From Kordiimonas marina (GTDB taxonomy: Bacteria > Pseudomonadota > Alphaproteobacteria > Sphingomonadales > Kordiimonadaceae): DNA of 64,000 nucleotides. Under the pieces are notes generated by a model. The model was given only the letters and a program-made list of their open reading frames with translations. It made no database searches and was not told where the DNA came from. Made by a program: the position numbers and the translations under genes. The DNA lies in contig NZ_JAINDF010000003.1 in the NCBI RefSeq assembly GCF_023006325.1, positions 124,001-188,000 on the forward strand, given 5' to 3'. Positions 1 through 64,000 of this stretch are shown piece by piece (positions within the stretch are counted from its first letter, which is position 1; each line of letters opens with the position of its first letter).

Positions 1-613
1 CCGCAACGCGCCAGGCCTGCTTGCGCGGGATCTTGATGATATGGCGGCCAAACAGCATCAAAAGCGGCACCACCAGAATGCCGATCCCCAAAGCCCCGGC
101 GATATAGGGCAGGGCTTCCGGTGCGCCGCCCGTAATCATTTTGAGCTGGCCGATGGCCGCGAACAGGAGGACGATCAACAAGGCTGCCGACGACGATGTC
201 GCCGCCGAGATGATGTTATTGTCCTTGATGAGCGAAAAGACCTTGCCGGCCGTCAGGCCCAGGTGCCTGCGCCCCCACAGGAAGAAGAATGCTTCGCCGC
301 CATAGCCGATCACGGCATCGTTGAAGGCCTGCTTACGCATCAGCGCCGCAAGCGTCATGCCTGCGGGCGGTGTCGGTGTCGGCCACAGGGGGCGGTAGAT
401 CAGCAGCTCACTTGCGGGCAGAAGCAGGAAATTCAGGATCAGAACGATATAGAACACAGGCGTGGTCGGCAGATTCGCCAGCACCTCATGCCAGCCGATA
501 TCAGACAGGCGGTCGAAAAGATAGACCACCAGCGCGACCATCAGCCCGATTTGAAGGAACCGGACAAGGCGCTGGAGGACGGGATGGCCAAAAAATGCCG
601 AGATCTTTTCCAT
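1..613 (-). CDS. Polytopic membrane protein, truncated by window edge (flippase-like?)
   Basis: An open frame reads leftward from an ATG at 613 to the window edge without a stop, giving about 204 residues with the C-terminus missing. It begins MEKISAFFGHPVLQRLVRFL and has at least four hydrophobic segments, around residues 20-35, 52-70, 142-157 and 168-187. The spacing of the helices loosely recalls the flippase-like UPF0104/LPG-synthase membrane domain, but no diagnostic motif is visible, so the family is a guess. It diverges from the LptF-like gene across a 170-bp gap. The opposite-strand frame over the same bases is Gln/Arg-rich and looks like a shadow. Confidence 0.6.
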   Translation of the reverse strand, partial: MEKISAFFGHPVLQRLVRFLQIGLMVALVVYLFDRLSDIGWHEVLANLPTTPVFYIVLILNFLLLPASELLIYRPLWPTPTPPAGMTLAALMRKQAFNDAVIGYGGEAFFFLWGRRHLGLTAGKVFSLIKDNNIISAATSSSAALLIVLLFAAIGQLKMITGGAPEALPYIAGALGIGILVVPLLMLFGRHIIKIPRKQAWRVA

Positions 614-783
614 AGGCGGACAAAATTCTTTCAATGAATTTTACATTGGCCTACGGTCGGCCAAATGGCGCCCGGTCATCCTGTCCGGGCCTGTTTTATG
701 TGTAGTGCCCGCAAACTGTGGTAACTACATGCTGTTTGGCGGGTTTTATAGGGCCCGCGGCTTATGGGTGTCCAGCGAATTCG

Positions 784-1953
784 ATGATTCTAGAGCGCTA
801 TATCAGCAAGCAGATTTTGGTCCGGATCAGCGCCGTCATGGCACTGACGGTGGGGCTTCTGCTCATTGAAAACATGCTGAACCTGTTCCGTTTCGTCGTC
901 CAGACAAGCGGCCCCGTGAGCGCGGTTTTCTCCATGCTCGCCTATCTTGTTCCTGAGTATATGACCATTGGGGTGCCGATCAGCCTGCTTCTCGGCATCA
1001 TGCTGGTGTATCAGAAGCTGGCGAATGATCAGGAACTGGCGGCAATGAATGCCTGCCGGGTCTCACCCTGGCGGCTTCTCCGGGTGCCCTTGATGTATGG
1101 TGCGCTGTTCGCCGTCCTGAATGCCGTGCTGGTCAGCTATATCGAGCCGTATGCCGAGTTCAAGTTCGCCGAATTCAGCTTCAAGACCCGCAGTGGCGCC
1201 TTTGGCCGGTCCATCTCGACCGGCGAATTCACCAAACTGGGGCCGGGTATCACGCTGATGGTGCAATCGGTCGACCGCAAAACCGGCGCGCTGGATGATG
1301 TCTTCCTCGAGGTCCTGGATAAAAAGGGCTCCATCACTTACGCGACTGCGGCCAAGGGCAACTTCTACCAGTCCAGCGACGCGGACAAACTGGTGTTCCG
1401 CCTGCGGGACGGGCTTATCCTGACAACCGCGATCGACCCTGCAGCCCCGGAAACCATCGGCTTTGACCAGTATGACATCCTGGTACCCTTGCCGGATATT
1501 CCCGGTTTCCGCCATCGCGGGGGGCAAGAGAACGAACTGACCCTTCGTGAATTGATCCACTTCTCGGATTCCACCAAGACCGTGCCAGAGAAACGCCAGG
1601 CCTATAGTGGCGAAGCGCAGCGGCGGATCATCTGGTTCCTGGTGCCCTTGTTCATCCCGTTCCTTGCGATCGCGCTGGCGGTACCGCCGCCCCGGAAACG
1701 CTCCCCGATGGGCATCGTTGTCGGCATCGCGCTCATCATCCTTCTGATCAAGCTGTTGGATTTTGGCGCCAATATCGAAGGTACAGCCCCGGGGCTGATC
1801 CTGTGGCCGGTCTTCTTCGGATTTGCGGGGCTGAGCCTCAGGCTCTTCTATGTCTTCGGCTTTACCTCGGGGCGTCATCCGCTTTCGATCATGTTCCGCC
1901 TGTCGGACTGGACGGCGAAAAAAGTCCGGTGGTTGCGCGGCAAAGCCCGTTGA
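784..1953 (+). CDS. lptF: LptF/LptG (YjgP/YjgQ) family LPS export permease
   Basis: 389-residue inner-membrane protein of the YjgP/YjgQ family. In the Lpt ABC transporter such proteins pair with LptB to extract lipopolysaccharide from the inner membrane. Three hydrophobic segments lie in the first 120 residues, with the family-typical stretch ending in LVYQKLANDQELAAM. A periplasmic beta-rich domain follows (about 130-270), then three C-terminal helices (about 290-375). The start is placed at ATG 784 (MILERYISKQ), matching the usual family N-terminus, although the frame is open further upstream from a GTG. The usual lptF-lptG tandem is absent: the next gene is a deacetylase. LptF versus LptG is not settled by the sequence alone. 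Confidence 0.85.
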   Translation: MILERYISKQILVRISAVMALTVGLLLIENMLNLFRFVVQTSGPVSAVFSMLAYLVPEYMTIGVPISLLLGIMLVYQKLANDQELAAMNACRVSPWRLLRVPLMYGALFAVLNAVLVSYIEPYAEFKFAEFSFKTRSGAFGRSISTGEFTKLGPGITLMVQSVDRKTGALDDVFLEVLDKKGSITYATAAKGNFYQSSDADKLVFRLRDGLILTTAIDPAAPETIGFDQYDILVPLPDIPGFRHRGGQENELTLRELIHFSDSTKTVPEKRQAYSGEAQRRIIWFLVPLFIPFLAIALAVPPPRKRSPMGIVVGIALIILLIKLLDFGANIEGTAPGLILWPVFFGFAGLSLRLFYVFGFTSGRHPLSIMFRLSDWTAKKVRWLRGKAR

Positions 1954-2038
1954 CGGGGCCCCGCGCCTGTGCCACAGGACGGACGCAATTTCGTGCGCTA
2001 TAGTGCGCTGAAGACCGATAGGATGGACAACAGGGCCA

Positions 2039-2785
2039 ATGAAGCAGCTTCTTTTCAGCATTCACGACGTCAGCCCGCGGCATTTCGACCGCCTGCGGGA
2101 GATTGACGCCTTTTTGCAGAAGACCGACCTTGGCAATAATTACGCCATGCTCGTGGTGCCCAATTTCTGGGGCGAGTGGCCTTTGGAAAAGCACCCTGAA
2201 TTCGGTCAGTGGCTGCGTGAGAAGGCCGATGCCGGTGTCGAGATGATCCTGCACGGCTTCTATCACAAGGATACCAGCCAGCACGAAGGCCGCATGGCCC
2301 AATTCAAGGCGACCAAGATGACCGCCGGGGAAGGGGAGTTCCTGGGCCTCAGCCATGAAGACGCCTTGGGCCGTATCCGGGATGGCCGTAAGCTTCTGGA
2401 AGATATCCTCTCCCGCCCTGTAAGCGGTTTCATCGCGCCAGCCTGGCTTTATGGCGAAGGCGCCCATGCCGCGCTCAAGGACGAAGGTTTCACCTTCGCC
2501 GAGGACCATATGAATGTGTGGGCGCCCAACGATGGCCATATGCTGGTCGAGCGCTCGCCGGTTATCTCCTACGCGAGCCGGAGCTGGTCCCGCACCGCAA
2601 GCTCGCTTCTGTGGTCGCGGCTTGCTACGGTTGTCCTGTCGCAGATGAAAATCGTACGCCAGGCCTTGCATCCGCATGATTTCGACAAGGATGTTCTGAC
2701 CCGGGAAATCGACCGGGCGCTCAGGAGCCTGTTGAGCACGCGCACTGCGATCCGCTACCAGGACCTGCTGGCGAAATCAACGTAA
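2039..2785 (+). CDS. DUF2334-type polysaccharide deacetylase family protein
   Basis: 248 residues. The N-terminus MKQLLFSIHDVSPRHF carries the HDVSP motif, whose Asp/His are typical metal or catalytic residues of DUF2334 NodB-fold deacetylases. A second conserved piece, ILHGFYHKD near residue 80, gives the HGxxH histidines, and GFIAPAWLYGEGA near 130 is also family-like. There is no signal peptide, so it is probably cytoplasmic and may act on glycolipid or sugar intermediates. It follows the LptF gene by 85 bp and converges on two glycosyltransferase genes, which suggests envelope glycan or glycolipid work. The substrate is unknown. Confidence 0.8.
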   Translation: MKQLLFSIHDVSPRHFDRLREIDAFLQKTDLGNNYAMLVVPNFWGEWPLEKHPEFGQWLREKADAGVEMILHGFYHKDTSQHEGRMAQFKATKMTAGEGEFLGLSHEDALGRIRDGRKLLEDILSRPVSGFIAPAWLYGEGAHAALKDEGFTFAEDHMNVWAPNDGHMLVERSPVISYASRSWSRTASSLLWSRLATVVLSQMKIVRQALHPHDFDKDVLTREIDRALRSLLSTRTAIRYQDLLAKST

Positions 2786-2806
2786 CCCATTTAATAATCA
2801 GACTAT

Positions 2807-4006
2807 TTACTGACCTTCCGGGGACTTTTCTGCGGTTCCCGCGCGCTTCTTTTCAGCGACTTCAGCATAGTGGCGGAACAGATGCTCGAAATGGTCGGCG
2901 GGTTCGCGGATAGTCTTGCCGGCAGCGGCCGCAGCGGCCCTAAGGGGTTCCTGCGGGCGGTCAAGCAAGCGCTCTATAGCTGCAGCGCAGGCGTCGGCAT
3001 CCCCAACCTTATGGCTTTCGGCATAGTCGGGCGCGGAAAGGTCGAAGGCACCGCCCCGGTCCGGCACGATAAGCGGCAGGCCTGAACACAGGGCTTCCGC
3101 GATGACGAGACCGTAGGTTTCCGAGGCACAGCAGTGCACCATGGCGTCTGCGCTCGCCAGCATGGTGGCAATGCGCTGACGGTCAGCGATTTGCCCGGCC
3201 ACATGAACGGCAGGTACCTTACTGGCATGTTTTTCAACGGCTTTTCGGCGCGGGCCATCACCAATGATATAAAGGCCAACCGGGCGTTTACGGTTCAATT
3301 TATCGGCCGCATCAATCATGGTGCCGATGCGTTTTTCCGGGTGATGCCGGGAAATGCTGAGGATCAGCGGGGCATTGGGGTCCGATATTCCGCAGGCTGC
3401 CAGCATCTCCCGCCGGACTTCCTCATTCCTGAGGGAAGGCGAAAACAGCGACTTGTCGATACCAAAGGGCACAACCGTCGGCCGACGGACACCAAGGCCT
3501 TCAAACCGGTCGGCAAGCCATTTGGAGCTGACGATGCTGGTGTCATAGGCACTGCTGAGGTTGCGCCAGTAGCGCCAGAACCAGCCGAACAGCCAGTCTA
3601 CCTGCGACGGCTTCAGCACATTCTCGAGCAGCAGTTGCGGGTAGGAGGACACAGGTTCCTGGTGGATGAAGAAGGACTTTGCGGCATCCGTTTGCCACTT
3701 GGCCACGGCTTTGCCGCCGATCCAGGGGGAGGAGCCTTCGACAACGTCAGGCTTTTCCTCATCCAATACCTGAAGTATGGGGGCTATCTTATTGAAAATA
3801 TGATAACGGTGGTCGACGGGAATGCGGGGCGCTTTGACCCAGATGATCGTGCCTGCGCCGCGTTCCTCGCGCCGGTCTTCAGCGCCGGGGGCAACGATAA
3901 TGGTCTTGACGCCAAAGCGGCTACCGGCTTCCAGCTTCTGGTGGATATAGGTTTTTACCCCACCACCTTGTTCGCTGTAGAATTCTGCAACATCAATTAA
4001 CTTCAC
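2807..4006 (-). CDS. Glycosyltransferase family 4 protein
   Basis: 399 residues with a GT-B fold layout. The N-terminal domain begins MKLIDVAEFYSEQGGGVKTY, with the Gly-rich loop seen in GT4 enzymes. The C-terminal nucleotide-sugar domain contains SISRHHPEKRIGTMIDAA near residue 230 and the E-x7-E region ASETYGLVIAEALCSGLPLI near 310. No transmembrane segment is seen. The start is a GTG at 4006, and the sequence AAGGTCGACC before it could serve as a weak ribosome site. It lies 49 bp downstream of another GT4 gene on the same strand, so the pair probably forms an operon. Donor and acceptor cannot be told from the sequence. Confidence 0.85.
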   Translation of the reverse strand: MKLIDVAEFYSEQGGGVKTYIHQKLEAGSRFGVKTIIVAPGAEDRREERGAGTIIWVKAPRIPVDHRYHIFNKIAPILQVLDEEKPDVVEGSSPWIGGKAVAKWQTDAAKSFFIHQEPVSSYPQLLLENVLKPSQVDWLFGWFWRYWRNLSSAYDTSIVSSKWLADRFEGLGVRRPTVVPFGIDKSLFSPSLRNEEVRREMLAACGISDPNAPLILSISRHHPEKRIGTMIDAADKLNRKRPVGLYIIGDGPRRKAVEKHASKVPAVHVAGQIADRQRIATMLASADAMVHCCASETYGLVIAEALCSGLPLIVPDRGGAFDLSAPDYAESHKVGDADACAAAIERLLDRPQEPLRAAAAAAGKTIREPADHFEHLFRHYAEVAEKKRAGTAEKSPEGQ

Positions 4007-4055
4007 GGTCGACCTTCACGATGACGCGCGGCGGGGTCCAAAAAGGACCAAGCCC

Positions 4056-5288
4056 TTATGTGGTGCGCGTCTCAGCCTTGGCGAGCAGCGCCTGATAGTG
4101 CCCAAGCACTTCCCCGAGGATGGCATCCCACTGGAAGGACAGCCCGCGTGCGATGCTTGCTGTCGCGAAGCGCCGCCGCAGGTCGCGGTCGGAAATAAGG
4201 CTTTCCAAGCGGTCCGCATAGGCCGTGACATCCTCTGGCGGTACCAGATAGCCGTTTTCACCGCTGTGCACAAGATATCTGCTGCCGGTGGAATCGGCAC
4301 AAACCGGCGGCACGCCTGAGGCCATCGCCTCCAGGGTGACGTTGCCGAAAGCTTCCGTGCTCGACGGGTTGAGGAAAATATCGGACGACGCATAGGCGCG
4401 CGCCAGGTCTTCGCCATTCATGAAGCCGAGGAAAAGTGCCTCCGGCATTCGCTCCTGAAACCACTGTTTCGCGGGGCCTTCGCCCACGACGATCACCTTG
4501 AAATCGAGGCCGCGATCCTTGAGCGTGCGGATGGTTTCGGCATAAGTGCCCAGGCCTTTTTCGTAAACAAGCCGGCCGACGAAGGAAATGACGACATCGA
4601 TATCCGCGATTCCCAGCGACTGACGCCATTTGAGGTCCCGCCGGTCAGGCCGGAACAGGCTGGTCTCCACGCCCCGTGTCCACATCTTGATCGGGACGGT
4701 GACACCGGAATCCGCCATGATGTCCGCCATGCAGGGCGTGGGAACATAAATCTCATCACAGCTGTTGTATGTGCCGCTGATTTTACGGGTCAGATAGTTC
4801 TCCAGCCAGCCAAGCTTATAATAACGCAGGTAATTTTCGAAACGCGTGTGCACGGAGGCCGCGACAGGCACCCCCCGGCTGCGGGCATATTGCACGGCTT
4901 TCTGGCCGAGAAAATCAGGGGCGGAGATATGCACGACATTGGGGGCGAAGGCATCCAGGTCCCGTTCGATCCGCTTCGGCAGGCCAAGGGCGATGCGGTA
5001 CTCACGTCTCAGCGGCACGGGAACCGAAGGCACACTGATCAGCGTGCCTTGGGGTTCGAACGCAGGCTCCTTCACCGTAGGGGAATAAACCCGAACGGTG
5101 GCGCCGTGGCGTTCGAGGAAGGCGACCAGACGGTTTAGGGCCTGGTTGGCGCCGTCCCGGACATAATTGTAATTGCCAGAAAAGAGGGCGACCCGCACGT
5201 TGCTGCCGTCATACTTCTGTTCGGGGCCCATTTGGTCCGTCTCAGGAAGTGCGTTCGCTTGATCCAATCTTGCAAAAGCAGCTGTCAT
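4056..5288 (-). CDS. Glycosyltransferase family 4 protein (MgtA/PimB-like)
   Basis: 410 residues. The N-terminal half holds NVRVALFSGNYNYVRDGANQ (from about residue 30) and HISAPDFLGQKAVQYARSRG, typical of GDP-mannose- or UDP-sugar-dependent lipid glycosyltransferases. The C-terminal domain has FVGRLVYEKGLGTYAETI and the E-x7-E motif STEAFGNVTLEAMASGVPPV. It resembles MgtA-type enzymes that glycosylate diacylglycerol, but the sugar is not assignable. First gene of a two-gene leftward unit. ATG 5288 gives a 30-residue extension; ATG 5231 (MGPEQKYDG) is an alternative start, and neither has a strong ribosome site. Confidence 0.85.
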   Translation of the reverse strand: MTAAFARLDQANALPETDQMGPEQKYDGSNVRVALFSGNYNYVRDGANQALNRLVAFLERHGATVRVYSPTVKEPAFEPQGTLISVPSVPVPLRREYRIALGLPKRIERDLDAFAPNVVHISAPDFLGQKAVQYARSRGVPVAASVHTRFENYLRYYKLGWLENYLTRKISGTYNSCDEIYVPTPCMADIMADSGVTVPIKMWTRGVETSLFRPDRRDLKWRQSLGIADIDVVISFVGRLVYEKGLGTYAETIRTLKDRGLDFKVIVVGEGPAKQWFQERMPEALFLGFMNGEDLARAYASSDIFLNPSSTEAFGNVTLEAMASGVPPVCADSTGSRYLVHSGENGYLVPPEDVTAYADRLESLISDRDLRRRFATASIARGLSFQWDAILGEVLGHYQALLAKAETRTT

Positions 5289-5682
5289 CGGTGGTCTCGC
5301 TTTGGTTTTGTCGTCTGGCGGTTATTATTGTGTTTGTCGTCTGCACGGACTTTCGGGGCCATGACGTCCGTTAAAGTCGCATTTTCTTGGACAAAGATCA
5401 TGTCAAAATCGCGACATTCAAGTCTAGCGCGTATTTTTGGTCCCGGAAAGGCAGGCTTCATGCCATGACGTATCATGACAGAATCATAATGACGGTGGCG
5501 TGACAACTGAACAAAATTTCTGGCGCTCGGGATAGACCGATTACGCGTTTGACGCAACCCCACAGAAGGTCGCAAGCTGCATTCTGACAGGATTGACCGG
5601 CGTCAATGGCGCCGAGGCCTGAGAGAGTATCATGAGCGCCAAACAAGCCTTTCCATGACAGCACGATACGGGAGCACACACC
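5289..5682. other. Intergenic region between divergent GT operon and ppsA
   Basis: 394 bp without a supportable gene. It carries the control sequences of ppsA, including the FixK/FNR-like box at 5593-5606 and the purine-rich ribosome site GGGAG at 5670-5674. Presumably it also holds the promoter of the leftward glycosyltransferase pair, for which I see no clear motif. Confidence 0.7.
5593..5606 (+). promoter_or_regulatory. FixK/FNR-like box upstream of ppsA
   Basis: TTGACCGGCGTCAA is a perfect inverted repeat of TTGAC around a four-base spacer, matching the FNR/FixK/FnrL consensus TTGAY-N4-RTCAA. It ends 76 bp before the ppsA ATG, a usual distance for class I or II activation by this family. 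Regulation is inferred; no transcription start is known. Confidence 0.75.
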
Positions 5683-8112
5683 ATGAACCGGCAGGCCGCC
5701 TTAACCCTTTCCTTTGACAGTATGTCCCTTGACGACCTGGCGCTTGTAGGCGGCAAAAATGCCTCCCTGGGGGAACTTACCCGTAGCTTGCCGAAGGACG
5801 GGATCGGGGTCCCGCCGGGTTTCGCGGTAACGACGGAAGCCTTCCGCCTGTTCCTGGATCAGGACGGCCTGCGGGAGAAAGTTACGGGCCTTCTGGAGGG
5901 ACTCGACAAATCGGACATGCGGGCCTTCCAGGCGACAGGGCAAAAAATCCGCGACGCTGTTCTCGCCACCAATATACCCGAAGGCGTCGCCGATGCGATC
6001 CGGAAAGCCTATCGCGACTTATCGGAGAAGGTTGGCCGCCCTGTCAGTGTTGCCGTGCGCTCAAGCGCCACGGCGGAAGACCTGCCTGGCCTTTCCTTCG
6101 CAGGCCAGCATGACAGTTACCTTTTCATTGAAGGGGAAGAGGCACTTCTGGATGCGACCCGCCGCTGTTTTGCCTCCCTCTATAACGACCGGGCGATTTC
6201 ATACCGTATCGACCAGAAGGTTGATCATATGGCGGTGGCGATCTCGGTGGGCGTGCAGATGATGGTGCATTCCGACACGGCCTCGGCCGGCGTTATCTTC
6301 ACGCTAGACCCTGAAACCGGCTCCCGCCAGAGCGTGCTCATCAGCGCCGTTTACGGCACGGGGGAGGGCATCGTGCAGGGGATTGTCGAGCCCGATGAAT
6401 ATTATGTCCATAAGGCAACCTTCAACGCGGGCTACCGCACCGTTTACCGGCATAAGCGCGGTGCGAAGCTGACCAAATTGATCGGTGGCGGTGACGACCC
6501 GGCCGCGGCGCCCAAGGAAATACCTGTCCCCACTGAAGACCAGAGCCACTATTGCCTGAGTGATGACGAGATCATGAGCCTCGCTGACGCGGCGCTGGCC
6601 ATCGAAAGCCATTACAGCAGCCATTATGGCCATGAGACCCCCATGGATATCGAATGGGGCAAGGACGGTGTGACCGGCACGCTCTACATCCTGCAGGCGC
6701 GGCCGGAGACCGTGGAGTCGCTTGTGAACCCGAACGAGGTCACGCGCTTTACCCTCAAAGGGACCGGGCCGGTGATCACGTCAGGCCGCGCGGTCGGCAA
6801 GAAAATCGCGTCTGGCACGGCGCGCCGGGTGCTCAGCAAGGATGAGATCGGCGATTTCCAAACCGGGGATATCCTGATTGCTAAAACCACCAGCCCCGAT
6901 TGGGAGCCGATCATGAAACGCGCGGCGGCGATTGTGACCGATCATGGCGGCAGGACATGCCACAGCGCCATTGTCTCCCGCGAATTGGGTATTCCGGCGG
7001 TGGTCGGCACAGGCAATGCCATGGCGGTGATCAAGGACGGCATGGAAGTGACGGTCAATTGTGCGCATGGCGAAACGGGTGAGGTGCTCGACGGGCTCGT
7101 TCCCTTCAGCGTCCAAAAAACCGATATTGGCAAACTGAAGCGCCCCCAGACCGAGATCATGGTCAATATCGCCGACCCGGAACAGGGGTTCCAGATGGGA
7201 ATGCTGCCCAGTGACGGTGTCGGGCTGGCGCGGATCGAATTCATCATCACCCATGCGGTCGGCGTACACCCGATGGCGCTTCTGCACCCGGACAAGGTGA
7301 CGGACGTGGACGCCCGCAAAAACATCGAGGCGCTGACCCGTGATTTTCCGGATGGTGGCGCGTTTTTCGTGAACGCCCTGGCCGAAGGGGTGGCAGCCAT
7401 TGCTGCCAGTTTCCACCCCCGCCAGGTGATCGTGCGCATGTCGGACTTCAAAACCAACGAATATGCAGCGCTTCTGGGCGGGGCTGACTTTGAAAGGGCT
7501 GAAGACAACCCGATGATCGGCTTCCGCGGGGCCGCGCGCTATATCCACCCGGACTATGCCGAGGCCTTCGCGCTCGAATGTGCCGCCATCAAGCGTGTGC
7601 GGGAGGATATGGGGCTCACGAACGTCAAGGTGATGATCCCCTTCTGCCGCTCGATCCATGAAGCCGAAAGCGTGCTGAGGGCCATGGAAAGCCGCGGCTT
7701 GAAACGTGGGGAGAACGGCCTCCAAGTCTACATCATGTGTGAAATTCCCTCGAACGTGCTGTCGATCGATGAGTTCGCCAAGCGGTTTGACGGTTTCTCA
7801 ATCGGCTCCAATGACCTGACCCAACTGGTGCTTGGGGTAGACCGGGACTCCGCCAAGCTGGCAGACACCTTCAATGAGCGCGACCCCGCGGTGAAGAAAG
7901 CAATCTCCATGGCGATTGAAGGCGCGCACCGGGGTGGGCGGCACATCGGTATTTGCGGACAGGCCCCATCCGACTATCCGGACTTCACCCGCTTCCTTGT
8001 CGAGGCCGGGATCGATAGCATCAGTGTCACCAGCGACAGCTTCTTCGAAATGTTCGATATCGCCGCCCGTGCAGAAGCCGACCTGCCCGTAAAGAAGGTC
8101 GTGGGGGATTGA
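5683..8112 (+). CDS. ppsA: Phosphoenolpyruvate synthase
   Basis: 809 residues, full family length. Makes PEP, AMP and phosphate from pyruvate, ATP and water, the entry step of gluconeogenesis from pyruvate or acetate. The N-terminal ATP-grasp-like domain includes VAVRSSATAEDLPGLSFAGQ near residue 125. The swivelling phosphohistidine domain has GGRTCHSAIVSRELGIPAV with the catalytic His at about residue 427. The C-terminal TIM-barrel PEP/pyruvate domain ends with ICGQAPSDYP, with the family Cys at about 758. The start at ATG 5683 follows GGGAG. A FixK/FNR-like box lies upstream and another overlaps its stop codon, so it is probably induced at low oxygen with its neighbours. Confidence 0.96.
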   Translation: MNRQAALTLSFDSMSLDDLALVGGKNASLGELTRSLPKDGIGVPPGFAVTTEAFRLFLDQDGLREKVTGLLEGLDKSDMRAFQATGQKIRDAVLATNIPEGVADAIRKAYRDLSEKVGRPVSVAVRSSATAEDLPGLSFAGQHDSYLFIEGEEALLDATRRCFASLYNDRAISYRIDQKVDHMAVAISVGVQMMVHSDTASAGVIFTLDPETGSRQSVLISAVYGTGEGIVQGIVEPDEYYVHKATFNAGYRTVYRHKRGAKLTKLIGGGDDPAAAPKEIPVPTEDQSHYCLSDDEIMSLADAALAIESHYSSHYGHETPMDIEWGKDGVTGTLYILQARPETVESLVNPNEVTRFTLKGTGPVITSGRAVGKKIASGTARRVLSKDEIGDFQTGDILIAKTTSPDWEPIMKRAAAIVTDHGGRTCHSAIVSRELGIPAVVGTGNAMAVIKDGMEVTVNCAHGETGEVLDGLVPFSVQKTDIGKLKRPQTEIMVNIADPEQGFQMGMLPSDGVGLARIEFIITHAVGVHPMALLHPDKVTDVDARKNIEALTRDFPDGGAFFVNALAEGVAAIAASFHPRQVIVRMSDFKTNEYAALLGGADFERAEDNPMIGFRGAARYIHPDYAEAFALECAAIKRVREDMGLTNVKVMIPFCRSIHEAESVLRAMESRGLKRGENGLQVYIMCEIPSNVLSIDEFAKRFDGFSIGSNDLTQLVLGVDRDSAKLADTFNERDPAVKKAISMAIEGAHRGGRHIGICGQAPSDYPDFTRFLVEAGIDSISVTSDSFFEMFDIAARAEADLPVKKVVGD

Positions 8113-8122
8113 CGTCGGTCAA
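8109..8122 (+). promoter_or_regulatory. FixK/FNR-like box overlapping the ppsA stop codon
   Basis: TTGACGTCGGTCAA is a perfect TTGAC inverted repeat with a four-base spacer. It includes the TGA stop of ppsA (8110-8112) and ends 68 bp before the ATG of the next gene at 8191. It therefore looks like a promoter element for that gene rather than for ppsA. Confidence 0.72.
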
Positions 8123-8190
8123 TGCTGGGCTCTCTGCCGCGTTGTAATCTTCATCTCAACGTTGGTCGTTTGAAGGATCGGAGAACAGCC

Positions 8191-8649
8191 ATGAGGACAG
8201 AGATGAAACGCGAATGGATTGTCCTGGCGGATCGCGCTCATGCTAAAATTTACACCCGGCATTATGTGGATGGCGCTATGCAGCAGATTCTGATGCTGGA
8301 ACATCCGGAAGCGCGGAATTTCCAACATGAAGAGGGGACAGACCGGCCAGGGCACAGCCATGGGTCCGCGTCCCATCACCGGTTCGCCTATGAAGACCAT
8401 GCCGACTTCCCGGAGCAGGAAAGCGAGATTTTCCTGCACGCCGTCGCAGATGAAATCAACGAAGCCGCCCAGCAGGAAGAGATGGACAAGGTCATCCTTG
8501 TTGCGCTTCCCAAGACCATGGCGGTTATCAAATCCGGTCTCAATACCCATACCCTCAGCAAAGTCTCGGGCGAGTATGCCAAGAACCTCATTGGCGTCCC
8601 CGAACATACGCTGGGTGACCGGATCGATAAGTTGCAAGAGCTTAAGTAA
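8191..8649 (+). CDS. Host attachment protein family (PF10116 / baeRF-like)
   Basis: 152 residues resembling the small 'host attachment protein' family, related to bacterial archaeo-eukaryotic release-factor-like (baeRF) domains. The N-terminal strand REWIVLADRAHAKIY, a His-rich central loop (roughly residues 50-70) and the C-terminal KVSGEYAKNLIGVPEHTLGDR fit the family. Its biochemical role is poorly known; homologues often sit among stress or low-oxygen genes. An ATG exists at 8122, but the ribosome-site-like GATCGGAGAACAGCC directly precedes ATG 8191, and the 8122 choice would put the start inside the FixK/FNR-like box. It has its own box and a terminator, so it is probably a single-gene unit. 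Confidence 0.82.
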   Translation: MRTEMKREWIVLADRAHAKIYTRHYVDGAMQQILMLEHPEARNFQHEEGTDRPGHSHGSASHHRFAYEDHADFPEQESEIFLHAVADEINEAAQQEEMDKVILVALPKTMAVIKSGLNTHTLSKVSGEYAKNLIGVPEHTLGDRIDKLQELK

Positions 8650-8677
8650 CCCCTGAGTTCCTCCCCAAGCACTCATC

Positions 8678-8714
8678 GGCGGTGTAAAACCTTAGGTTTT
8701 CACCGCCTTTTTCT
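8678..8714 (+). terminator. Rho-independent terminator after host attachment gene
   Basis: A long stem (GGCGGTGTAAAACC pairing with GGTTTTCACCGCC around TTA) is followed by a run of T (8708-8714). It ends the single-gene unit at 8191-8649 and isolates the next FixK/FNR-like box 40 bp downstream. Confidence 0.85.
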
Positions 8715-8753
8715 TTGAGCCGCGCCTGTTCAAGCGTGAAATTTCCTGGCTGA

Positions 8754-8767
8754 TTGACCAACATCAA
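8754..8767 (+). promoter_or_regulatory. FixK/FNR-like box upstream of hydrolase-PRTase-esterase operon
   Basis: TTGACCAACATCAA fits TTGAY-N4-RTCAA with one asymmetric half-site (TTGAC/ATCAA). It ends 83 bp before the preferred GTG start at 8851. Choosing the upstream ATG at 8767 would place the start codon on the box itself, so the box also helps decide the gene start. Confidence 0.7.
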
Positions 8768-8850
8768 TGGCGGACAAGGCTAACGTTCCTATGGTGCCAG
8801 CCATGCTGGCCGCACGTTTTGCGCGACCTGAAAGGGCAAGGAGAATGACG

Positions 8851-9546
8851 GTGCCTGCCAAGAGGTCCAGTACAGCGTATCCTATCTATGATGTTACGGT
8901 TTCTGTCCCCACAGAAAGCGCGATGCTGGAAGGCCGCCTGACGGTGCCTGCCACAGCAACACAGATCGTAATATTTGCGCATGGCAGCGGCAGCAGCCGT
9001 TTCAGCCCGCGAAACTGGTATGTCGCGGAAGTCCTGCATGGCCATAATATCGCGACCCTGCTGATTGATCTGCTCACGGAAGCCGAGGGGCAGGAAGACA
9101 TGCGGACAGGGCATTTGCGCTTCAATATTCCGCTTCTTGCCACACGACTGGCGAACGTCGCCGCGTGGGTCCATGCCACGCAGGAGACACGCCACCTCCA
9201 TATCGGCTATTTTGGCTCCAGCACGGGGGCAGGGGCTGCGCTGATCGCCGCGGCGGACAGTGACGTGCCGATTGCCGCCATCGTTTCGCGCGGCGGCCGG
9301 CCGGACATGGCCGGGGACTATCTGCCCGCCGTCAAGGCACCGACCCTGCTTATCGTCGGCGGGTTTGATACCCAGGTTCTTGCCTTGAACGAGCAAGCCC
9401 TTGCGCATTTGAATAACCAGTCCCGGATTGAGGTGATCCCCGGGGCCACGCACCTGTTCGAGGAACCCGGCACGTTGGAACAGGTCGCCCTGAAGGCCGC
9501 GGAATGGTTCAAGCATCACACGGGGGTCAGCCATGCACTTCCGTGA
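8851..9546 (+). CDS. Dienelactone-hydrolase-like alpha/beta hydrolase
   Basis: 231 residues of alpha/beta-hydrolase fold. The oxyanion region IFAHGSGSSRFSPRN is near residue 41, and the nucleophile elbow is GSSTG with Ser about 124. The likely acid is Asp in VGGFDTQVL and the likely His is in GATHLFEEPG. Substrate unknown. The start is set at GTG 8851, seven bases after AAGGAG (8838-8843); ATG 8845 is too close to that site and ATG 8767 lies on the FixK/FNR-like box. The gene overlaps the following phosphoribosyltransferase by 14 bp, which implies translational coupling. First gene of a three-gene operon, probably induced at low oxygen. Confidence 0.82.
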   Translation: MPAKRSSTAYPIYDVTVSVPTESAMLEGRLTVPATATQIVIFAHGSGSSRFSPRNWYVAEVLHGHNIATLLIDLLTEAEGQEDMRTGHLRFNIPLLATRLANVAAWVHATQETRHLHIGYFGSSTGAGAALIAAADSDVPIAAIVSRGGRPDMAGDYLPAVKAPTLLIVGGFDTQVLALNEQALAHLNNQSRIEVIPGATHLFEEPGTLEQVALKAAEWFKHHTGVSHALP

Positions 9547-10189
9547 CCGGACAGATGCCGGGCAGCAACTGGCCGATGCCCTGCAGGATTATCAGGGGCA
9601 GCAGGGTTTAGTTCTGCTGGCGCTCCCCCGTGGCGGGGTACCTGTTGCCGTTGAAGTCGCCAAAGCCCTCAAAGTTCCGCTTGATGTCATGCTGGTCCGC
9701 AAACTGGGGGTCCCGGGGCAGGAAGAATTAGCCATGGGCGCGATTGCCATGGGCGGCACCACCATCCTCAATGACCAGATCATCCGCCAGCTTGGCCTGG
9801 ATGAGACGGTCGTCACTGCCGCCGTCAGGCGGGAAATGCCTGAACTGGCCCGCCGGAACCAACTGTACCGGGGCGGAAGGCCGATGCCGGACCTTCACGC
9901 CAAGACGGTGATCGTCGTCGATGATGGGCTGGCGACCGGCGCCACCATGAAGGCGGCTGTTGCGGCGCTCAGAAAACTCGGGGCGGACGCGATTATCGTC
10001 GCGGTTCCCGTTGGCGCGTACGAAACCTGTGAAGAACTAGCGGAGCTGGCCGATACGGTCATCTGCCTCTATCAGCCGTCGCCTTTTTGGGGTGTCGGGC
10101 GCTGGTATCAGGTGTTTGGTCAAACCAGCGACCAGGAAGTGATCGATTTGTTGGGCCGGTACGGCCCTGACGGAGGAAATGCCTCATGA
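9533..10189 (+). CDS. Phosphoribosyltransferase-domain protein
   Basis: 218 residues with a type I PRTase fold. The PRPP-binding loop VIVVDDGLATGAT (about residues 126-138) is intact. The N-terminal LALPRGGVPVAVEVA and LVRKLGVPGQEELAMGAIA resemble the orphan PRTases often found beside dienelactone hydrolases in stress or low-oxygen clusters, rather than a defined purine or pyrimidine salvage enzyme. Substrate unknown. It overlaps the hydrolase by 14 bp upstream and the esterase-like gene by 4 bp downstream (ATGA), so all three are probably co-translated. Confidence 0.87.
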   Translation: MHFRDRTDAGQQLADALQDYQGQQGLVLLALPRGGVPVAVEVAKALKVPLDVMLVRKLGVPGQEELAMGAIAMGGTTILNDQIIRQLGLDETVVTAAVRREMPELARRNQLYRGGRPMPDLHAKTVIVVDDGLATGATMKAAVAALRKLGADAIIVAVPVGAYETCEELAELADTVICLYQPSPFWGVGRWYQVFGQTSDQEVIDLLGRYGPDGGNAS

Positions 10190-11535
10190 GCCTGACGGAA
10201 ATGGACAAACTGACGGTCCGCTCCCTGGAGCAGCGCGCGATACCGCTGGGCGGTTCGATGGCGGATTATGACCCGATTATCGAGGCCGCAGAGAACAAGA
10301 CCTATGTCCTGATCGGCGAAGCCTCCCACGGGACGCAGGATTTTTACCGGGCGCGCGCGGAAATCACCATGCGGCTCATTACCGAACTTGGCTATGACGC
10401 CGTCGCTGTTGAGGCTGACTGGCCCGATGCCTATGCCATCAACCAGTATGTCACCGGCACAAGGCCGCATATGTTGCCTGAGGATGCCCTCAAGCGGTTC
10501 GAACGTTTCCCGTCCTGGATGTGGGCCAATACCGAAGTTCTGCACTTTATCCGCTGGCTGCGGGACTATAATGACCGGGGTGGTCGCCTGCAGCCCGTGC
10601 ATTTTTATGGCCTCGATCTCTATAGCATGAACACCTCCGCCCATGCCGTGATCGATTATCTGGACGAGCGCGATCCGCCTGCGGCACAGCGCGCGAGACG
10701 CCGTTATGGCTGTTTGGCCGACTTCATCCACAAGCCGCAACTTTATGGCCGGGCGGCGGAATTCGGCCTCACAGAAAGCTGTGAGCATGAGATCGCCACA
10801 CAGCTTATCGAGCTTCGGCATAAGGCCTACCGTTATATGACCGACAGCGGCATTGTCGACGGCGAGGATTATTTCTGCGCCGAACAGAATGCCAAGCTGG
10901 TCAAGAATGCGGAGGAATATTACCGCACCATGTTCCGGGGCAGGCCGAGCAGCTGGAACCTCCGGGACCAGCATATGTTTTCAGCCCTTGGCGATATCAG
11001 CACGTACTTGAGCGATAGGCTCGGCCGGCCAGCCAAAGTCGTTGTCTGGGCGCACAATTCCCATCTGGGCAATGCCGCGGCCACGGAAATGGCCAAGCGC
11101 GGCGAGTTCAATATCGGCCAGCTCGTTCGGGAAAGCCACGGTGAGGACGCGCTCCTGATCGGCTTTACGACCGCGATAGGCGAGGTTACCGCGGCCTCGG
11201 AATGGGATGAGCCTGCTGGCCGCAAACGTGTTCGCCCACCCTTGGAAGGCAGTTATGAGCGCCTGTTCCACCATGTGAACCATAAGCGCTTCATGCTCGA
11301 CCTGCGTGGCGACAACGCCATGACGGATTTCCTGCTTGAGCCCCGGCTACAGCGGGCAATCGGCGTGATCTACCGACCGGACACCGAGCGGCAGAGCCAT
11401 TATTTCACCGCCTGCCTGCCGGAGCAGTTCGACTTTCTCATCCATTATGATGAAACCGCCGCCCTCAAGCCGCTCGATATTCCAACGCGCTGGCATCAGG
11501 GTGAACTCGACGAAACCTACCCGACGGGTTTGTGA
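10186..11535 (+). CDS. Erythromycin esterase (EreA/ChaN-like) family protein
   Basis: 449 residues. Family hallmarks are LIGEASHGTQDFY (about 43-54, with the catalytic-type His near 48) and VAVEADWPDAYAINQYV with Glu near 75. The VVWAHNSHLGNA motif (about 285-297) carries the second conserved His. Some members hydrolyse the macrolide ring, but most chromosomal ones have unknown substrates, and the operon partners here (hydrolase, PRTase) give no hint of drug resistance. Strong ribosome site GGAGGAAATGCCTC before ATG 10186, and a 4-bp overlap with the PRTase gene. Converges on the ACP gene 9 bp away. Confidence 0.88.
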   Translation: MSLTEMDKLTVRSLEQRAIPLGGSMADYDPIIEAAENKTYVLIGEASHGTQDFYRARAEITMRLITELGYDAVAVEADWPDAYAINQYVTGTRPHMLPEDALKRFERFPSWMWANTEVLHFIRWLRDYNDRGGRLQPVHFYGLDLYSMNTSAHAVIDYLDERDPPAAQRARRRYGCLADFIHKPQLYGRAAEFGLTESCEHEIATQLIELRHKAYRYMTDSGIVDGEDYFCAEQNAKLVKNAEEYYRTMFRGRPSSWNLRDQHMFSALGDISTYLSDRLGRPAKVVVWAHNSHLGNAAATEMAKRGEFNIGQLVRESHGEDALLIGFTTAIGEVTAASEWDEPAGRKRVRPPLEGSYERLFHHVNHKRFMLDLRGDNAMTDFLLEPRLQRAIGVIYRPDTERQSHYFTACLPEQFDFLIHYDETAALKPLDIPTRWHQGELDETYPTGL

Positions 11536-11544
11536 GGTGGCTGT

Positions 11545-11787
11545 TCAGGCCAAAGCCGCCAGATAATCGATCGCGCCCTTGAGCGTTACCATCTTGGCGG
11601 CATCCTTATCCGGAATATTCACGCCCAGCCGTTCATGCAGGCCGATGATGAGGTTCGAGATATCCATGGAGTCCAAATCGAGCGCGTCGCGCAGGTCTTC
11701 GTCTTCCCCAACACCGTCCAGGCTGGCGTCCGGCGCGATTTTGGTGAGCTCTTCGGCAAAAATACGGGTCAGGTCTTCGCGGGTCAT
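11545..11787 (-). CDS. Acyl carrier protein
   Basis: 80 residues, acidic, with a four-helix ACP layout. The phosphopantetheine attachment serine is in DALDLDSMDISNL (Ser about 40). It is the last gene of the leftward acsA-pdhA-pdhB-E2-ACP operon and overlaps the E2 gene by 4 bp (ATGA). This is not the fatty-acid acpP context (no fabD/fabG/fabF nearby), so it is probably a specialised carrier. An ACP next to a lipoyl-bearing E2 could supply octanoyl groups for lipoylation or accept acyl groups from acetyl-CoA; both are inference. Confidence 0.9.
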   Translation of the reverse strand: MTREDLTRIFAEELTKIAPDASLDGVGEDEDLRDALDLDSMDISNLIIGLHERLGVNIPDKDAAKMVTLKGAIDYLAALA

Positions 11788-13052
11788 AGGGCCTCCGGCA
11801 CTTGTAAGAGTTTTTCGATTTCCCTGAGGAACAGAGCGCCGCGCCTGCCATCACTGACACGGTGATCGGCGGCGAGCGTTGCGATGATGGTGGGGGCGGC
11901 ATCCAAGCCGTCTTCTGTAGCCACAGGCCGGGTCTCTAGCGTCCCGAAGCCGATGATTGCTACCTGCGGCGGGTAAATGACGCCGTAAACCTCATCGACA
12001 CCGCGCTCGCCCAGGCTTGTTATCGTAACCGTCGGGTCCGACAGTTCCGAGCTTCTGAGGTGGCCTGTACGCACGCGGCCGACCAGGTCCCGCATCGCCG
12101 CCATCAGGTCATCGAGCGAAAGTGTTTCACAGTCATGAAGCGCAGGGGCAATCAGACCACCACCCCGGATCGCGACCGCAAGCCCGCAATGGACCTCCGG
12201 CACGGCGCGGAAAGTGTCGTTCTCGTAGAAGCCATTGAATTCCGGGTAACGGGTCAGCGCCAGGCTCACGGCCTTGACGAGCAGGGTGCCCATCAGAAGC
12301 CGCGCCTCGGGCGGACGCTCGGCATTTGTCTCATCAAGCCACAGGCTGGCCGCCCGCATATTGATCTGATGCTTGAGGTAATAATGCGGGATTTCCCGTT
12401 TCGATTTCGCCATGGCCTGCGCGATGGCTTTGCGCATTTCCGCGAAATCGAGCCCCGGATGGGCGGATGGCTTGCTTGGGCCGGAGACTGGGGCCTCTTT
12501 CTTGTGGGTGGGACCAACAACCGCTTCCACATCGGCATAGACGATGGCGCCGTCAGGGCCTGAGCCCTTGAGCTTGGCAACGTCGATGCCCTTTTCAGCA
12601 GCCAGCTTGCGCGCGGCCGGGGAGACAGGCTTCTCGCCAGCCTTATCAGGTGCGGCAGGCAGTTCAGTCGGCGCAGGTGTTGGGGCCGAGGTTGGTGCTG
12701 GCGTAGGCGCCTGTGTCGGCTCGGGCGTAGGTTCGGGTGTCGGTTCTGGTGTTGGGGCCGGAGTTGGAGCAGATGTCGGCGCTGGTGCTGGCGCTGGTGT
12801 TTCCTCAGGCTTTGCACCTTCGCCTTCGATTTCAGCGAGCGGTGTGCCCACAGGCACGGTGGTGCCTTCCTCCACCAACAGCTTGGAGACCGTGCCGGTT
12901 TCGAAAATCTCGACCTCGATCGCGCCTTTCTGGGTTTCGACCACGGCGACAATATCGCCGCGTTTGACCGCATCACCCGGCTTCACATTCCATTCAACCA
13001 GTGTGCCAGCGTCCATGTCGGCGCCGAGGGACGGCATTTTGAAGATGCTCAT
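11784..13052 (-). CDS. pdhC: 2-oxo acid dehydrogenase complex E2 (dihydrolipoamide acyltransferase)
   Basis: 422 residues. One N-terminal lipoyl domain has the lipoyl Lys in VVETQKGAIEVEIF (about residue 42). A long Pro/Thr/Ala/Glu linker of near-repeats follows (about 85-135). Next is the peripheral-subunit-binding domain, SPAARKLAAEKGIDVAKLKG. The catalytic domain ends with DHRVSDGRRGALFL, the active-site HRxxDG motif. Start ATG 13052 lies eight bases after GGAAGG; ATG 13058 is too close to that site. It transfers the acyl group from E1 to CoA, and the E1 genes lie just upstream. No E3 gene is in the operon, so E3 must be shared. Pyruvate specificity is inferred from the acsA neighbour. Confidence 0.93.
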   Translation of the reverse strand: MSIFKMPSLGADMDAGTLVEWNVKPGDAVKRGDIVAVVETQKGAIEVEIFETGTVSKLLVEEGTTVPVGTPLAEIEGEGAKPEETPAPAPAPTSAPTPAPTPEPTPEPTPEPTQAPTPAPTSAPTPAPTELPAAPDKAGEKPVSPAARKLAAEKGIDVAKLKGSGPDGAIVYADVEAVVGPTHKKEAPVSGPSKPSAHPGLDFAEMRKAIAQAMAKSKREIPHYYLKHQINMRAASLWLDETNAERPPEARLLMGTLLVKAVSLALTRYPEFNGFYENDTFRAVPEVHCGLAVAIRGGGLIAPALHDCETLSLDDLMAAMRDLVGRVRTGHLRSSELSDPTVTITSLGERGVDEVYGVIYPPQVAIIGFGTLETRPVATEDGLDAAPTIIATLAADHRVSDGRRGALFLREIEKLLQVPEAL

Positions 13053-13068
13053 GGTCATAGCCTTCCGT

Positions 13069-14046
13069 TCAGCGCCCCAGCGCCAGTTTCGCGGCCGCGA
13101 TGATGCGGTCCACTTGTGGCAGCGCCGCGTCTTCCAAGTGTTTGGGGTAGGGGATCGGCACTTCGGCGGAACAAACCCGGCCCACGGGGGCATCCAGTGA
13201 CCAGAAACCGCCTTCCATGATGCGGGCGGAGACTTCTGCGGCGAGGCTGCCGGTCTTCCAGCCTTCATCGACAATGACGGCCCGGCGCGTCTTGCCGACG
13301 GACTTGAGGATCGTGGCGTCATCCAGCGGGCGCAGCACGCGCAGATCGATGACTTCGGCGCTGATACCGTCTTCGGCGAGCTTTTCAGCCGCTTCCAGGG
13401 TCTTGTAGAGCGACCCGCCATAGGTGATGAGGCTGATATCGCTGCCGTTTCGGCGGACCGCAGCAGAGCTCAAGTCTACGGTCGCTTCCTTGTCCAGAGC
13501 TTCAGTGCGGCCATAGAGCATGACGTGCTCAAATATGACCACAGGGTCCGGGTCCTCAAGGGCAGGGCGCAGCATGGCGTAGGCATCCTGCACGGTCGCC
13601 GGCGCCAGAACCTTCAGGCCCGGAATATGGGCATACCAATTTTCCAGGCTGTGGGAATGCTGGGCGGCGAGCTGTCTGCCGGCCCCCGTTGAAATCCGGA
13701 TCACCACAGGAATATTGAGCTGCCCGCCTGACATATGGCGGAAGGTGGCGGCGGTGTTCAGGATCTGGTCAAGCGCCAGCAGGCTGAAATTCACGGTCAT
13801 GATCTCAACGATCGGCTTCATGCCGCCGAGGGCCGCGCCAATACCAGCCCCGGTGAACCCGGATTCGGATAGCGGCGTGTCGCGGACCCGGTCTTCGCCG
13901 AAATCCTCGATCATGCCTTTGGTCACGGCATAGGTGCCGCCGTAGCGCCCGACATCTTCACCCATGATGAAAACCCGGTCATCTGCCGTCATGGCGTCCC
14001 GGATCGCGGCGCCCACAGCATCCCGGTATGTGACTTGTTCGCTCAT
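13069..14046 (-). CDS. pdhB: Pyruvate dehydrogenase E1 component, beta subunit
   Basis: 325 residues, standard length for an alpha2beta2-type E1 beta subunit. [19 protein letters not shown] and [20 protein letters not shown] are typical, as is [20 protein letters not shown]. It shares the active site with E1 alpha. The start ATG at 14046 overlaps the pdhA stop by 4 bp, and the E2 gene follows after 16 bp. A frame open through this gene continues into E2 on another reading frame, but the two proteins are separate. Confidence 0.94.
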
Positions 14047-15035
14047 GATGCCGCTCCCACGTCTTCCAGCAGGGTTTCTACCTCTTCCCAAGGGCTGGCC
14101 TCCGCGAAGGCGACCGCGTCTTCGACTTCCTTGGCGATATCGGCCTCGATGGCTTCAATGTCATCCGCATGGAGAAGGCCGCTTTTGGTTACCCAGTCGC
14201 TGAAGCGCCGGATCGGGCCTTTTTCTTCCCATTCAGTCACCTCGTCCTTGCTGCGGTACAGCTGCGGGTCGAACATGGAATGGGCCCGGAACCGGTAGGT
14301 CCGGCACTCGAGGAAATAGGGGCCTTTCCCGTCCCTGACGGCAGCAACCGCGCGCCGTGCCGCGGCTTCCACATCCACCACATTCATACCGTCCACGGCC
14401 TCAGACGTGATCTTGTAGCTCGCCGCCTTGGCGTGAATGTCGGTTTCGGATTCCGACCGGGCCAACGCTGTGCCCATGGCATAGAGGTTGTTTTCGCAGA
14501 CGAAAAGCACCGGCAGCTGCCAAAGCGCCGCCAGGTTCAGGCTCTCATGGAATTCGCCCTCAGCGGCCGCGCCTTCCCCGAAGAAGCAGACGGTGACGTT
14601 CGGCCGGTTCTGCATCTTGTCCGCGAGCGCCAGGCCGACCGCAAGCGGCAAGCCGCCGCCGACAATGGCATTGCCGCCGTAGAAGCGGTGCTCGGCCGAG
14701 AAAATATGCATGGAGCCGCCGCGCCCTTTGGAGACCCCGCCTGATTTGCCATACATTTCCGCCATGACACCGGTCATCGGCACACCGCGGACGAGGGCAT
14801 GGCCGTGTTCGCGGTAGGTCGCGACGATGGCGTCCTCGGGTGTCAGTGTCTGCATCACACCGGTCGCCACCGCTTCTTCACCGATATAAAGGTGCAGGAA
14901 CCCGCGGATTTTCTCCTGCGTGTAAAGCTCGGCGGCCTTTTCCTCGAACCGGCGGATGCGGAGCATATTGCGCATCAGATCAAGGCAGTGATCGCGCGTG
15001 AGATGCGGTCTGAGGTCCTTATCCTTCGCACTCAT
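14043..15035 (-). CDS. pdhA: Pyruvate dehydrogenase E1 component, alpha subunit
   Basis: 330 residues. The thiamine-diphosphate motif runs [19 protein letters not shown] to [10 protein letters not shown] (about 165-200), and the phosphorylation-loop-like [15 protein letters not shown] lies near 255. It decarboxylates a 2-oxo acid, most likely pyruvate, and passes the acetyl group to the E2 lipoyl arm. It overlaps the acsA stop codon by 4 bp and the pdhB start by 4 bp, so the operon is tightly coupled. Because the canonical PDH operon of alphaproteobacteria sits by enolase and lpd, this may be a second, condition-specific complex. Confidence 0.94.
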
Positions 15036-16786
15036 GAAAATGTCTCCAAGGTCGAGGTATCGCCTTCAGGCAAGCCGAGCTCACGCGCCTTCAGGAGCCG
15101 CCGCATGATCTTGCCTGAGCGCGTTTTCGGGAGGTCGGCGGCAAAGGTGATAAGCCGTGGAGCGACAGCGGACCCCAGTGCGCGCCGTGCATGGGCCATA
15201 ATATCCCGCTCCAGCTCGTCTGACGCTTCATAGCCGTGATGCAGCGTGACATAGGCCTTGACCACTTCACCCGCCCGTTCATCGGGTATGCCGATCACCG
15301 CGGCTTCGGCGACGGCTGGGTGTTCCACGAGCGCGCTTTCCACTTCAAATGGGCCGATAAGGTGGCCGGAGGATTTGATCATGTCATCGGCACGGCCGAC
15401 GAACCAGAAATAGCCGTCCGCATCACGCATGGCGAGGTCACCGGTCAGGTACCAGCCGTCTACGAAGCATTTCTTGTAGCGTTCTTCCTCATGCAGGTAG
15501 CCGCGGAACATGGACGGCCAGCCGGGGCGGAGGGCAAGCTCGCCCACTGCGCCGGTTTCCGTCACATCCTTCAGGCTGCCGTCGGCCTCCCGGTCGACAA
15601 TGCCGGCATCGACGCCGGGCAGGGGACGGCCCATCGACCCGGGTTTGACGTCCCCCACGGCGAAATTGGCGATCATGATCGCGCCGGTTTCGGTCTGCCA
15701 CCAATTGTCATGGAAGGGCTTGCCGAAGACATCGTTGCTCCAGAGCACAGCCTCGGCATTGAGGGGCTCCCCCACGGAGGCAAGGAAACGCAGGCTCATG
15801 AGATCATAGCCTTTGGCAAGGTCCGCACCAGTTTTCATCAGCATCCGGATCGCTGTCGGCGCGCTGTACCACACCGTAACCTTCTGGTCTTGCAATGTTT
15901 TGTACCAGCGTTCAGCGTCGAACTCGGCCTCATCGATGATCATGGTGACCCCGATCGTGAGCGGCGCGATAATGCCGTAAGAGGTGCCCGTTACCCAGCC
16001 AGGGTCCGCCGTGCACCACAGGATGTCGCTTTCATGCAGGTCGAGCGCCAGCTCAGCCGTCGCGTGATGGGCGACCACCGCCTGATGGACATGGATCGCG
16101 CCTTTGGGCTTGCCGGTGGTGCCACTGGTGAAATGCAGGAGCGCCGGGTCCTCTTCCTGGGTGGTGACAGTTTCAAAGTCATCACGGGCACGTTTCATCA
16201 GCCCATCGAAGGACTGGGTGCCTTCCGGCAGATCACCGTCTCCGACAATCAGAACATGCGTGAGCTTGGGCAGGTCGGCTCGGATGGGGGCAACTTTTTT
16301 GCGGTAATATTGCGCGGTGGTCACAAGAACCTGGCCTTCACCGATGCCCATACGGGCTTTCACCGGTTCCGGCCCGAAGGCGGAAAAGAGCGGGGAGAAA
16401 ACGGCGCCACGCTTCAGGGTGCCAAGCGCCGTGATATAAAGCTCAGGCACACGGCCGAGCAGGGCGAAGACACGGTCGCCTTTCTTGACGCCAAGGCTTT
16501 CAAGCGCAGCCGCAAAACGTGCCGTGCGGGTCTTGAGCTCCGCATAGCTGATGTCTGTCACCTCGCCTGATTTGGCGAGCCAGCGAATGGCGGTCTTATC
16601 GCCCTTTCCGTGGCGGACATGCCGGTCCACAGCCTCATAAGCGATATTGAGGCCACCTCCGGCAAGGCCATCGAGCGTCCTACGGGCGCCTTCCCAGGTG
16701 AAGCGCGCACGCACGGCGCCATAATCGTCCATATTGGGTGGGCACTTGGGGTCGTTTTTCTGGTGGATAACTGTCCTGGCTGTCAT
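15032..16786 (-). CDS. acsA: Acetyl-CoA synthetase (AMP-forming acetate-CoA ligase)
   Basis: 584 residues, closer to the short AcsA type (about 570 residues) than to the 650-residue Acs. ANL-superfamily motifs are present: P-loop [18 protein letters not shown] near 210, [10 protein letters not shown] near 355, [20 protein letters not shown] near 440, and the C-terminal catalytic lysine in [12 protein letters not shown] near 560. It makes acetyl-CoA from acetate, ATP and CoA, although a propionate or butyrate preference cannot be excluded. First gene of the operon; ribosome site GGGAGGACC before ATG 16786. A FixK/FNR-like box ends 65 bp upstream. Confidence 0.9.
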
Positions 16787-16851
16787 GGCGGCGGGTCCTC
16801 CCTAACCTTTGCACCGTTATCCTTGGGTACGGGCTAATGCTGGGCGCTACC

Positions 16852-16865
16852 TTGACGCTTGTCAA
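16852..16865 (-). promoter_or_regulatory. FixK/FNR-like box upstream of acsA operon
   Basis: TTGACGCTTGTCAA is a perfect TTGAC inverted repeat with a four-base spacer, 65 bp before the acsA ATG. It is the fourth such box within 11.3 kb, all at similar distances from their genes. Confidence 0.75.
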
Positions 16866-16895
16866 ACCATAGACTGTATTTTGAAATTAGGGGTC

Positions 16896-16938
16896 GGCTG
16901 TGACCCGGACGAGGAGAATAGAGTGCCGGGTCACAGCC
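16896..16938. terminator. Long inverted repeat after the metal-efflux operon
   Basis: Perfect 13-bp arms (GGCTGTGACCCGG and CCGGGTCACAGCC) are separated by 17 bp. It lies 24 bp beyond the stop of the outer-membrane channel gene and 30 bp beyond the acsA FixK/FNR-like box. It probably stops leftward transcription, but there is no clean T run on either side, so a role as mRNA-stabilising hairpin is also possible. Confidence 0.55.
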
Positions 16939-16961
16939 TGGGGGGTAAACTTTAGACGAGA

Positions 16962-18227
16962 TTATTCATGGTGTTCGTGTTCGCCTTCGGCGTGACGCAC
17001 CCAAATCTCGTGTGAATCGATCTTGAGCTGAAGCGTGGCATTCTGCGCTTCCGCCCGTGCCATGACTTCAGAGCGCTTGAGCTCATACTGCTGGCGGAGC
17101 GCGCGCAGATAGTCAGTCAGGTCACGCTCACCCAGCTCAACCGCGCGGGCGAAACGTTTGGTGACGGCCATGCCGGATTTCTCGGCCGATTGGGCATCCT
17201 GCCAAATGCCGAGGCCGGTTTGTGCCCGGGTGATGTCCCGTTCAGCCAACACTTCAAGGTCACGGCGGGCCTGTTGCGCTTCTGCGGCAGCAGCAACAGC
17301 CTGAGCACGCTGATAGTCACTCTGCGCTGACCTGCGTGACATGCCGAAGGGCATCGAGAAGACGACACCCACGCCGGTCTCCGTCCCGCCGCGTTCACGG
17401 AACAGACGGACACCGACACTCGGGTCCGGCATCTTGTCGAGCTTGGCCCGGTGGGCGAGCGCCAACTGACGCTGCGCTTCCTGTTCAGCCATCTTGAGTT
17501 CATGGCTGCGGGTCAGGATGAGGTCATGCCATTCGCGCCGGGTGTGACCGGTCTCTGTCGGGTCCGGCAGGGCCGGGGCGGTTGCGGGCAGGGCGAGGTC
17601 CGGGAAGATACGGTGCAGCGCGCGTTTGGCCTCCAGCTCCCTGGCCTTGCTGGCTTGGGCTGTGGCCTTGGCCTGCATGAGGGCGGTTTCGACCATTTCC
17701 ACGTCCAGTTCAGCCGCATCCTTGAGGCGCTTACGCTCCTTCACGGCCTTGAGCTCGCGCTCGTAAGTGCCGAGCGCTTCCTGGTCGACCTTGGCGACAG
17801 CCGAGGCCGCAAGCCAAGCCATCCAGTGGTCCTTCAGGAGCAAGGCGACCTGATGGCGGGCGTCATCGCGGGCATTTTCCGCGACTTCCATGCCGAGCGC
17901 GCCGATCTTGCGGTCGGCCTTGGCCTTGCCCGGCAGGCGAATGGCGCGGCTGAGGGTACCGTCCAGCTCGCCATAATTGCCTTCCGGCGTGTCACGGCGC
18001 ATGTAACTGCCGCTGAAGGTATAATCGTGGCCTGCGCGGCGGCCGCGGGCATCAGCCTCCGCCGCCGTGAAACGGGCCGAGGCAGCGTTCACCATGGGAT
18101 GCTCGTTGATCGCCTGCTGCACCATGTCGAAGGGCGGCAGGAAAGCGTCTTGGTCTTCAGCGGTCGCGGGTGAAAACACCGGGGCAACCGTCAGAAGCAG
18201 ACCGACAATAGTAGGGGTAATCTTCAT
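16962..18227 (-). CDS. TolC/CusC-family outer-membrane efflux channel
   Basis: 421 residues. A signal peptide (MKITPTIVGLLLTVAPVF, cut near ATAED) is followed by two long alpha-helical hairpin repeats rich in Ala, Glu, Lys and Arg, typical of OEP proteins. The C-terminus is His/Glu-rich (HAEGEHEHHE), a possible metal-binding tail. It would form the outer-membrane exit duct for the RND pump encoded upstream. Start ATG 18227 follows GGGAG by six bases and shares one base with the stop of the DUF3240 gene. Last gene of the efflux operon. Confidence 0.87.
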   Translation of the reverse strand: MKITPTIVGLLLTVAPVFSPATAEDQDAFLPPFDMVQQAINEHPMVNAASARFTAAEADARGRRAGHDYTFSGSYMRRDTPEGNYGELDGTLSRAIRLPGKAKADRKIGALGMEVAENARDDARHQVALLLKDHWMAWLAASAVAKVDQEALGTYERELKAVKERKRLKDAAELDVEMVETALMQAKATAQASKARELEAKRALHRIFPDLALPATAPALPDPTETGHTRREWHDLILTRSHELKMAEQEAQRQLALAHRAKLDKMPDPSVGVRLFRERGGTETGVGVVFSMPFGMSRRSAQSDYQRAQAVAAAAEAQQARRDLEVLAERDITRAQTGLGIWQDAQSAEKSGMAVTKRFARAVELGERDLTDYLRALRQQYELKRSEVMARAEAQNATLQLKIDSHEIWVRHAEGEHEHHE

Positions 18228-18535
18228 CACAGACTCCCATATTCGAGTACGGGTTCGGTCCAGTAGATGACATGGGCGCCCTTGCTGCGGGCTTTCACCG
18301 CCTCAAGCGCACGCTTCACATCACTCTCAGCCAGCACGGCCCACAGGACGCGCCGCCCGATGCGTCCGCGCACATGTTCCTGCGCGGAGGCATGGCTGAA
18401 ATCCTGGCCGTGGCCGTCCGCCGCAAAGGTCGTGAACCCAGGCAGGGACGGCTCCAGCTCGAGAAGAGTATCGACAATGTCTTCCGCGACCTCAGTCGGG
18501 CAGACGATAGCGAGCTTGCACAATGCTTCGGTCAT
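18227..18535 (-). CDS. DUF3240 family protein (PII/ACT-like, metal-efflux associated)
   Basis: 102 residues, no signal peptide. N-terminal MTEALCKLAIVCPTEVAEDI and the alternating strand/helix pattern fit DUF3240, a small ferredoxin-like (PII-like) family recurrent in HME-RND operons. A central His-bearing loop (FAADGHGQDFSHASAQEH, about 37-54) could bind metal. The role is unproven; a cytosolic metal or nucleotide sensor acting on the pump is an inference. It overlaps the RND gene stop by 4 bp and the channel gene start by 1 bp. Confidence 0.75.
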   Translation of the reverse strand: MTEALCKLAIVCPTEVAEDIVDTLLELEPSLPGFTTFAADGHGQDFSHASAQEHVRGRIGRRVLWAVLAESDVKRALEAVKARSKGAHVIYWTEPVLEYGSL

Positions 18536-21500
18536 GCGTCGCTCCTTTCCACTGAAAGGGAGGTTACTTCCGGCACCGCGCCAAAGCGGCGGAACAGGAT
18601 CGGTAACAGGAACAGGGTGAGCAGGGTCGAACTGGCGAGGCCGCCAATCACCACAATCGCGAGCGGTTTCTGGATCTCAGACCCCGGTCCGGTTGCGAAC
18701 AACAGCGGGATCAGGCCGAAGGCCGTGATACAGGCCGTCATCAGAACCGGCCGCAACCGGCGCTGGGCCCCTTCAAACACCACCGAGCGGGCATCCATGC
18801 CGAGCGCGATCAACTGGTTGAAGTGCGCCACAAGCACAAGGCCGTTCAACACCGCGATCCCGAGGAGGGCGATAAAGCCCACCGAGGCTGGAACCGACAG
18901 ATACTGGCCGGAAATCCACAGGGCAACGACGCCACCCACCAGCGCGAACGGGATGTTCGCGAGGATCAGCATGGACTGCCGGACCGACCGCAGCGTGGCG
19001 AACAGCACCAGGAAGATAAGCGCGATGGCAAGCGGGACAACGATCGCCAGGCGGGCCGCGGCCCGTTTCTGGTTCTCGAACTGGCCACCCCAAACCAGCC
19101 GGTAGCCCGGCGGCAGCGGTACTTTAGCGGCAACCTGCGCCTGTGCGTCCTGCACGAAACCGACGAGGTCACGGCCGCTGACATAAGCCTGGATGACGGC
19201 GAAGCGGGACGCGTTTTCACGGTCAATCTTCACCGCACCTTCCGGCATACTGATGTGGGCGATATCGCTTAGGCGCACCATACCGCCGTTCGGGGTTGCC
19301 ATCATATGGTTCTCGAACACCTCAGGCCGGTCACGGACATCGCCTTCACCACGGATCAGGATCGGGATACGGCGATTGAGTTTGGCGACATAGCCTGCGC
19401 GGGTGCCTTCAAGCTGGGCCCGGAGCTCATCCTGAACGTCCGAGATTTTGAGCCCGGCGGCACCGGCGGCGAGCCTGTTGATGCCAACCTGAAGATACTG
19501 GACGTTGTCATTGGCGACGGTCATCACTTCCGCAGCACCATTGATGCTGCCGACGACCTTCTGGATTTCGCCCGCCAGTTTACCCAATACTTTAAGATCG
19601 GGACCAAAAACCTTGATTGCCAAGTCTCCGCGGCTACCGGTGAGCATTTCGGATACCCGCATCTCAATCGGCTGCGTAAAGGCGAAATCGACCCCCGGAT
19701 AATTGTCCATGACTTGGCGGATCTGGTCCGTGAGCCAGACCTTATCCGGCTTGCGCCATTCTTCCTTGGGCTTGAGCGTCAGGAAGATATCGCTTTCATT
19801 GAGGCCCATCGGGTCAAGGCCCAGTTCGTCCGAGCCCAGGCGCGCATAAACGCCGGTGACTTCAGGGACAGCCTTCATGACCGCCTGTTCTACCGACAGG
19901 TCACCCTTGGTGCTGCGGTTGAGGTTCACGGACGGCAGTTTGGTGGTCTGCAACAGGATCGCGCCTTCATCCATGGTGGGCATGAAGGTCTTGCCCACAG
20001 CCATATAGCTGATGACGGCAGCGATAAGCCCGACGCCGGCAAGCGCATAAACCGGGGAAGGACGATTGAGCGCCATATCCAGAAGCTTGCGGTAGCGCGG
20101 CATGATCTGGCGCATAAGCCAAGGGTCGGCATGGGCGCCAGCCTTCAGGGCGAAGGATGACAGGACCGGGATCAGCGTCAGCGACAGCACAAGCGAGCCC
20201 GACAGCGCGAACACGATGGTCAGTGCAACCGGCGCGAACAGCTTGCCTTCAAGGCCCTGCAAGGACAGGAGCGGCAGGAACACCAGACAGATGATCAGGA
20301 TACCCGATGCCACAGGCACGGCCACTTCAGTGGTAGCCCGGTAAACCCTATGGAGGGCAGGGACCTTGGCTTCTTTCTTATGATGCGCCAGGTGCTCGAC
20401 CGTGTTTTCCACCACCACGACGGCAGCATCGACCAGCATACCGATGGCGATTGCCAACCCTCCGAGGCTCATGAGGTTTGCGGTCAAACCGAACGTGCGC
20501 ATCATCATGAAGGTGATCAGGGCGGCGAACGGCAGCGTCACCGCCACAACGAGCGCAGCCCGGACGTTCCCGAGGAACAGGAGCAGCAGGACCACCACAA
20601 GCACCGTGGCTTCAACAAGCGCGCTGGAAACCGTGCCGACGGCACGTTCGATCAGCGTGGACCGGTCGTAAAAGACGTTGATATTCACGCCTTCCGGCAG
20701 ACTGGGCTTCAACTCCTTGATACGTGCTTTGACCTCATCCACAACAGCACGGGCATCGGCACCGCGCAGGGCGAGGACAAGCCCTTCGACCGCTTCACCC
20801 TGGCCGTTTTTGGTAACGGCGCCATAGCGGGTGAGCGACCCGAAGCGCACCTTGGCAAGGTCTTGCACCCTAAGCACATGGCCGTGGTTCTGGCTCACGA
20901 CGATCTGGCGAAGGTCATCCAGTGTCTGAATTGCGCCGACGGCCCGAACGATAAGGCCTTCCTCACCGTCATCAAGGCGGCCGGCCCCGTCATTCCGGTT
21001 GGCCATTTCGATGGCGTCTTTAAGGTCGGCAACTGTAAGGCCTGCGCCCAGAAGGGCAGCGTTGTTCGGCACGACTTCAAAGGTGCGGACACGGCCGCCG
21101 AGCGCGTTGACGTCAGCAACACCCGGCAGGGTCCGGAGTGCGGGCCGGATTGTCCAATCCAGAAGTGTGCGGCGTTCTTCAAGGCTTAAGCCGCCGCCTT
21201 CAATCGTAAACATGAAGACATCGGACAGCGGCGTGGAGATCGGTGCCAGCCCGCCTGAGACGGTGACAGGCAGGATATCCATGACCCCGGCCAGCCGTTC
21301 GGCGACCTGCTGACGCGCCCAGTAAACGTCGGTCCCTTCCTCGAAGTCGATAGTGACGTCGGCGATGGCATATTTGGCAACTGAGCGCAGAATGGTCTGC
21401 TTCGGAATGCCGAGAAGCTCCATCTCCAGCGGCATATTGATGCGCTGTTCCACTTCCTCAGGCGTCATACCCGGCGCCTTGAGGATGATTTTCACCTGGG

Positions 21501-21633
21501 TCGGCGAAATATCGGGGAAAGCATCAATCGGCAATTTCGAGAAGGAATAGCCCCCGGCGCCCGCGATGAGAAGCGAGAGCACCAGAATGAGCAAGCGCTG
21601 TGACAGCGCGAATTCTATGATTTTTGACAGCAT
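18532..21633 (-). CDS. CusA/CzcA heavy-metal efflux RND permease (HME family)
   Basis: 1033 residues with the RND layout: TM1, a large periplasmic loop, TM2-6, a second loop, TM7-12. The HME signature in TM4 is AIAIGMLVDAAVVVVEN (Asp about 402, Glu about 409). This is closer to the CusA-type AIG-x2-VDAA than to the CzcA-type DFG-x3-DGAVV, pointing to monovalent copper/silver over zinc/cobalt, though not proving it. Proton-driven tripartite efflux with the adjacent adaptor and channel. The start is placed at ATG 21633 (MLSKIIEFAL); the frame is open 48 bp further, into the intergenic bases. A DUF3240 gene overlaps its stop. Confidence 0.93.
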   Translation of the reverse strand: MLSKIIEFALSQRLLILVLSLLIAGAGGYSFSKLPIDAFPDISPTQVKIILKAPGMTPEEVEQRINMPLEMELLGIPKQTILRSVAKYAIADVTIDFEEGTDVYWARQQVAERLAGVMDILPVTVSGGLAPISTPLSDVFMFTIEGGGLSLEERRTLLDWTIRPALRTLPGVADVNALGGRVRTFEVVPNNAALLGAGLTVADLKDAIEMANRNDGAGRLDDGEEGLIVRAVGAIQTLDDLRQIVVSQNHGHVLRVQDLAKVRFGSLTRYGAVTKNGQGEAVEGLVLALRGADARAVVDEVKARIKELKPSLPEGVNINVFYDRSTLIERAVGTVSSALVEATVLVVVLLLLFLGNVRAALVVAVTLPFAALITFMMMRTFGLTANLMSLGGLAIAIGMLVDAAVVVVENTVEHLAHHKKEAKVPALHRVYRATTEVAVPVASGILIICLVFLPLLSLQGLEGKLFAPVALTIVFALSGSLVLSLTLIPVLSSFALKAGAHADPWLMRQIMPRYRKLLDMALNRPSPVYALAGVGLIAAVISYMAVGKTFMPTMDEGAILLQTTKLPSVNLNRSTKGDLSVEQAVMKAVPEVTGVYARLGSDELGLDPMGLNESDIFLTLKPKEEWRKPDKVWLTDQIRQVMDNYPGVDFAFTQPIEMRVSEMLTGSRGDLAIKVFGPDLKVLGKLAGEIQKVVGSINGAAEVMTVANDNVQYLQVGINRLAAGAAGLKISDVQDELRAQLEGTRAGYVAKLNRRIPILIRGEGDVRDRPEVFENHMMATPNGGMVRLSDIAHISMPEGAVKIDRENASRFAVIQAYVSGRDLVGFVQDAQAQVAAKVPLPPGYRLVWGGQFENQKRAAARLAIVVPLAIALIFLVLFATLRSVRQSMLILANIPFALVGGVVALWISGQYLSVPASVGFIALLGIAVLNGLVLVAHFNQLIALGMDARSVVFEGAQRRLRPVLMTACITAFGLIPLLFATGPGSEIQKPLAIVVIGGLASSTLLTLFLLPILFRRFGAVPEVTSLSVERSDA

Positions 21634-21637
21634 GGCT

Positions 21638-22690
21638 CTATTCCTGCTGCGCGATGGCTTTAAGGGCGGACACGCCTGCAACGGCGACGGTCGCCCCAGG
21701 CTTGACCGGCCCGGTCACGGTGGCCATCTCAGCCCCGAGCGCCAGCACGTCTACCTGCACAGCATCAAAGGATTTGCCGTTTGCCACGAAAATGGTTTCC
21801 TTGCCGTCGACCCGAATGATGGCCGAGCGCGGGACGGCGATTGAGCCATCAGGCGCGGGAGCGAACACGGTTACCTGCACGGCATGGCCAAGTGGCAGCT
21901 TGCCTGCGCTATCCAGCACACCGCGCACAGTGGCCGAGTGGGTCTTGGGGTTGATAACCTTGCCAACGGCGATGACATGACCCTTGAGGTCACCCGGTGC
22001 GACGGAAATCTCATAGCCTTCGGAGACGGCCCCGACGAGCGCGGGCGGCAGCTTGGCTTCAACCCAGGCATCCGCAGACGTTTCAAGTGTCACAACGGTT
22101 TCCATGGCGTCGACCATGTCACCCGGTTCGGCATCCACCACGGCAACCCGCGCATCCCGCGGGGCGGTCAGGCGGTAAACACCCGTTTGCTTAGGATCGG
22201 CAGCGGCAAGGGACAGCCGGCGTTCCAAGGCATTGAGGGCAGCCTTCAGTTGTTTGGCGCGGGCTTCGGCTTCCTGGGCACGGGCTTCGGCGATAATGCC
22301 TTCTTTCGCCAGCTTACGAAGCCGAACAGCGGCCGCCTTGGCGGTTTGATATTCAGCCTTGTGCTGCTGCATTTCAGAGCGGCCTGTCAGGTAATCCCCA
22401 CTGGCGATGGTCAGGAGGGTATCGCCTTTCTTCACCGCCTTGCCCTCAAGGGCAGCAAGCGACATGACCGAGCCCGCAAACGGGGCAGCCACCGCGAGAC
22501 GAGCGTTCATCGGCGCGGTAATCTTGCCGGGCAAGGTGCTCAGCGACATTTTCTGGGCGGCTTCCACCGTTTTGAGGCGGATGCCCAGATGGTCGATTTG
22601 CGCCTGAGTAAGCTCAATCGGCGCGGCGGACGCCATACCGGCGGCAACGCCGGAAAGCAGGAATGCTGCAACTGCATGTTTCAAAAACAT
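21638..22690 (-). CDS. RND efflux periplasmic adaptor (membrane fusion protein)
   Basis: 350 residues. The signal peptide is MFLKHAVAAFLLSGVAAG with cleavage near ASAAP. The lipoyl/barrel-sandwich half APFAGSVMSLAALEGKAVKKG is near residue 85, followed by an alpha-helical hairpin rich in Ala, Lys and Glu (about 115-170), then beta-barrel and membrane-proximal domains. It links the RND pump to the outer-membrane channel. ATG 22690 is preceded by GAGGA nine bases away. It is 4 bp upstream of the pump gene and 44 bp downstream of the sensor kinase gene. Confidence 0.9.
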   Translation of the reverse strand: MFLKHAVAAFLLSGVAAGMASAAPIELTQAQIDHLGIRLKTVEAAQKMSLSTLPGKITAPMNARLAVAAPFAGSVMSLAALEGKAVKKGDTLLTIASGDYLTGRSEMQQHKAEYQTAKAAAVRLRKLAKEGIIAEARAQEAEARAKQLKAALNALERRLSLAAADPKQTGVYRLTAPRDARVAVVDAEPGDMVDAMETVVTLETSADAWVEAKLPPALVGAVSEGYEISVAPGDLKGHVIAVGKVINPKTHSATVRGVLDSAGKLPLGHAVQVTVFAPAPDGSIAVPRSAIIRVDGKETIFVANGKSFDAVQVDVLALGAEMATVTGPVKPGATVAVAGVSALKAIAQQE

Positions 22691-22734
22691 AGGAACCAGT
22701 CCTCTACGGTGGGGAAAGGGGATTAAAACAGGGG

Positions 22735-24093
22735 TTAACATGGCAGCCTCGCGTCAATATGGAGGCCACCCTTGGGGCGATTGGTAAAATGAATACTGCC
22801 GCCGTATGCGGTGACAATGTCCCGCACGATGGCGAGGCCGAGGCCGTTACCTGGGGCGGCTTCGTCCAGGCGAACACCACGCTCCCCCAGCCGGGGCAAG
22901 CCTTCGGCGGGAACACCGGGGCCATCGTCTTCGACGATAAGCATCACATGTTGAGGCCCCGCCGCATTGGCGCGGAGCCATATGTTGCCCGTTGCCCATT
23001 TGGCGGCGTTATCGAGCAGGTTGCCCAGCAGTTCGACCAGATCATCACGGTTCATCTGAACCGTAAGGTCGGGCGCGATATCGATGTGCCAGGCATGACT
23101 TTCGCCAGCGGGCGTGCGCTGTAGGGTACGGACAACGCGTTCGGCCATTTCCCTCAAGGGGGTGCGGACACCGCGAAGGGTGCCGCGTTCATCAAGCCGG
23201 GTGCGGTTAAGTTCCTGGTCGACATGACGGCGCATGACATCAACAAGGCGTTCGATTTCCTCGGCTATCTCATCCTGGCCGCGCTCACGCAGGCGCCGGG
23301 CTTCGCCCTGTAGCACGGTCAGCGGCGTTTTCAGGCCATGGGCAAGGTCGCCCGCCCGGGTTCGGGCCCGTTCCACGGCTTGTTCCTGGGCTTCAAGAAG
23401 GTCATTCACTTCATCAATGAGCGGCTTGACCTCATCCGGCTGGTCGGCGCTCAGGCGGCGGGCATCCCCGGTACGGATAGCCATGACACCGCGGCGGACC
23501 GCCTCAAGCGGCTTCAAGCCCATGCCGACCTGGAACCAGACAGCGATCAGCAGCACAAGCCCGAGGATCGCCATTGATGGCTTCAACTCTGCCGCGAAGG
23601 CGGCGCGCGCCTGGACAAGGTCGGCTTCATCAAGGCCAACCGCCATGCGGAGCGACCGGTCCCCCTTCGTCGTCGGGATAATGATGCGGCGCTCCTGCAC
23701 CAGAAGCGTGGTGTGATCCGGCCCCGGCAGGATATGGCGGTGAATGGCGCCGACTTTAAGCGGGTCGGGCGGTAGCGCGATCTTGGTATCCCACAGCGAG
23801 CGGGAATATATGGCCTGCCCACGGTCATTGTCTTCCACCTGCCAGTAGAGACCGCTGAAAGGCTGGTCGAAACGTGGGTCCGCCAGCGGCATCCGCAGGC
23901 TGAAGCTTCCGTCAGGGGCAAATTCGATCCCGCCGGACAGTTGGCGCAGATAGGTGGCCAGTTCATCCTGAACCCGGCGTTCAACATGGCGGTCGAACAG
24001 ATATTCAAGCCCGAAGCCACCAAGGATCAGCGCAACCGAGATTGCGGCGGCAGCAGCGATGAGAAGGCGGAGGCGGAGGGACCGAAAGCTCAT
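22735..24093 (-). CDS. Two-component sensor histidine kinase
   Basis: 452 residues. TM1 is at about 10-30, followed by a periplasmic sensor region (about 31-172) and TM2 at about 173-190. HAMP-like linker precedes the HisKA H-box DLAHGLKTPLTVL with phospho-accepting His about 252. HATPase N-box ELLGNLLDNAAKWA, then EDDGPGVP and NGLGLAIVRDI. It overlaps the response regulator stop by 4 bp and precedes the efflux genes by 44 bp, so it presumably senses the pumped ion in the periplasm, as PhoQ/CusS-type kinases do. Confidence 0.93.
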   Translation of the reverse strand: MSFRSLRLRLLIAAAAAISVALILGGFGLEYLFDRHVERRVQDELATYLRQLSGGIEFAPDGSFSLRMPLADPRFDQPFSGLYWQVEDNDRGQAIYSRSLWDTKIALPPDPLKVGAIHRHILPGPDHTTLLVQERRIIIPTTKGDRSLRMAVGLDEADLVQARAAFAAELKPSMAILGLVLLIAVWFQVGMGLKPLEAVRRGVMAIRTGDARRLSADQPDEVKPLIDEVNDLLEAQEQAVERARTRAGDLAHGLKTPLTVLQGEARRLRERGQDEIAEEIERLVDVMRRHVDQELNRTRLDERGTLRGVRTPLREMAERVVRTLQRTPAGESHAWHIDIAPDLTVQMNRDDLVELLGNLLDNAAKWATGNIWLRANAAGPQHVMLIVEDDGPGVPAEGLPRLGERGVRLDEAAPGNGLGLAIVRDIVTAYGGSIHFTNRPKGGLHIDARLPC

Positions 24094-24755
24094 TTCGCTT
24101 CATCCTCCACCACATAGCCAAACCCGCGGCGGGTCAGGATAATATTGGCGCCAAGCTTGCGGCGTACCCGGCCGACCATCACCTCGATGGTGTTTTCGGT
24201 GGTATCGCTATCGCCGGGATAGAGGTGCTCGATCAGCTCCGCCTGGGAGACAACGCGCCCGGCATGATGCATGAGGTAGGCAAGCAGGCGGTATTCCTGC
24301 GCGGACAAGTTGGGGTTACGGCCACCCACGTCCACCTTCATGGTGCGCGGGTCCAGCATTACGGGACCAATCTTGATCACCGGCTGGGTTCGGCCGGTTG
24401 CCCGGCGGGTAATGGCGCGAAGACGGGCCATCAGTTCCGGCATCTGGAAAGGTTTCGGCAGGTAATCATCAGCACCGGCGTCTATCCCATCCACCCGTTC
24501 GGCCCAGCTGCCGCGCGCGGTCAGGATCAGGACAGGGCAGGTGCGGTCATTGGCGCGCCAGTGCTTGAGAACGGCAAGGCCATCCATCGACGGCAGGCCA
24601 AGGTCCAGGATGACGGCGTCATAGTCTTCGACATCGCCCTTGAACCAGGCTTCCTGGCCATCGGCGGTGCGGTCGACAAGATAGCCGGCCTCGACGAGCG
24701 CATGCTCGACCTCGCTTGCGATCCGGTCGTCATCTTCAACGAGGAGAACCTTCAT
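24090..24755 (-). CDS. OmpR/PhoB-family response regulator
   Basis: 221 residues. Receiver domain: acidic DDD at 8-10, phospho-acceptor Asp about 51 in AVILDLGLPSMDGL, and the conserved Thr/Lys in LILTARGSW and DYLPKPF. The C-terminal winged helix has NLSAQEYRLLAYLM, ENTIEVMVGRVRRKL and TRRGFGYVVE. It probably activates its own operon, in answer to the partner kinase. The start overlaps the PepSY gene stop by 4 bp. Confidence 0.95.
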   Translation of the reverse strand: MKVLLVEDDDRIASEVEHALVEAGYLVDRTADGQEAWFKGDVEDYDAVILDLGLPSMDGLAVLKHWRANDRTCPVLILTARGSWAERVDGIDAGADDYLPKPFQMPELMARLRAITRRATGRTQPVIKIGPVMLDPRTMKVDVGGRNPNLSAQEYRLLAYLMHHAGRVVSQAELIEHLYPGDSDTTENTIEVMVGRVRRKLGANIILTRRGFGYVVEDEAK

Positions 24756-25099
24756 GGATGGTTCTCCACTTTTTGGATGATTCCGGTCTTGGCATTGGCG
24801 TGGATATAATGCAGGTGGCCGGCCTTATCGACGGTGCGGAATTCGTAATACCATATACCGCGGTGCATCTCGAACTTGATGCCGACGATCTCGTCCTTCA
24901 GCTTCGGGCGCACCATGGCGAGCACTGTTTCAAGCGACAGGACCTCGCCGCGGTCAAGCGCTGCGCGGGCCGTCAGATGGTCGACACTGTGCTTTTGCTC
25001 ACTGCTTTCCGGCCCGGGCGGATGCACGGTCGCCATCGCGCCAGGAGCATAAGCACCAGGCAGCAGCAGCAGGATAGCAATGGCGAGTTTTCTCATCAT
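24752..25099 (-). CDS. Secreted PepSY-domain protein
   Basis: About 115 residues. The signal peptide is MMRKLAIAILLLLPGAYAPG, and the mature part has a single PepSY-like domain (EVLSLETVLAMVRPKLKDEI, then GIWYYEFRTVDKAGHLHYIH). PepSY proteins often accompany two-component systems of the PhoPQ or metal type and may bind peptides or metal in the periplasm. The frame is open upstream through ATG 25108 to a TTG at 25141, but ATG 25099 gives the cleanest signal peptide. First gene of the metal-response operon, which reads leftward to 16962. Confidence 0.78.
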   Translation of the reverse strand: MMRKLAIAILLLLPGAYAPGAMATVHPPGPESSEQKHSVDHLTARAALDRGEVLSLETVLAMVRPKLKDEIVGIKFEMHRGIWYYEFRTVDKAGHLHYIHANAKTGIIQKVENHP

Positions 25100-25317
25100 G
25101 GTCGCGACCATACCTATTTGCTGCTGACAAGAACCTGACAAACGTCAAAATAGGTTAAATATTCTCCGAATTCGCTCTAAACCCACGGGATCGGCCATTT
25201 GTGCCAGATTAAAGGTTTTATTGAATAGTCATTCAAGTTAAACATTTACCCCCTAAGGCCCGTATAGGGCACCTGCCATGGTTGGGCGGCAGGGTGGTTT
25301 GAAGATGAAAGAGTTTG

Positions 25318-26781
25318 ATGACAGATCCTATTTACCAGAATTTCGTGGGGGGACGCTTTCTTGCCAATAAAACAGGGGAAACCCTGCCGGTGATAAACCC
25401 GGCTACAGGCAAGGTGGTCTATAGCGTTGAAATTGCGGATACTTTTGTCCTGGAAGAAGCTATAAAAAGCGCGGAGGAGGGGTTTGCAGTCTGGTCTGCC
25501 ATGCCGGGCGTGGAACGGGGCCGCATCCTCCTGAAAGCCGTCTCACTTCTGCGGGAAAGAAATGATGCGCTCGCGGCGATCGAAGTGACGGACACGGGAA
25601 AACCCTGGCAGGAAGCCTCTACCGTTGACGTCGTCACCGGGGCCGATGCCATCGAGTTCTTCGCGGGGCTTGCCGCAGCCATAGAAGGCAACCAACAGGA
25701 CCTTGGGGGTGACTTCTATTATACCCGCCGGGAACCGCTCGGCGTCTGTGCCGGGATCGGCGCCTGGAACTACCCGCTTCAGATCGCCTGCTGGAAAGCC
25801 GCGCCCGCCTTGGCGTGCGGCAACGCCATGATCTTCAAGCCATCGGAAGAAACACCGCTTGGGGCCATCAAGCTCGCGGAAATCTTCATCGAGGCCGGTG
25901 TTCCGGCCGGTGTTTTCAATGTTGTTCAGGGCGGTGCCGAGATTGGTGAGTGGCTGACCCATAACGACCGGATCGCAAAGGTTTCCTTCACCGGGGAAGT
26001 AGGGACCGGCAAAAAGGTCATGGCGGCAGCCGCAAGTTCGCTGAAGGATGTCACCATGGAACTTGGCGGCAAATCGCCGCTCATCATCTTCGACGACGCT
26101 GAGTTGGAAGAAGCCGTATCCGCCGCGATGCTGGCCAATTTCTATACCCAGGGCGAGGTCTGCACCAACGGCACACGGGTTTTTGTTCATCGGTCGCTAT
26201 ATGATGACTTCCTGAATAGGGTTAAAGAAAGAACAGAAACCAATGTAATTATTGGTAATCCAGGGAATGAAAGAACCAATCTTGGGGCGTTGATTTCTGA
26301 AAAACACCGGGATCTGGTCCTCGCTTATATCGCCAAAGGTATTGCTGAGGGCGCCCGTCTGATAACCGGCGGCAACACCGTGTCGCCAGACGGCTGCGAA
26401 GGCGGCTATTTCGTTGCACCGACGGTATTCGCCGATTGCACGGATGCCATGACAATCGCACAGGAAGAGATTTTCGGGCCGGTCATGTCGGTTCTGGTCT
26501 TCGATGATGAGGACGAGGTGATTGCCCGCGCCAACGACACCCATTATGGCTTGGCCGCTGGCGTCTTCACCAAGGATATCAGGCGCGCCCACAGGGTGAT
26601 CCATCGGCTTCAGGCCGGGATCTGCTGGATCAATGCCTATGGCGCATCGCCAGCCGAAATGCCTGTCGGCGGCTATAAACAGTCCGGTATCGGGCGGGAA
26701 AATGGGCTTGAGACGATCAAGGCCTATACCCAGCTCAAGGCCGTCTATGTCGGCATGACCCCGGTCGAAAGCCCGTTCTGA
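25318..26781 (+). CDS. betB: Betaine-aldehyde dehydrogenase
   Basis: 487 residues, NAD(P)-dependent ALDH superfamily. It oxidises betaine aldehyde to glycine betaine. BetB-like features are [20 protein letters not shown] near 137, the general base Glu about 248 in [10 protein letters not shown], and the catalytic Cys about 282 in [11 protein letters not shown]. The C-terminal [16 protein letters not shown] is also typical. Start ATG 25318 follows GAAAGAG; an in-frame TTG sits directly before it. It shares one base (TGATG) with betA. No betI repressor gene is in the window. Confidence 0.93.
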
Positions 26782-28466
26782 TGGCAAAAAAATATGATTT
26801 TATCATCGTCGGCGCAGGCTCGGCGGGCTGCGTTCTTGCAAATCGTTTGACCGAAAGCGGGCAGTATTCTGTCCTGCTTCTGGAAGCCGGTGGGTCGGAC
26901 AAAAGCATCTTCATCCAGATGCCGACGGCGCTGTCGATCCCGATGAACACCAAGAAATACGCCTGGCAATATTATTCCGAGCCTGAGCCAGGGCTTGACG
27001 GCAGGCGCCTCCATTGCCCGCGCGGTAAAGTGCTCGGGGGCTCGTCCTCCATCAACGGCATGGTCTATGTGCGCGGTCACGCCCGTGATTTCGACGAATG
27101 GGCGCAAGAAGGCGCCGAAGGCTGGGATTATGCCCACTGCCTGCCTTACTTCAAAAAGGCTGAAACCTGGGCTTTCGGGGGTGATGAATACCGCGGCGAT
27201 CATGGCCCTTTGGCGGTTAACAACGGCAATGAAATGCAGAACCCGCTCTACCGGGCCTTCATCAAGGCCGGTGTTGAAGCGGGCTATCTGGGAACCCCGG
27301 ATTATAACGGTTTCAATCAGGAGGGCTTCGGCCCCATGCATATGACCGTGAAAGACGGCGTGCGCTGGTCGGCATCGAACGCCTATCTGCGCCCTGCCAT
27401 GAAACGGCCGAACCTGACGGTTTTGACCGGCGTCCGGGTTGAAAGGCTGCTGCTTGATGGCAAAAGGGCCGCAGGGGTCGTTTTCACCCAGCACGGCCGT
27501 GAACAATCTGCATCCGCAGGGCGGGAAGTGATCCTGTCGGCGGGGCCGATCGGCTCCCCGCATATCCTGCAGCTTTCCGGTATCGGTAATCCCGATACCC
27601 TCAAGGACGCGGGCATTACCCCCACACATGACTTGCCGGGGGTCGGTGAAAACCTGCAGGACCATATCGAATTTTATTTTCAATATGAATGTAATGAGCC
27701 CATCACGCTCAACGGCAAGCTCGATTGGTTCAGCAAGGGCTTGATCGGCGCTGAATGGATCCTGACCAAACGTGGTCTCGGGGCCACGAACCACTTTGAA
27801 TCGTGTGGGTTTATCCGGTCGAAAGCAGGGGTTGCCTGGCCTGATATCCAGTATCATTTCTTGCCGGCTGCAATCCGGTATGACGGCAAATCCGCCTTTA
27901 ATGGCCATGGCTTCCAGGTCCATGTCGGCCACAATAAACCCAAGAGCAGGGGCTCCGTGAAGGCCCTTTCCGCCCGGGCTGAGGACGCCCCGGCCATCAG
28001 GTTCAATTATCTGCAACATGAAGATGATATCGCAGGGTTCCGCGCGTGCGTGCGGCTGACGCGGGAGATCATCAACCAACCCGCTTTCGACGCATACCGC
28101 GGCAATGAAATCCAGCCTGGGGCCAATATTGTGACGGATGACCAGATCGACGCCTTTGTCCGGCAGAATGTGGAAAGTGCTTACCATCCCTCCTGTAGCT
28201 GCAGGATGGGGGTGGACGATATGGCCGTGGTTACGCCTGAAGCCAAAGTGCGGGGGCTTGAGGGCCTGCGCGTTGTGGATTCGTCCATCTTCCCGACGCT
28301 GCCGAACGGCAACCTCAATGCGCCAACCATCATGGTGGCGGAAAAAGCGGCGGACATAATCCTCGGGCGGGCGCCGCTGGCGCCTTCTGATCTACCGCAT
28401 TTCGAAGATGCCGACTGGCAAAACCGACAGCGCCAGGACGCAGCTGAACGCCCCTCCGAACAATAA
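26781..28466 (+). CDS. betA: Choline dehydrogenase (GMC oxidoreductase)
   Basis: 561 residues, full BetA length. The FAD-binding dinucleotide fold is [16 protein letters not shown] (about 8-23). GMC signature 1 is [20 protein letters not shown] near 91. The C-terminal catalytic region is [11 protein letters not shown] with His about 469, and [19 protein letters not shown] also fits. It oxidises choline to betaine aldehyde at the membrane. It is translationally coupled to betB by a one-base stop/start overlap and followed after 77 bp by a transporter-like gene. Confidence 0.94.
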
Positions 28467-28543
28467 TGACCTACGACATAAATTGATAACAAACGGGAGT
28501 GAAACATCAGACAGGACGTATGGCATAGCATGAGGGCAGGCCG

Positions 28544-29764
28544 ATGACAGCATGGTTGAGCCTTGGCCTCATCTTCACCTTTGCAGCGGTTCTGTACATT
28601 CTTTTCCGGTGGGGGCGTGTCCGGTGTGAGGGCCCGCTTCCGGTCCCGACGATTACCTTTATCGCCATCCTGTTTACGTCAGGGCTCGATGTCGGGCTTA
28701 TCATGTTTCCGCTGACCGAGTTCGGGACCTACACCGACCTTGCGACCCACCCCGAATATGGCTTCACCAACCCGCTCGCCATCGAATTCGGCTTCTGGGG
28801 CTTCCTGATCTGGGGTTTCTATTTCCTGACATGCAGCTATTTCTGCCTGATCGAACCCAAGGTACGGTTTTTCGAGCTATGGCCCGTTAAGCTGCTGAAC
28901 AATATAGTTATTATTGGGACTTGTGCCTTCACGGCATACCTGCTTCTCGCCAACTTGCCCTGGTATATTCCCTCCCTTGCCGAGAATAAGGCGGCCCCTG
29001 TCATTTTCATGGCCATCGTGCTTGTGGTGATTGGGGCTGCGGTTTTCTCCAGCATGGATATCAAATATATCCGGATTCTGAGCCTTGCCAGCTCAGGCCT
29101 GTTTGGCGCGCTTATCCTGTTCCTGTGGATAGCGTCGCTTATGAAGGGCGGGTCCTTTGCGGACTATCTTTCAACCCTGGGGCTGATTGGCGGCTATTTC
29201 AAACACCTCGATAAATTCATGCTGCCGATCAACCAGTATCACGCCTTTTATCTCTACTGGTGGTTCGCCTGGAGCATCATGATCGGCCAGTTTACCGCGC
29301 AATTCATCGGCGGACTGAGGACATATCAGGTCTTCCTCGCCATGGTGGTGGTACCGTCCATCCCGATCGCGCTCTGGTTCTCCGTGCTTTATTATTATCA
29401 CGAGCATGGGTTCGCCACGGAAGGACTCATCAATTGGGCGATGATCTTTGTCGGCATCACCTTCGTGATCAACTCGCTCGATTCACTTGTTCGGCTTTAT
29501 ACGGACAATCTCGGCCTCACGGTTAAAAGGCTCGGACGCGGGCGCTATTGGCTCATCAATTTTACCGCGCTCGCACTCTTAACAGCGGCTTTCTTGGGGA
29601 ATTTCCTCAAAATAGAGTGGGTGGGCGCGCTTGTTATCGGCATATATTTCGTTTGTTTCCTTTATATCGTCGCTCACCGGTCGAAGCTCTCATCAAGTCG
29701 CCAGCCGGTTCCGCATAAGGGGCAGGGTGCGACACTTGCCCGCAGTGACGCTCACGCCCGCTAA
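28544..29764 (+). CDS. Short, divergent BCCT-like transporter
   Basis: 406 residues with about eleven hydrophobic helices. The stretch YLYWWFAWSIMIGQFTAQFI with GGLRTYQVF resembles the betaine/choline/carnitine (BCCT) signature, including the Trp-rich TM segment, but the protein is roughly 100 residues shorter than BetT/BetP (about 500 or more). Long cytoplasmic termini are missing, and the C-terminal tail is only about 30 residues. Position after betBA suggests choline or betaine uptake. It could be a distinct sodium-symporter subfamily. Start ATG 28544 is preceded by a weak purine-rich site; an upstream extension is blocked by stops. Confidence 0.7.
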   Translation: MTAWLSLGLIFTFAAVLYILFRWGRVRCEGPLPVPTITFIAILFTSGLDVGLIMFPLTEFGTYTDLATHPEYGFTNPLAIEFGFWGFLIWGFYFLTCSYFCLIEPKVRFFELWPVKLLNNIVIIGTCAFTAYLLLANLPWYIPSLAENKAAPVIFMAIVLVVIGAAVFSSMDIKYIRILSLASSGLFGALILFLWIASLMKGGSFADYLSTLGLIGGYFKHLDKFMLPINQYHAFYLYWWFAWSIMIGQFTAQFIGGLRTYQVFLAMVVVPSIPIALWFSVLYYYHEHGFATEGLINWAMIFVGITFVINSLDSLVRLYTDNLGLTVKRLGRGRYWLINFTALALLTAAFLGNFLKIEWVGALVIGIYFVCFLYIVAHRSKLSSSRQPVPHKGQGATLARSDAHAR

Positions 29765-29828
29765 GGCTATCTCCGCGCGGCGCAGCCCATAGCGCCGCAC
29801 CTGTTCTTATTGATTGGAGTTATGCCTC

Positions 29829-30086
29829 ATGACCGACACTATCGCCGTTCGCCCGTCACTGTTTAAACGCCTGCTGCTTTCGCTTCCGTTCGTCGGGCAT
29901 ATGATCAAGGACGCCGGCAAAAGTGAAGAGGCACTCATTTTCGCGGTTCTGAACCTCATCATGTTTTGGGTCGCGGCCGGCTTCATCTGGGGCCTGAATG
30001 GCGTTATCGCCGTCGCCCTCGTGCTGGCCCCTGTCACGCTCTTCACCATCGCAGCCATGATGCTGTCAGGCGGCAAAATATCCTGA
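29829..30086 (+). CDS. Small two-helix membrane protein
   Basis: 85 residues, beginning MTDTIAVRPSLFKRLLLSLP. Two hydrophobic segments (about 40-55 and 58-76) are separated by a short Gly/Asn turn. I recognise no family. It follows the BCCT-like gene by 64 bp on the same strand, so it may be a co-expressed accessory of the transporter. GGAG lies about ten bases before ATG 29829; a TTG at 29814 is in frame but would leave no ribosome site. Confidence 0.6.
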   Translation: MTDTIAVRPSLFKRLLLSLPFVGHMIKDAGKSEEALIFAVLNLIMFWVAAGFIWGLNGVIAVALVLAPVTLFTIAAMMLSGGKIS

Positions 30087-30108
30087 CGACACGCCAGCGG
30101 CCGGGCGG

Positions 30109-31287
30109 TCAGTCGCCCGTGCGCGCCATCAAGGCCTTCAGGTCCTCGATCCAGAATTTCGCCCAGGTGTGGGTGCCGTGGCCACGGGTTTCGGTGCTTT
30201 CCGGGATCAGGCGATACTGTATGACCGGGTTGCGCTTCACCGTCCATTCTGGATAAGGCAAGTTGCGCGGATTGATGAAGTCGTCGGCCGAGTTGACCCA
30301 CATGGTCGGTGCCTTGATCTTCTCTATCCCCGGCCAGGGGTTATAGTTGCGCGAACTGTCGAACTGGAACAGGAAGTCATTGGCGTCGCGGGTTTTCATG
30401 TCGCGCTCGACCGCGGCACGCACCGCGGCCACCGCTTTATCGCGGGTCGGGTACAGCGCCTGATAGTTGATCGGGCGGGACCCTGCGATGAAGAGGATGG
30501 AGGAGGCGGTCCGGATGCCCTGGAGCGGCTCGGTCTTATACTCGCCGCCCATCCAGGCCGGGTCGTTCACAATCGCATCCATCGCCATTTGCCGCCACTG
30601 TCGGTTAAGCCCGGCGATCTGCGTCGGCATACAGGCCATCGGCATCAGCGCCTTCGGAAAATCCGGGTACCTTTCGCCCCAGATGAAGCCATGCATACAG
30701 CCCATCGAGGTGCCGAAAATCAGCCGGATATGCTTGAGGCCCAGCCCGTCGGTCAGCAGCTTGTGCTGCAGATCCACCATGTCGTCATAATCATATTTGG
30801 GGAAGCGCATGTGCAGCCCGTCCGACGGCTTGCTTGACCCGCCATGGCCGATATTGTCGGGCAGGATGATCCAATATTTGCTGATGTCGAGGGGCTGGCC
30901 GGGGCCATAGAGCAGGTTTGCGAATTGCGGCACGAGAAATTGCTTGCCGCTGCCGCCGGTGCCGTGCAGCACCATGATCGCATTATCGATCTCGCCGTCA
31001 GCGTTCCTGTGCGGCTTGCCGAGCGTGGTATAGTGGAGGCGCACCTCAGCCAGGCTTTCGCCGCTCCGGAACTTGAAATCATGGACGACATAATCGCCCT
31101 CATGGGTCGGCCAGGCGACGCGTTCCGGAGCGGGCATCGGCATGGGCTTGAGCGGTGGGGGAAAATCGCTCGCCACGGTGGGCTTGGGTGCGGTCAATGT
31201 GCCGGTCTCGCGAAACTGATCGATGGCCGCTCCGGCGGAAGTGAGGCTTGAGGCCTGGAGGGCGGCGGCGAAGATGATCGATAACAT
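30109..31287 (-). CDS. Alpha/beta hydrolase, MetX-like fold
   Basis: 392 residues. Hydrolase motifs are MVLHGTGGSGKQFL near 105, nucleophile elbow FGTSMGCMHGF with Ser about 195, Asp in VNSADDFINP, and His in TRGHGTHTW near the end. The arrangement resembles homoserine O-acetyltransferase relatives, but nothing supports methionine synthesis here. The N-terminus MLSIIFAAALQASSLTSAGA is hydrophobic yet lacks a positive charge, so export is possible but uncertain. Start ATG 31287 follows AAGGA. It follows a secreted SnoaL-like gene by 58 bp on the same strand. Confidence 0.8.
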   Translation of the reverse strand: MLSIIFAAALQASSLTSAGAAIDQFRETGTLTAPKPTVASDFPPPLKPMPMPAPERVAWPTHEGDYVVHDFKFRSGESLAEVRLHYTTLGKPHRNADGEIDNAIMVLHGTGGSGKQFLVPQFANLLYGPGQPLDISKYWIILPDNIGHGGSSKPSDGLHMRFPKYDYDDMVDLQHKLLTDGLGLKHIRLIFGTSMGCMHGFIWGERYPDFPKALMPMACMPTQIAGLNRQWRQMAMDAIVNDPAWMGGEYKTEPLQGIRTASSILFIAGSRPINYQALYPTRDKAVAAVRAAVERDMKTRDANDFLFQFDSSRNYNPWPGIEKIKAPTMWVNSADDFINPRNLPYPEWTVKRNPVIQYRLIPESTETRGHGTHTWAKFWIEDLKALMARTGD

Positions 31288-31345
31288 AGCGGTTTTCCTT
31301 GATTACGGCCTGGAGTAGGGGCTGCTGCGGTCGGTGTCTGCGCCT

Positions 31346-31858
31346 TTAGCGGACGGGCACACCCTCTGTGCCGGGCGCGCCGGCATGCGCCTCGAACGAG
31401 GAGACATGATTCATACTGATAACCCACCGCCCGTCTATCTTGCGGAACAGGCGGGTGTTGATGCCTTCTTGCGGATGATCCTTCCGCTCCAGATGATAAT
31501 GGCTAATGAGGAGCGCGGCATCGGGGGCATAGACCTCGACCGTCATGTCGTAGAAATGGAGCTGGCCGCGCCCGTCTGGCGAGCCGCCATAGTCCTTCAC
31601 ATAATGGTCGAGCGCATCCTGCCAGCCGCCCTTGATGCGGCCGCCTGAGACGAACCGCACGCCCGGATTTTCAAAGCCAGCCATATAGCCCTTGAAATCC
31701 CCGCTGTTCCACGCTTTCTCCATCGCGGTAATGACGGCGATGATATCGGCCTTCGCCTTGGCGGCAACTTCAGGAGAAACCTGTGCGGCGGCGGGGGAGG
31801 CCAAGGACGCTGACATCGCGATCACGATCAGCGGCATTGTCATCAAACGTTTCATCAT
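31346..31858 (-). CDS. Secreted SnoaL/DUF4440-like (NTF2-fold) protein
   Basis: 170 residues. The signal peptide MMKRLMTMPLIVIAMSASLA is cut near ASPAAAQ. The mature NTF2-like domain has AMEKAWNSGDFKGYMAGF near 50, GWQDALDHYVKDYG, and RLFRKIDGRWVISMNHVSSF at the end, all typical of DUF4440. The role is unknown; such proteins are often ketosteroid-isomerase-like or calcium/calmodulin-kinase-association-like domains. GGGGAG lies nine bases before ATG 31858. Probably cotranscribed with the hydrolase downstream. Confidence 0.8.
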   Translation of the reverse strand: MMKRLMTMPLIVIAMSASLASPAAAQVSPEVAAKAKADIIAVITAMEKAWNSGDFKGYMAGFENPGVRFVSGGRIKGGWQDALDHYVKDYGGSPDGRGQLHFYDMTVEVYAPDAALLISHYHLERKDHPQEGINTRLFRKIDGRWVISMNHVSSFEAHAGAPGTEGVPVR

Positions 31859-32259
31859 GGTTACAAGCTCCCCAAATCCCGATCCATGAATAATCGTATA
31901 TCATATCGCCATGCATTCAAGGCGGAAGGCCAGCCCCATCAAGCAAGATCCTATCGTGCGGATCAAAAACTATTGGCTCGACCTTAGTTGGTCTCCGAAG
32001 TCATGTTGACGAGAGATGTCGATCACTAGGGCTGATACGGAAGTGCGATCGGGTCCATCACACAAACCATATGCTGGTTCGATCAAAAGGCATTCCGGGA
32101 AGGGAGTCGGAAAAAACCTGCTAGCGCAAACAGTTCGTGAACAAAGGAGTCACGAATAACGCATAATTTATATTATGGGAAATGTTAGGTTATTCATATA
32201 GCTTAAATCTTAATTAAATTTTTCGACATTTATTGCTTTTTAACCAATAGCTTGTATCC
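31859..32259. other. A+T-rich intergenic region
   Basis: 401 bp without a supportable gene. The right half (about 32160-32259) is markedly A+T-rich compared with the rest of the window. It must hold promoters of the divergent genes on either side, but I see no operator, terminator or structured RNA. Confidence 0.6.
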
Positions 32260-32592
32260 ATGTCAGACGATTATCACGGTAATAAAGCAGCGCAGTTATC
32301 TTCTATGACCCTCTCTGACAAAATATTCGCCAGTGTTTGGTTTCTCCTCGTGGTCCCCGCGCTGTTTTTGCTGAGCCCGACATTCGTGACCTTCATCGTC
32401 GTCCTGTCCGTATCCTTGGTGTTTCTCACACAGGCTGTGCTGAAACTTTCCTGGCGCTGCAATAGCTGTGGTCATTTTACAAAACTTGCGCAAATGCCGA
32501 ATAAGGCACGCTTTCTCCGTGGCGAGATGACCTGTTCGCATTGTGGGAAAACACAAACCCGCTCGAAATCCTACGTCAGAAGCACGGTCTGA
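32260..32592 (+). CDS. Small membrane protein with C-terminal zinc ribbon
   Basis: 110 residues. Two hydrophobic segments run at about 22-40 and 42-62, followed by a cytoplasmic zinc-ribbon-like tail with paired cysteines in WRCNSCGHF and MTCSHCGKTQTRS (CxxC about 25 residues apart). No family recognised. It converges on the retropepsin-like gene 17 bp away. No strong ribosome site is visible before ATG 32260, in keeping with the A+T-rich leader. Confidence 0.65.
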   Translation: MSDDYHGNKAAQLSSMTLSDKIFASVWFLLVVPALFLLSPTFVTFIVVLSVSLVFLTQAVLKLSWRCNSCGHFTKLAQMPNKARFLRGEMTCSHCGKTQTRSKSYVRSTV

Positions 32593-32609
32593 ACTGACAT
32601 GCCCGGCCT

Positions 32610-33413
32610 TTACGGCTTCAGCAGCAGTAAATTCGACCGGAATTCCACGCTTGAGAATTTATTGAGTGCCGTCATGCCGAAAAGCGAGCCAGGCATTTCC
32701 GCGCCATTGACTGTCACGGGCACGTTATAGAATTCCTTATCCCCGATCTTCATGATCCGCACCGTGGTCCGGGCAAAACGCACAGTCCCGTTGGCTGTAC
32801 CCGCGACGGCATCGAAATGAAGTGTGGATGGGTCGATCCCTATCCGTTTGGCGTCTTCCGGGCTCAGAACAATGTTCGAGGCACCGGTATCCACCATCAA
32901 ACGCACGGGAACGCCGTTAAAATCGGCCCGTAGCCAGAAATGGCCGTCCAAGGCCCTGTGGACGAGCATCAGCCCTTGCTCGCCTTCGGTCACACCAGAC
33001 GGGTCAAGCGCGGTCATGAAACGCGTGCCAAAGTCCGACCGGTACAGATAGAAAACCACGATAGCGAACAGGATGACGATCCAGAGCCCGGCCATTTTTG
33101 CGAGGCGAAACAAGCTTGAACGGCTCCAGAAAGCTGCGGCACCGCCAAAAATGAACAGGATGATCATCGCCCGTACAAAATAAGGATCGCTCGTCAGTCC
33201 TTCGGTCGGAAATGCCAGGGAAAGGCCCAGCAGCAACAGCCCCAGCCCTACAACGAAGATGAGGAATCGCCCCCAGCGCGGCGCCCTGATCTCCCGAGTG
33301 TCGGTATTTTTGTCTGATTTCGGCTCACGCACTGTTAAGTCACCCGGCGGCGGATCGCCGGGGTCATGGTCTTTTCTGTGATGGTCTGGCACTTGCCAAG
33401 ACGAATGGCTCAT
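32610..33413 (-). CDS. Membrane-anchored retropepsin-like aspartic protease (TIGR02281-like)
   Basis: 267 residues. A charged N-terminal stretch is followed by three hydrophobic segments (about 48-68, 80-97 and 106-124). The C-terminal pepsin-like domain has the catalytic DTGA in RLMVDTGASNIVLS (Asp about 175), with GTANGTVRFARTTV and the closing SLFGMTALNKFSSVEFR. Single-lobed, so it would act as a dimer in the periplasm. These proteins are widespread in alphaproteobacteria with no settled substrate. Start ATG 33413. Confidence 0.83.
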   Translation of the reverse strand: MSHSSWQVPDHHRKDHDPGDPPPGDLTVREPKSDKNTDTREIRAPRWGRFLIFVVGLGLLLLGLSLAFPTEGLTSDPYFVRAMIILFIFGGAAAFWSRSSLFRLAKMAGLWIVILFAIVVFYLYRSDFGTRFMTALDPSGVTEGEQGLMLVHRALDGHFWLRADFNGVPVRLMVDTGASNIVLSPEDAKRIGIDPSTLHFDAVAGTANGTVRFARTTVRIMKIGDKEFYNVPVTVNGAEMPGSLFGMTALNKFSSVEFRSNLLLLKP

Positions 33414-33482
33414 GCACGGGCCTCCTTGTTCGCCTTCAGCATACGGAATGCGCTGTCACACGCCAAGACTGTTTAATGGGTC

Positions 33483-34235
33483 TCAGACCTCAATCACCAT
33501 GCCGTCATAGGCGGGTTCGACCCCTTCAGGCAAATTGGCGCGCAGGGTCTCGTAATCCATGTCCCAGGTCATATGGGTCAGGATCGCCCTATCCGGCTTT
33601 AACCTATTGATCCAGCTTAGTGTTTTCTCAAGGTGCGCATGGGTTGGATGCGGTTCGTAGCGAAGCGCGTCGACGACCCAGACCTTCACACCCTTCAGCA
33701 CATCGAACGCGGTTTCCGGCAGGCGGTCCAGGTCGGTCGAATAAGCCATGTTGCCAAAGCGGTAGCCAAGGCTGATGCCGCTGCCGTGCCCCTGCTCGAA
33801 CGGAATCATGGTAAGACCACCGACCTTGACCGGTCCGTTCAGTGCTTTCGCCGCACAAATGGCCGGATAGCCGTTTTGCGACCGGAAAACGTACCGAAAT
33901 TTCTCCTTGAGCGCTTCAAGCGTGCAGGCGTCACCGTATACCGGCACCTTTTCGCGCGTAGCCTGGAAGAAACCGCGCAGATCATCGATCCCGTGGGTAT
34001 GGTCGGCATGGTCGTGGGTGTAGAAAACAGCATCAAGCGCCTGCACATGGGCTGACAGCATCTGTTCCCGAAGGTCCGGCGTGGTGTCGATCAGGACGGT
34101 GGTGTCGCCCTCCTCGACCAATACGCTCGCGCGGCGACGGCGGTTTTTCGGGTTCTTGGGGTCGCACGCGCCCCAATATTCCGGCATCTTGGGAACGCCG
34201 CCCGATGTCCCACAGCCGAGGACGGTCAGTTTCAT
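33483..34235 (-). CDS. MBL-fold metallohydrolase (PhnP-like)
   Basis: 250 residues. The metal-binding motif is YTHDHADHTHGIDD (HxHxDH, about 73-86). The PhnP-like opening MKLTVLGCGTSGGVPKMPEY and the NKNRRR-type segment NPKNRRRRASVLVE also fit. Later histidines lie in FEQGHGSGIS and LTHMTWDMD. Probably a cyclic phosphodiesterase, substrate unknown. It overlaps the TatD gene by 4 bp and ends the leftward housekeeping series. Confidence 0.87.
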   Translation of the reverse strand: MKLTVLGCGTSGGVPKMPEYWGACDPKNPKNRRRRASVLVEEGDTTVLIDTTPDLREQMLSAHVQALDAVFYTHDHADHTHGIDDLRGFFQATREKVPVYGDACTLEALKEKFRYVFRSQNGYPAICAAKALNGPVKVGGLTMIPFEQGHGSGISLGYRFGNMAYSTDLDRLPETAFDVLKGVKVWVVDALRYEPHPTHAHLEKTLSWINRLKPDRAILTHMTWDMDYETLRANLPEGVEPAYDGMVIEV

Positions 34236-35047
34236 GCCGCCTGCCCCGCAAGAACCGGCGGTTTCGATTTGTTGAACAGCCGGAAGAAGTTACTGGTGGT
34301 CGCTTCCTGAAGCTCTTCAAAGCTTTCACCCCGTAAGTTAGCCACAAAGCGCGCCGTATCCATCACGAAGGCGGGTTCACAGGTCTGGCCGCGGTGCGGC
34401 ACGGGGGCGAGGAACGGCGCATCGGTTTCAACCAGCAAATGGTCAAGCGGGATGGTTTTCGCGGTTCCCTGAAGCGCCTTGGCGCTTTTGAAGGTCACAA
34501 TGCCGGACAGTGAGATATAGAGCCCCATCTCCACCATGGCATCCGCGAGCTTCTGGCTGGCGGTAAAACAGTGGATAACGCCCGGAAATTCGCCCTTTTT
34601 CATTTCCTCAGCGACCATGGCGATACAGTCGTCATCGGCATCACGGGTATGGATGATGACCGGCAGGCCGGTTTCGCGCGCGGCAGTCATATGAACGCGG
34701 AAATTCACCGCCTGCATGTCCCGGGGCGCATTGTCGTAAAAATAGTCGAGCCCGGTTTCGCCGATCCCGACGATGCGCTCATGCATCGCGCGCTCAAGCA
34801 GAGCCTCTAGCGCGACATCAGGCTCATTCTCAGCCTCATGCGGGTGAATGCCGACAGTGCCGTAAACATCCGGGTAGCATTCCGCAATGGCGCGGATCTC
34901 TTCGAATTCGCGCAGTTTGGTATTGATCGCCAGCATACAGCCGACCCCGGCCGCACGGGCGCGCTCAACCACCGCTTCCTGCTGTTCTTCAAGCCCGCCG
35001 TAGTTCAGATGGCAATGGCTGTCGACGATATAGCCATAGTCAGCCAT
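34232..35047 (-). CDS. TatD-family metal-dependent hydrolase
   Basis: 271 residues, TIM-barrel amidohydrolase superfamily. Metal ligands are in VDSHCHLNYGGLEE (residues about 9-14). Further family pieces are GIHPHEAE, VGIGETGLDYFYD with its Glu, LPVIIHTRDAD and VETDAPFLAPVPHRG. TatD/YcfH-type proteins are 3'-5' exonucleases or D-aminoacyl hydrolases. It shares one base with the metG stop and four with the MBL gene, which is the common alphaproteobacterial order. Confidence 0.92.
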   Translation of the reverse strand: MADYGYIVDSHCHLNYGGLEEQQEAVVERARAAGVGCMLAINTKLREFEEIRAIAECYPDVYGTVGIHPHEAENEPDVALEALLERAMHERIVGIGETGLDYFYDNAPRDMQAVNFRVHMTAARETGLPVIIHTRDADDDCIAMVAEEMKKGEFPGVIHCFTASQKLADAMVEMGLYISLSGIVTFKSAKALQGTAKTIPLDHLLVETDAPFLAPVPHRGQTCEPAFVMDTARFVANLRGESFEELQEATTSNFFRLFNKSKPPVLAGQAA

Positions 35048-36603
35048 CAGGCTTCGCCCTCCTCCGCCGGCAGCTCGAAGCGCGGGAACACGCCTTCAGG
35101 CTTGGGAATAGCCGTGCCCGGTTTGATGCGGCCCGCTTCGCCGATCTGCTCGAACCCGCGCTCAGCCACATTCATCTGGCTCAGCAGCTTGTCCATCGAC
35201 TGCGGCATAATCGGCTGCGCGAGGATGCCGATCTGGCGGATAACGTCGGCGAGTACATAAAGAACCGTGTTCATGCGCTCAGGGTCTGTTTTCTTGAGCG
35301 CCCAGGGCTGCTGGACCGAAATATAGCCGTCCGCTGCCGTCACCAGGCCGATAATGGCATCGAATGCCAGATGGAAAGCCTGACGGTCCATATGGCCCCG
35401 CACGACCTCAAGCGTTTCTTCAGCTTTAGCAAACAACGCATTGTCATCACTGGTGAAAGAACCAGGAGCAGGAACCTGTTCGTCACAGTTCTTGTGAATC
35501 ATCGACAGCGTGCGCTGGCTCAGGTTACCGATGCCGTTGGCGAGGTCCGCGTTACAGCGGAGCACGAAATTCTTGCGCGAGAAATCGCCGTCGTTCCCAA
35601 ACGGCACTTCGCGCAGAAGGAAGAAACGCACGGGGTCGAGGCCGTAGCTCTCGATCAGCTCAAACGGGTCGATCACGTTGCCGAGCGATTTGGAGATTTT
35701 CTGGCCTTCATTGGTCCACCAACCGTGGGCGAACACCCTGCCCGGCAGCGGCAGGTCCGCCGCCATCAGGAACGCGGGCCAGTAAACGGCATGGAACCGC
35801 AGGATATCCTTACCCACCATATGCACATTGGCAGGCCAGAATTTCTTGTAGGCTTCAGCGCCCTCGTCCGGGTAGCCGACAGCGGTCAGATAGTTGGTGA
35901 GCGCGTCGATCCAGACATACATGATATGCCCGGGCGCATCCGGCACCGGCACACCCCAGCTGAAGGTGGTGCGGGAGATGGACAGGTCCTCAAGCCCGCC
36001 TTTAACGAAGCTTTTCACTTCATTCAGGCGCGCGCGCGGGAGCACGAAGTCCGGGTTTTCGTCATAGAAAGCCAGAAGCTTGTCTTCAAACGCGGACAGC
36101 TTGAAGAAATAGCTCGGCTCCTCGACCCATTCGACCGGGGCACCGGTAGGCGCCAGTTTTTCGCCGTTCTCACCGTCCGTCAGCTCGGTTTCGGTATAGA
36201 AGGCTTCATCGCGGACAGAATACCAGCCGGCATATTTGTCTTCGTAGATATAGCCTTTTTCCTGAAGCACCTTCCACAGGTGCTGGACCGATTTCTTGTG
36301 CCGCTCTTCCGTGGTGCGAATGAACTGGTCGTTCGAGAAGTTCATCGCCTTGGCGAGGTCCTGGAACCGGGCGGAGACCCGGTCACAGAAGGCTTGCGGG
36401 TCAACGCCGGCCTTCTCAGCGGACTTTTCTACCTTCTGTCCGTGCTCATCGGTACCGGTGAGGAACATGACGTCATGACCATCCAGCCGCTTGAAGCGCG
36501 CCAGCACATCGGCGGCAAGCGTCGTGTAAGCGTGGCCGATATGCGGAACATCGTTCACATAATAGATCGGCGTAGTCACATAATAGGCCGGTTTCTCGGT
36601 CAT
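35047..36603 (-). CDS. metG: Methionyl-tRNA synthetase
   Basis: 518 residues, class I synthetase without the C-terminal EMAP-like domain. The HIGH motif is in YYVNDVPHIGHAYTTLAAD, the KMSKS-equivalent is GQKISKSLGNVIDPFEL, and CP-domain and anticodon-binding helices follow. The short zinc-knuckle-poor CP region places it in the compact type common in alphaproteobacteria. It charges initiator and elongator methionine tRNA. ATG 36603; holB lies 30 bp upstream. Confidence 0.96.
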   Translation of the reverse strand: MTEKPAYYVTTPIYYVNDVPHIGHAYTTLAADVLARFKRLDGHDVMFLTGTDEHGQKVEKSAEKAGVDPQAFCDRVSARFQDLAKAMNFSNDQFIRTTEERHKKSVQHLWKVLQEKGYIYEDKYAGWYSVRDEAFYTETELTDGENGEKLAPTGAPVEWVEEPSYFFKLSAFEDKLLAFYDENPDFVLPRARLNEVKSFVKGGLEDLSISRTTFSWGVPVPDAPGHIMYVWIDALTNYLTAVGYPDEGAEAYKKFWPANVHMVGKDILRFHAVYWPAFLMAADLPLPGRVFAHGWWTNEGQKISKSLGNVIDPFELIESYGLDPVRFFLLREVPFGNDGDFSRKNFVLRCNADLANGIGNLSQRTLSMIHKNCDEQVPAPGSFTSDDNALFAKAEETLEVVRGHMDRQAFHLAFDAIIGLVTAADGYISVQQPWALKKTDPERMNTVLYVLADVIRQIGILAQPIMPQSMDKLLSQMNVAERGFEQIGEAGRIKPGTAIPKPEGVFPRFELPAEEGEA

Positions 36604-36633
36604 AAGTCTCTCATCACAATAAGAAAAACAGCG

Positions 36634-37743
36634 TCAGCGACGGCAGGCGGCGCCAAGCGAAGCAAACAGGTTCACGATCACCTGCCGACGGTCAAGGTTG
36701 ACCGCGTCGGCGCGGGTCACGAGTTGGCCCATCTTTTCCCACAGGTCCAGCCACTGATCAAGCCCGCTGAAGGCGGAAATGCGGGCCATGGCGGCACTTT
36801 CGCCGGGCATGATGTCCGGGACGGCCTCACCGCTCGCCGTCTGGCGTACCATCCGCTCGAGCCAGCCAAGCAGCATTTCGATGAAAAGCCGGTATTCGCC
36901 ATCGGCTTTCGGGGCCGCGAGCTTGTCGGCCAGCGCATGAATGCGCGGCATATGAAGCCTGGGCAGGCCGACGAGTTCCTCGGCCATCTGGCGGTAGAGC
37001 CCGACGCCGCCGAGGCTTGCAAGCTCAATCGCCTTGCCGGGCGCGCCATCGGACAGACGCGCAAGCGCCTTGAGGTCATCCGGGTTCAGGGATGGGTATT
37101 TCCCGGCCAGCACAGCCTGGACGCTGTCTTCACTGAGCGCCTTGAGGGCAAGCGTACGGCAGCGGCTGCGGATCGTCGGCAACAGGCGCCCCGGTGAATG
37201 GGACACCAGGAACAGGATCGACTTGTGCGGCGGCTCCTCGAGCAGTTTCAGGAGCGCGTTGGCAGCGTTGGTGTTCATCTCATCGGCGGCATCGACAATG
37301 GCAACGCGCCAGCCCCCTTCGGCACTCGTCTGGGTATAGAAGCTGATCAGCTTGCGGATATCATCGATGACGATATCGTTCCTGAGCTTGCCGGTCTTTT
37401 CATTGAACGTGCGCTCGGCAACAGCCACACCGCCATGGCCGCCAGACATGATCCGCTGCACGAATGGGTTGTCCGGGTCGATAGTAAGCGTGTCAGGTTT
37501 GACTGCGGGCAAAGGCTCGCCAAACAGGCCGCCGTCATCCTCTGCGGGCTGACTGAGAAGAAACTTGGCAAAACGCCAGGCCAGCGTGGCCTTCCCTACC
37601 CCCTTGGGGCCGGTAATCAGCCAGGCGTGGTGCAGCCGGTCATTATTGAAGGCCTCAAGGAACATCCGTTCGGCGCTTTCATGGCCGATCAGCTCCGTGG
37701 TCGCCCGCGGATGGTCCATTTCCGCTGTTTCAAGCTCGCTCAC
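36634..37743 (-). CDS. holB: DNA polymerase III delta-prime subunit
   Basis: 369 residues. Clamp-loader AAA+ subunit with P-loop ITGPKGVGKATLAWRFA (about 43-59); LLKLLEEPPHKSILFLVSHS near 165 is the sensor-1-like stretch. The walker-B Asp is replaced as in other delta-prime subunits. It helps load the beta sliding clamp. Start is a GTG at 37743 overlapping the tmk stop by 4 bp (GTGA). Confidence 0.93.
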   Translation of the reverse strand: MSELETAEMDHPRATTELIGHESAERMFLEAFNNDRLHHAWLITGPKGVGKATLAWRFAKFLLSQPAEDDGGLFGEPLPAVKPDTLTIDPDNPFVQRIMSGGHGGVAVAERTFNEKTGKLRNDIVIDDIRKLISFYTQTSAEGGWRVAIVDAADEMNTNAANALLKLLEEPPHKSILFLVSHSPGRLLPTIRSRCRTLALKALSEDSVQAVLAGKYPSLNPDDLKALARLSDGAPGKAIELASLGGVGLYRQMAEELVGLPRLHMPRIHALADKLAAPKADGEYRLFIEMLLGWLERMVRQTASGEAVPDIMPGESAAMARISAFSGLDQWLDLWEKMGQLVTRADAVNLDRRQVIVNLFASLGAACRR

Positions 37744-38396
37744 GCCACGTCCCCAAAGCGGGCCTTAATGACCGCCCTTAGTGCCGTATGGAGGCCTTCG
37801 ACCGACTGTGCGGCATCCAGCACCACGCAGCGCTCCGGCTCCGCGACGGCAATATCGAGAAACGCCTGCCTGAGCTTTTTGTGAAAACTGATGTCGAGAC
37901 GTTCGAACCTGTCTTCCATATCGCTGGTCTTGCCTTCTTCGCGGCCCAAAGCCCGGGAAAGGCCGACATCGACCGGCATGTCGAGGATGATCGTCAGGTC
38001 AGGCTTGAAACCACCGAGCGCCAGGGCTTGCAGTTCCTGCATCTCAGGCACGCCAAGCCCCCGGCCCGCGCCTTGGTAGGCCACGGTGGAATCGGAGAAA
38101 CGGTCACAGACCACCCAGTCCCCTCGCTTGAGCGCCGGTTTGACCGTGCGGGCCACATGCTCGGCGCGCGCCGCGGTGACCAGAAGCGCTTCGGCCATCG
38201 GGTCCCAGCGGTCACCGTCACCTTTGACCAGCAGATCGCGGATATGCTCCGCCCCCGGTGACCCACCGGGTTCCCGGGTTTGACAAACACCGATCCCGGA
38301 GGACTGCAGCCAGTCGACAAGAAGGCGGATCTGGGTCGATTTACCGACCCCTTCCCCGCCTTCAAGCGTAATAAATTTCGGCGTGCGCGCCGTCAT
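37740..38396 (-). CDS. tmk: Thymidylate kinase
   Basis: 218 residues from ATG 38396. P-loop LEGGEGVGKSTQ (about 11-22), DR motif VVCDRFSDSTVAYQGAGRG with the DRx5Y-type arginine and serine, and the acidic LDMPVDVGLSRA. It makes dTDP from dTMP. A GTG at 38411 would extend the N-terminus by five residues and overlap the carboxypeptidase stop (38408); neither start has a clear ribosome site. Coupled to holB downstream. Confidence 0.94.
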   Translation of the reverse strand: MTARTPKFITLEGGEGVGKSTQIRLLVDWLQSSGIGVCQTREPGGSPGAEHIRDLLVKGDGDRWDPMAEALLVTAARAEHVARTVKPALKRGDWVVCDRFSDSTVAYQGAGRGLGVPEMQELQALALGGFKPDLTIILDMPVDVGLSRALGREEGKTSDMEDRFERLDISFHKKLRQAFLDIAVAEPERCVVLDAAQSVEGLHTALRAVIKARFGDVA

Positions 38397-38407
38397 GGCC
38401 CCAGGCG

Positions 38408-39595
38408 TCACTTATGTTCGGGCGCTTTGCTCGACCCAGCAGAGCCGAACAGCAGATATTCGAACGCGGCGCCGAGTTTGCCAAAGCCGCCGACCTTCGC
38501 CACGTCAGCACCGGCCAGAAGCGGACGGCGGATCGGTTGACGGTTCGGGACATCAACGACCAGTTCGCCGAGTTGCTGGCCCTTCTTGATCGGGGCGGCA
38601 ACCGGGTTGGTGTAATGGATCGACACCTTCATCCGCGCCCGCTGCAGGCGTGACAGCGTGAGCGCCAGGTCCTTGCCCAGGACCATCGGCACCGTGGCGT
38701 CGTCCCCAAGCCAGACTTCAGCATGATCGACCGTCTCGCCAGCGCGGAGCAGCGGATAATGGTCGAAGTTGCGGAAAGCATATTGCATCAGGCGCTGGCT
38801 TTCACGCTCACGCGCCGCCATCGACGGCAGGCCGGCAACCACCAGGATAACCCGGCGGCCATCACGAACGGCGGAACCCACGAGGCCGTAGCCCGCTTCT
38901 TCGGTGTGACCGGTCTTGAGGCCGTCAGCGCCAGGGAACGAACCCAGAAGCGGGTTGCGGTTCCATTTGTTGCTTTCGAAATCCTTATAGAGGAACGACC
39001 GCTCACCGAAGAGCGGGTACATATCCGGGAAATCCTTGATCAGGTGATAAGCCAGCGTCGCCAGGTCGCGCGCGCTCATATAATGGTTATCATGCGGCCA
39101 GCCGTTGGTGTTCTCGAAATGGCTGTGGGTCAGGCCCAGTTCCTTGGCCTTGGCGTTCATCCACTGGACGAACACTTCATCCGAACCCGCCATATGTTCG
39201 GACAGCACGACGCAGGAGTCGTTACCCGAAAGCACGATGATGCCCTGCAGAAGCTGCTTCACCGTAACGACGTCACGGGCGCGCAGGAACATGGTCGATC
39301 CCTTGTTGTTCCATTTCCGCCAGGCTTCGTCCGACACGGTTACTTTGTCGTCCAGGTGCATCTGGCCGTTCTTGATGGCTTCGAAAGCCAGATAGACGGT
39401 CATCAGCTTGGTCATCGACGCCGGCGGGAACGGCTCATCGGCATTTTTCTCGAAAAGAACATCACCGGAGTCGGCATCGATAATGATGGCATGTTTCGCC
39501 GGGGTTGCCATCGTCATTTGCGCCGATGCAGGAAGCGCGAGGCTCATCGCTGCGAGCCAGATGATCCCCAGTCGTACCAGTATATTTCTAAACAT
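38408..39595 (-). CDS. dacA: D-alanyl-D-alanine carboxypeptidase (PBP5/6-type, DacA-like)
   Basis: 395 residues. Signal peptide MFRNILVRLGIIWLAAMSLA, cut near PASAQ. All three serine-penicillin-binding motifs are present: SMTK with Ser about 60, SGN at about 123, and KTG at about 227. A C-terminal beta-rich PBP5_C domain and a tail for membrane anchoring follow. It trims the terminal D-Ala from peptidoglycan stem peptides. It lies between rlpA and tmk on the same strand, 20 bp after rlpA. Confidence 0.94.
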   Translation of the reverse strand: MFRNILVRLGIIWLAAMSLALPASAQMTMATPAKHAIIIDADSGDVLFEKNADEPFPPASMTKLMTVYLAFEAIKNGQMHLDDKVTVSDEAWRKWNNKGSTMFLRARDVVTVKQLLQGIIVLSGNDSCVVLSEHMAGSDEVFVQWMNAKAKELGLTHSHFENTNGWPHDNHYMSARDLATLAYHLIKDFPDMYPLFGERSFLYKDFESNKWNRNPLLGSFPGADGLKTGHTEEAGYGLVGSAVRDGRRVILVVAGLPSMAARERESQRLMQYAFRNFDHYPLLRAGETVDHAEVWLGDDATVPMVLGKDLALTLSRLQRARMKVSIHYTNPVAAPIKKGQQLGELVVDVPNRQPIRRPLLAGADVAKVGGFGKLGAAFEYLLFGSAGSSKAPEHK

Positions 39596-39615
39596 TGTGA
39601 TCCCTTGATCCGTTC

Positions 39616-40524
39616 TTAACGTGACGTTTCGGTGAAAATGCGGGCCTCGTAAAACCCATCGGCAAGGACGCGTTCAAGGCTCCGCTGTGCGAGCATTCGC
39701 TCGACGAACGGTCCGATGCGAACCCGCCAGAAGGTCAGCCCCCGTGTTGTACTCGTCTGCAGTTCAGCCGCAAAGCCTTCTTTCTTGAGCCGGGCCACCT
39801 GAAGCGCGGCGTTGGCACGGTTCGAATAGGCACCAACCTGGACATAATGCCGGGCGGCGGCTGTGGCGGCTGCGGTTGCAGTATTCGTGGCCGGGGCAGA
39901 AGCCGTTGCCGCCGGGCGCGCGGGCACCGGGCTGCTCAAGGTTTCTTCTGTCACGGTTTCAACAGGTGCCGGCGTCAAGGATGCTTGCGCGGTTTGCATC
40001 ACCGGCATCCGGTCCAGTTCCTTCGGCTTCTGGTGACGACGGCTGAAATGCACATTGCCATGTTCATCGCACGCCTGGACCCGGACAAGGGTAACGCCTT
40101 TTTTGTCGAACCCCAAAAGCTGGGCACCACGGCGCGAGACATCCAGAATGCGGCTTTTCACGAACGGCCCGCGGTCATTGACGCGCAGCACCAGTGTCCG
40201 GCCATTGGACAGGTTGGTCACCTTGACATAGCTTGGCAGCGGCAGGGTCTTATGCGCGGCCGTCAGCGCATTCATATTGTACATTTCGCCGTTGGCGGTG
40301 TGTTTGCCGTGAAAATCCGGCCCATACCAGGAGGCATAGCCGACTTCGTCGTAATCCGGGTCTTCCTTGGGGTAATACCATTTGCCCGCGACCTTATAGG
40401 GCTTGCCCACTTTCTGCACGCCGCCCTGGTCGCCTGTCGGCAACTCATTGTCATGGGGCAGGTTCGGGCCGAACGAACAGCCGGCCAGCAGGACAACTCC
40501 CATAAATGCGAACAGCAGGCGCAT
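39616..40524 (-). CDS. rlpA: RlpA septal-ring lipoprotein (DPBB + SPOR)
   Basis: 302 residues. Lipoprotein signal MRLLFAFMGVVLLAGC with the lipidated Cys about 16. The double-psi beta-barrel has GYASWYGPDFHGKHTANGE and LVLRVNDRGPFVKSRILDVS, with the Asp/Glu of the lytic-transglycosylase fold. A Thr/Ala/Pro-rich linker (about 175-222) precedes the C-terminal SPOR domain (YVQVGAYSNRANAALQVARL), which binds denuded septal glycan. In Pseudomonas RlpA cleaves such glycan; here activity is inferred. AGGGAC lies before ATG 40524. Confidence 0.92.
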   Translation of the reverse strand: MRLLFAFMGVVLLAGCSFGPNLPHDNELPTGDQGGVQKVGKPYKVAGKWYYPKEDPDYDEVGYASWYGPDFHGKHTANGEMYNMNALTAAHKTLPLPSYVKVTNLSNGRTLVLRVNDRGPFVKSRILDVSRRGAQLLGFDKKGVTLVRVQACDEHGNVHFSRRHQKPKELDRMPVMQTAQASLTPAPVETVTEETLSSPVPARPAATASAPATNTATAAATAAARHYVQVGAYSNRANAALQVARLKKEGFAAELQTSTTRGLTFWRVRIGPFVERMLAQRSLERVLADGFYEARIFTETSR

Positions 40525-40541
40525 GCGTGAAAGTCCCTCCC

Positions 40542-41597
40542 CTAGTCCTTGATGATGTCGGACAGCATGCCGACAGCCAGTGCATATTTGAACGACGGGT
40601 TATAGCGCATGATCGAGCAGAAGTTGCCGTAAACCAGATAACCCTCGCCGTCCCCCTCATCGCCAACCACGAGCGCAGCGGGGATGGAGCGTGTCGGAAG
40701 GTCGGCGCCGTTCGTGCGCCGGACACCAAGGGCCTGCCAATCCTGCAGGTTCCGCCAGATACCGAGGCTTTTATAGCGCGCGCATACAGCCGGCGGCGTC
40801 AGCCCTGCGGCCTGCGTGCCCTGAAGCGTCTGCTCGCCACCCTTGGGCAGCTTGACCTTGCGGCCCCAGATTTCATCGCTGCGGTACCCATTGCTTTTGA
40901 GGAAGTTGGCGATCGAGGCGAAGACATCTTCACTGCTCGCCCAAATATCCCGCTTGCCGTCACCGTCCTGGTCGACAGCATATTTGAGATAGTTTTCCGG
41001 CATGAACTGCGGCTGCCCCATGGCGCCCGCCCAGGAGCCCTTCATTTCATCATAAGGCGCATAGCCCTTGTCGAGGATCTCGAGCGCCGCGAACAGTTCC
41101 CGGCGAAAGCGCGGGCCGCGCCGCTTGTCGTACGCAAGTGTCGCAACCGCATCGAAGACCGAATAGCTGAGCGGCACAGTGCCATAATTGGTTTCAATGC
41201 CCCAGATGGCGGCAACCACCTGGCCCTGAACGCCATAATCTTTCTGGATCGTCTTCAGCTCATCGCTGTGCGAGGCCATCATCTCAGCGCCCTTCTTGCG
41301 GCGCCAGTCGCTCAGGCGGCTTTTCAGATAGCGCGCATAGGTCTGCTTGAGTTCAGGCTGGTTGCGGTCGCGCTTGACCACGATATGGACCGGCTTGACG
41401 TTCGAAAGCGCGAGCTTGATGGTCTTGTCGCTGATGCCGCGGCTGCGGGCTTCTGTGCGCACACCCTGAAGCCAGGTTTCAAACCCGGCGGTGTCAAAAC
41501 CATTCGTCTCGGCATGGGCTGTAAAAGAGGCGGAAAGCCCCAAACAGGCACCAAGTGCCAGCCCACAAATACTCCCAACTCGACGACCAAATGCCAT
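40542..41597 (-). CDS. mltB: Lytic murein transglycosylase, MltB family
   Basis: 351 residues from ATG 41597. Signal peptide MAFGRRVGSICGLALGACLG, cut near TAHAET. The catalytic Glu is about 135 in AAIWGIETNYGTVPLSYS, followed by GSWAGAMGQPQFMPENYLKY. The C-terminal YNPSFKYALAVGMLSDII is typical of the SLT_2 family. It cuts glycan strands to 1,6-anhydro-MurNAc ends. A GTG at 41639 extends the frame, but AGGAGG sits 12 bases before ATG 41597. First gene of the leftward cell-wall group. Confidence 0.92.
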   Translation of the reverse strand: MAFGRRVGSICGLALGACLGLSASFTAHAETNGFDTAGFETWLQGVRTEARSRGISDKTIKLALSNVKPVHIVVKRDRNQPELKQTYARYLKSRLSDWRRKKGAEMMASHSDELKTIQKDYGVQGQVVAAIWGIETNYGTVPLSYSVFDAVATLAYDKRRGPRFRRELFAALEILDKGYAPYDEMKGSWAGAMGQPQFMPENYLKYAVDQDGDGKRDIWASSEDVFASIANFLKSNGYRSDEIWGRKVKLPKGGEQTLQGTQAAGLTPPAVCARYKSLGIWRNLQDWQALGVRRTNGADLPTRSIPAALVVGDEGDGEGYLVYGNFCSIMRYNPSFKYALAVGMLSDIIKD

Positions 41598-41721
41598 GCC
41601 GTAACGGTCCCTCCTGATACGGGTTGTCTCTCCCCCCACTTTAGGCGGTTGAGCCCCTTAAAAACAAGGGGATAAAGGCGGCTTTTTGATGGCAGGCCCC
41701 TGGCCGGGCGACGCTACGGCC

Positions 41722-41761
41722 GAAATAAGAAAAAGGCCGGCGCAATAAAGCGCCAGCCTTT
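41722..41761 (-). terminator. Terminator after tRNA-Lys
   Basis: On the minus strand the stem AGGCTGGCGC pairs with GCGCCGGCCT around TTTATT and is followed by TTTTCTTATTTC. It lies 9 bp after the tRNA-Lys 3' end. Confidence 0.85.
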
Positions 41762-41769
41762 CCTTGAAT

Positions 41770-41845
41770 TGGTGAGCCCGACAGGATTCGAACCTGTGGC
41801 CAACTGATTAAAAGTCAGTTGCTCTACCAGCTGAGCTACGGGCCC
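41770..41845 (-). tRNA. tRNA-Lys (anticodon UUU)
   Basis: A 76-nt tRNA including an encoded CCA (41770-41772). The acceptor stem GGGCCCG pairs with CGGGCTC with one G-U. The D-arm AGCTCAGCTGGTAGAGCA, anticodon loop CTTTTAA (anticodon TTT) and T-arm GGTTCGAATCC are intact. Followed by a terminator, preceded by a 626-bp gap. Confidence 0.97.
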
Positions 41846-42471
41846 TCACCAGTGAGTGTCGCGGGGTGTTCCCTGCGAACGCGGCGGAACATAGGGGCAT
41901 CATTCCGATGGGTCAAGAGAAAGTAACATAGAAAATGAACTTTTTCTAACAGGCACCCCGCTTTCCCTTGAATATCAACGGGTTTGGCCTGTTTCCCACA
42001 TGCATCAAGATCGCATTTTGCCTTGTCCCGACCCCAGGTTTATTCGCCCGTCACCAGGCAGCTACCCTTCCTGTTTTCCGCGTTTGCCCCCCCGCACCAT
42101 GCCCTGTCCCAAACAGCATCCAGACACACTGAAAAGTTGGTCGCCTGAGCCCCGCGCCAGACAGCATCACCGCCGATATCCTTGCGTTGAAGAAGCAGGC
42201 CCCTAAGTCGAGGGACAGCCGCCACAACGCTTGCAGCTCAGCAAAATAGCCTGAAACGCCATGGCTTTCCGCATTTACGAAAATATTTTCATATCCACGG
42301 CAGGAATGACCTGGTCGAATCATATGGCGGGTGGATTACCAGCAAGATACGCGGATTGGAGGTGTGCGGGATTCGCCATCTGCCCATCGATTCACGCGAC
42401 AGATAGTTGGGCAGCAGCCATCGCTAAGATGGCCCGAAAACGGCTTTACACGCCCGTGCGGGTGCACTTGA
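41846..42471. other. Unexplained 626-bp intergenic gap
   Basis: Holds no gene I can support. Short open frames on both strands (for example 42051-42323 minus and 42261-42548 plus) have no recognisable product, no ribosome site and overlap each other. No known RNA motif (SRP, 6S, tmRNA, RNase P) could be matched by eye. It lies downstream of tgt and upstream of tRNA-Lys. Confidence 0.6.
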
Positions 42472-44666
<2,195 letters not shown>

Positions 44667-44715
44667 GAAGCGGGCTTGTAACGGAACTCAGGGCTTAGAA
44701 CAAGAACCAGAACAA

Positions 44716-44744
44716 GAAAAAGGGCGCCCGCTATGGACGCCCTT
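44716..44744 (-). terminator. Terminator after PPIase gene
   Basis: On the minus strand, AAGGGCG and CGCCCTT pair around an eleven-base loop and are followed by TTTTTCTTGTTC. It lies 22 bp beyond the PPIase stop and just before queA, splitting the coaD-PPIase and queA-tgt units. Confidence 0.8.
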
Positions 44745-44765
44745 ATCGAATTCTTGGTGGCAGAC

Positions 44766-45359
44766 TTATTTGCCGGCTTTATCTTCCGGCTTTTCCTCAG
44801 CCTTATTCTCAGTCTTCTGGCCGTCTTTGCCGTCAACATCGGCGGCGACATACATATGCAGGATCTTGGTCGGGTTCGCAGGCGGTTCGCCGCGTGCGAT
44901 CTCATCGACATATTCCATGCCCTTCATGACCCGGCCCCAAACGGTATATTTGCCGTCCAGGAACGGTACACGGGTAAAGCAGATGAAGAACTGGCTGTCA
45001 GCACTGTTATCATCATTCGCGCGTGCCATCGAAACCGTGCCGCGCATGTGCGGCAGGCGGCTGAATTCAGCCGGAATCTTCTGGCCGGAGCCACCAAGGC
45101 CGGTCCCGGTCGGGTCCCCGCCCTGGGCCATGAAGCCTTCGATTACCCGGTGAAACACCGTGCCGTCATAAAAGCCTTTACGGACCAGTTCCTTGATGCG
45201 CGCCACATGCTTGGGCGCAACATCAGGGCGCATGGCAATAACCACACGGCCAAAGGGAAGGTCCATATAAAGGGTGTTTTCGGGGTCGAGGTCGACCGCA
45301 GATGCTTGTTCAGTCATCAAACCCACCATTGTCGCTAATATAATAAGAAATTTCTTCAT
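44766..45359 (-). CDS. Exported cyclophilin-type peptidyl-prolyl isomerase
   Basis: 197 residues from ATG 45359. The signal peptide MKKFLIILATMVGLMTEQAS is cut near ASAVD. The cyclophilin core has YDGTVFHRVIEGFMAQGGDP (catalytic Arg), MARANDDNSADSQFFICF and LDGKYTVWGRVMKGM. A charged Lys/Glu/Asp tail closes the protein. Periplasmic folding helper. GGGAG lies six bases before ATG 45359; a longer frame starting at 45389 would bury the signal peptide. It follows coaD by 26 bp. Confidence 0.93.
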   Translation of the reverse strand: MKKFLIILATMVGLMTEQASAVDLDPENTLYMDLPFGRVVIAMRPDVAPKHVARIKELVRKGFYDGTVFHRVIEGFMAQGGDPTGTGLGGSGQKIPAEFSRLPHMRGTVSMARANDDNSADSQFFICFTRVPFLDGKYTVWGRVMKGMEYVDEIARGEPPANPTKILHMYVAADVDGKDGQKTENKAEEKPEDKAGK

Positions 45360-45385
45360 ACCCAACTCCCGGCGAAGCAGCCGCT

Positions 45386-45910
45386 TCAACTCTCAGACGG
45401 GGACGGCAATTCCGCCACCCGCGCCACCACGGCTTTCGCCACATCGCCCGGCACAAAGGCGCTAATCTTGCCGCCATACCGCGCCACTTCTTTCACAAGA
45501 CGCGACGCGATTGTCTGATATTTCGGGTCCGCCATCAGGAATACCGTCTCAATCGACGGGTTGATCTGATAGTTCATCCCGGTCATCTGGAATTCGTACT
45601 CGAAGTCGGCCACGGCCCGCAATCCACGGATGATGATGGTCGCGCCAACGCGTTCGGCAAAATGCATCAGAAGCTCGTCGAACTGAACGACTTCAAACTC
45701 AACACCTGCAGCCTCAGCCATCGGACGGGTCGCTTCTTCGACCATGGCCACACGCTCCTCAAGCGTGAACAGCGGGTTCTTGCTTGGGTTTGTGGCAACG
45801 CCGATGACGAGCCGATCCACAAGCCGGAGCCCGCGCTTGATGATGTCGATATGTCCGTTGGTGATCGGGTCGAACGTTCCAGGATAGAGACCAACACGTT
45901 TAGTACTCAA
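45386..45910 (-). CDS. coaD: Phosphopantetheine adenylyltransferase
   Basis: 174 residues. It makes dephospho-CoA from 4'-phosphopantetheine and ATP, the penultimate CoA step. Nucleotidyltransferase motif GLYPGTFDPITNGHIDII with the T/HxGH His about 20. IIIRGLRAVADFEYEFQM and SRLVKEVARYGGKISAFVP also match. The start is TTG at 45910, seven to eight bases after AGGGGA; no ATG or GTG is suitably placed. Upstream of the PPIase gene in the usual alphaproteobacterial order. Confidence 0.94.
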   Translation of the reverse strand: MSTKRVGLYPGTFDPITNGHIDIIKRGLRLVDRLVIGVATNPSKNPLFTLEERVAMVEEATRPMAEAAGVEFEVVQFDELLMHFAERVGATIIIRGLRAVADFEYEFQMTGMNYQINPSIETVFLMADPKYQTIASRLVKEVARYGGKISAFVPGDVAKAVVARVAELPSPSES

Positions 45911-46045
45911 GGCTTTCCCCTCACAAGTCAGCTTGTGCCCACAGGTTTGGCTGCACCATTCCCGAAACTGTCATAAAACACAAGCGCCATCTGCCGGAAA
46001 TGAGGCAAATAGCGCTTGAAAAGTGGCCCTCAACCGATGCTTCCC

Positions 46046-46507
46046 CTATTCGGAAGCAGGTTCGACATGCAGCTCTGTGCTGGTCGCGCTTTTGATCACG
46101 ACCTTGGTGCCTTCAGCAGCATCAGGGCCAAGGGCGGTCCAGAGGCTGTCACCCACCTTGACCTTGCCGCGACCATCCTGAATGGCAGATGCGACCTTGA
46201 CCGTCCGCCCAACCAGCGCGGCTGAGCGCCGGTTCAGGTTTTCATTCTCGGACGGAATTTCGCCGTGCTTCCGGATGAACTGCCGCCCCATGAAGACCGA
46301 GATCACAGACAGGATCGAGAACCAGACCATCTGCCATTCCCAGCTCATGTCCGGGAGGATGAACACCACGGCCGCCATGACACCGGACGCGATCGCGAGC
46401 CACAGGAAGACGATGCCGGGCATCGCCATCTCCAGCCCCAGGAAAACCGCCAGCGCGATCATCCAGGTCCAGTGCGTGAACTCAAGGTCGGAAAGAAGGT
46501 GATGCAT
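46046..46507 (-). CDS. NfeD-like protein (short form)
   Basis: 153 residues. Two or three hydrophobic segments span about 14-75 (WTWMIALAVFLGLEMAMPG onward). A C-terminal OB-fold NfeD domain has LVGRTVKVASAIQDGRGKVK near 100. Short NfeD proteins work with a stomatin/SPFH partner, here encoded directly upstream with an 11-bp gap. Role in membrane-domain organisation or quality control is inferred from the family. Confidence 0.88.
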   Translation of the reverse strand: MHHLLSDLEFTHWTWMIALAVFLGLEMAMPGIVFLWLAIASGVMAAVVFILPDMSWEWQMVWFSILSVISVFMGRQFIRKHGEIPSENENLNRRSAALVGRTVKVASAIQDGRGKVKVGDSLWTALGPDAAEGTKVVIKSATSTELHVEPASE

Positions 46508-46518
46508 GAACGGTTCTC

Positions 46519-47484
46519 CTAGTCCCCGGCATTCGGGACGCTTGCGCCTGCGCGCCCGGCCCCGGCTTTGCCGCCAAGGCCTTTGACAAGCTCGTTGATG
46601 CCGCCAATCGAGCCGATGATACCGCTGGCTTCAAGCGGCATAAAGACGAGTTTTTCATTGTTCGAGGTAGCAAACTTGCCAAGGGCCTCGACATATTTCT
46701 GCGCCACGAAATAGTTGATCGCCTGCGCGTCCCCTTTGGCGATGGCTTCGGAAACCACCTCGGTTGCCTTGGCCTCGGCTTCAGCGGACCGCTCCCGCGC
46801 TTCAGCATCACGGAACGCAGCCTCCCGGCGGCCTTCAGCCTCCAGAATAGCGGATTTCTTTTCACCCTCGGCGCGCAACACCTGCGCCTGACGGTGGCCT
46901 TCAGCTTCCAGGATGGCAGCGCGTTTGTCCCGTTCGGCTTTCAACTGACGGGCCATCGAATCAATGATGTCCTGCGGCGGTTCGATGTCCTTCACCTCCA
47001 CCCGGGTGATCTTCACGCCCCACGGGTTGGTGGCTTCATCGACCACCATCAACAGGCGGCCGCTGATCTCATCCCGCTTGGACAAGAGCTCATCCAGCTC
47101 CATGCTGCCGACCACGGTCCTGAGGTTGGTGGTCGAGAGGTTCATGATCGCAATGCCGAGGTCGTTGACCTCATAGGTCGCCATCGCCGTGTCCAGTACC
47201 TGGAAGAAGACGACACCATCGATCCGCACCATGGCGTTGTCCTTGGTGATGACTTCCTGGCTGGGGATATCCAGCACCCGTTCCTTCACATTCACCTTGG
47301 CGCCGATCCGGTCGATATAAGGAATGATGAGATGAAAACCCGGTTTCAGCGTCTTGGTGTATTTGCCCATGCGCTCCACGGTGAATTCATAGCCCTGGCT
47401 CACGACCACCGCCCCCATGAAAATGGTAATGAGAATGACGGCGAAGATTGCCAGCGCGAATACGGAAAACCCTGCAAAATCCAT
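46519..47484 (-). CDS. SPFH/Band-7 stomatin-like protein (QmcA family)
   Basis: 321 residues. N-terminal membrane anchor (about 6-26), then an SPFH domain with VVSQGYEFTVERMGKYTKTL and YIDRIGAKVNVKERVLDIPS. A long Ala/Glu/Arg coiled coil follows (about 175-245). The C-terminal Gly-rich GINELVKGLGGKAG ends the protein. It likely forms ring scaffolds in the inner membrane. Coupled to the NfeD gene. Confidence 0.92.
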   Translation of the reverse strand: MDFAGFSVFALAIFAVILITIFMGAVVVSQGYEFTVERMGKYTKTLKPGFHLIIPYIDRIGAKVNVKERVLDIPSQEVITKDNAMVRIDGVVFFQVLDTAMATYEVNDLGIAIMNLSTTNLRTVVGSMELDELLSKRDEISGRLLMVVDEATNPWGVKITRVEVKDIEPPQDIIDSMARQLKAERDKRAAILEAEGHRQAQVLRAEGEKKSAILEAEGRREAAFRDAEARERSAEAEAKATEVVSEAIAKGDAQAINYFVAQKYVEALGKFATSNNEKLVFMPLEASGIIGSIGGINELVKGLGGKAGAGRAGASVPNAGD

Positions 47485-47720
47485 TCTGAAGTCCCCTCAA
47501 TAAATCCCGATAAACAAGATATAGGAACGCTAGTTCTGCGTGTAAATGGCCCGCACGCACAATTCATACGGTTACAAAGGGCAGACCTTATGCTTGACCG
47601 CAGGTTTCAAAGGCTTGCAATCGGTCAGGGAAGCGGCAAAAGTCTGCCTCCGAGGGCTGTTGGCCCCGAGACCGAATAAACCAATGTTCAATCAGCAGTG
47701 ATTGTCAGTGAGGAATCATC

Positions 47721-48356
47721 ATGGGCCTGGTCGTCGACCCGTTTCTATATAGCTTGTTCGTCGGTGCCGTCGCGCTTCTGGTGCTGACCCCGGGGCCGAT
47801 CGTCAGCCTGATCATCGCGGAAACGCTGAGCGAAAGCCCGCGCCACGGCATAGCGGTCGTGCTCGGCGCTGAAACCGTCGGCATCATCATGCTGGCGCTC
47901 TATCTGGCTGGGTTTTCCGCCATTGTCGGCTACCTGTCGGACGATGTGCTGCGCGTGATCCGCTATGCCGGTGCCGCCTATCTCATCTATATGGCGGTGC
48001 AGAATTTCCGCAAGAAACCCGCGGACGACAACCCGGACAGCGTTCAGGTCGCACGGACACCGAAGATGGCTTACAAGGCCGCGCTCGGGATAGCCGCCAC
48101 CAACCCGAAGGCGATCCTGTTTTTTGCCGCCTTCTTCCCGCAGTTTATCTCCCACGACCTGCCGGTGATGCCGCAGCTTATCGCGCTTGCCCTCACCTTC
48201 GCCATCGTCGCGCCGATGCTGGACCTCTGCTGGGTCGCGGCCGCCCATGGGGCACGCAAGTTCCTGCAGAAGCGCGGCTCGACCATGCTGATCAGTCGCA
48301 TCTCCGGCAGCGTGCTCGCCTTTGCCGCCATCGCGCTGTTGCTCATCAACAAATAA
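47721..48356 (+). CDS. LysE-family amino-acid/metabolite exporter
   Basis: 211 residues, about six helices. LysE/RhtB hallmarks are TPGPIVSLIIAETLSESPRH near 25 and NPKAILFFAAFFPQFI near 128. Cargo unknown. ATG 47721 follows GAGGAATCATC. It converges on gyrA, with a shared bidirectional hairpin between them. Confidence 0.9.
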   Translation: MGLVVDPFLYSLFVGAVALLVLTPGPIVSLIIAETLSESPRHGIAVVLGAETVGIIMLALYLAGFSAIVGYLSDDVLRVIRYAGAAYLIYMAVQNFRKKPADDNPDSVQVARTPKMAYKAALGIAATNPKAILFFAAFFPQFISHDLPVMPQLIALALTFAIVAPMLDLCWVAAAHGARKFLQKRGSTMLISRISGSVLAFAAIALLLINK

Positions 48357-48363
48357 TCATAAG

Positions 48364-48395
48364 AAACGCCCATCCTTCACATGAAGAATGGGCGT
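48364..48395. terminator. Bidirectional hairpin between lysE-like gene and gyrA
   Basis: AACGCCCAT...ATGGGCGTT arms with further CTTC/GAAG pairing give a near-perfect 14-bp stem in the convergent space. T-rich bases follow on both strands, so it can serve both genes. Confidence 0.75.
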
Positions 48396-48418
48396 TAATA
48401 TCATTGTTTTAGCTAAGT

Positions 48419-51178
48419 TTATTCCTCAGCGGAATCAACCTCACCTTCCGGCGCAGCATCAGCCACAGCCTCCGAACCGGCTTCAGCGCCTTCTTCCAGC
48501 TCATCGCCGCTTTCATCCTCGTCGGATTCCTGCAGCTTAGCGACAGAGACGATATGCTCGTCCTCGGCGACCTTGAAGAGCGTGACGCCACGGCTGTTGC
48601 GCGAGACGATCCGGACGTTGATGACCCGCGTGCGGATCAGCTTGCCCTGGTCGGTGACCATCATGATCTGCTCGGTTTCCTCGATCGGGAACGCCGCAAC
48701 CACAGGGCCGATCTGGGTACGCTTCTCCTCATCGGACGGTGCGTTCCAGATACCCTGCCCGCCCCGGTTGGTCAGGCGGTATTCATGGCTGGAGGTGCGT
48801 TTGCCGTAACCCTTGTCCGTCACTGTCAGGATGAACTGCTCGGTTTCGGCCAGCTCGGCCATGCGCTCATCACTAAGCGTCTGCTCACCCGGCTCGGCCT
48901 TCCAGGAAGCCGCTTTCAGGTAGGCATCACGTTCCTCGGTCGAGGCATTGGTGCCATTGATCACGCACATGGAGACAACTTCATCGCCTTCCGCGAACTT
49001 CATGCCGCGAACACCGGTCGACGTCCGGCCCGCGAACAGGCGGACATCGGTGGCCTTGAAGCGGATCGCACGGCCGCCCCGGGCCGCGAGCAGAATGTCG
49101 TCATCTTCGGTACAGATGCCGACACCGATAAGCTTGTCGTCTTCCTCCGAGAACCGGATGGCGATCTTGCCGTTCGACATGACGTTCGAGAAGTCGGACA
49201 GCTTGTTGCGGCGCACGTTGCCGTGGGCGGTCGCGAACATGATGTTGTAATCGCCCCAGCTGTCCTCATCCTCAGGCAGCGGCAGGATCGTGGCAACGGT
49301 TTCTTCCTGCTTCAAAGGCAGCAGGTTGATGAAAGCCCGGCCCTTCGATTGCGGGGTGCCGAGCGGGATTTTCCACACCTTCATCTTGTAAACCTGGCCG
49401 ATGTTCGTGAAGAACAGCACCGGCGTGTGGGTATCGGCCACGAAGACGGTGGAGAGGAAATCCTCATCCTTCGTCTGCATCCCTGAACGGCCCTTGCCGC
49501 CACGGCGCTGTGCCCGGTATGTGCTGAGCGGTACGCGCTTGACGTAGCCCGAATGGGTCACGGTCACGACCATCTCTTCCCGCGCGATCAGGTCTTCGTC
49601 TTCGAAGGCGCCGATGGCGTTCATGTCGATCTCGGTCCGGCGGTCGTTGCCGAATTCTTCACGGACAGCTTCAAGCTCGCCGCGCAGTACTTCGTAAAGG
49701 CGGACGCGCGAGCGCAGGATTTCGAGGAATTCGGCGATTTTGTTCGCCAGCTCATCAAGCTCGCCACCGATTTCGTCACGGCCGAGGGCTGTCAGGCGGT
49801 GCAGGCGCAGGTCCAGGATGGCCTTGACCTGTATCTCCGAAAGCTGGCAGGTGCCGTCGTCATTCAGCTGCCCGGTCTCATTGATGAGCTCCAGGTAGGG
49901 AATGATGTCCTTGGCGTCCCACTTGCGGGCCGTCAGGGCTTCCCGCGCATCGGCGGGGGACTTGGCGCCGCGGATGATCGCGACCACTTCGTCGATATTG
50001 GTCACGGCGATCACCAGGCCGACCATCACGTGGGCGCGGTCCCGGGCTTTGCCAAGCTCGAACTTGGTGCGGCGGGTGATAACTTCCTCACGGAAGGTCA
50101 CAAACGCCTTCAGAATATCCTTGAGGCCGAGCTGCTCCGGCTTGCCGCCATTGAGCGCCAGCATGTTGATACCGAAGCTCGTCTGAACCGGGGTGAAGCG
50201 GAACAGCTGGTTGAGCACCACATCGGCCACGGCATCGCGCTTCAGTTCAACAACAACACGGACACCGTCGCGGTCGCTTTCGTCCCGGAGGTCGGAAATG
50301 CCTTCGATACGCTTCGACTGCACGCATTCGGCAATCTTCTCGATCATCGAGGCCTTGTTCACCTGGAACGGGATCTCGGTGATGACGATGGCCCAGCGGT
50401 CCTTGCGCACTTCCTCAATATGGGTGCGGCTGCGGATGGTGATGGAGCCACGGCCGGTCTCGAACGCCTGGCGGATACCGCCAGCGCCCAGAATAATGCC
50501 ACCGGTCGGGAAATCCGGCCCCTTGACATATTGCATCAGCTCCAGCGTCTCGATCGCCGGGTTGTCAATCAGCGCCAGCGTGCCATCGACGACTTCGCGG
50601 AGGCTGTGCGGCGGAATGTTGGTGGCCATGCCGACAGCGATACCGGTACCGCCGTTCACGAGCAGGTTCGGGAACCGGGCCGGCAGAACGATCGGCTCGC
50701 TCTCGCTTTCATCATAGTTGGGCTGGAAGTTGACGGTATCCTTGTCGATATCCGCCAGCAGCACCGAAGACACCTTGTCCATCCGGGCTTCGGTGTAACG
50801 CATGGCGGCGGCGCTGTCGCCGTCCATCGAGCCAAAGTTACCCTGCCCGTCAATCAGCGGGGCCCGCATGGAGAAGTCCTGCGCCATCCGCACCAAGGCG
50901 TCATAGATCGCGCTATCACCGTGCGGGTGATATTTACCCATCACGTCACCGACGATACGGGCGGACTTCCGGAACGGCTTGTTCCATTCATAGCCGTTTT
51001 CATGCATCGAGTAGAGAATACGGCGGTGTACCGGTTTCAGGCCGTCACGTACATCCGGCAGCGCCCGCGACACGATCACGCTCATGGCGTAATCGAGGTA
51101 GGACGTCTTCATCTCCTCTTCGATGGTAATCGGCTGGATGTTCCGCTCTTCCGGCGTAATCGGTGTATTGTCGCTCAC
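48419..51178 (-). CDS. gyrA: DNA gyrase subunit A
   Basis: 919 residues from GTG 51178 ([20 protein letters not shown]). The breakage-reunion domain has the quinolone region [18 protein letters not shown] with wild-type Ser about 89 and Asp about 93. Catalytic Tyr about 128 is in [10 protein letters not shown]. The C-terminal beta-pinwheel carries the GyrA box [12 protein letters not shown] 40-residue Glu/Asp/Ala-rich acidic tail closes it. A second in-frame GTG at 51211 is possible but gives an unusual extension. It introduces negative supercoils with GyrB. Confidence 0.97.
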
Positions 51179-51421
51179 CAGCTTCAGCCCCCTGATTGCC
51201 GCGGATCGCACGCCGCGGTCTTATCCTAACAACAAACGAAATATAGCCTACATCCAGGAGCGATGCCCCGATATGTGGTAGACTGACAGACTTGTCTATC
51301 AAGTCGCGCCCGGCCTTGCAAGGTGCATCGCAGGCTATGGCGCAATCCTGCACAAATAAGCTGGACGCAGGCGGCATCTGCGGGTAAAAGGCTCGCCAGT
51401 TTGAGGCATGACCCAGACCAC

Positions 51422-51511
51422 GGGCAGGTGGCAGAGCGGTTGAATGCACTGGTCTTGAAAACCAGCAAGGGTGCAAGCCCTTCGTGGGTTCGAATCCCAC
51501 CCTGCCCGCCA
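51422..51511 (+). tRNA. tRNA-Ser (anticodon UGA)
   Basis: 90 nt including encoded CCA (51509-51511), a class II tRNA. Acceptor stem GGGCAGG/CCTGCCC, anticodon stem-loop CTGGT-CTTGAAA-ACCAG with anticodon TGA, a long variable arm (CAAGGGTGCAAGCCCTTCG region) and T-arm GGGTTCGAATCCC. Confidence 0.97.
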
Positions 51512-51512
51512 T

Positions 51513-51547
51513 TAAAAAAGGCCGTCCCATCTGGGGTGGCTTTTTTG
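51513..51547 (+). terminator. Terminator after tRNA-Ser
   Basis: AAAAAAGGCCGTCCC pairs with GGGGTGGCTTTTTT around ATCT, ending in a T run that starts within the stem. It directly follows the tRNA CCA. Confidence 0.85.
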
Positions 51548-51591
51548 TTTATGACCTTCACCTCAGACTGCCGCCATGTCACAGTCGGGCT

Positions 51592-52035
51592 ATGAATCTT
51601 CATCGGGTCACCACGGAAAGTTTAGGAACGCTCGGCACGGCCAAAGGGGCTTATGTCCTTGTGTTCCGGCTTGCCTCTGGCATTGACGTCAGTCTCAAAG
51701 GCAAGGCCCCCGCCCATCTGGCGCCGGGCTGGTACCTTTACGCCGGTAGTGCCTATGGCGGCGGCGGGATGCAGGCGCGGCTGAGGCGGCATTTCCTGAG
51801 GGACAAGAAAATCCACTGGCATATCGACCGGCTGGCCACCGAGGCCGCGGACATCATGGCCTTCGCGGAGCCTGACGGCAGCGAGTGCGGGCTGGTGGAT
51901 CGCCTCATGAAGACCGGACAGTATATTCACATCATGCCGGGCTTCGGCAGCAGCGATTGCCAGACGTGCGAGAGCCATTTGCTGATGGCACGTGGAACGG
52001 TCCCCGAAGGCGGTTTTGACAGCCTGCCGATATAA
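51592..52035 (+). CDS. GIY-YIG/DUF123-type protein
   Basis: 147 residues. KGAYVLVFRLASG and GWYLYAGSAYGGGGMQARLR match the GIY-YIG-related DUF123 domain (GxY...YxGSA then ARLxRH). The Cys/His-bearing end CGLVDRL and GFGSSDCQTCESHLLM are also family-like. These proteins are often annotated as nucleases; activity is unproven. ATG 51592 lacks a strong ribosome site. Converges on the patatin gene. Confidence 0.85.
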   Translation: MNLHRVTTESLGTLGTAKGAYVLVFRLASGIDVSLKGKAPAHLAPGWYLYAGSAYGGGGMQARLRRHFLRDKKIHWHIDRLATEAADIMAFAEPDGSECGLVDRLMKTGQYIHIMPGFGSSDCQTCESHLLMARGTVPEGGFDSLPI

Positions 52036-52040
52036 GGCCT

Positions 52041-52943
52041 TTACCGGCCTTTCATGCCGCCCAGATATTGTTCCGCCTTGCGGTAACCAAGGTCGATCAG
52101 TTCAGCTGAACGGTGAAATTCCAGCATCTTGCTGGCCGTGCGCGGGATTTCGATCAGATGGTCGGGCGGATACGCCGCCAGCTTCTGCCGGGCGATGGTG
52201 CCCTGCATGGTCTCAAACGCCTGCAAAGCCACGCCGAAAATGTCCCCCACCGGCTGCTCGTCAGCAGACCGGGACGGCGGCCAGGTCAGGCGCTTGCTGA
52301 GCGCCGCGATGGCATCCTGAATGCGGGAGCCGCTTTCCTTTGCGGGCTCGGGCTCAGCCTGCTCCGGCACAACCGTGTCATCTTCTGCATCCAGGTTCAC
52401 CGCGATGGTGATGTCCGTGTCGTCCCCGAAGGTCGGCGCGATCGGCACGGGGTTGAGGACGCCGCCATCGATCAGCAAGCCGTCATTATAGGGAAACGGC
52501 GTGAAAAAGAGCGGGATCGACATGGAAGCCCGGATCGCGCTGAACAGGTCACCCTTATTGAGCCAGACCTCTTTTTCGTTTTTGATGTCGACCGCGACGG
52601 CGGTGAATTTGATCGGCAGGTCTTCGATCGTATGGTTGCCGACGATTTCCGTCAGCGTGCGGATGATCTTGTCGCCCTTGACGAAACCGCTGCGGCTCCA
52701 GGCGATATCGAGCAGGTTGATGATATCCAGGCGTCTCACCGAGCGCACCCAGGCTTCGAACGCCGCGAACTCGCCCGCCGCATAGATGCCGCCGACCATG
52801 GCGCCTGACGAACAGCCGGCGATGGAGCGGATGTCATAGCCGTGTTCCTCAAGCCATTTGATCACGCCGATATGGGCGACGCCGCGCGCACCACCACTGC
52901 CGAGCACGAGGGAGACGCTCTTCTTGTCCTGCTTCTTGCTAAT
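52041..52943 (-). CDS. Patatin-like phospholipase, apparent ATT start
   Basis: 300 residues if started at ATT 52943 (MSKKQDKKSVSLVLGSGGAR). Oxyanion loop GSGGARG (about 15-21), nucleophile elbow GCSSG with Ser about 45, and the catalytic dyad Asp about 159 in LLIDGGVLNP. The only standard start, GTG 52907, would remove the first beta strand (SVSLV) that precedes the glycine loop in this fold. AAGGA sits seven bases before the ATT, and the frame is open back to a stop near 52980 with no ATG, GTG or TTG. Probable cytoplasmic lipase/acylhydrolase. Confidence 0.82.
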   Translation of the reverse strand: MSKKQDKKSVSLVLGSGGARGVAHIGVIKWLEEHGYDIRSIAGCSSGAMVGGIYAAGEFAAFEAWVRSVRRLDIINLLDIAWSRSGFVKGDKIIRTLTEIVGNHTIEDLPIKFTAVAVDIKNEKEVWLNKGDLFSAIRASMSIPLFFTPFPYNDGLLIDGGVLNPVPIAPTFGDDTDITIAVNLDAEDDTVVPEQAEPEPAKESGSRIQDAIAALSKRLTWPPSRSADEQPVGDIFGVALQAFETMQGTIARQKLAAYPPDHLIEIPRTASKMLEFHRSAELIDLGYRKAEQYLGGMKGR

Positions 52944-53137
52944 GCCGCTGTCCTTTCGCGTCCTGCCGGTTAAGCCCCTTTACCCAGCCATATCGCGCGG
53001 GCCCTGATTTCTCAAGCTTCACCGCCACGCCTGCCCGCTTTTCCGTAAAATCTGAACTTTCAGGGCACGGCCTGCGTCTTTATGGCAAGATGGCCGCGTT
53101 TTCCTGCGGCCCCAACCCCCATAACAAGGAGGGAACC

Positions 53138-53680
53138 ATGCGCTGGCGCGGTGTTCATCATGTGGAATTTTCGGTGCTCGACTATGAAGCCTCGGTGGCC
53201 TTCTACGACAAGATGTTCGGATGGCTGGGCTACAAAAGCTTCTGGACCCTCGATATCGGCTACCGCTCCACCTACTATATGGCGCGCTTTCCCATGCCCC
53301 ACAGTTACATCGGCATCCAGCCCGCGAAAAGCGGCGACAAGCTTGACCATGAGGCCCGCGCGACCGGCATTCATCACATCGCGCTTTGGGCGAAAAACAG
53401 GCGTGAAATAAATGAATTCTATACGGAATTCCTTCTGAAGAATGACATTCCGGTGACCGAAGCCCCTGCCGCTTATGATATTTATGCGCCTGGCTATTAT
53501 GCCGTCTTCTTCGATGACCCGATCAACGGTATCCACTGGGAACTGGCCACGACACCGCGCATTCCCTCACCTGCCGCGCTCCTGCGTTTCTTCCGCGCCA
53601 TAAAGTCGGAGGAAACCAAACATCCTGAATGGAAAGATGGTGCTGCCCGGGCCGCCATGCGCTCCTTGCCGAAACGCTAA
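53138..53680 (+). CDS. VOC-superfamily (glyoxalase-like) protein
   Basis: 180 residues. Two beta-alpha-beta-beta-beta modules: MRWRGVHHVEFSVLDYEASV at the start and TGIHHIALWAKNRREINEFY at about 85-105. Metal-ligand-type His residues are in HHVEF and HHIAL, and Glu in GIHWELATTP. Could be a dioxygenase, isomerase or glyoxalase; substrate unknown. Strong ribosome site AAGGAGGGAACC before ATG 53138. Confidence 0.87.
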   Translation: MRWRGVHHVEFSVLDYEASVAFYDKMFGWLGYKSFWTLDIGYRSTYYMARFPMPHSYIGIQPAKSGDKLDHEARATGIHHIALWAKNRREINEFYTEFLLKNDIPVTEAPAAYDIYAPGYYAVFFDDPINGIHWELATTPRIPSPAALLRFFRAIKSEETKHPEWKDGAARAAMRSLPKR

Positions 53681-53780
53681 GCCTTCGCTGACATCTGGTT
53701 GTCAGCGCCATTCATTGTCGGTTCATTTGCCAGCCCTGATGATGTATCAAAGAAAAGACAGTCAAGGATGGAGCCGACCG

Positions 53781-54269
53781 ATGAAAAAACCTCTGGCCGC
53801 TGCCCTCATGGGTGCCTTTAGCCTCACAGCCGTGACCACGGCCCTGCCCGTGCGCGCGGATGATAACGAAGACATCTGCACCTATTACGGCAATGTCGGC
53901 GCTGCCACGGTGGATTTCCTCTTGCCGCTCAGCTTCCGGCAGGTGGTGAAACTGGTGGGCGGGCGCGATGCCAACCTGGCAAAAAGCCTCGATCAGCGGC
54001 TGCAGGGCCTCAAGAACCCGCGCATCAAGGCCATGCTCGATAAGCTCGGCCCCGATGCAGCCAGCCTCCTCGGTGAATCTGCCGGCTTTCAGGCATTCCA
54101 GATGGCCGTGAGCGGCCGCGCCACCGAAGGCGGCCAGGTCTTTATGGCCATGACCAACGCCTGCCAGCAGACCGGCGCCAAGACGATCATCGATAATCAG
54201 CGCAAGAAACGGCAGCAAAGCCAGCCCGCACATGAAACGAACCCAAATCCGAACCCGGACGGCGAATAA
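53781..54269 (+). CDS. Secreted protein of unknown function
   Basis: 162 residues. Signal peptide MKKPLAAALMGAFSLTAVTT with cleavage near VRADD. The mature part has two cysteines (EDICTYYGNVG and MTNACQQTG) that could form a disulphide, an amphipathic helical middle, and a polar Asn/Pro tail. No family recognised. GGAG lies eight bases before ATG 53781. A terminator follows. Confidence 0.7.
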   Translation: MKKPLAAALMGAFSLTAVTTALPVRADDNEDICTYYGNVGAATVDFLLPLSFRQVVKLVGGRDANLAKSLDQRLQGLKNPRIKAMLDKLGPDAASLLGESAGFQAFQMAVSGRATEGGQVFMAMTNACQQTGAKTIIDNQRKKRQQSQPAHETNPNPNPDGE

Positions 54270-54317
54270 GGCCGCGATAGCCCTCAATCTTTCCCAAGGC
54301 CCCGCCGACCCCGAACA

Positions 54318-54348
54318 GCCGCCAGTCTCCCGAGAGACGGCGGCTTTT
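54318..54348 (+). terminator. Rho-independent terminator after 53781-54269
   Basis: GCCGCC-A-GTCTC pairs with GAGAC-GGCGGC around CCGA, then TTTT. It lies 48 bp after the stop of the secreted protein. Confidence 0.85.
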
Positions 54349-54502
54349 CTGTATGCAGAGGCGATAGACTGCTTGGCCCCACAAGCCGCTAACTGCCGCG
54401 CCCAACAAGGCGCCTCAGGACACGTAACGCCTTAACCTGAGGCACTCCCGCAATAGCCCACCCTTTTCGGGACATAAATTTGAAATATTAATGCTCATTT
54501 TT

Positions 54503-54528
54503 TGTGCACACCGTAATTTTTGTGCACA
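54503..54528 (+). promoter_or_regulatory. Tandem GTGCAC palindromes, candidate NtrC enhancer sites
   Basis: Two copies of TTTTTGTGCACA, each with the palindrome TGTGCACA, spaced 18 bp centre to centre and 60-90 bp upstream of the sigma-54 promoter. NtrC sites contain GCAC...GTGC half-sites, so these may be enhancer sites for glnK-amtB, although the spacing differs from the 17-bp NtrC consensus. Assignment is inference. Confidence 0.5.
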
Positions 54529-54590
54529 AAAAACCATCTATTTTTAATGAATGCTTTCTCAAGTCATTGATATTTATGACTTTTGCAAAC

Positions 54591-54606
54591 TGGCACGGAA
54601 GCTGCT
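54591..54606 (+). promoter_or_regulatory. Sigma-54 (-24/-12) promoter of glnK-amtB
   Basis: TGGCACGGAAGCTGCT fits TGGCACG-N4-TTGCW with one mismatch and the essential 10-bp gap between the GG (54592-54593) and GC (54604-54605) pairs. It is 40 bp before the glnK ATG, so transcription would begin about 27 bp before the start codon. Confidence 0.85.
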
Positions 54607-54645
54607 GATAGGGAGGTGGAACCACAGCAACCACAGGGAGTCGTT

Positions 54646-54984
54646 ATGAAATACATCATAGCCATCATCAAACCTCACCGGCTCGACCCGGTCAGGGATG
54701 CCCTTGCCCAGATTGGCATCAACGGCATGACGGTGACGGAAGTACAGGGGTACGGACGTCAGCGTGGCCAGAAGGAAATCTACCGCGGTGCGGAATATGA
54801 AGTCCATTTTCTGCCCAAAGTGAAACTCGAAGTCGCCACCGACGACGCGGTCGCCGAACAGGCTGTCGAGGCCATCCAACAAACCGCCCACACCGGCCAG
54901 ATTGGCGACGGCAAGATTTTTGTCCTCGACCTCAGCCAGGTCGTGCGGATCCGCACGGGCGAAACCGACGCCTCGGCGCTTTAA
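54646..54984 (+). CDS. glnK: Nitrogen regulatory protein P-II (GlnK)
   Basis: 112 residues. Signal-transduction trimer controlling ammonium uptake and nitrogen enzymes. The T-loop contains the uridylylation Tyr about 51 in KEIYRGAEYEVHFLPK. The ATP-binding TGQIGDGKIFVLDL is near 85 and the C-terminal VVRIRTGETDASAL is complete. Linked to amtB (11-bp gap), so it is GlnK rather than GlnB. Expected to be uridylylated by GlnD under nitrogen limitation and to bind AmtB when not. Confidence 0.96.
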   Translation: MKYIIAIIKPHRLDPVRDALAQIGINGMTVTEVQGYGRQRGQKEIYRGAEYEVHFLPKVKLEVATDDAVAEQAVEAIQQTAHTGQIGDGKIFVLDLSQVVRIRTGETDASAL

Positions 54985-54995
54985 GGAGTGAACCA

Positions 54996-56327
54996 ATGAT
55001 ATCCAAACTCATGCCCAAGAAGCTATTGCTTGCCGCGGCCGGTGCCCTGTTGCTGTCCGTTCCCGCTTCCGCCGCGGTGAGTGGTGAAACCGCTTATATC
55101 TTCAACACGCTTTTGCTCCTGATGGGCGGCTTCCTCGTCATGTGGATGGCGGCAGGCTTCGCCATGCTTGAAGCCGGTCTCGTCCGCTCGAAGAACGTTG
55201 GCGAAATCTGCCTCAAGAACATCGCGCTTTATGCTGTTGCCTGTGTGGTCTATCTGCTCGTGGGCTACGAGCTGATGTACACCGGCGTCAACGGGGGCTA
55301 TTTCGGCACCTTCGCCATGTTCTCCCCGAATGATGCAGCCGCTCTCGCCGAAAAAGGCGCCGACTATAGCGGCCACACCACCGGCTCGGACTTCTTCTTC
55401 CAGGTCGTGTTCGTGGCCACCGCCGCCTCGGTTGTCTCCGGCACGGTTGCCGAGCGCATCAAGCTGTTCCCCTTCATGATCTTCACGGTCATCCTCACCG
55501 GCCTCATCTACCCGATCCAGGGCTCGTGGGTCTGGGGTCAGGGCTGGCTCGCCGAGAAGGGCTTCTCCGACTTCGCAGGCTCGACCCTCGTTCATTCCTG
55601 TGGCGGTTGGGCTGCCCTCATGGGTGCCATCATCCTTGGCCCGCGTATCGGCAAGTTCGGCCCTGACGGCAAAGTGCGCCCGATGCCCGGCTCCAACATG
55701 ACCCTCGCCACGCTCGGCACGTTCATCCTGTGGGTTGGGTGGTTCGGCTTCAACGGTTCCTCGCAGCTTGCCATGGCTTCCGCGTCCGACGCCGTTGCGA
55801 TCTCCAACGTCTATGTTAACACCAACATGGCAGCCTGTGGCGGCCTGATCGCAGCCATGCTGCTGACCAAGGTGGTTTACGGCAAGGCTGACCTGTCGAT
55901 GATCCTGAACGGCGCCCTCGCCGGCCTCGTGGCCATCACGGCGGGCCCTGCAACCCCGACCCCGCTTGTCGCCACCCTCATCGGGGCTGTCGGCGGTGTG
56001 CTCGTGGTCTTCTCCGTGCCGTTCGTTGACAAGCTGAAGATCGACGACACCGTTGGTGCCATCTCTGTTCACCTGGTCTGCGGTATCTGGGGCACCATGG
56101 CGGTTCCCTTCACGAACCCTGACACACACTTTGGCACGCAGGCTATCGGCGTGCTCGCTATTGGCGCTTTTGTGTCCCTCACAAGCGCCATTGCCTGGTT
56201 CGCTCTCAAGGCGACCGTAGGCATCCGCCTCTCGGCGGAAGACGAGGAGCTTGGTTCCGACCTTGCGGAAATGGGCATGGAGGCCTACCCCGAATTCGGT
56301 CGTGGGTCTCAGAAGCTTAGCTTCTAA
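54996..56327 (+). CDS. amtB: Ammonium transporter
   Basis: 443 residues, with an N-terminal signal-like segment (PKKLLLAAAGALLLSVPASA) and eleven transmembrane helices after it. Family signatures are FAMLEAGLVRSKNVGEIC, and the pore histidines are at about 200 (TLVHSCGGWAALMG) and 359 (SVHLVCGIWGT). It brings ammonium into the cell and is gated by GlnK. Cotranscribed with glnK from the sigma-54 promoter and followed by a strong terminator. Confidence 0.97.
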   Translation: MISKLMPKKLLLAAAGALLLSVPASAAVSGETAYIFNTLLLLMGGFLVMWMAAGFAMLEAGLVRSKNVGEICLKNIALYAVACVVYLLVGYELMYTGVNGGYFGTFAMFSPNDAAALAEKGADYSGHTTGSDFFFQVVFVATAASVVSGTVAERIKLFPFMIFTVILTGLIYPIQGSWVWGQGWLAEKGFSDFAGSTLVHSCGGWAALMGAIILGPRIGKFGPDGKVRPMPGSNMTLATLGTFILWVGWFGFNGSSQLAMASASDAVAISNVYVNTNMAACGGLIAAMLLTKVVYGKADLSMILNGALAGLVAITAGPATPTPLVATLIGAVGGVLVVFSVPFVDKLKIDDTVGAISVHLVCGIWGTMAVPFTNPDTHFGTQAIGVLAIGAFVSLTSAIAWFALKATVGIRLSAEDEELGSDLAEMGMEAYPEFGRGSQKLSF

Positions 56328-56356
56328 GCCTATAAGGCTCTTCTACCCTGGAACTT

Positions 56357-56392
56357 GGCAGCCGCAGGCACTGCGGCTGCCTCTCTTTTTTT
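56357..56392 (+). terminator. Terminator after amtB
   Basis: GGCAGCCGCAG pairs perfectly with CTGCGGCTGCC around GCA, followed by TCTC and a run of seven T. Confidence 0.92.
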
Positions 56393-56433
56393 GGCAAGTG
56401 CTTGCACCTTATTGATAATCTTGTCACTTGCCA
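56392..56433. promoter_or_regulatory. Inverted repeat upstream of di-iron gene
   Basis: TGGCAAGTG and CACTTGCCA form perfect 9-bp arms 24 bp apart, ending 60 bp before the di-iron gene ATG. Placement suggests an operator or split binding site; no family is identified. It starts at the last T of the amtB terminator. Confidence 0.4.
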
Positions 56434-56493
56434 GCGGCACCTTCTTTACCTAGACTGGTACGTCCATTAAGCCTGCAACCTGGGAGGGGAAAG

Positions 56494-57576
56494 ATGGCTC
56501 TGGATCCGCTTTACGCAAGAGCGCTTGAAGACAACCAGTGGGATGTGCCGCAAAACTATGACGCGCTCTTCAACTGGAACTACAGCGACGACCGCAAAGA
56601 CCTTCTGAACCTCTACCGCAAGGGTAAGTCATCCCAGTGGGATGCGGAAAGCCGTATTGACTGGTCGCAGGAACTTGATCCCGATGACCCACTCGGCATC
56701 CCGATCGAACTGTTCCCGCTCTACGGCGCGGACTTTTTCATGAAAATGTCCAAGAAGGAACAGTCCGAAGCCCGGCGCCACCAGGCTGCCTGGTCCAACA
56801 GCCAGTTCCTGCATGGCGAACAGGGCGCGCTTCTCTGCGCTGCCAAGATCGTCCAGAACGTGCCGGACAGCGAAGCCAAATTCTATGCTTCCACCCAGGT
56901 GATCGATGAAGCCCGCCATGTGGAAAGCTACAAGATGCTCCTGGAGAAGATCGGCCTGGCCTACCCGATTACCGGGCCGCTGAAGTCCCTTCTCGACCAG
57001 GTCCTGCGTGACAAACGCTGGGACATGACCTACCTCGGCATGCAGGTGGTGATAGAAGGGCTCGCGCTCGCAGCCTTCGCCAATATCCGGGACAATGCCA
57101 AAAACCCGCTTGCGGCGGCCGTCAACGCCTATGTCATGCAGGATGAGGCCCGCCATGTTGCCTTTGGTCGCCTCACGCTCAGGGACTATTATCCAGAACT
57201 GACACAGGCCGAGCGCAATGAGCGCGAAGAATTCCTGATCGAAGCCTGCTACCTGATGCGCGACCGCTTCACAAGCACCGAGCTTTGGGAAACCCTCGAT
57301 TACCCGGTCAAGGAATGTGAATATTACCTGGAGCACTCCGAAGGCATGAAGATGTTCCGGACCGGGCTCTTCAGCCGTATCGTCCCCGTGGTCAAGGACA
57401 TCGGCCTGTGGGGTGACAAGATCCAGAAGGCATATGGTGATATGGGCATCCTTGGCTTCGCCAACATCGATATCGATGCCATGCAGGCCAATGACATGAA
57501 GGTTGCCGATGAGCATGATGCCCGCCGCGCCCATGTCGAAGAAGCGATTGAGGCAGGTAAAAACGCCGCGGAATAA
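56494..57576 (+). CDS. Ferritin-like di-iron carboxylate protein
   Basis: 360 residues. Complete four-helix-bundle metal set: Glu about 109 (FLHGEQGA), EARH with Glu 139/His 142 (IDEARHVESY), Glu about 188 (VVIEGLALAAF) and EARH with Glu 218/His 221 (QDEARHVAFGR). This is the pattern of di-iron or Mn/Fe R2-like oxidases, acyl-ACP desaturases and AurF-like oxygenases; the closest group cannot be told by eye. GGGAGGGGAAAG precedes ATG 56494. Single-gene unit flanked by terminators. Confidence 0.83.
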   Translation: MALDPLYARALEDNQWDVPQNYDALFNWNYSDDRKDLLNLYRKGKSSQWDAESRIDWSQELDPDDPLGIPIELFPLYGADFFMKMSKKEQSEARRHQAAWSNSQFLHGEQGALLCAAKIVQNVPDSEAKFYASTQVIDEARHVESYKMLLEKIGLAYPITGPLKSLLDQVLRDKRWDMTYLGMQVVIEGLALAAFANIRDNAKNPLAAAVNAYVMQDEARHVAFGRLTLRDYYPELTQAERNEREEFLIEACYLMRDRFTSTELWETLDYPVKECEYYLEHSEGMKMFRTGLFSRIVPVVKDIGLWGDKIQKAYGDMGILGFANIDIDAMQANDMKVADEHDARRAHVEEAIEAGKNAAE

Positions 57577-57602
57577 GCCTGTTCCATACCCCAATATCAG
57601 AG

Positions 57603-57629
57603 AAAGGACGGTCATGGCCGTCCTTTTTT
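57603..57629 (+). terminator. Terminator after di-iron gene
   Basis: AAGGACGG and CCGTCCTT pair around TCATGG, then T6. Lies 28 bp beyond the stop. Confidence 0.88.
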
Positions 57630-57920
57630 ATTGGCGGGTATGTCTGGAAATAGATGACCCAGAGGGCGATGGGGGTAAGCCCTCTGGGTCAAACAGCGCC
57701 ATCGCCGAGACGAACAGCTCTGGACGCCAGATCAGGGCATTGTAATCATATTTTGCCCAAATCTTAAGCAAATAATTCCTGTGATACCGTCAAGTTAAAG
57801 TGAACTGGTCTCACATTCTGCATACTCTTTATTTTCTGACTGTCTAGACAGGATCAACCCTATACTTTCAACAGTCATTGAATTTGAACAAAATACCGGC
57901 AACCTTTGGCTGCTATACAA
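57630..57920. other. Intergenic region with hairpin, between convergent di-iron and glpK genes
   Basis: 291 bp with no gene. It holds a 12-bp-arm inverted repeat at 57656-57690 and the palindrome CTGTCTAGACAG at 57840-57851; the latter is not tied to any gene start. Confidence 0.6.
57656..57690. terminator. Strong hairpin downstream of glpK (no U-tract)
   Basis: GACCCAGAGGGC and GCCCTCTGGGTC are perfect 12-bp arms around an 11-base loop. It lies 230 bp after the glpK stop on its coding strand and 80 bp after the di-iron gene stop. No T run follows on either strand, so termination is uncertain. Confidence 0.45.
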
Positions 57921-59411
57921 TCAGGCCAGGCACTGACGGAGCGCCGCCTGCCAGCCTTTCAGGAGCCCGGCCCTGTGCCCGGCTTCCATGGCCGGGTCAT
58001 AATGGGCGTCCAACTGCCACTGGGCTGTCGCAGCTTCCAGGTCCGGCCACAAGCCGATGCCGACCCCGGCACAGAGCGCGGCGCCAAGCGCCGTGGTCTC
58101 CACCGACACCGGCCTTTCAACCGGCACATCGCAGATATCGGCCAGATACTGGACAAACCAGCCATTGGCCGCCATGCCGCCGTCGACCCGGACGATCTCA
58201 GCCGGTTGCGCCCCGTCAGCCTTCAGGGCCGCAAACAGATCCGCCGTCTGATAAACCACCGATTCAAGCCCTGCCCGCACAATATGGGCCGCCGATGTAT
58301 CCCGGGTGAGCCCCGACAGCATCCCACGGGCATCCGCGCGCCAGTGCGGGGCGCCAAGCCCGGTGAAGGCGGGCACCATATAAACCCCGCCGGAATCGCT
58401 GAGCCCGGCAACCAGGGCCTCGCTGTCCGGTGCCGACTGGATCAGCCCCAACTGGTCCCGGAACCACTGCACCACCGTCCCGGCATTGAAGATACTGCCT
58501 TCCATGGCATAGGCCGTTTTGCCGCCTATCCTGTAAGCGACGGTCGATAACATCCGGTTCTGGCTATAGACCAGCTCTTCGCCGGTGTTCTGCAGCACGA
58601 AGCAGCCGGTGCCGTAAGTGCTTTTCACTTGGCCTGGCGCAATACAGGCCTGGCCCACTGCGGCGGATTGCTGGTCCCCGATCAGCCCCGTGATGGGGAT
58701 ACCCGCGCCCGGCAAACCTTCGTCAACCACACCAAACGCCCCGGCGTTATCGACGATTTCCGGCATCAGGGCCTTCGGAACCCGGGTCAGGTCCAGCAGT
58801 TCCTCCGACCAGGTGCAGGTCCGGATATCGCAAAGCATGGTGCGGGACGCATTGGTGGCGTCGGTGGCATGGCGTATGCCCCCTGTCAGCCGGTAGAGGA
58901 GATAACTTTCAACCGTCCCGAAGGCGAGGTCCCCCGCGGTCGCAAGCGCACGCAGGTCCGGGTTATTGTCCAGTATCCAGGCGATCTTGGTGGCACTGAA
59001 ATAGGGGTCCAGCAGAAGTCCTGTCTGGCGGGTGATGCGGGCTGTTACGCCAGCTTCCTTGCGGAGGTCGTCACAGACGTCGGCCGTGCGCCTGTCCTGC
59101 CACACGATGGCCCGGTGGACGGGCTCCCCGGTCCGGCGGTCCCACAGGATGGTGGTTTCACGCTGGTTGGTGATGCCGAGCGCCATAGGAGTCATCCCGC
59201 GCGCCTCCATGGCACCGATCACCTCGGCCATCACCGCGAGCGAGGCATCCCATATCTCAGCGGCGTCATGCTCGACCCAGCCATTGGCCGGGTAATATTG
59301 CTTGAGTTCCCGCTGGGCGACCGCAAGCACCTTATGCTCGGCATTGAATGCCAGCGCGCGCGTACTTGTGGTTCCCTGGTCCAGGGCCAGGATATACCCG
59401 GTATCGGCCAT
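57921..59411 (-). CDS. glpK: Glycerol kinase
   Basis: 496 residues, full FGGY-kinase length. Phosphate-binding start YILALDQGTTSTRALAFN, WDRRTGEPVHRAIVWQDRRT near 85, and the FGGY signature regions TYGTGCFVLQNTGEELVYS and VDGGMAANGWFVQYLADI. It makes sn-glycerol 3-phosphate from glycerol and ATP. No glpF or glpD is nearby. ATG 59411. Confidence 0.97.
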   Translation of the reverse strand: MADTGYILALDQGTTSTRALAFNAEHKVLAVAQRELKQYYPANGWVEHDAAEIWDASLAVMAEVIGAMEARGMTPMALGITNQRETTILWDRRTGEPVHRAIVWQDRRTADVCDDLRKEAGVTARITRQTGLLLDPYFSATKIAWILDNNPDLRALATAGDLAFGTVESYLLYRLTGGIRHATDATNASRTMLCDIRTCTWSEELLDLTRVPKALMPEIVDNAGAFGVVDEGLPGAGIPITGLIGDQQSAAVGQACIAPGQVKSTYGTGCFVLQNTGEELVYSQNRMLSTVAYRIGGKTAYAMEGSIFNAGTVVQWFRDQLGLIQSAPDSEALVAGLSDSGGVYMVPAFTGLGAPHWRADARGMLSGLTRDTSAAHIVRAGLESVVYQTADLFAALKADGAQPAEIVRVDGGMAANGWFVQYLADICDVPVERPVSVETTALGAALCAGVGIGLWPDLEAATAQWQLDAHYDPAMEAGHRAGLLKGWQAALRQCLA

Positions 59412-59530
59412 GATGTGTCTCCCCTCTTTCCGCTTTTGTCCCGCGCCTAACAGCTGCTGTCAAGTGACGTCAGCAGGCTTGACGGCACGCCGCATTTACG
59501 TAACCAGTGGAAGGGGAAAGGAACCATCAA

Positions 59531-59866
59531 ATGACCGATGCCGACATACGCGCCCGCCTGAATACCCTGAAGGCAGAGCTTGAGGCCATGGATCACTCCA
59601 GCGAGGAATCCCGTGGCACCGTGGAGCTGGATCAATCCCGTGTCGGTCGCCTTTCCCGCATGGATGCCCTGCAGGGCCAGGCCATGAACCAGGCGATTGC
59701 CGCCCGCAGGCGTCAGGCACTTCAGAAGGTGGAAGCCGCGCTTCAGCGGCTTGATGAAGGGGAGTATGGCTACTGTGTGCGCTGCGGTGAGGAGATCAGC
59801 CCCAAACGGCTGGACCTGGACCCGGCAGCCGCTCTCTGTACCGATTGCACATCAGGCAAAGGCTAA
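59531..59866 (+). CDS. DksA/TraR-family zinc-finger protein
   Basis: 111 residues. Coiled-coil N-terminal half (RARLNTLKAELEAMDHSSEE, then RRRQALQKVEAALQRLDEGE) and C-terminal C4 zinc finger, CVRC and CTDC separated by 17 residues. Shorter than classical DksA, it resembles the small TraR/DksA-like proteins that act in the RNA-polymerase secondary channel; effect unproven. AGGA lies eight bases before ATG 59531. Converges on the chorismate-mutase gene. Confidence 0.88.
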   Translation: MTDADIRARLNTLKAELEAMDHSSEESRGTVELDQSRVGRLSRMDALQGQAMNQAIAARRRQALQKVEAALQRLDEGEYGYCVRCGEEISPKRLDLDPAAALCTDCTSGKG

Positions 59867-59872
59867 AGAGCC

Positions 59873-60178
59873 TCAGGCCTGCTTGGCTGTCTCGTTGACG
59901 CCGTCCCACACCGTGAATTCGTGGGCGATGCTCCACTCGATCAGATGACGGTAAATATCCTCGATATAGCCATCGTTGCCGCCTAGGCCCTCTGCAGTCG
60001 CCTTGGCCTTGCTGACCACATCCTCAATCCGCCATTCGTCCCGCACGGCCTCGCGGTCCTGTTTGATATGCCCGGCTTGGGCGATATAGCCCAGACGCTC
60101 CAGAAGCAGCGGCACGATCAACCGGTCCACCCGGTCGATTTCTTCCCGCACCTCGGTCATGTTCCGGCATGTCTTCAC
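59873..60178 (-). CDS. Chorismate mutase (AroQ type)
   Basis: 101 residues from GTG 60178. All-helical AroQ fold: CRNMTEVREEIDRVDRLIVP, ERLGYIAQAGHIKQDREAVR and IEWSIAHEF. Converts chorismate to prephenate for Phe/Tyr synthesis. The conserved Cys-Arg-x-Met stretch lies before the internal ATG at 60160, and AAAGGG sits seven bases before GTG 60178, so the GTG is preferred. Confidence 0.88.
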   Translation of the reverse strand: MKTCRNMTEVREEIDRVDRLIVPLLLERLGYIAQAGHIKQDREAVRDEWRIEDVVSKAKATAEGLGGNDGYIEDIYRHLIEWSIAHEFTVWDGVNETAKQA

Positions 60179-60258
60179 GGCGCCGCCCTTTCCTGACTGA
60201 TCAACTGTAACGATTACCCGCGCGTTCCTTAGCGCCCCTGGCACCCGGGTTCAAGCGG

Positions 60259-61137
60259 TCAATTTGCCCCATCGGGCGACAGCCGTTTCAGCACATCCTT
60301 GGGCACACGGTCGAACATCACAGCCTCCGCCTGCTGGGCAGGCTCCAGCTTCGGCAACAGCGCATAATAAAGCCTGAGGCTCGCCGCTTGATCCGGGTCC
60401 ATGATGGTCTTCGCAATGGTCATCGCCGCGTCATACTGGCCGGAAAGCGCATAGACGACAGCAAGCGATTCCTGCGCCGACGTTTGTGTTGCTGCGCTAT
60501 CGAGGTCAACCTGCAGCATTGCCACCGCCGTGGTATAATCCTTCGCCAGCGCAAACGACAGCGCCATATGACGGGTGACCGCCATATTGCCAGGCGCCTT
60601 CTTGAGCGCGCGATCGAAATAGCTGCGGGCGTCCGTGGGGTTGCCGTTTACCTGAGCCAGGCGGCCTGCCAGGTCCAACAGTTCAGGGCTGGCTTTATCG
60701 GTACCGACCAGGGGGCCCAGGCTTTCCGTGGCCAGTTTATAGTCGCCTGCGCGGACATAAGCCTCGACCAGTTCATGCCGGACTGTCTGATTGTCCGGAT
60801 ATTCGCCCACCATCGCGGTCAATCGCTTGATGCTTTCGTCATGCTCGCCAAGTTTGCCGAGGGTGCGGGCAAGCGCGACCCTTGCCTCCAGAAGCTTGGG
60901 ATCTGCCGCCAGGGCCTGGCCATAAAGCTTGTAGGCGCCCGAAAGATCGCCTGCGCGCTCAAACCCCTCGCCCACATGCACGAGACCGAGAGGATTGTGG
61001 GCCGCAAGTTCATTGCGCGCCCGGACAGAAACAGGCCCATCCCCCTCCGTTGCGTGCTTCGCAGGCCCGCTTGCGCAGGCACTGAGCACGAGGCCGAGCG
61101 TTAAAGGCATGATTCGGATAGCTAAAATTTTAAACAA
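60259..61137 (-). CDS. TPR-repeat lipoprotein (TadD-like)
   Basis: 292 residues. Lipobox PLTLGLVLSAC with Cys about 21, followed by several tetratricopeptide-like repeats (GEGFERAGDLSGAYKLYGQA, ARTLGKLGEHDESIKRLTAM and others, about 50-240). The architecture resembles TadD-type pilus lipoproteins, but no tad/cpa gene is in the window. The start is TTG 61137; ATG 61110 would leave a signal with no positive charge, and GGGGGT lies six bases before the TTG. Confidence 0.78.
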   Translation of the reverse strand: MFKILAIRIMPLTLGLVLSACASGPAKHATEGDGPVSVRARNELAAHNPLGLVHVGEGFERAGDLSGAYKLYGQALAADPKLLEARVALARTLGKLGEHDESIKRLTAMVGEYPDNQTVRHELVEAYVRAGDYKLATESLGPLVGTDKASPELLDLAGRLAQVNGNPTDARSYFDRALKKAPGNMAVTRHMALSFALAKDYTTAVAMLQVDLDSAATQTSAQESLAVVYALSGQYDAAMTIAKTIMDPDQAASLRLYYALLPKLEPAQQAEAVMFDRVPKDVLKRLSPDGAN

Positions 61138-61263
61138 TATTCACCCCCGGTTTCGGCCCCTGAAATCAGCAAAACCGCCCGAAAACGGCGATTTCAGGCC
61201 CAAAATGCGTGAAATCCTTTGGCCGGTCAGCCATATCGAGTATAGTTGTAAGTGCTGAGAGGG

Positions 61264-61286
61264 CGTGTGTCATGGGTTATCACACG
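61264..61286 (+). promoter_or_regulatory. Inverted repeat in the leader of the small gene at 61303
   Basis: CGTGTG and CACACG are 6-bp arms 11 bp apart, ending 16 bp before ATG 61303. Could be an operator or a leader hairpin near the ribosome site; short and so uncertain. Confidence 0.35.
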
Positions 61287-61302
61287 TCGCTGGAGTGATA
61301 AA

Positions 61303-61485
61303 ATGGATATTCAAGGATCAAGCGCTACGCTTGCGCAAACCGTGAACGCCACTGGGCGGAGCGGTTCTGTTGAATCCGCGGCAACCGAACGTAAGGAAGT
61401 CGAAGATTCGCAGATCGAGCGCAAGGAAGCCGAACCGTCGGCAACCAACCGTGGTGTTGGTGAGCGCGTAGACATCCGGGCGTAA
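61303..61485 (+). CDS. Small polar protein of unknown function
   Basis: 60 residues, no hydrophobic segment. Ser/Thr/Ala/Glu-rich, with an internal near-repeat (ATERKEVEDSQ and QIERKEAEPSA). The Gly-Val-Asp-Ile-type end GERVDIRA is not a family I can name. GGAG lies eight bases before ATG 61303 and a good terminator follows 24 bp after the stop, so it looks like a real single gene. Confidence 0.6.
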   Translation: MDIQGSSATLAQTVNATGRSGSVESAATERKEVEDSQIERKEAEPSATNRGVGERVDIRA

Positions 61486-61509
61486 GTATCGTCTGCATCT
61501 GAAAGTGGT

Positions 61510-61537
61510 GCCTGCCAATATTTTTGGCGGGCTTTTT
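61510..61537 (+). terminator. Terminator after the small gene at 61303
   Basis: GCCTGCCAA pairs with TTGGCGGGC around TATTT, followed by five T. Confidence 0.85.
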
Positions 61538-61587
61538 CTGCATCCAGATTTTTCCGATGATCTTTAAGGCTGCCTGTTCGCAGGCGT

Positions 61588-62439
61588 CTATACCCGCCCC
61601 AGAAAGGCGACTCCGGCGAGCGCCAAAAGCCGCTTCAGGTCACTCGGCTCCTGCCCGGCCAGCTCGAACGGGTTCATCCCAGCCTTTTCCAGGCCCCTGA
61701 GGTAAAGACGGCTGAGGCCATTCAGGGCCAGCGCCGACCGGCCTGCTCTTCCTGCCTTTTTGCCTTCTGCCCGGCTTTCCTCAAGCCCCCCCTGCACAAA
61801 TGCGGTCATCCGCTCGATCGTCGGTTTGAGGGCGGGGAAAAGCTTTTCTGCCTCGGTGAAGCTCGCGATATCGACATCGGCTTCCTGCGGCACATAACTG
61901 CGCCCAGCCTGCCAGTGATACGGCAGCGCCCGCACAAGCCCCAGCATCGCGAAAGCTCGTCCTGACGCTCGTGCTGCCTTGCGGATCGTGTCATCCCCAG
62001 CCACCAGAACAGCCGCCGCTTCCTGAAGCGCGCCCCCTGCTCCGTCGGCATAGGCCTCCAGCGCCGCAAAATCGGCAGTGCCGCCGTCATACATATCCTG
62101 CCCACGGGCTTCGATGACGGCATGAAGCATCGGCAAGGCGACCTGAAGGTTTTTCACCTCGGCCAGCGCCTCGACAACCGGATGCGCCCGGACTGTTCCT
62201 TCAGCCAGACCTTCCAACGCTTCCCGCCACCACTGCAGCCGGATTTCACCGAGCATGGGTTCGGACACGCTCTCCCGCGTTTTGGCGACTTCCTGATTGA
62301 AGGCATAAAGCGCGAACAGGTCGCCCTGATGATCGGCAGGCGCAAACAGGGTGGCATAGTAGCGATCGGGGTCATCCCGGCGCACCATCTCCTGGCAATA
62401 AAGCTTTTTGTCGGTCTCTGTATCTGTCTTTGGGGTCAT
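61588..62439 (-). CDS. Squalene/phytoene-synthase-fold protein, NDUFAF6-like
   Basis: 283 residues from ATG 62439. The fold is clear from LFALYAFNQEVAKTRESVSE, IRLQWWREALEGL and MLGLVRALPYHWQAGRSYVP. The aspartate-rich prenyl-diphosphate motif DDxxD is missing (NQEVAK in its place), and LVRALPYH resembles mitochondrial NDUFAF6 (complex I assembly factor) rather than catalytic synthases. So it is probably an assembly factor, not a carotenoid or hopanoid enzyme. The frame is open to a TTG at 62475. Confidence 0.82.
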   Translation of the reverse strand: MTPKTDTETDKKLYCQEMVRRDDPDRYYATLFAPADHQGDLFALYAFNQEVAKTRESVSEPMLGEIRLQWWREALEGLAEGTVRAHPVVEALAEVKNLQVALPMLHAVIEARGQDMYDGGTADFAALEAYADGAGGALQEAAAVLVAGDDTIRKAARASGRAFAMLGLVRALPYHWQAGRSYVPQEADVDIASFTEAEKLFPALKPTIERMTAFVQGGLEESRAEGKKAGRAGRSALALNGLSRLYLRGLEKAGMNPFELAGQEPSDLKRLLALAGVAFLGRV

Positions 62440-62532
62440 GGCGGGCAAAATGACGGCGAACTGTTGCCGATGCAACAGAAATCGGTACGGGAATGAGGCC
62501 TTTCGGCAGCAACTGTCGCAGGTGCAACAGGT

Positions 62533-62563
62533 AAAATAGAAAGGGCCGGAAACCCGGCCCTTT
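62533..62563 (-). terminator. Terminator after sodB
   Basis: On the minus strand AAAGGGCCGG and CCGGCCCTTT pair around GTTT, followed by CTATTTT. It is 33 bp after the sodB stop. Confidence 0.85.
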
Positions 62564-62595
62564 GGTGTCTCGCCTTATAGACCAGACTACGCAGT

Positions 62596-63204
62596 TTATG
62601 CAGTAGCAGCCGCGAAATTCTGAGCCGCAAAGTCCCAGTTTACCAGCGACGACAGGAAGGTCGCGATATAGTCCGGGCGGCGGTTCTGATAATCGAGATA
62701 GTAAGCGTGTTCCCACACATCCATGGTCAGGAGCGGGGTTTTACCAGCCGTCAGCGGGCATTCCGCGTTGGCGGTTTTCACCACTTCCAACTTGCCGTCG
62801 GCATTCAGGACAAGCCAAGCCCAGCCGGAACCGAACTGCGTGGCACCCGCGGTTTTGAAGGCTTCAGCGAACGCATCGAAGCTGCCGAAATCGGCGTCGA
62901 TCTTGTCGGCGAGCGCACCAGAGGGCTTACCGCCACCGTTCGGGCTCATCGAATGCCAATAGAAGGTGTGGTTCCAAACCTGCGCGGCGTTGTTGAAAAC
63001 ACCGGCTTTCGCGGCATCACCGGCGGTCGCCTTCATGATGTCCTCAAGCGATTTGCCAGCGAAATCAGTGCCTTCGATCAGCTTGTTCAGGTTGGTGACA
63101 TAAGCATTGTGGTGCTTGCCATGGTGGAAGCTGAGCGTGTTTGCGGAAATATGGGGTTCAAGCGCCGTATCGGCATACGGCAATGCTGGCAATTCAAAGC
63201 TCAT
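62596..63204 (-). CDS. sodB: Superoxide dismutase, iron type
   Basis: 202 residues. Metal ligands His about 27 ([10 protein letters not shown]), His about 79 ([10 protein letters not shown]), Asp about 162 and His about 166 ([12 protein letters not shown]). The [10 protein letters not shown] Gln and [13 protein letters not shown] favour iron over manganese. No signal peptide, so cytoplasmic. GGGAG lies before ATG 63204. Ends with a terminator. Confidence 0.95.
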
Positions 63205-63343
63205 GGGAGACTCCCTTATTTGTTCGTGTCTGACAGAAAAGTCGGATAGATAATCCCGGCGCGTGTGTCCGGTTACATTACCTATTTGGTCCTATTAGCT
63301 ATAGAAACAACCCTTGGATTGCAATGATTTGATCATGCTTTCC

Positions 63344-63943
63344 TTACGGATAAGGCCGGTCGAGCGTACGACCCTCGGCATCAGCCTTATGCTGGAGTGC
63401 AAGCTGGTGGTAATGTTCAGCCATGCTGCGGTTCTTTTCAAGCTCCGCGTCCGTCAGCATCCGGACAAATTTAGCCGGACGGCCCGCCCAAAGCTCACAG
63501 GAACCAACGGTTTTCTCCGGCGTAAGCATGGCGCCCGCCGCCAGCATTCCATCTTCCTCTATGGTGCAATTGTCCATGACAACAGCCCCCATACCGACGA
63601 AAGCCCGGTCCTTGAGCGTACAGCCATGCAGCATAGCCATATGCGCGATCAGACAATCCCGACCAATGGTGGTTGGAAAGGTCCGTGTACTGACATGGAT
63701 AACCGTGCCGTCCTGGATATTGCTGCGCTCACCGACGCGAATCGAATTCACGTCGCCCCTGAGGACGCAGTTATGCCAGATGCTGACATGCTCCCCGAGC
63801 GTGACATCCCCAACAACCTGCGCACCATGAAAGATGAAGGCGCTTTCGGGAACGGTTGGCCATTGGCCCTTGAAGGGGCTCAAGCGACCGCCGAGTGCGG
63901 TATCCCGGCAGATGGGCCGTTGGGTGTCGTCCTGCTTGCTCAC
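63344..63943 (-). CDS. Gamma-carbonic-anhydrase-like hexapeptide protein
   Basis: 199 residues, left-handed beta-helix built of hexapeptide repeats (SIWHNCVLRGDVNSIRVGE, then NIQDGTVIHVS, GRDCLIAHMAMLHGCTLKDR). Zinc-type His residues in TVIHVS, LIAHMAMLHG match the Cam/YrdA family. May be a carbonic anhydrase or a maturation factor. Start GTG 63943 overlaps the stop of the gene before it by 4 bp, which supports the choice in the absence of a clear ribosome site. Confidence 0.88.
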   Translation of the reverse strand: MSKQDDTQRPICRDTALGGRLSPFKGQWPTVPESAFIFHGAQVVGDVTLGEHVSIWHNCVLRGDVNSIRVGERSNIQDGTVIHVSTRTFPTTIGRDCLIAHMAMLHGCTLKDRAFVGMGAVVMDNCTIEEDGMLAAGAMLTPEKTVGSCELWAGRPAKFVRMLTDAELEKNRSMAEHYHQLALQHKADAEGRTLDRPYP

Positions 63944-64000
63944 GGGAACATTGGTGCCTGCGAAAGACCCGCCGTTTCATCAAGGCCGAACATGAGGTTC
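63940..64000 (-). CDS. C-terminal end of an upstream gene, truncated by window edge
   Basis: On the minus strand the last bases read NLMFGLDETAGLSQAPMFP and then TGA (63940-63942), which overlaps the GTG of the gamma-carbonic-anhydrase-like gene (GTGA). Too short to name. The 4-bp stop/start overlap is the main reason to call it the tail of a real coupled gene. Confidence 0.5.
   Translation of the reverse strand, partial: NLMFGLDETAGLSQAPMFP

Follow-up and report, generated by a model that had tools for sequence, protein, structure and literature searches.

The window, the whole 64,000-nucleotide stretch of Kordiimonas marina DNA that was analysed, contains a block of genes preceded by FNR-type palindromes. 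On the plus strand, ppsA (5683..8112) encodes a phosphoenolpyruvate synthase of 809 aa that exceeded the cut-offs of the NCBIfam equivalogs NF005057 and TIGR01418 and was also matched by Pfam. It is followed by a gene for a host-attachment / baeRF family 12 (baeRF12) protein (8191..8649, with the start at 8191 or 8203), assigned by PF10116 and PF18856 over cut-off on the ORF 8122-8649. Downstream on the same strand lie genes for an alpha/beta (dienelactone-hydrolase-like) hydrolase (8845..9546; PF01738, 23.5 bits against a cut-off of 21, on the ORF 8767-9546), a phosphoribosyltransferase-like (PRTase) protein of 218 aa (9533..10189; PF00156 over cut-off, no listed NCBIfam model over its own) and an erythromycin-esterase-superfamily (EreA-like) protein of 449 aa (10186..11535; PF05139, 434 bits). 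The hydrolase start was picked by eye from the ribosome-binding region. Judging from the overlaps of 14 bp and 4 bp between these genes, the hydrolase gene would be the first of a three-gene operon. The EreA-like protein was rejected as a macrolide-resistance erythromycin esterase, scoring 31.3 of 750 bits for EreB and 27.5 of 800 for EreD.

The minus strand carries the putative operon acsA-pdhA-pdhB-E2-ACP. Its first gene, acsA (15032..16786), encodes an AMP-forming acetate--CoA ligase in a 584 aa form (NF003313, 897 bits against a cut-off of 729); the next best match in the genome was an acetate--CoA ligase-like gene at C21:45497 (516 bits). The pdhA-type E1 alpha gene (14043..15035; TIGR03182 over cut-off) is one of two copies in the genome, the second being located at C19:61747. 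It is followed by genes for a pdhB-type E1 beta (13069..14046; PF02779, PF02780, and NF006667 over cut-off), a lipoyl E2 acyltransferase (11784..13058; PF00198, PF00364 and PF02817 over cut-off on the ORF 11784-13421, with all matching NCBIfam E2 models below cut-off) and, last, an acyl carrier protein with a DSM serine motif recognized by eye (11545..11787; PF00550 over cut-off, no NCBIfam ACP model over cut-off).

Four FNR-type boxes, none assigned to a strand, were located at 5593..5606 (TTGACCGGCGTCAA), 8109..8122 (TTGACGTCGGTCAA), 8754..8767 (TTGACCAACATCAA) and 16852..16865 (TTGACGCTTGTCAA). Measured from box end to preferred start codon, the gaps to ppsA, baeRF12, the hydrolase gene and acsA were 76, 68, 77 and 65 bp, and the second box overlaps the ppsA stop codon. 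The sequence-only reading had reported TTGAC-N4-RTCAA boxes at these four positions, 65-85 bp before start codons and with no other perfect box in the window; all three statements were borne out, the gaps being 65-77 bp with the preferred starts and the window holding no further perfect TTGAY-N4-RTCAA. Taking the longest ORFs would put these two starts at 8122 and 8767, in contact with the boxes, which was judged unlikely; an automatic gene caller placed the starts of baeRF12 at 8203 (gap 80 bp) and of the hydrolase gene at 8923 (gap 155 bp). The four sites gave seven strand-matches, as compared with a mean of 0.17 and a maximum of 3 in 100 shuffles. With one mismatch allowed, eight sites including the four perfect ones were found against 5.0 expected, and the four imperfect sites are at chance level.

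A genome-wide set of FNR/FixK-type boxes

The genome-wide count that the sequence-only reading had proposed was carried out as a pattern scan, which returned 33 such palindromes, whereas the reversed pattern occurred 3 times. Among them, 23 were positioned 30-110 bp before a called start, as were 7.1% of 16,150 random positions. That the boxes arose by chance or are general promoter features beside unrelated genes is extremely improbable: although 10 of the 33 fall outside this distance range and called genes contain 3 of them (random positions, 88.7%), a chance origin is rejected by the shuffle, reversed-pattern and placement counts and is at odds with the spacing kept before baeRF12 in relatives. 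Box targets matched by Pfam/NCBIfam included hemN, a DsbD-like gene followed by COX1, OmpW, SCP2 (UbiT-like), a 2Fe-2S thioredoxin-like protein, an RpoH-like sigma factor, Usp, a GlgC-like protein and Hsp20. The hemN target was an NCBIfam equivalog whose model match begins at residue 32, so the gene itself probably begins only after the box. Another box lies between a gene for a NIT-CRP fusion and a divergent, probable narK-nar operon, and the nitrate reductase (nar) operon, read from gene sizes only, is a probable target.

The closest counterpart is the FixK2 regulon of Bradyrhizobium diazoefficiens, for which the available text gives box positions of -47 for ppsA, -69 for a host attachment protein, -86 for Hsp20, -72 for USP and -74 for a thymidine phosphorylase operon (PMC9104804). 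This operon, bll3117-3116-3115, encodes a thymidine phosphorylase family protein, a ribose-phosphate pyrophosphokinase and an MBL-fold hydrolase, and hemN2, cbb3 oxidase and DnaJ genes are further FixK2 targets (PMC9104804, PMC6515984). The same box type at similar distances was found here before ppsA and the genes for host attachment, Hsp20, USP and the AMP-phosphorylase operon, each member of the set being boxed. In contrast, acsA-pdhA-pdhB-E2-ACP and a separate hydrolase-PRTase-EreA operon are absent by name from the main texts on FixK2: that of PMC6515984 contains no mention of erythromycin, esterase, pyruvate dehydrogenase, acetyl-CoA, dihydrolipo or acyl carrier, and that of PMC9104804 none of erythromycin, pyruvate dehydrogenase or acetyl-CoA. 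The gene bll4651, named isoaspartate methyltransferase, is marked as a direct FixK2 target in the available text of PMC6515984. On a Bradyrhizobium plasmid, the EreA match falls on a gene with this same name, and by analogy bll4651 may hold an EreA-like domain.

Palindrome enrichment, promoter distance and classical low-oxygen targets, a cytochrome oxidase cluster among them, were thus all found. Because of the genome-wide target company and the FixK2 parallel, the assignment of the boxes as FNR/FixK-type sites of a genome-wide low-oxygen regulon is well supported. The proposal that the block is one low-oxygen programme is partly supported, as regards site type, targets and the FixK2 likeness, but the block is not self-contained and represents one part of the 33-box set. 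Its boxes had also been described as concentrated here. Indeed, four of the 33 fall within 11.3 kb (simulated genome-wide probability 0.003) and six within 32.7 kb when C19:108189 and C19:111399 upstream of the window are added (0.00015), both intervals having been picked after the data were seen; however, others cluster too, for example four at C11:311-344 kb. The GC content of the block (60.3%) does not set it apart from its flanks (58.4% and 59.0%).

An accessory island and its recurrence

The box cluster extends upstream of the window to Hsp20 and to AMP phosphorylase/PRPP synthase/beta-CASP genes, which are followed by a Na+-type ATPase operon. Among 18 other genomes of the genus that were searched, ppsA and a close pdhA were present in one and EreA in none; the block is accessory and patchy in the genus. 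When the same gene set was sought in other bacteria, which widens a check that the sequence-only reading had suggested for alphaproteobacteria, the island recurred in distant bacteria and on plasmids, with varying content. The term compact regulon thus gives way to that of an accessory island, patchy in the genus and with parts on plasmids.

In relatives, boxes were again found before homologues, for baeRF12 in 3/3 (74-76 bp), for AMP phosphorylase in 2/4 (61 bp) and for Hsp20 in 2/5. Over all homologue sets, 21 of 274 starts had a perfect box within 300 bp, against one match for five control patterns combined. This count took one best match per protein and locus (E up to 1e-15) with starts extrapolated from alignments, and dropped alignments beginning beyond query residue 80 and starts with <150 bp upstream. 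The 253 box-less starts are explained in part because many sit inside operons or come from FNR-less lineages. Box-dense relatives carried 13 boxes on a 50.5-kb contig (G085:C68), 7 in 49 kb (G064) and 7 in 35 kb (G055). One genome (G012) had the acsA-pdh-ACP operon and ppsA with zero perfect boxes in 57 kb, and another (G010) had the operon without a perfect box in the upstream 1.26 kb covered by its contig. The order acsA-pdhA-pdhB-E2-ACP was identical in 8/8 plasmids read, and 1/8 plasmid acsA genes had a perfect box. For the EreA module, no link to the FNR box was found across all phyla, with a box at 2 of 176 homologue starts in 80 named loci.

Taken together, it is quite probable that the boxes are CRP/FNR activator sites of a genome-wide low-oxygen regulon and that the block belongs to a low-oxygen survival island spread by horizontal transfer, of which it is the portion inside the window. 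This island would comprise Hsp20, AMP phosphorylase/PRPP synthase-like/beta-CASP with a Na+-type F-ATPase, ppsA, baeRF12, hydrolase-PRTase-EreA-like and acsA-pdhA-pdhB-E2-ACP. A CRP/FNR-family activator would bind the four palindromes, whose spacing of 65-77 bp from box end to start codon would fit class II activation with the box near -41. Hsp20 and baeRF12 may shield resting cells.

Possible metabolism of the acsA-pdh operon

Under low oxygen, the dedicated pyruvate dehydrogenase (PDH) would turn pyruvate into acetyl-CoA, and the co-transcribed AMP-forming AcsA would run backwards (acetyl-CoA + AMP + PPi -> acetate + ATP); PpsA and the AMP-phosphorylase operon would work on this same pool of PEP and AMP. 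A search of the genome returned no acetate kinase, and the operon may therefore be a source of ATP formed from acetyl-CoA, AMP and PPi. Backward flux is established for the AMP-forming Acs1 of Syntrophus aciditrophicus, whose genome lacks acetate kinase, according to the available text of PMC4992975. The K. marina genome likewise has an AMP-forming Acs and no detected acetate kinase, whereas its Acs stands in one operon with PDH and ACP, and we infer the direction here; we put the backward flux at slightly short of an even chance.

AcsA may instead run forward, as a low-oxygen salvage of excreted or imported acetate that, with the extra PDH, builds up a pool of acetyl-CoA from which storage polymer or lipid is made; the ACP would take part in this route. 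AMP-forming Acs normally assimilates acetate, and given the separate acetate--CoA ligase-like gene at C21:45497, AcsA may simply do so. On the plasmid of Sulfitobacter, phosphate acetyltransferase and acetate kinase genes lie beside acsA, so backward Acs is not needed there, and the FabI gene in the same island is in line with the lipid route. Moreover, microoxia in B. diazoefficiens induces a cation/acetate symporter (a direct FixK2 target), isocitrate lyase and phaC2, as given in the available text of PMC6515984. Nevertheless, forward flux leaves the shared operon unexplained, as both PDH and Acs would make acetyl-CoA, and the genome has no detected acetate kinase for the usual acetate route. 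We regard it as a serious but not a favoured possibility.

Candidate regulators and a broader reading

The HTH_Crp_2 scan gave 10 matches, and regulators were taken from the 3 over cut-off. P0001 (C11:331897-332646) and the NIT-CRP fusion (C18:161059-162723) both carry an FNR-type ETFSR recognition helix and are the likely activators. No ordinary N-terminal-cysteine FNR was found among these 3 proteins and the 6 cNMP_binding proteins of the genome. Rejected candidates were P0003 (without the ExxSR helix), C18:133417 (no ETxSR helix, read by eye), and C19:511293 and C19:323692 (labelled by eye as a cNMP + FHA-like and a channel-like protein). The best FnrL-model match was P0001 with 24.3 bits, under a strict cut-off of 300 bits that 0/14 control genomes reach, and the Caulobacter FixK model gave 45 and 40 of 300 bits. 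The cysteine clusters of both candidates are C-terminal rather than N-terminal, which makes an ordinary FNR or FixK an improbable identity for the regulator.

Each candidate has four cysteines invariant in its group, three or four of them in the C-terminal tail. In P0001, the tail residues C233, C236 and C242 (CxxC-x5-C) were invariant in 20/20 aligned proteins; the mid-protein C164 is invariant too, which suggests a fourth Cys ligand of the putative cluster, and the NIT-CRP group has four tail cysteines. Across 18 distant regulators aligned, Cys164 goes with the cysteine tail with two exceptions. The structure model predicts the tail to be disordered, with residues 238-249 below pLDDT 50. In the accessible part of PMC3520743, C227, C230, C235 and D141 of B. 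subtilis Fnr bind [4Fe-4S], and the C-terminal extension of B. cereus Fnr reads C219-x2-C222-x4-C227. P0001 likewise combines a CRP/FNR protein with a C-terminal Cys triad, but with a spacing of x5 instead of x4, and the putative site here adds C164 or, in the NIT-CRP group, a fourth tail cysteine. The positions of the four cysteines largely resemble those in Bacillus Fnr, which makes direct oxygen sensing through a C-terminal Fe-S or other metal site probable. In contrast, FixK2, as far as the available text describes it, is subordinate to FixLJ and reacts to the oxidation of C183. The literature available to us yielded no report of a NIT-CRP fusion or of a proteobacterial FNR with C-terminal cysteines, which is not proof of absence.

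It is unlikely that the sites serve a nitric-oxide/nitrate regulator (DNR/NnrR-like or NIT-CRP), with the block answering nitrogen oxides, despite the NIT-CRP gene being divergent from the probable narK-nar operon across a box and P0001 being closer to Pseudomonas DNR (2.5e-26) than to A. fischeri FNR (5e-12 to 1.3e-11). A haem-based DNR would not need the four-cysteine pattern, and the targets include hemN, oxidase and stress genes. The related Bradyrhizobium genes, in the available text, answer FixK2 and microoxia. G064, as well as 5 of the 18 other genomes in the genus, encodes an ordinary N-terminal-cysteine FNR, and evolution of the genus's boxes under P0001 is therefore not a necessary assumption.

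Extending the low-oxygen reading, we tentatively suggest, as a view with less than even prospects and some way short of them, that a mobile low-oxygen survival island, occurring in changing combinations in alpha- and betaproteobacteria, actinobacteria and acidobacteria, conserves energy via AMP and PPi (PDH with backward AcsA, PpsA, AMP phosphorylase and Na+-ATPase). In this genus it would answer a new Gram-negative class of oxygen sensors, namely CRP/FNR proteins whose C-terminus holds a four-cysteine Fe-S site and of which one bears a nitrate-sensing NIT domain. If so, the NIT fusion would let one protein read oxygen and nitrate together, and the candidates would point to Gram-negative FNR relatives with conserved cysteines at the opposite protein end. 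A clear prediction is that the dedicated PDH-Acs operon yields ATP from AMP and PPi. The function-unknown genes (EreA-like/PRTase/hydrolase, baeRF12 and the ACP in the PDH operon) would gain a testable low-oxygen context.

The DosR dormancy regulon of Mycobacterium tuberculosis, with another regulator and DNA site, shares USP, PRTase/EreA-like and Hsp20 components: in the available text of PMC4410610, USP (Rv2028c), a PRTase + erythromycin-esterase-superfamily protein (Rv2030c) and Hsp20 (Rv2031c) form one hypoxia-induced operon. On the Rhodococcus plasmid L201, the only sequence scanned for a DosR-like site, one match at 3 mismatches against 2.2 expected is at chance level. This plasmid carries an island with acsA-pdh-ACP, EreA, Hsp20 and USP. 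The rhizobial FixK2 and mycobacterial DosR gene sets would be linked by common parts on plasmids.

FNR-type boxes in the window and the genome

The four TTGAC-N4-RTCAA boxes reported by the sequence-only reading (positions 5593, 8109, 8754 and 16852) were confirmed, and, as claimed, there was no further perfect box in the 64 kb, also when the pattern was widened to TTGAY-N4-RTCAA. The claimed promoter spacing also held: for start codons chosen from the ribosome-binding region together with homology, the boxes end 76 bp before ppsA, 68 bp before baeRF12/host attachment, 77 bp before the hydrolase and 65 bp before acsA. The automatic caller placed later starts for baeRF12 (gap 80 bp) and the hydrolase (gap 155 bp). 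The boxes are real and look like functional FNR-type sites.

A genome-wide count (3,684,098 bases, 25 contigs; the window is C19:124001-188000) gave 33 palindromes, whereas the reversed pattern occurred 3 times. Genes around each of the 33 were called with a simple hexamer caller. Of the boxes, 23 lay 30-110 bp upstream of a called start, versus 1,154 of 16,150 random positions (7.1%), and 3 lay within called genes, versus 88.7% of random positions. One of these three concerns hemN, whose called start falls inside the box; the model match begins at residue 32, so that the true start probably lies some 60-80 bp downstream.

According to Pfam and NCBIfam, the box targets included hemN, a DsbD-like gene followed by COX1, SCP2 (UbiT-like), 2Fe-2S thioredoxin-like and flavodoxin-fold proteins, an NIT-CRP regulator, an RpoH-like sigma factor, Usp, Hsp20, OmpW, a GlgC-like protein, an AMP-phosphorylase family member, a P-type cation ATPase and DUF465. 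No Pfam family was found for 7 of the 31 proteins scanned (one neighbor of each FNR box, or adjoining regulators and oxidase genes), and gene sizes were the basis for naming the putative nar, formate dehydrogenase and ubiUV operons as well as most of cco. The RpoH-like gene lies 90 bp downstream of box C11:157785 (L036); a heat-shock sigma factor under low-oxygen control is suggested. An HPF-like ribosome hibernation gene was found 190 bp from box C18:83190 (L041), behind a doubtful 46-aa ORF, and box C11:297224 (L038) lies 62 bp upstream of a gene for a 240-aa protein that matched neither Pfam nor NCBIfam.

Two extra boxes were located upstream of the window start, at 12.6 kb (C19:111399) and 15.8 kb (C19:108189). 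The latter precedes Hsp20 and the former precedes AMP/thymidine phosphorylase, PRPP-synthase-like and beta-CASP genes, the phosphorylase scoring 716 bits with NF003338 (cut-off 434) and 504 bits with the AMP-phosphorylase model TIGR03327 (cut-off 535). A Na+-type ATPase operon with AtpR begins 75 bp after these genes, and we infer that the two operons are co-transcribed. The best NCBIfam model for the beta-CASP protein in this nucleotide-salvage operon (C19:113869-115572; L026:13869-15572) was type VII CRISPR Cas14 MBL-CASP, at 340 of 800 bits, below the cut-off.

The boxes had been described as concentrated in a compact regulon. Four in 11.3 kb gave a simulated p of 0.003, but 33 occur genome-wide and the interval was post hoc; six in 32.7 kb gave a simulated p of 0.00015, also for an interval chosen post hoc. 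The block is better read as part of a wider accessory island than as a compact regulon.

Candidate regulators with C-terminal cysteines

The HTH_Crp_2 cut-off was passed by three proteins of the genome, P0001, P0002 and P0003, the last of which was rejected as box regulator for want of an ETFSR recognition helix. P0001 (C11:331897-332646), encoded near hemN, carries this helix. It has no N-terminal cysteine cluster and ends in a C-terminal CxxC-x5-C tail; C164, C233, C236 and C242 were invariant in 20 of 20 aligned sequences, namely P0001 and 19 homologs of 36-80% identity (L157, which has the same tail, was left out). Homologs of P0001 were taken from loci L153-L173 and L213-L230. The P0001 model showed a CRP/FNR fold (mean pLDDT 86) with a disordered tail, and its best Foldseek match was 3h3z, A. 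fischeri FNR (TM about 0.8).

Within the genus, 16 of 18 other genomes had a P0001 match of 53-81%; the remaining two are 76% complete. Across the class, 39 of 289 genomes carried homologs (E up to 1e-25). Eighteen of these class-wide matches were fetched, and all 18 were aligned to P0001. The tail was present in 6 of these distant homologs, each with Cys at position 164; among the 12 without it, Cys164 was missing in 10 and present in 2 (L215, L228) (Fisher p 0.0015, not corrected for relatedness).

P0002 (C18:161059-162723, minus strand; L032:16059-17723) fuses a NIT domain of the nitrate/nitrite-sensing type to CRP and likewise has the ETFSR helix. A probable narK-nar operon runs divergently from its gene, and a perfect box lies between the two. 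C-terminal C521, C524, C532 and C540 were invariant in eight NIT-CRP-like proteins (the NIT domain was scanned in P0002 only), and by eye Trp occupies the position equivalent to 164. Both groups thus have four cysteines, a pattern that resembles a swap of the fourth ligand between a mid-protein site (P0001 group) and the tail (NIT-CRP group).

Searches with HTH_Crp_2, cNMP_binding and the FnrL model found no ordinary FNR in the window's genome. Five genus genomes (G067, G029, G055, G052, G070) and G064 do encode an ordinary FNR, with a CxxC-x7-C cluster at the N-terminus, which therefore coexists there with the C-terminal-Cys type. According to a 2026 paper, Gram-negative FNRs have their cluster at the N-terminus and Gram-positive FNRs have it in the C-terminal domain (PMC12937710); P0001 differs from the Gram-negative FNRs described there in that its tail cysteines are C-terminal. 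Excerpts of a comparative study of alphaproteobacterial regulators describe FnrN with those cysteines and FixK/FixKf without (PMC4999443). The regulator type and the energy route are the parts meriting new experiments.

Distribution of the gene set

In relatives, parts of the gene set recurred with box-dense stretches, but presence was patchy. Across the order, 29 of 196 genomes had a match (E up to 1e-20) to EreA, an erythromycin-esterase-superfamily protein; the 18 other genus genomes listed had none. For ppsA, matches (E up to 1e-100) occurred in 6 of 59 relatives, the window's genome counted, and within the genus only there and in G085. Close pdhA copies (65-73%) were present in G085, G012 and G010; at E up to 1e-60 all 59 relatives matched, mostly through a more distant, presumably housekeeping copy.

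Stretches of relatives were picked by EreA, ppsA, pdhA or regulator matches. The 50.5-kb contig of genus member G085 (C68:1-50551; L186-L188) carried 13 perfect boxes, of 46 in its whole genome, together with acsA-pdhA-pdhB-E2-ACP, ppsA, baeRF12, AMP phosphorylase and beta-CASP. Seven boxes per 49 kb surrounded EreA-PRTase-baeRF12 and hydrolase-ppsA with Hsp20 in G064, seven per 35 kb baeRF12, DnaJ and the AMP-phosphorylase operon in G055, and three per 50 kb Hsp20 and hydrolase-PRTase-EreA in G027. G019 had 3 per 34 kb and G010 2 per 18 kb, and G012 had the genes with 0 boxes in 57 kb. FnrL-model matches on the same stretches of G085 (C68:16700), G064 (C1:1820623) and G027 (C1:1223260) showed no ExxSR helix by motif reading.

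Beyond the order, the best 80 of 586 confirmed EreA stretches, all named loci and drawn from many phyla, contained homologs of PRTase (50), hydrolase (44) and Hsp20 (14); one, a Terriglobia MAG, also had acsA-pdhA-pdhB-E2-ACP in the same order. Plasmid matches comprised 71 records for acsA and 176 for EreA. That gene order was kept in all eight plasmids examined (of 30 acsA records listed); for Sulfitobacter, Tropicibacter and Leisingera, the annotation joins pdhA and pdhB into a single long gene. Neighbors were N-ATPase in Sulfitobacter; ppsA, Hsp20, Usp and a Crp/Fnr regulator in Leisingera; Hsp20, Usp and PRTase-EreA in Rhodococcus qingshengii; and EreA, Usp, ppsA, AMP phosphorylase and Hsp20 in Cupriavidus KK10. 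Among the eight, only Sinorhizobium fredii pSF45436d had a perfect box upstream of acsA.

Searched from 300 bp upstream to 30 bp inside, 21 of 274 homolog starts across all sets had a perfect box, versus 1 match for five control patterns together. By set, these were 15/77 on contigs of the order, 4/21 on plasmids and 2/176 in named loci. FNR control is thus lineage-bound within a broadly distributed gene set.

Precedent and a possible energy route

The FixK2 regulon, as given in Table 2 of PMC9104804 and the tables and footnote of PMC6515984, is a direct precedent for the gene set and supports the reading as a low-oxygen programme. Neither the acsA-pdhA-pdhB-E2-ACP operon nor a separate hydrolase-PRTase-EreA operon was found named in those tables and footnote.

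Two flux directions were considered for the AcsA of the PDH operon. It would run towards acetate and ATP, a tentative reading put slightly below even, by analogy with the Acs of Syntrophus, for which PMC4992975 describes this direction. Only with Acs running this way do a PDH and an Acs from the same operon act in series. The main rival is that AcsA assimilates acetate; a second acetate--CoA-ligase-like gene (516 bits) lies elsewhere in the genome. A search that detected acetate kinase in 9 of 14 control genomes found none in the genome of the window. The opposite is seen on the Sulfitobacter sp. SK012 plasmid, where enoyl-CoA hydratase/phosphate acetyltransferase and acetate kinase genes (L202:7707-10291) directly precede acsA-pdh-ACP.

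Judged by score, the EreA-like protein does not belong with the macrolide-resistance enzymes. On Bradyrhizobium sp. 195 plasmid p195_2 (L231:5302-7293), the gene that spans the EreA-like match bears the annotation protein-L-isoaspartate O-methyltransferase; bll4651, a direct target of FixK2 with the same annotated name, may by analogy contain a hidden EreA-like domain.
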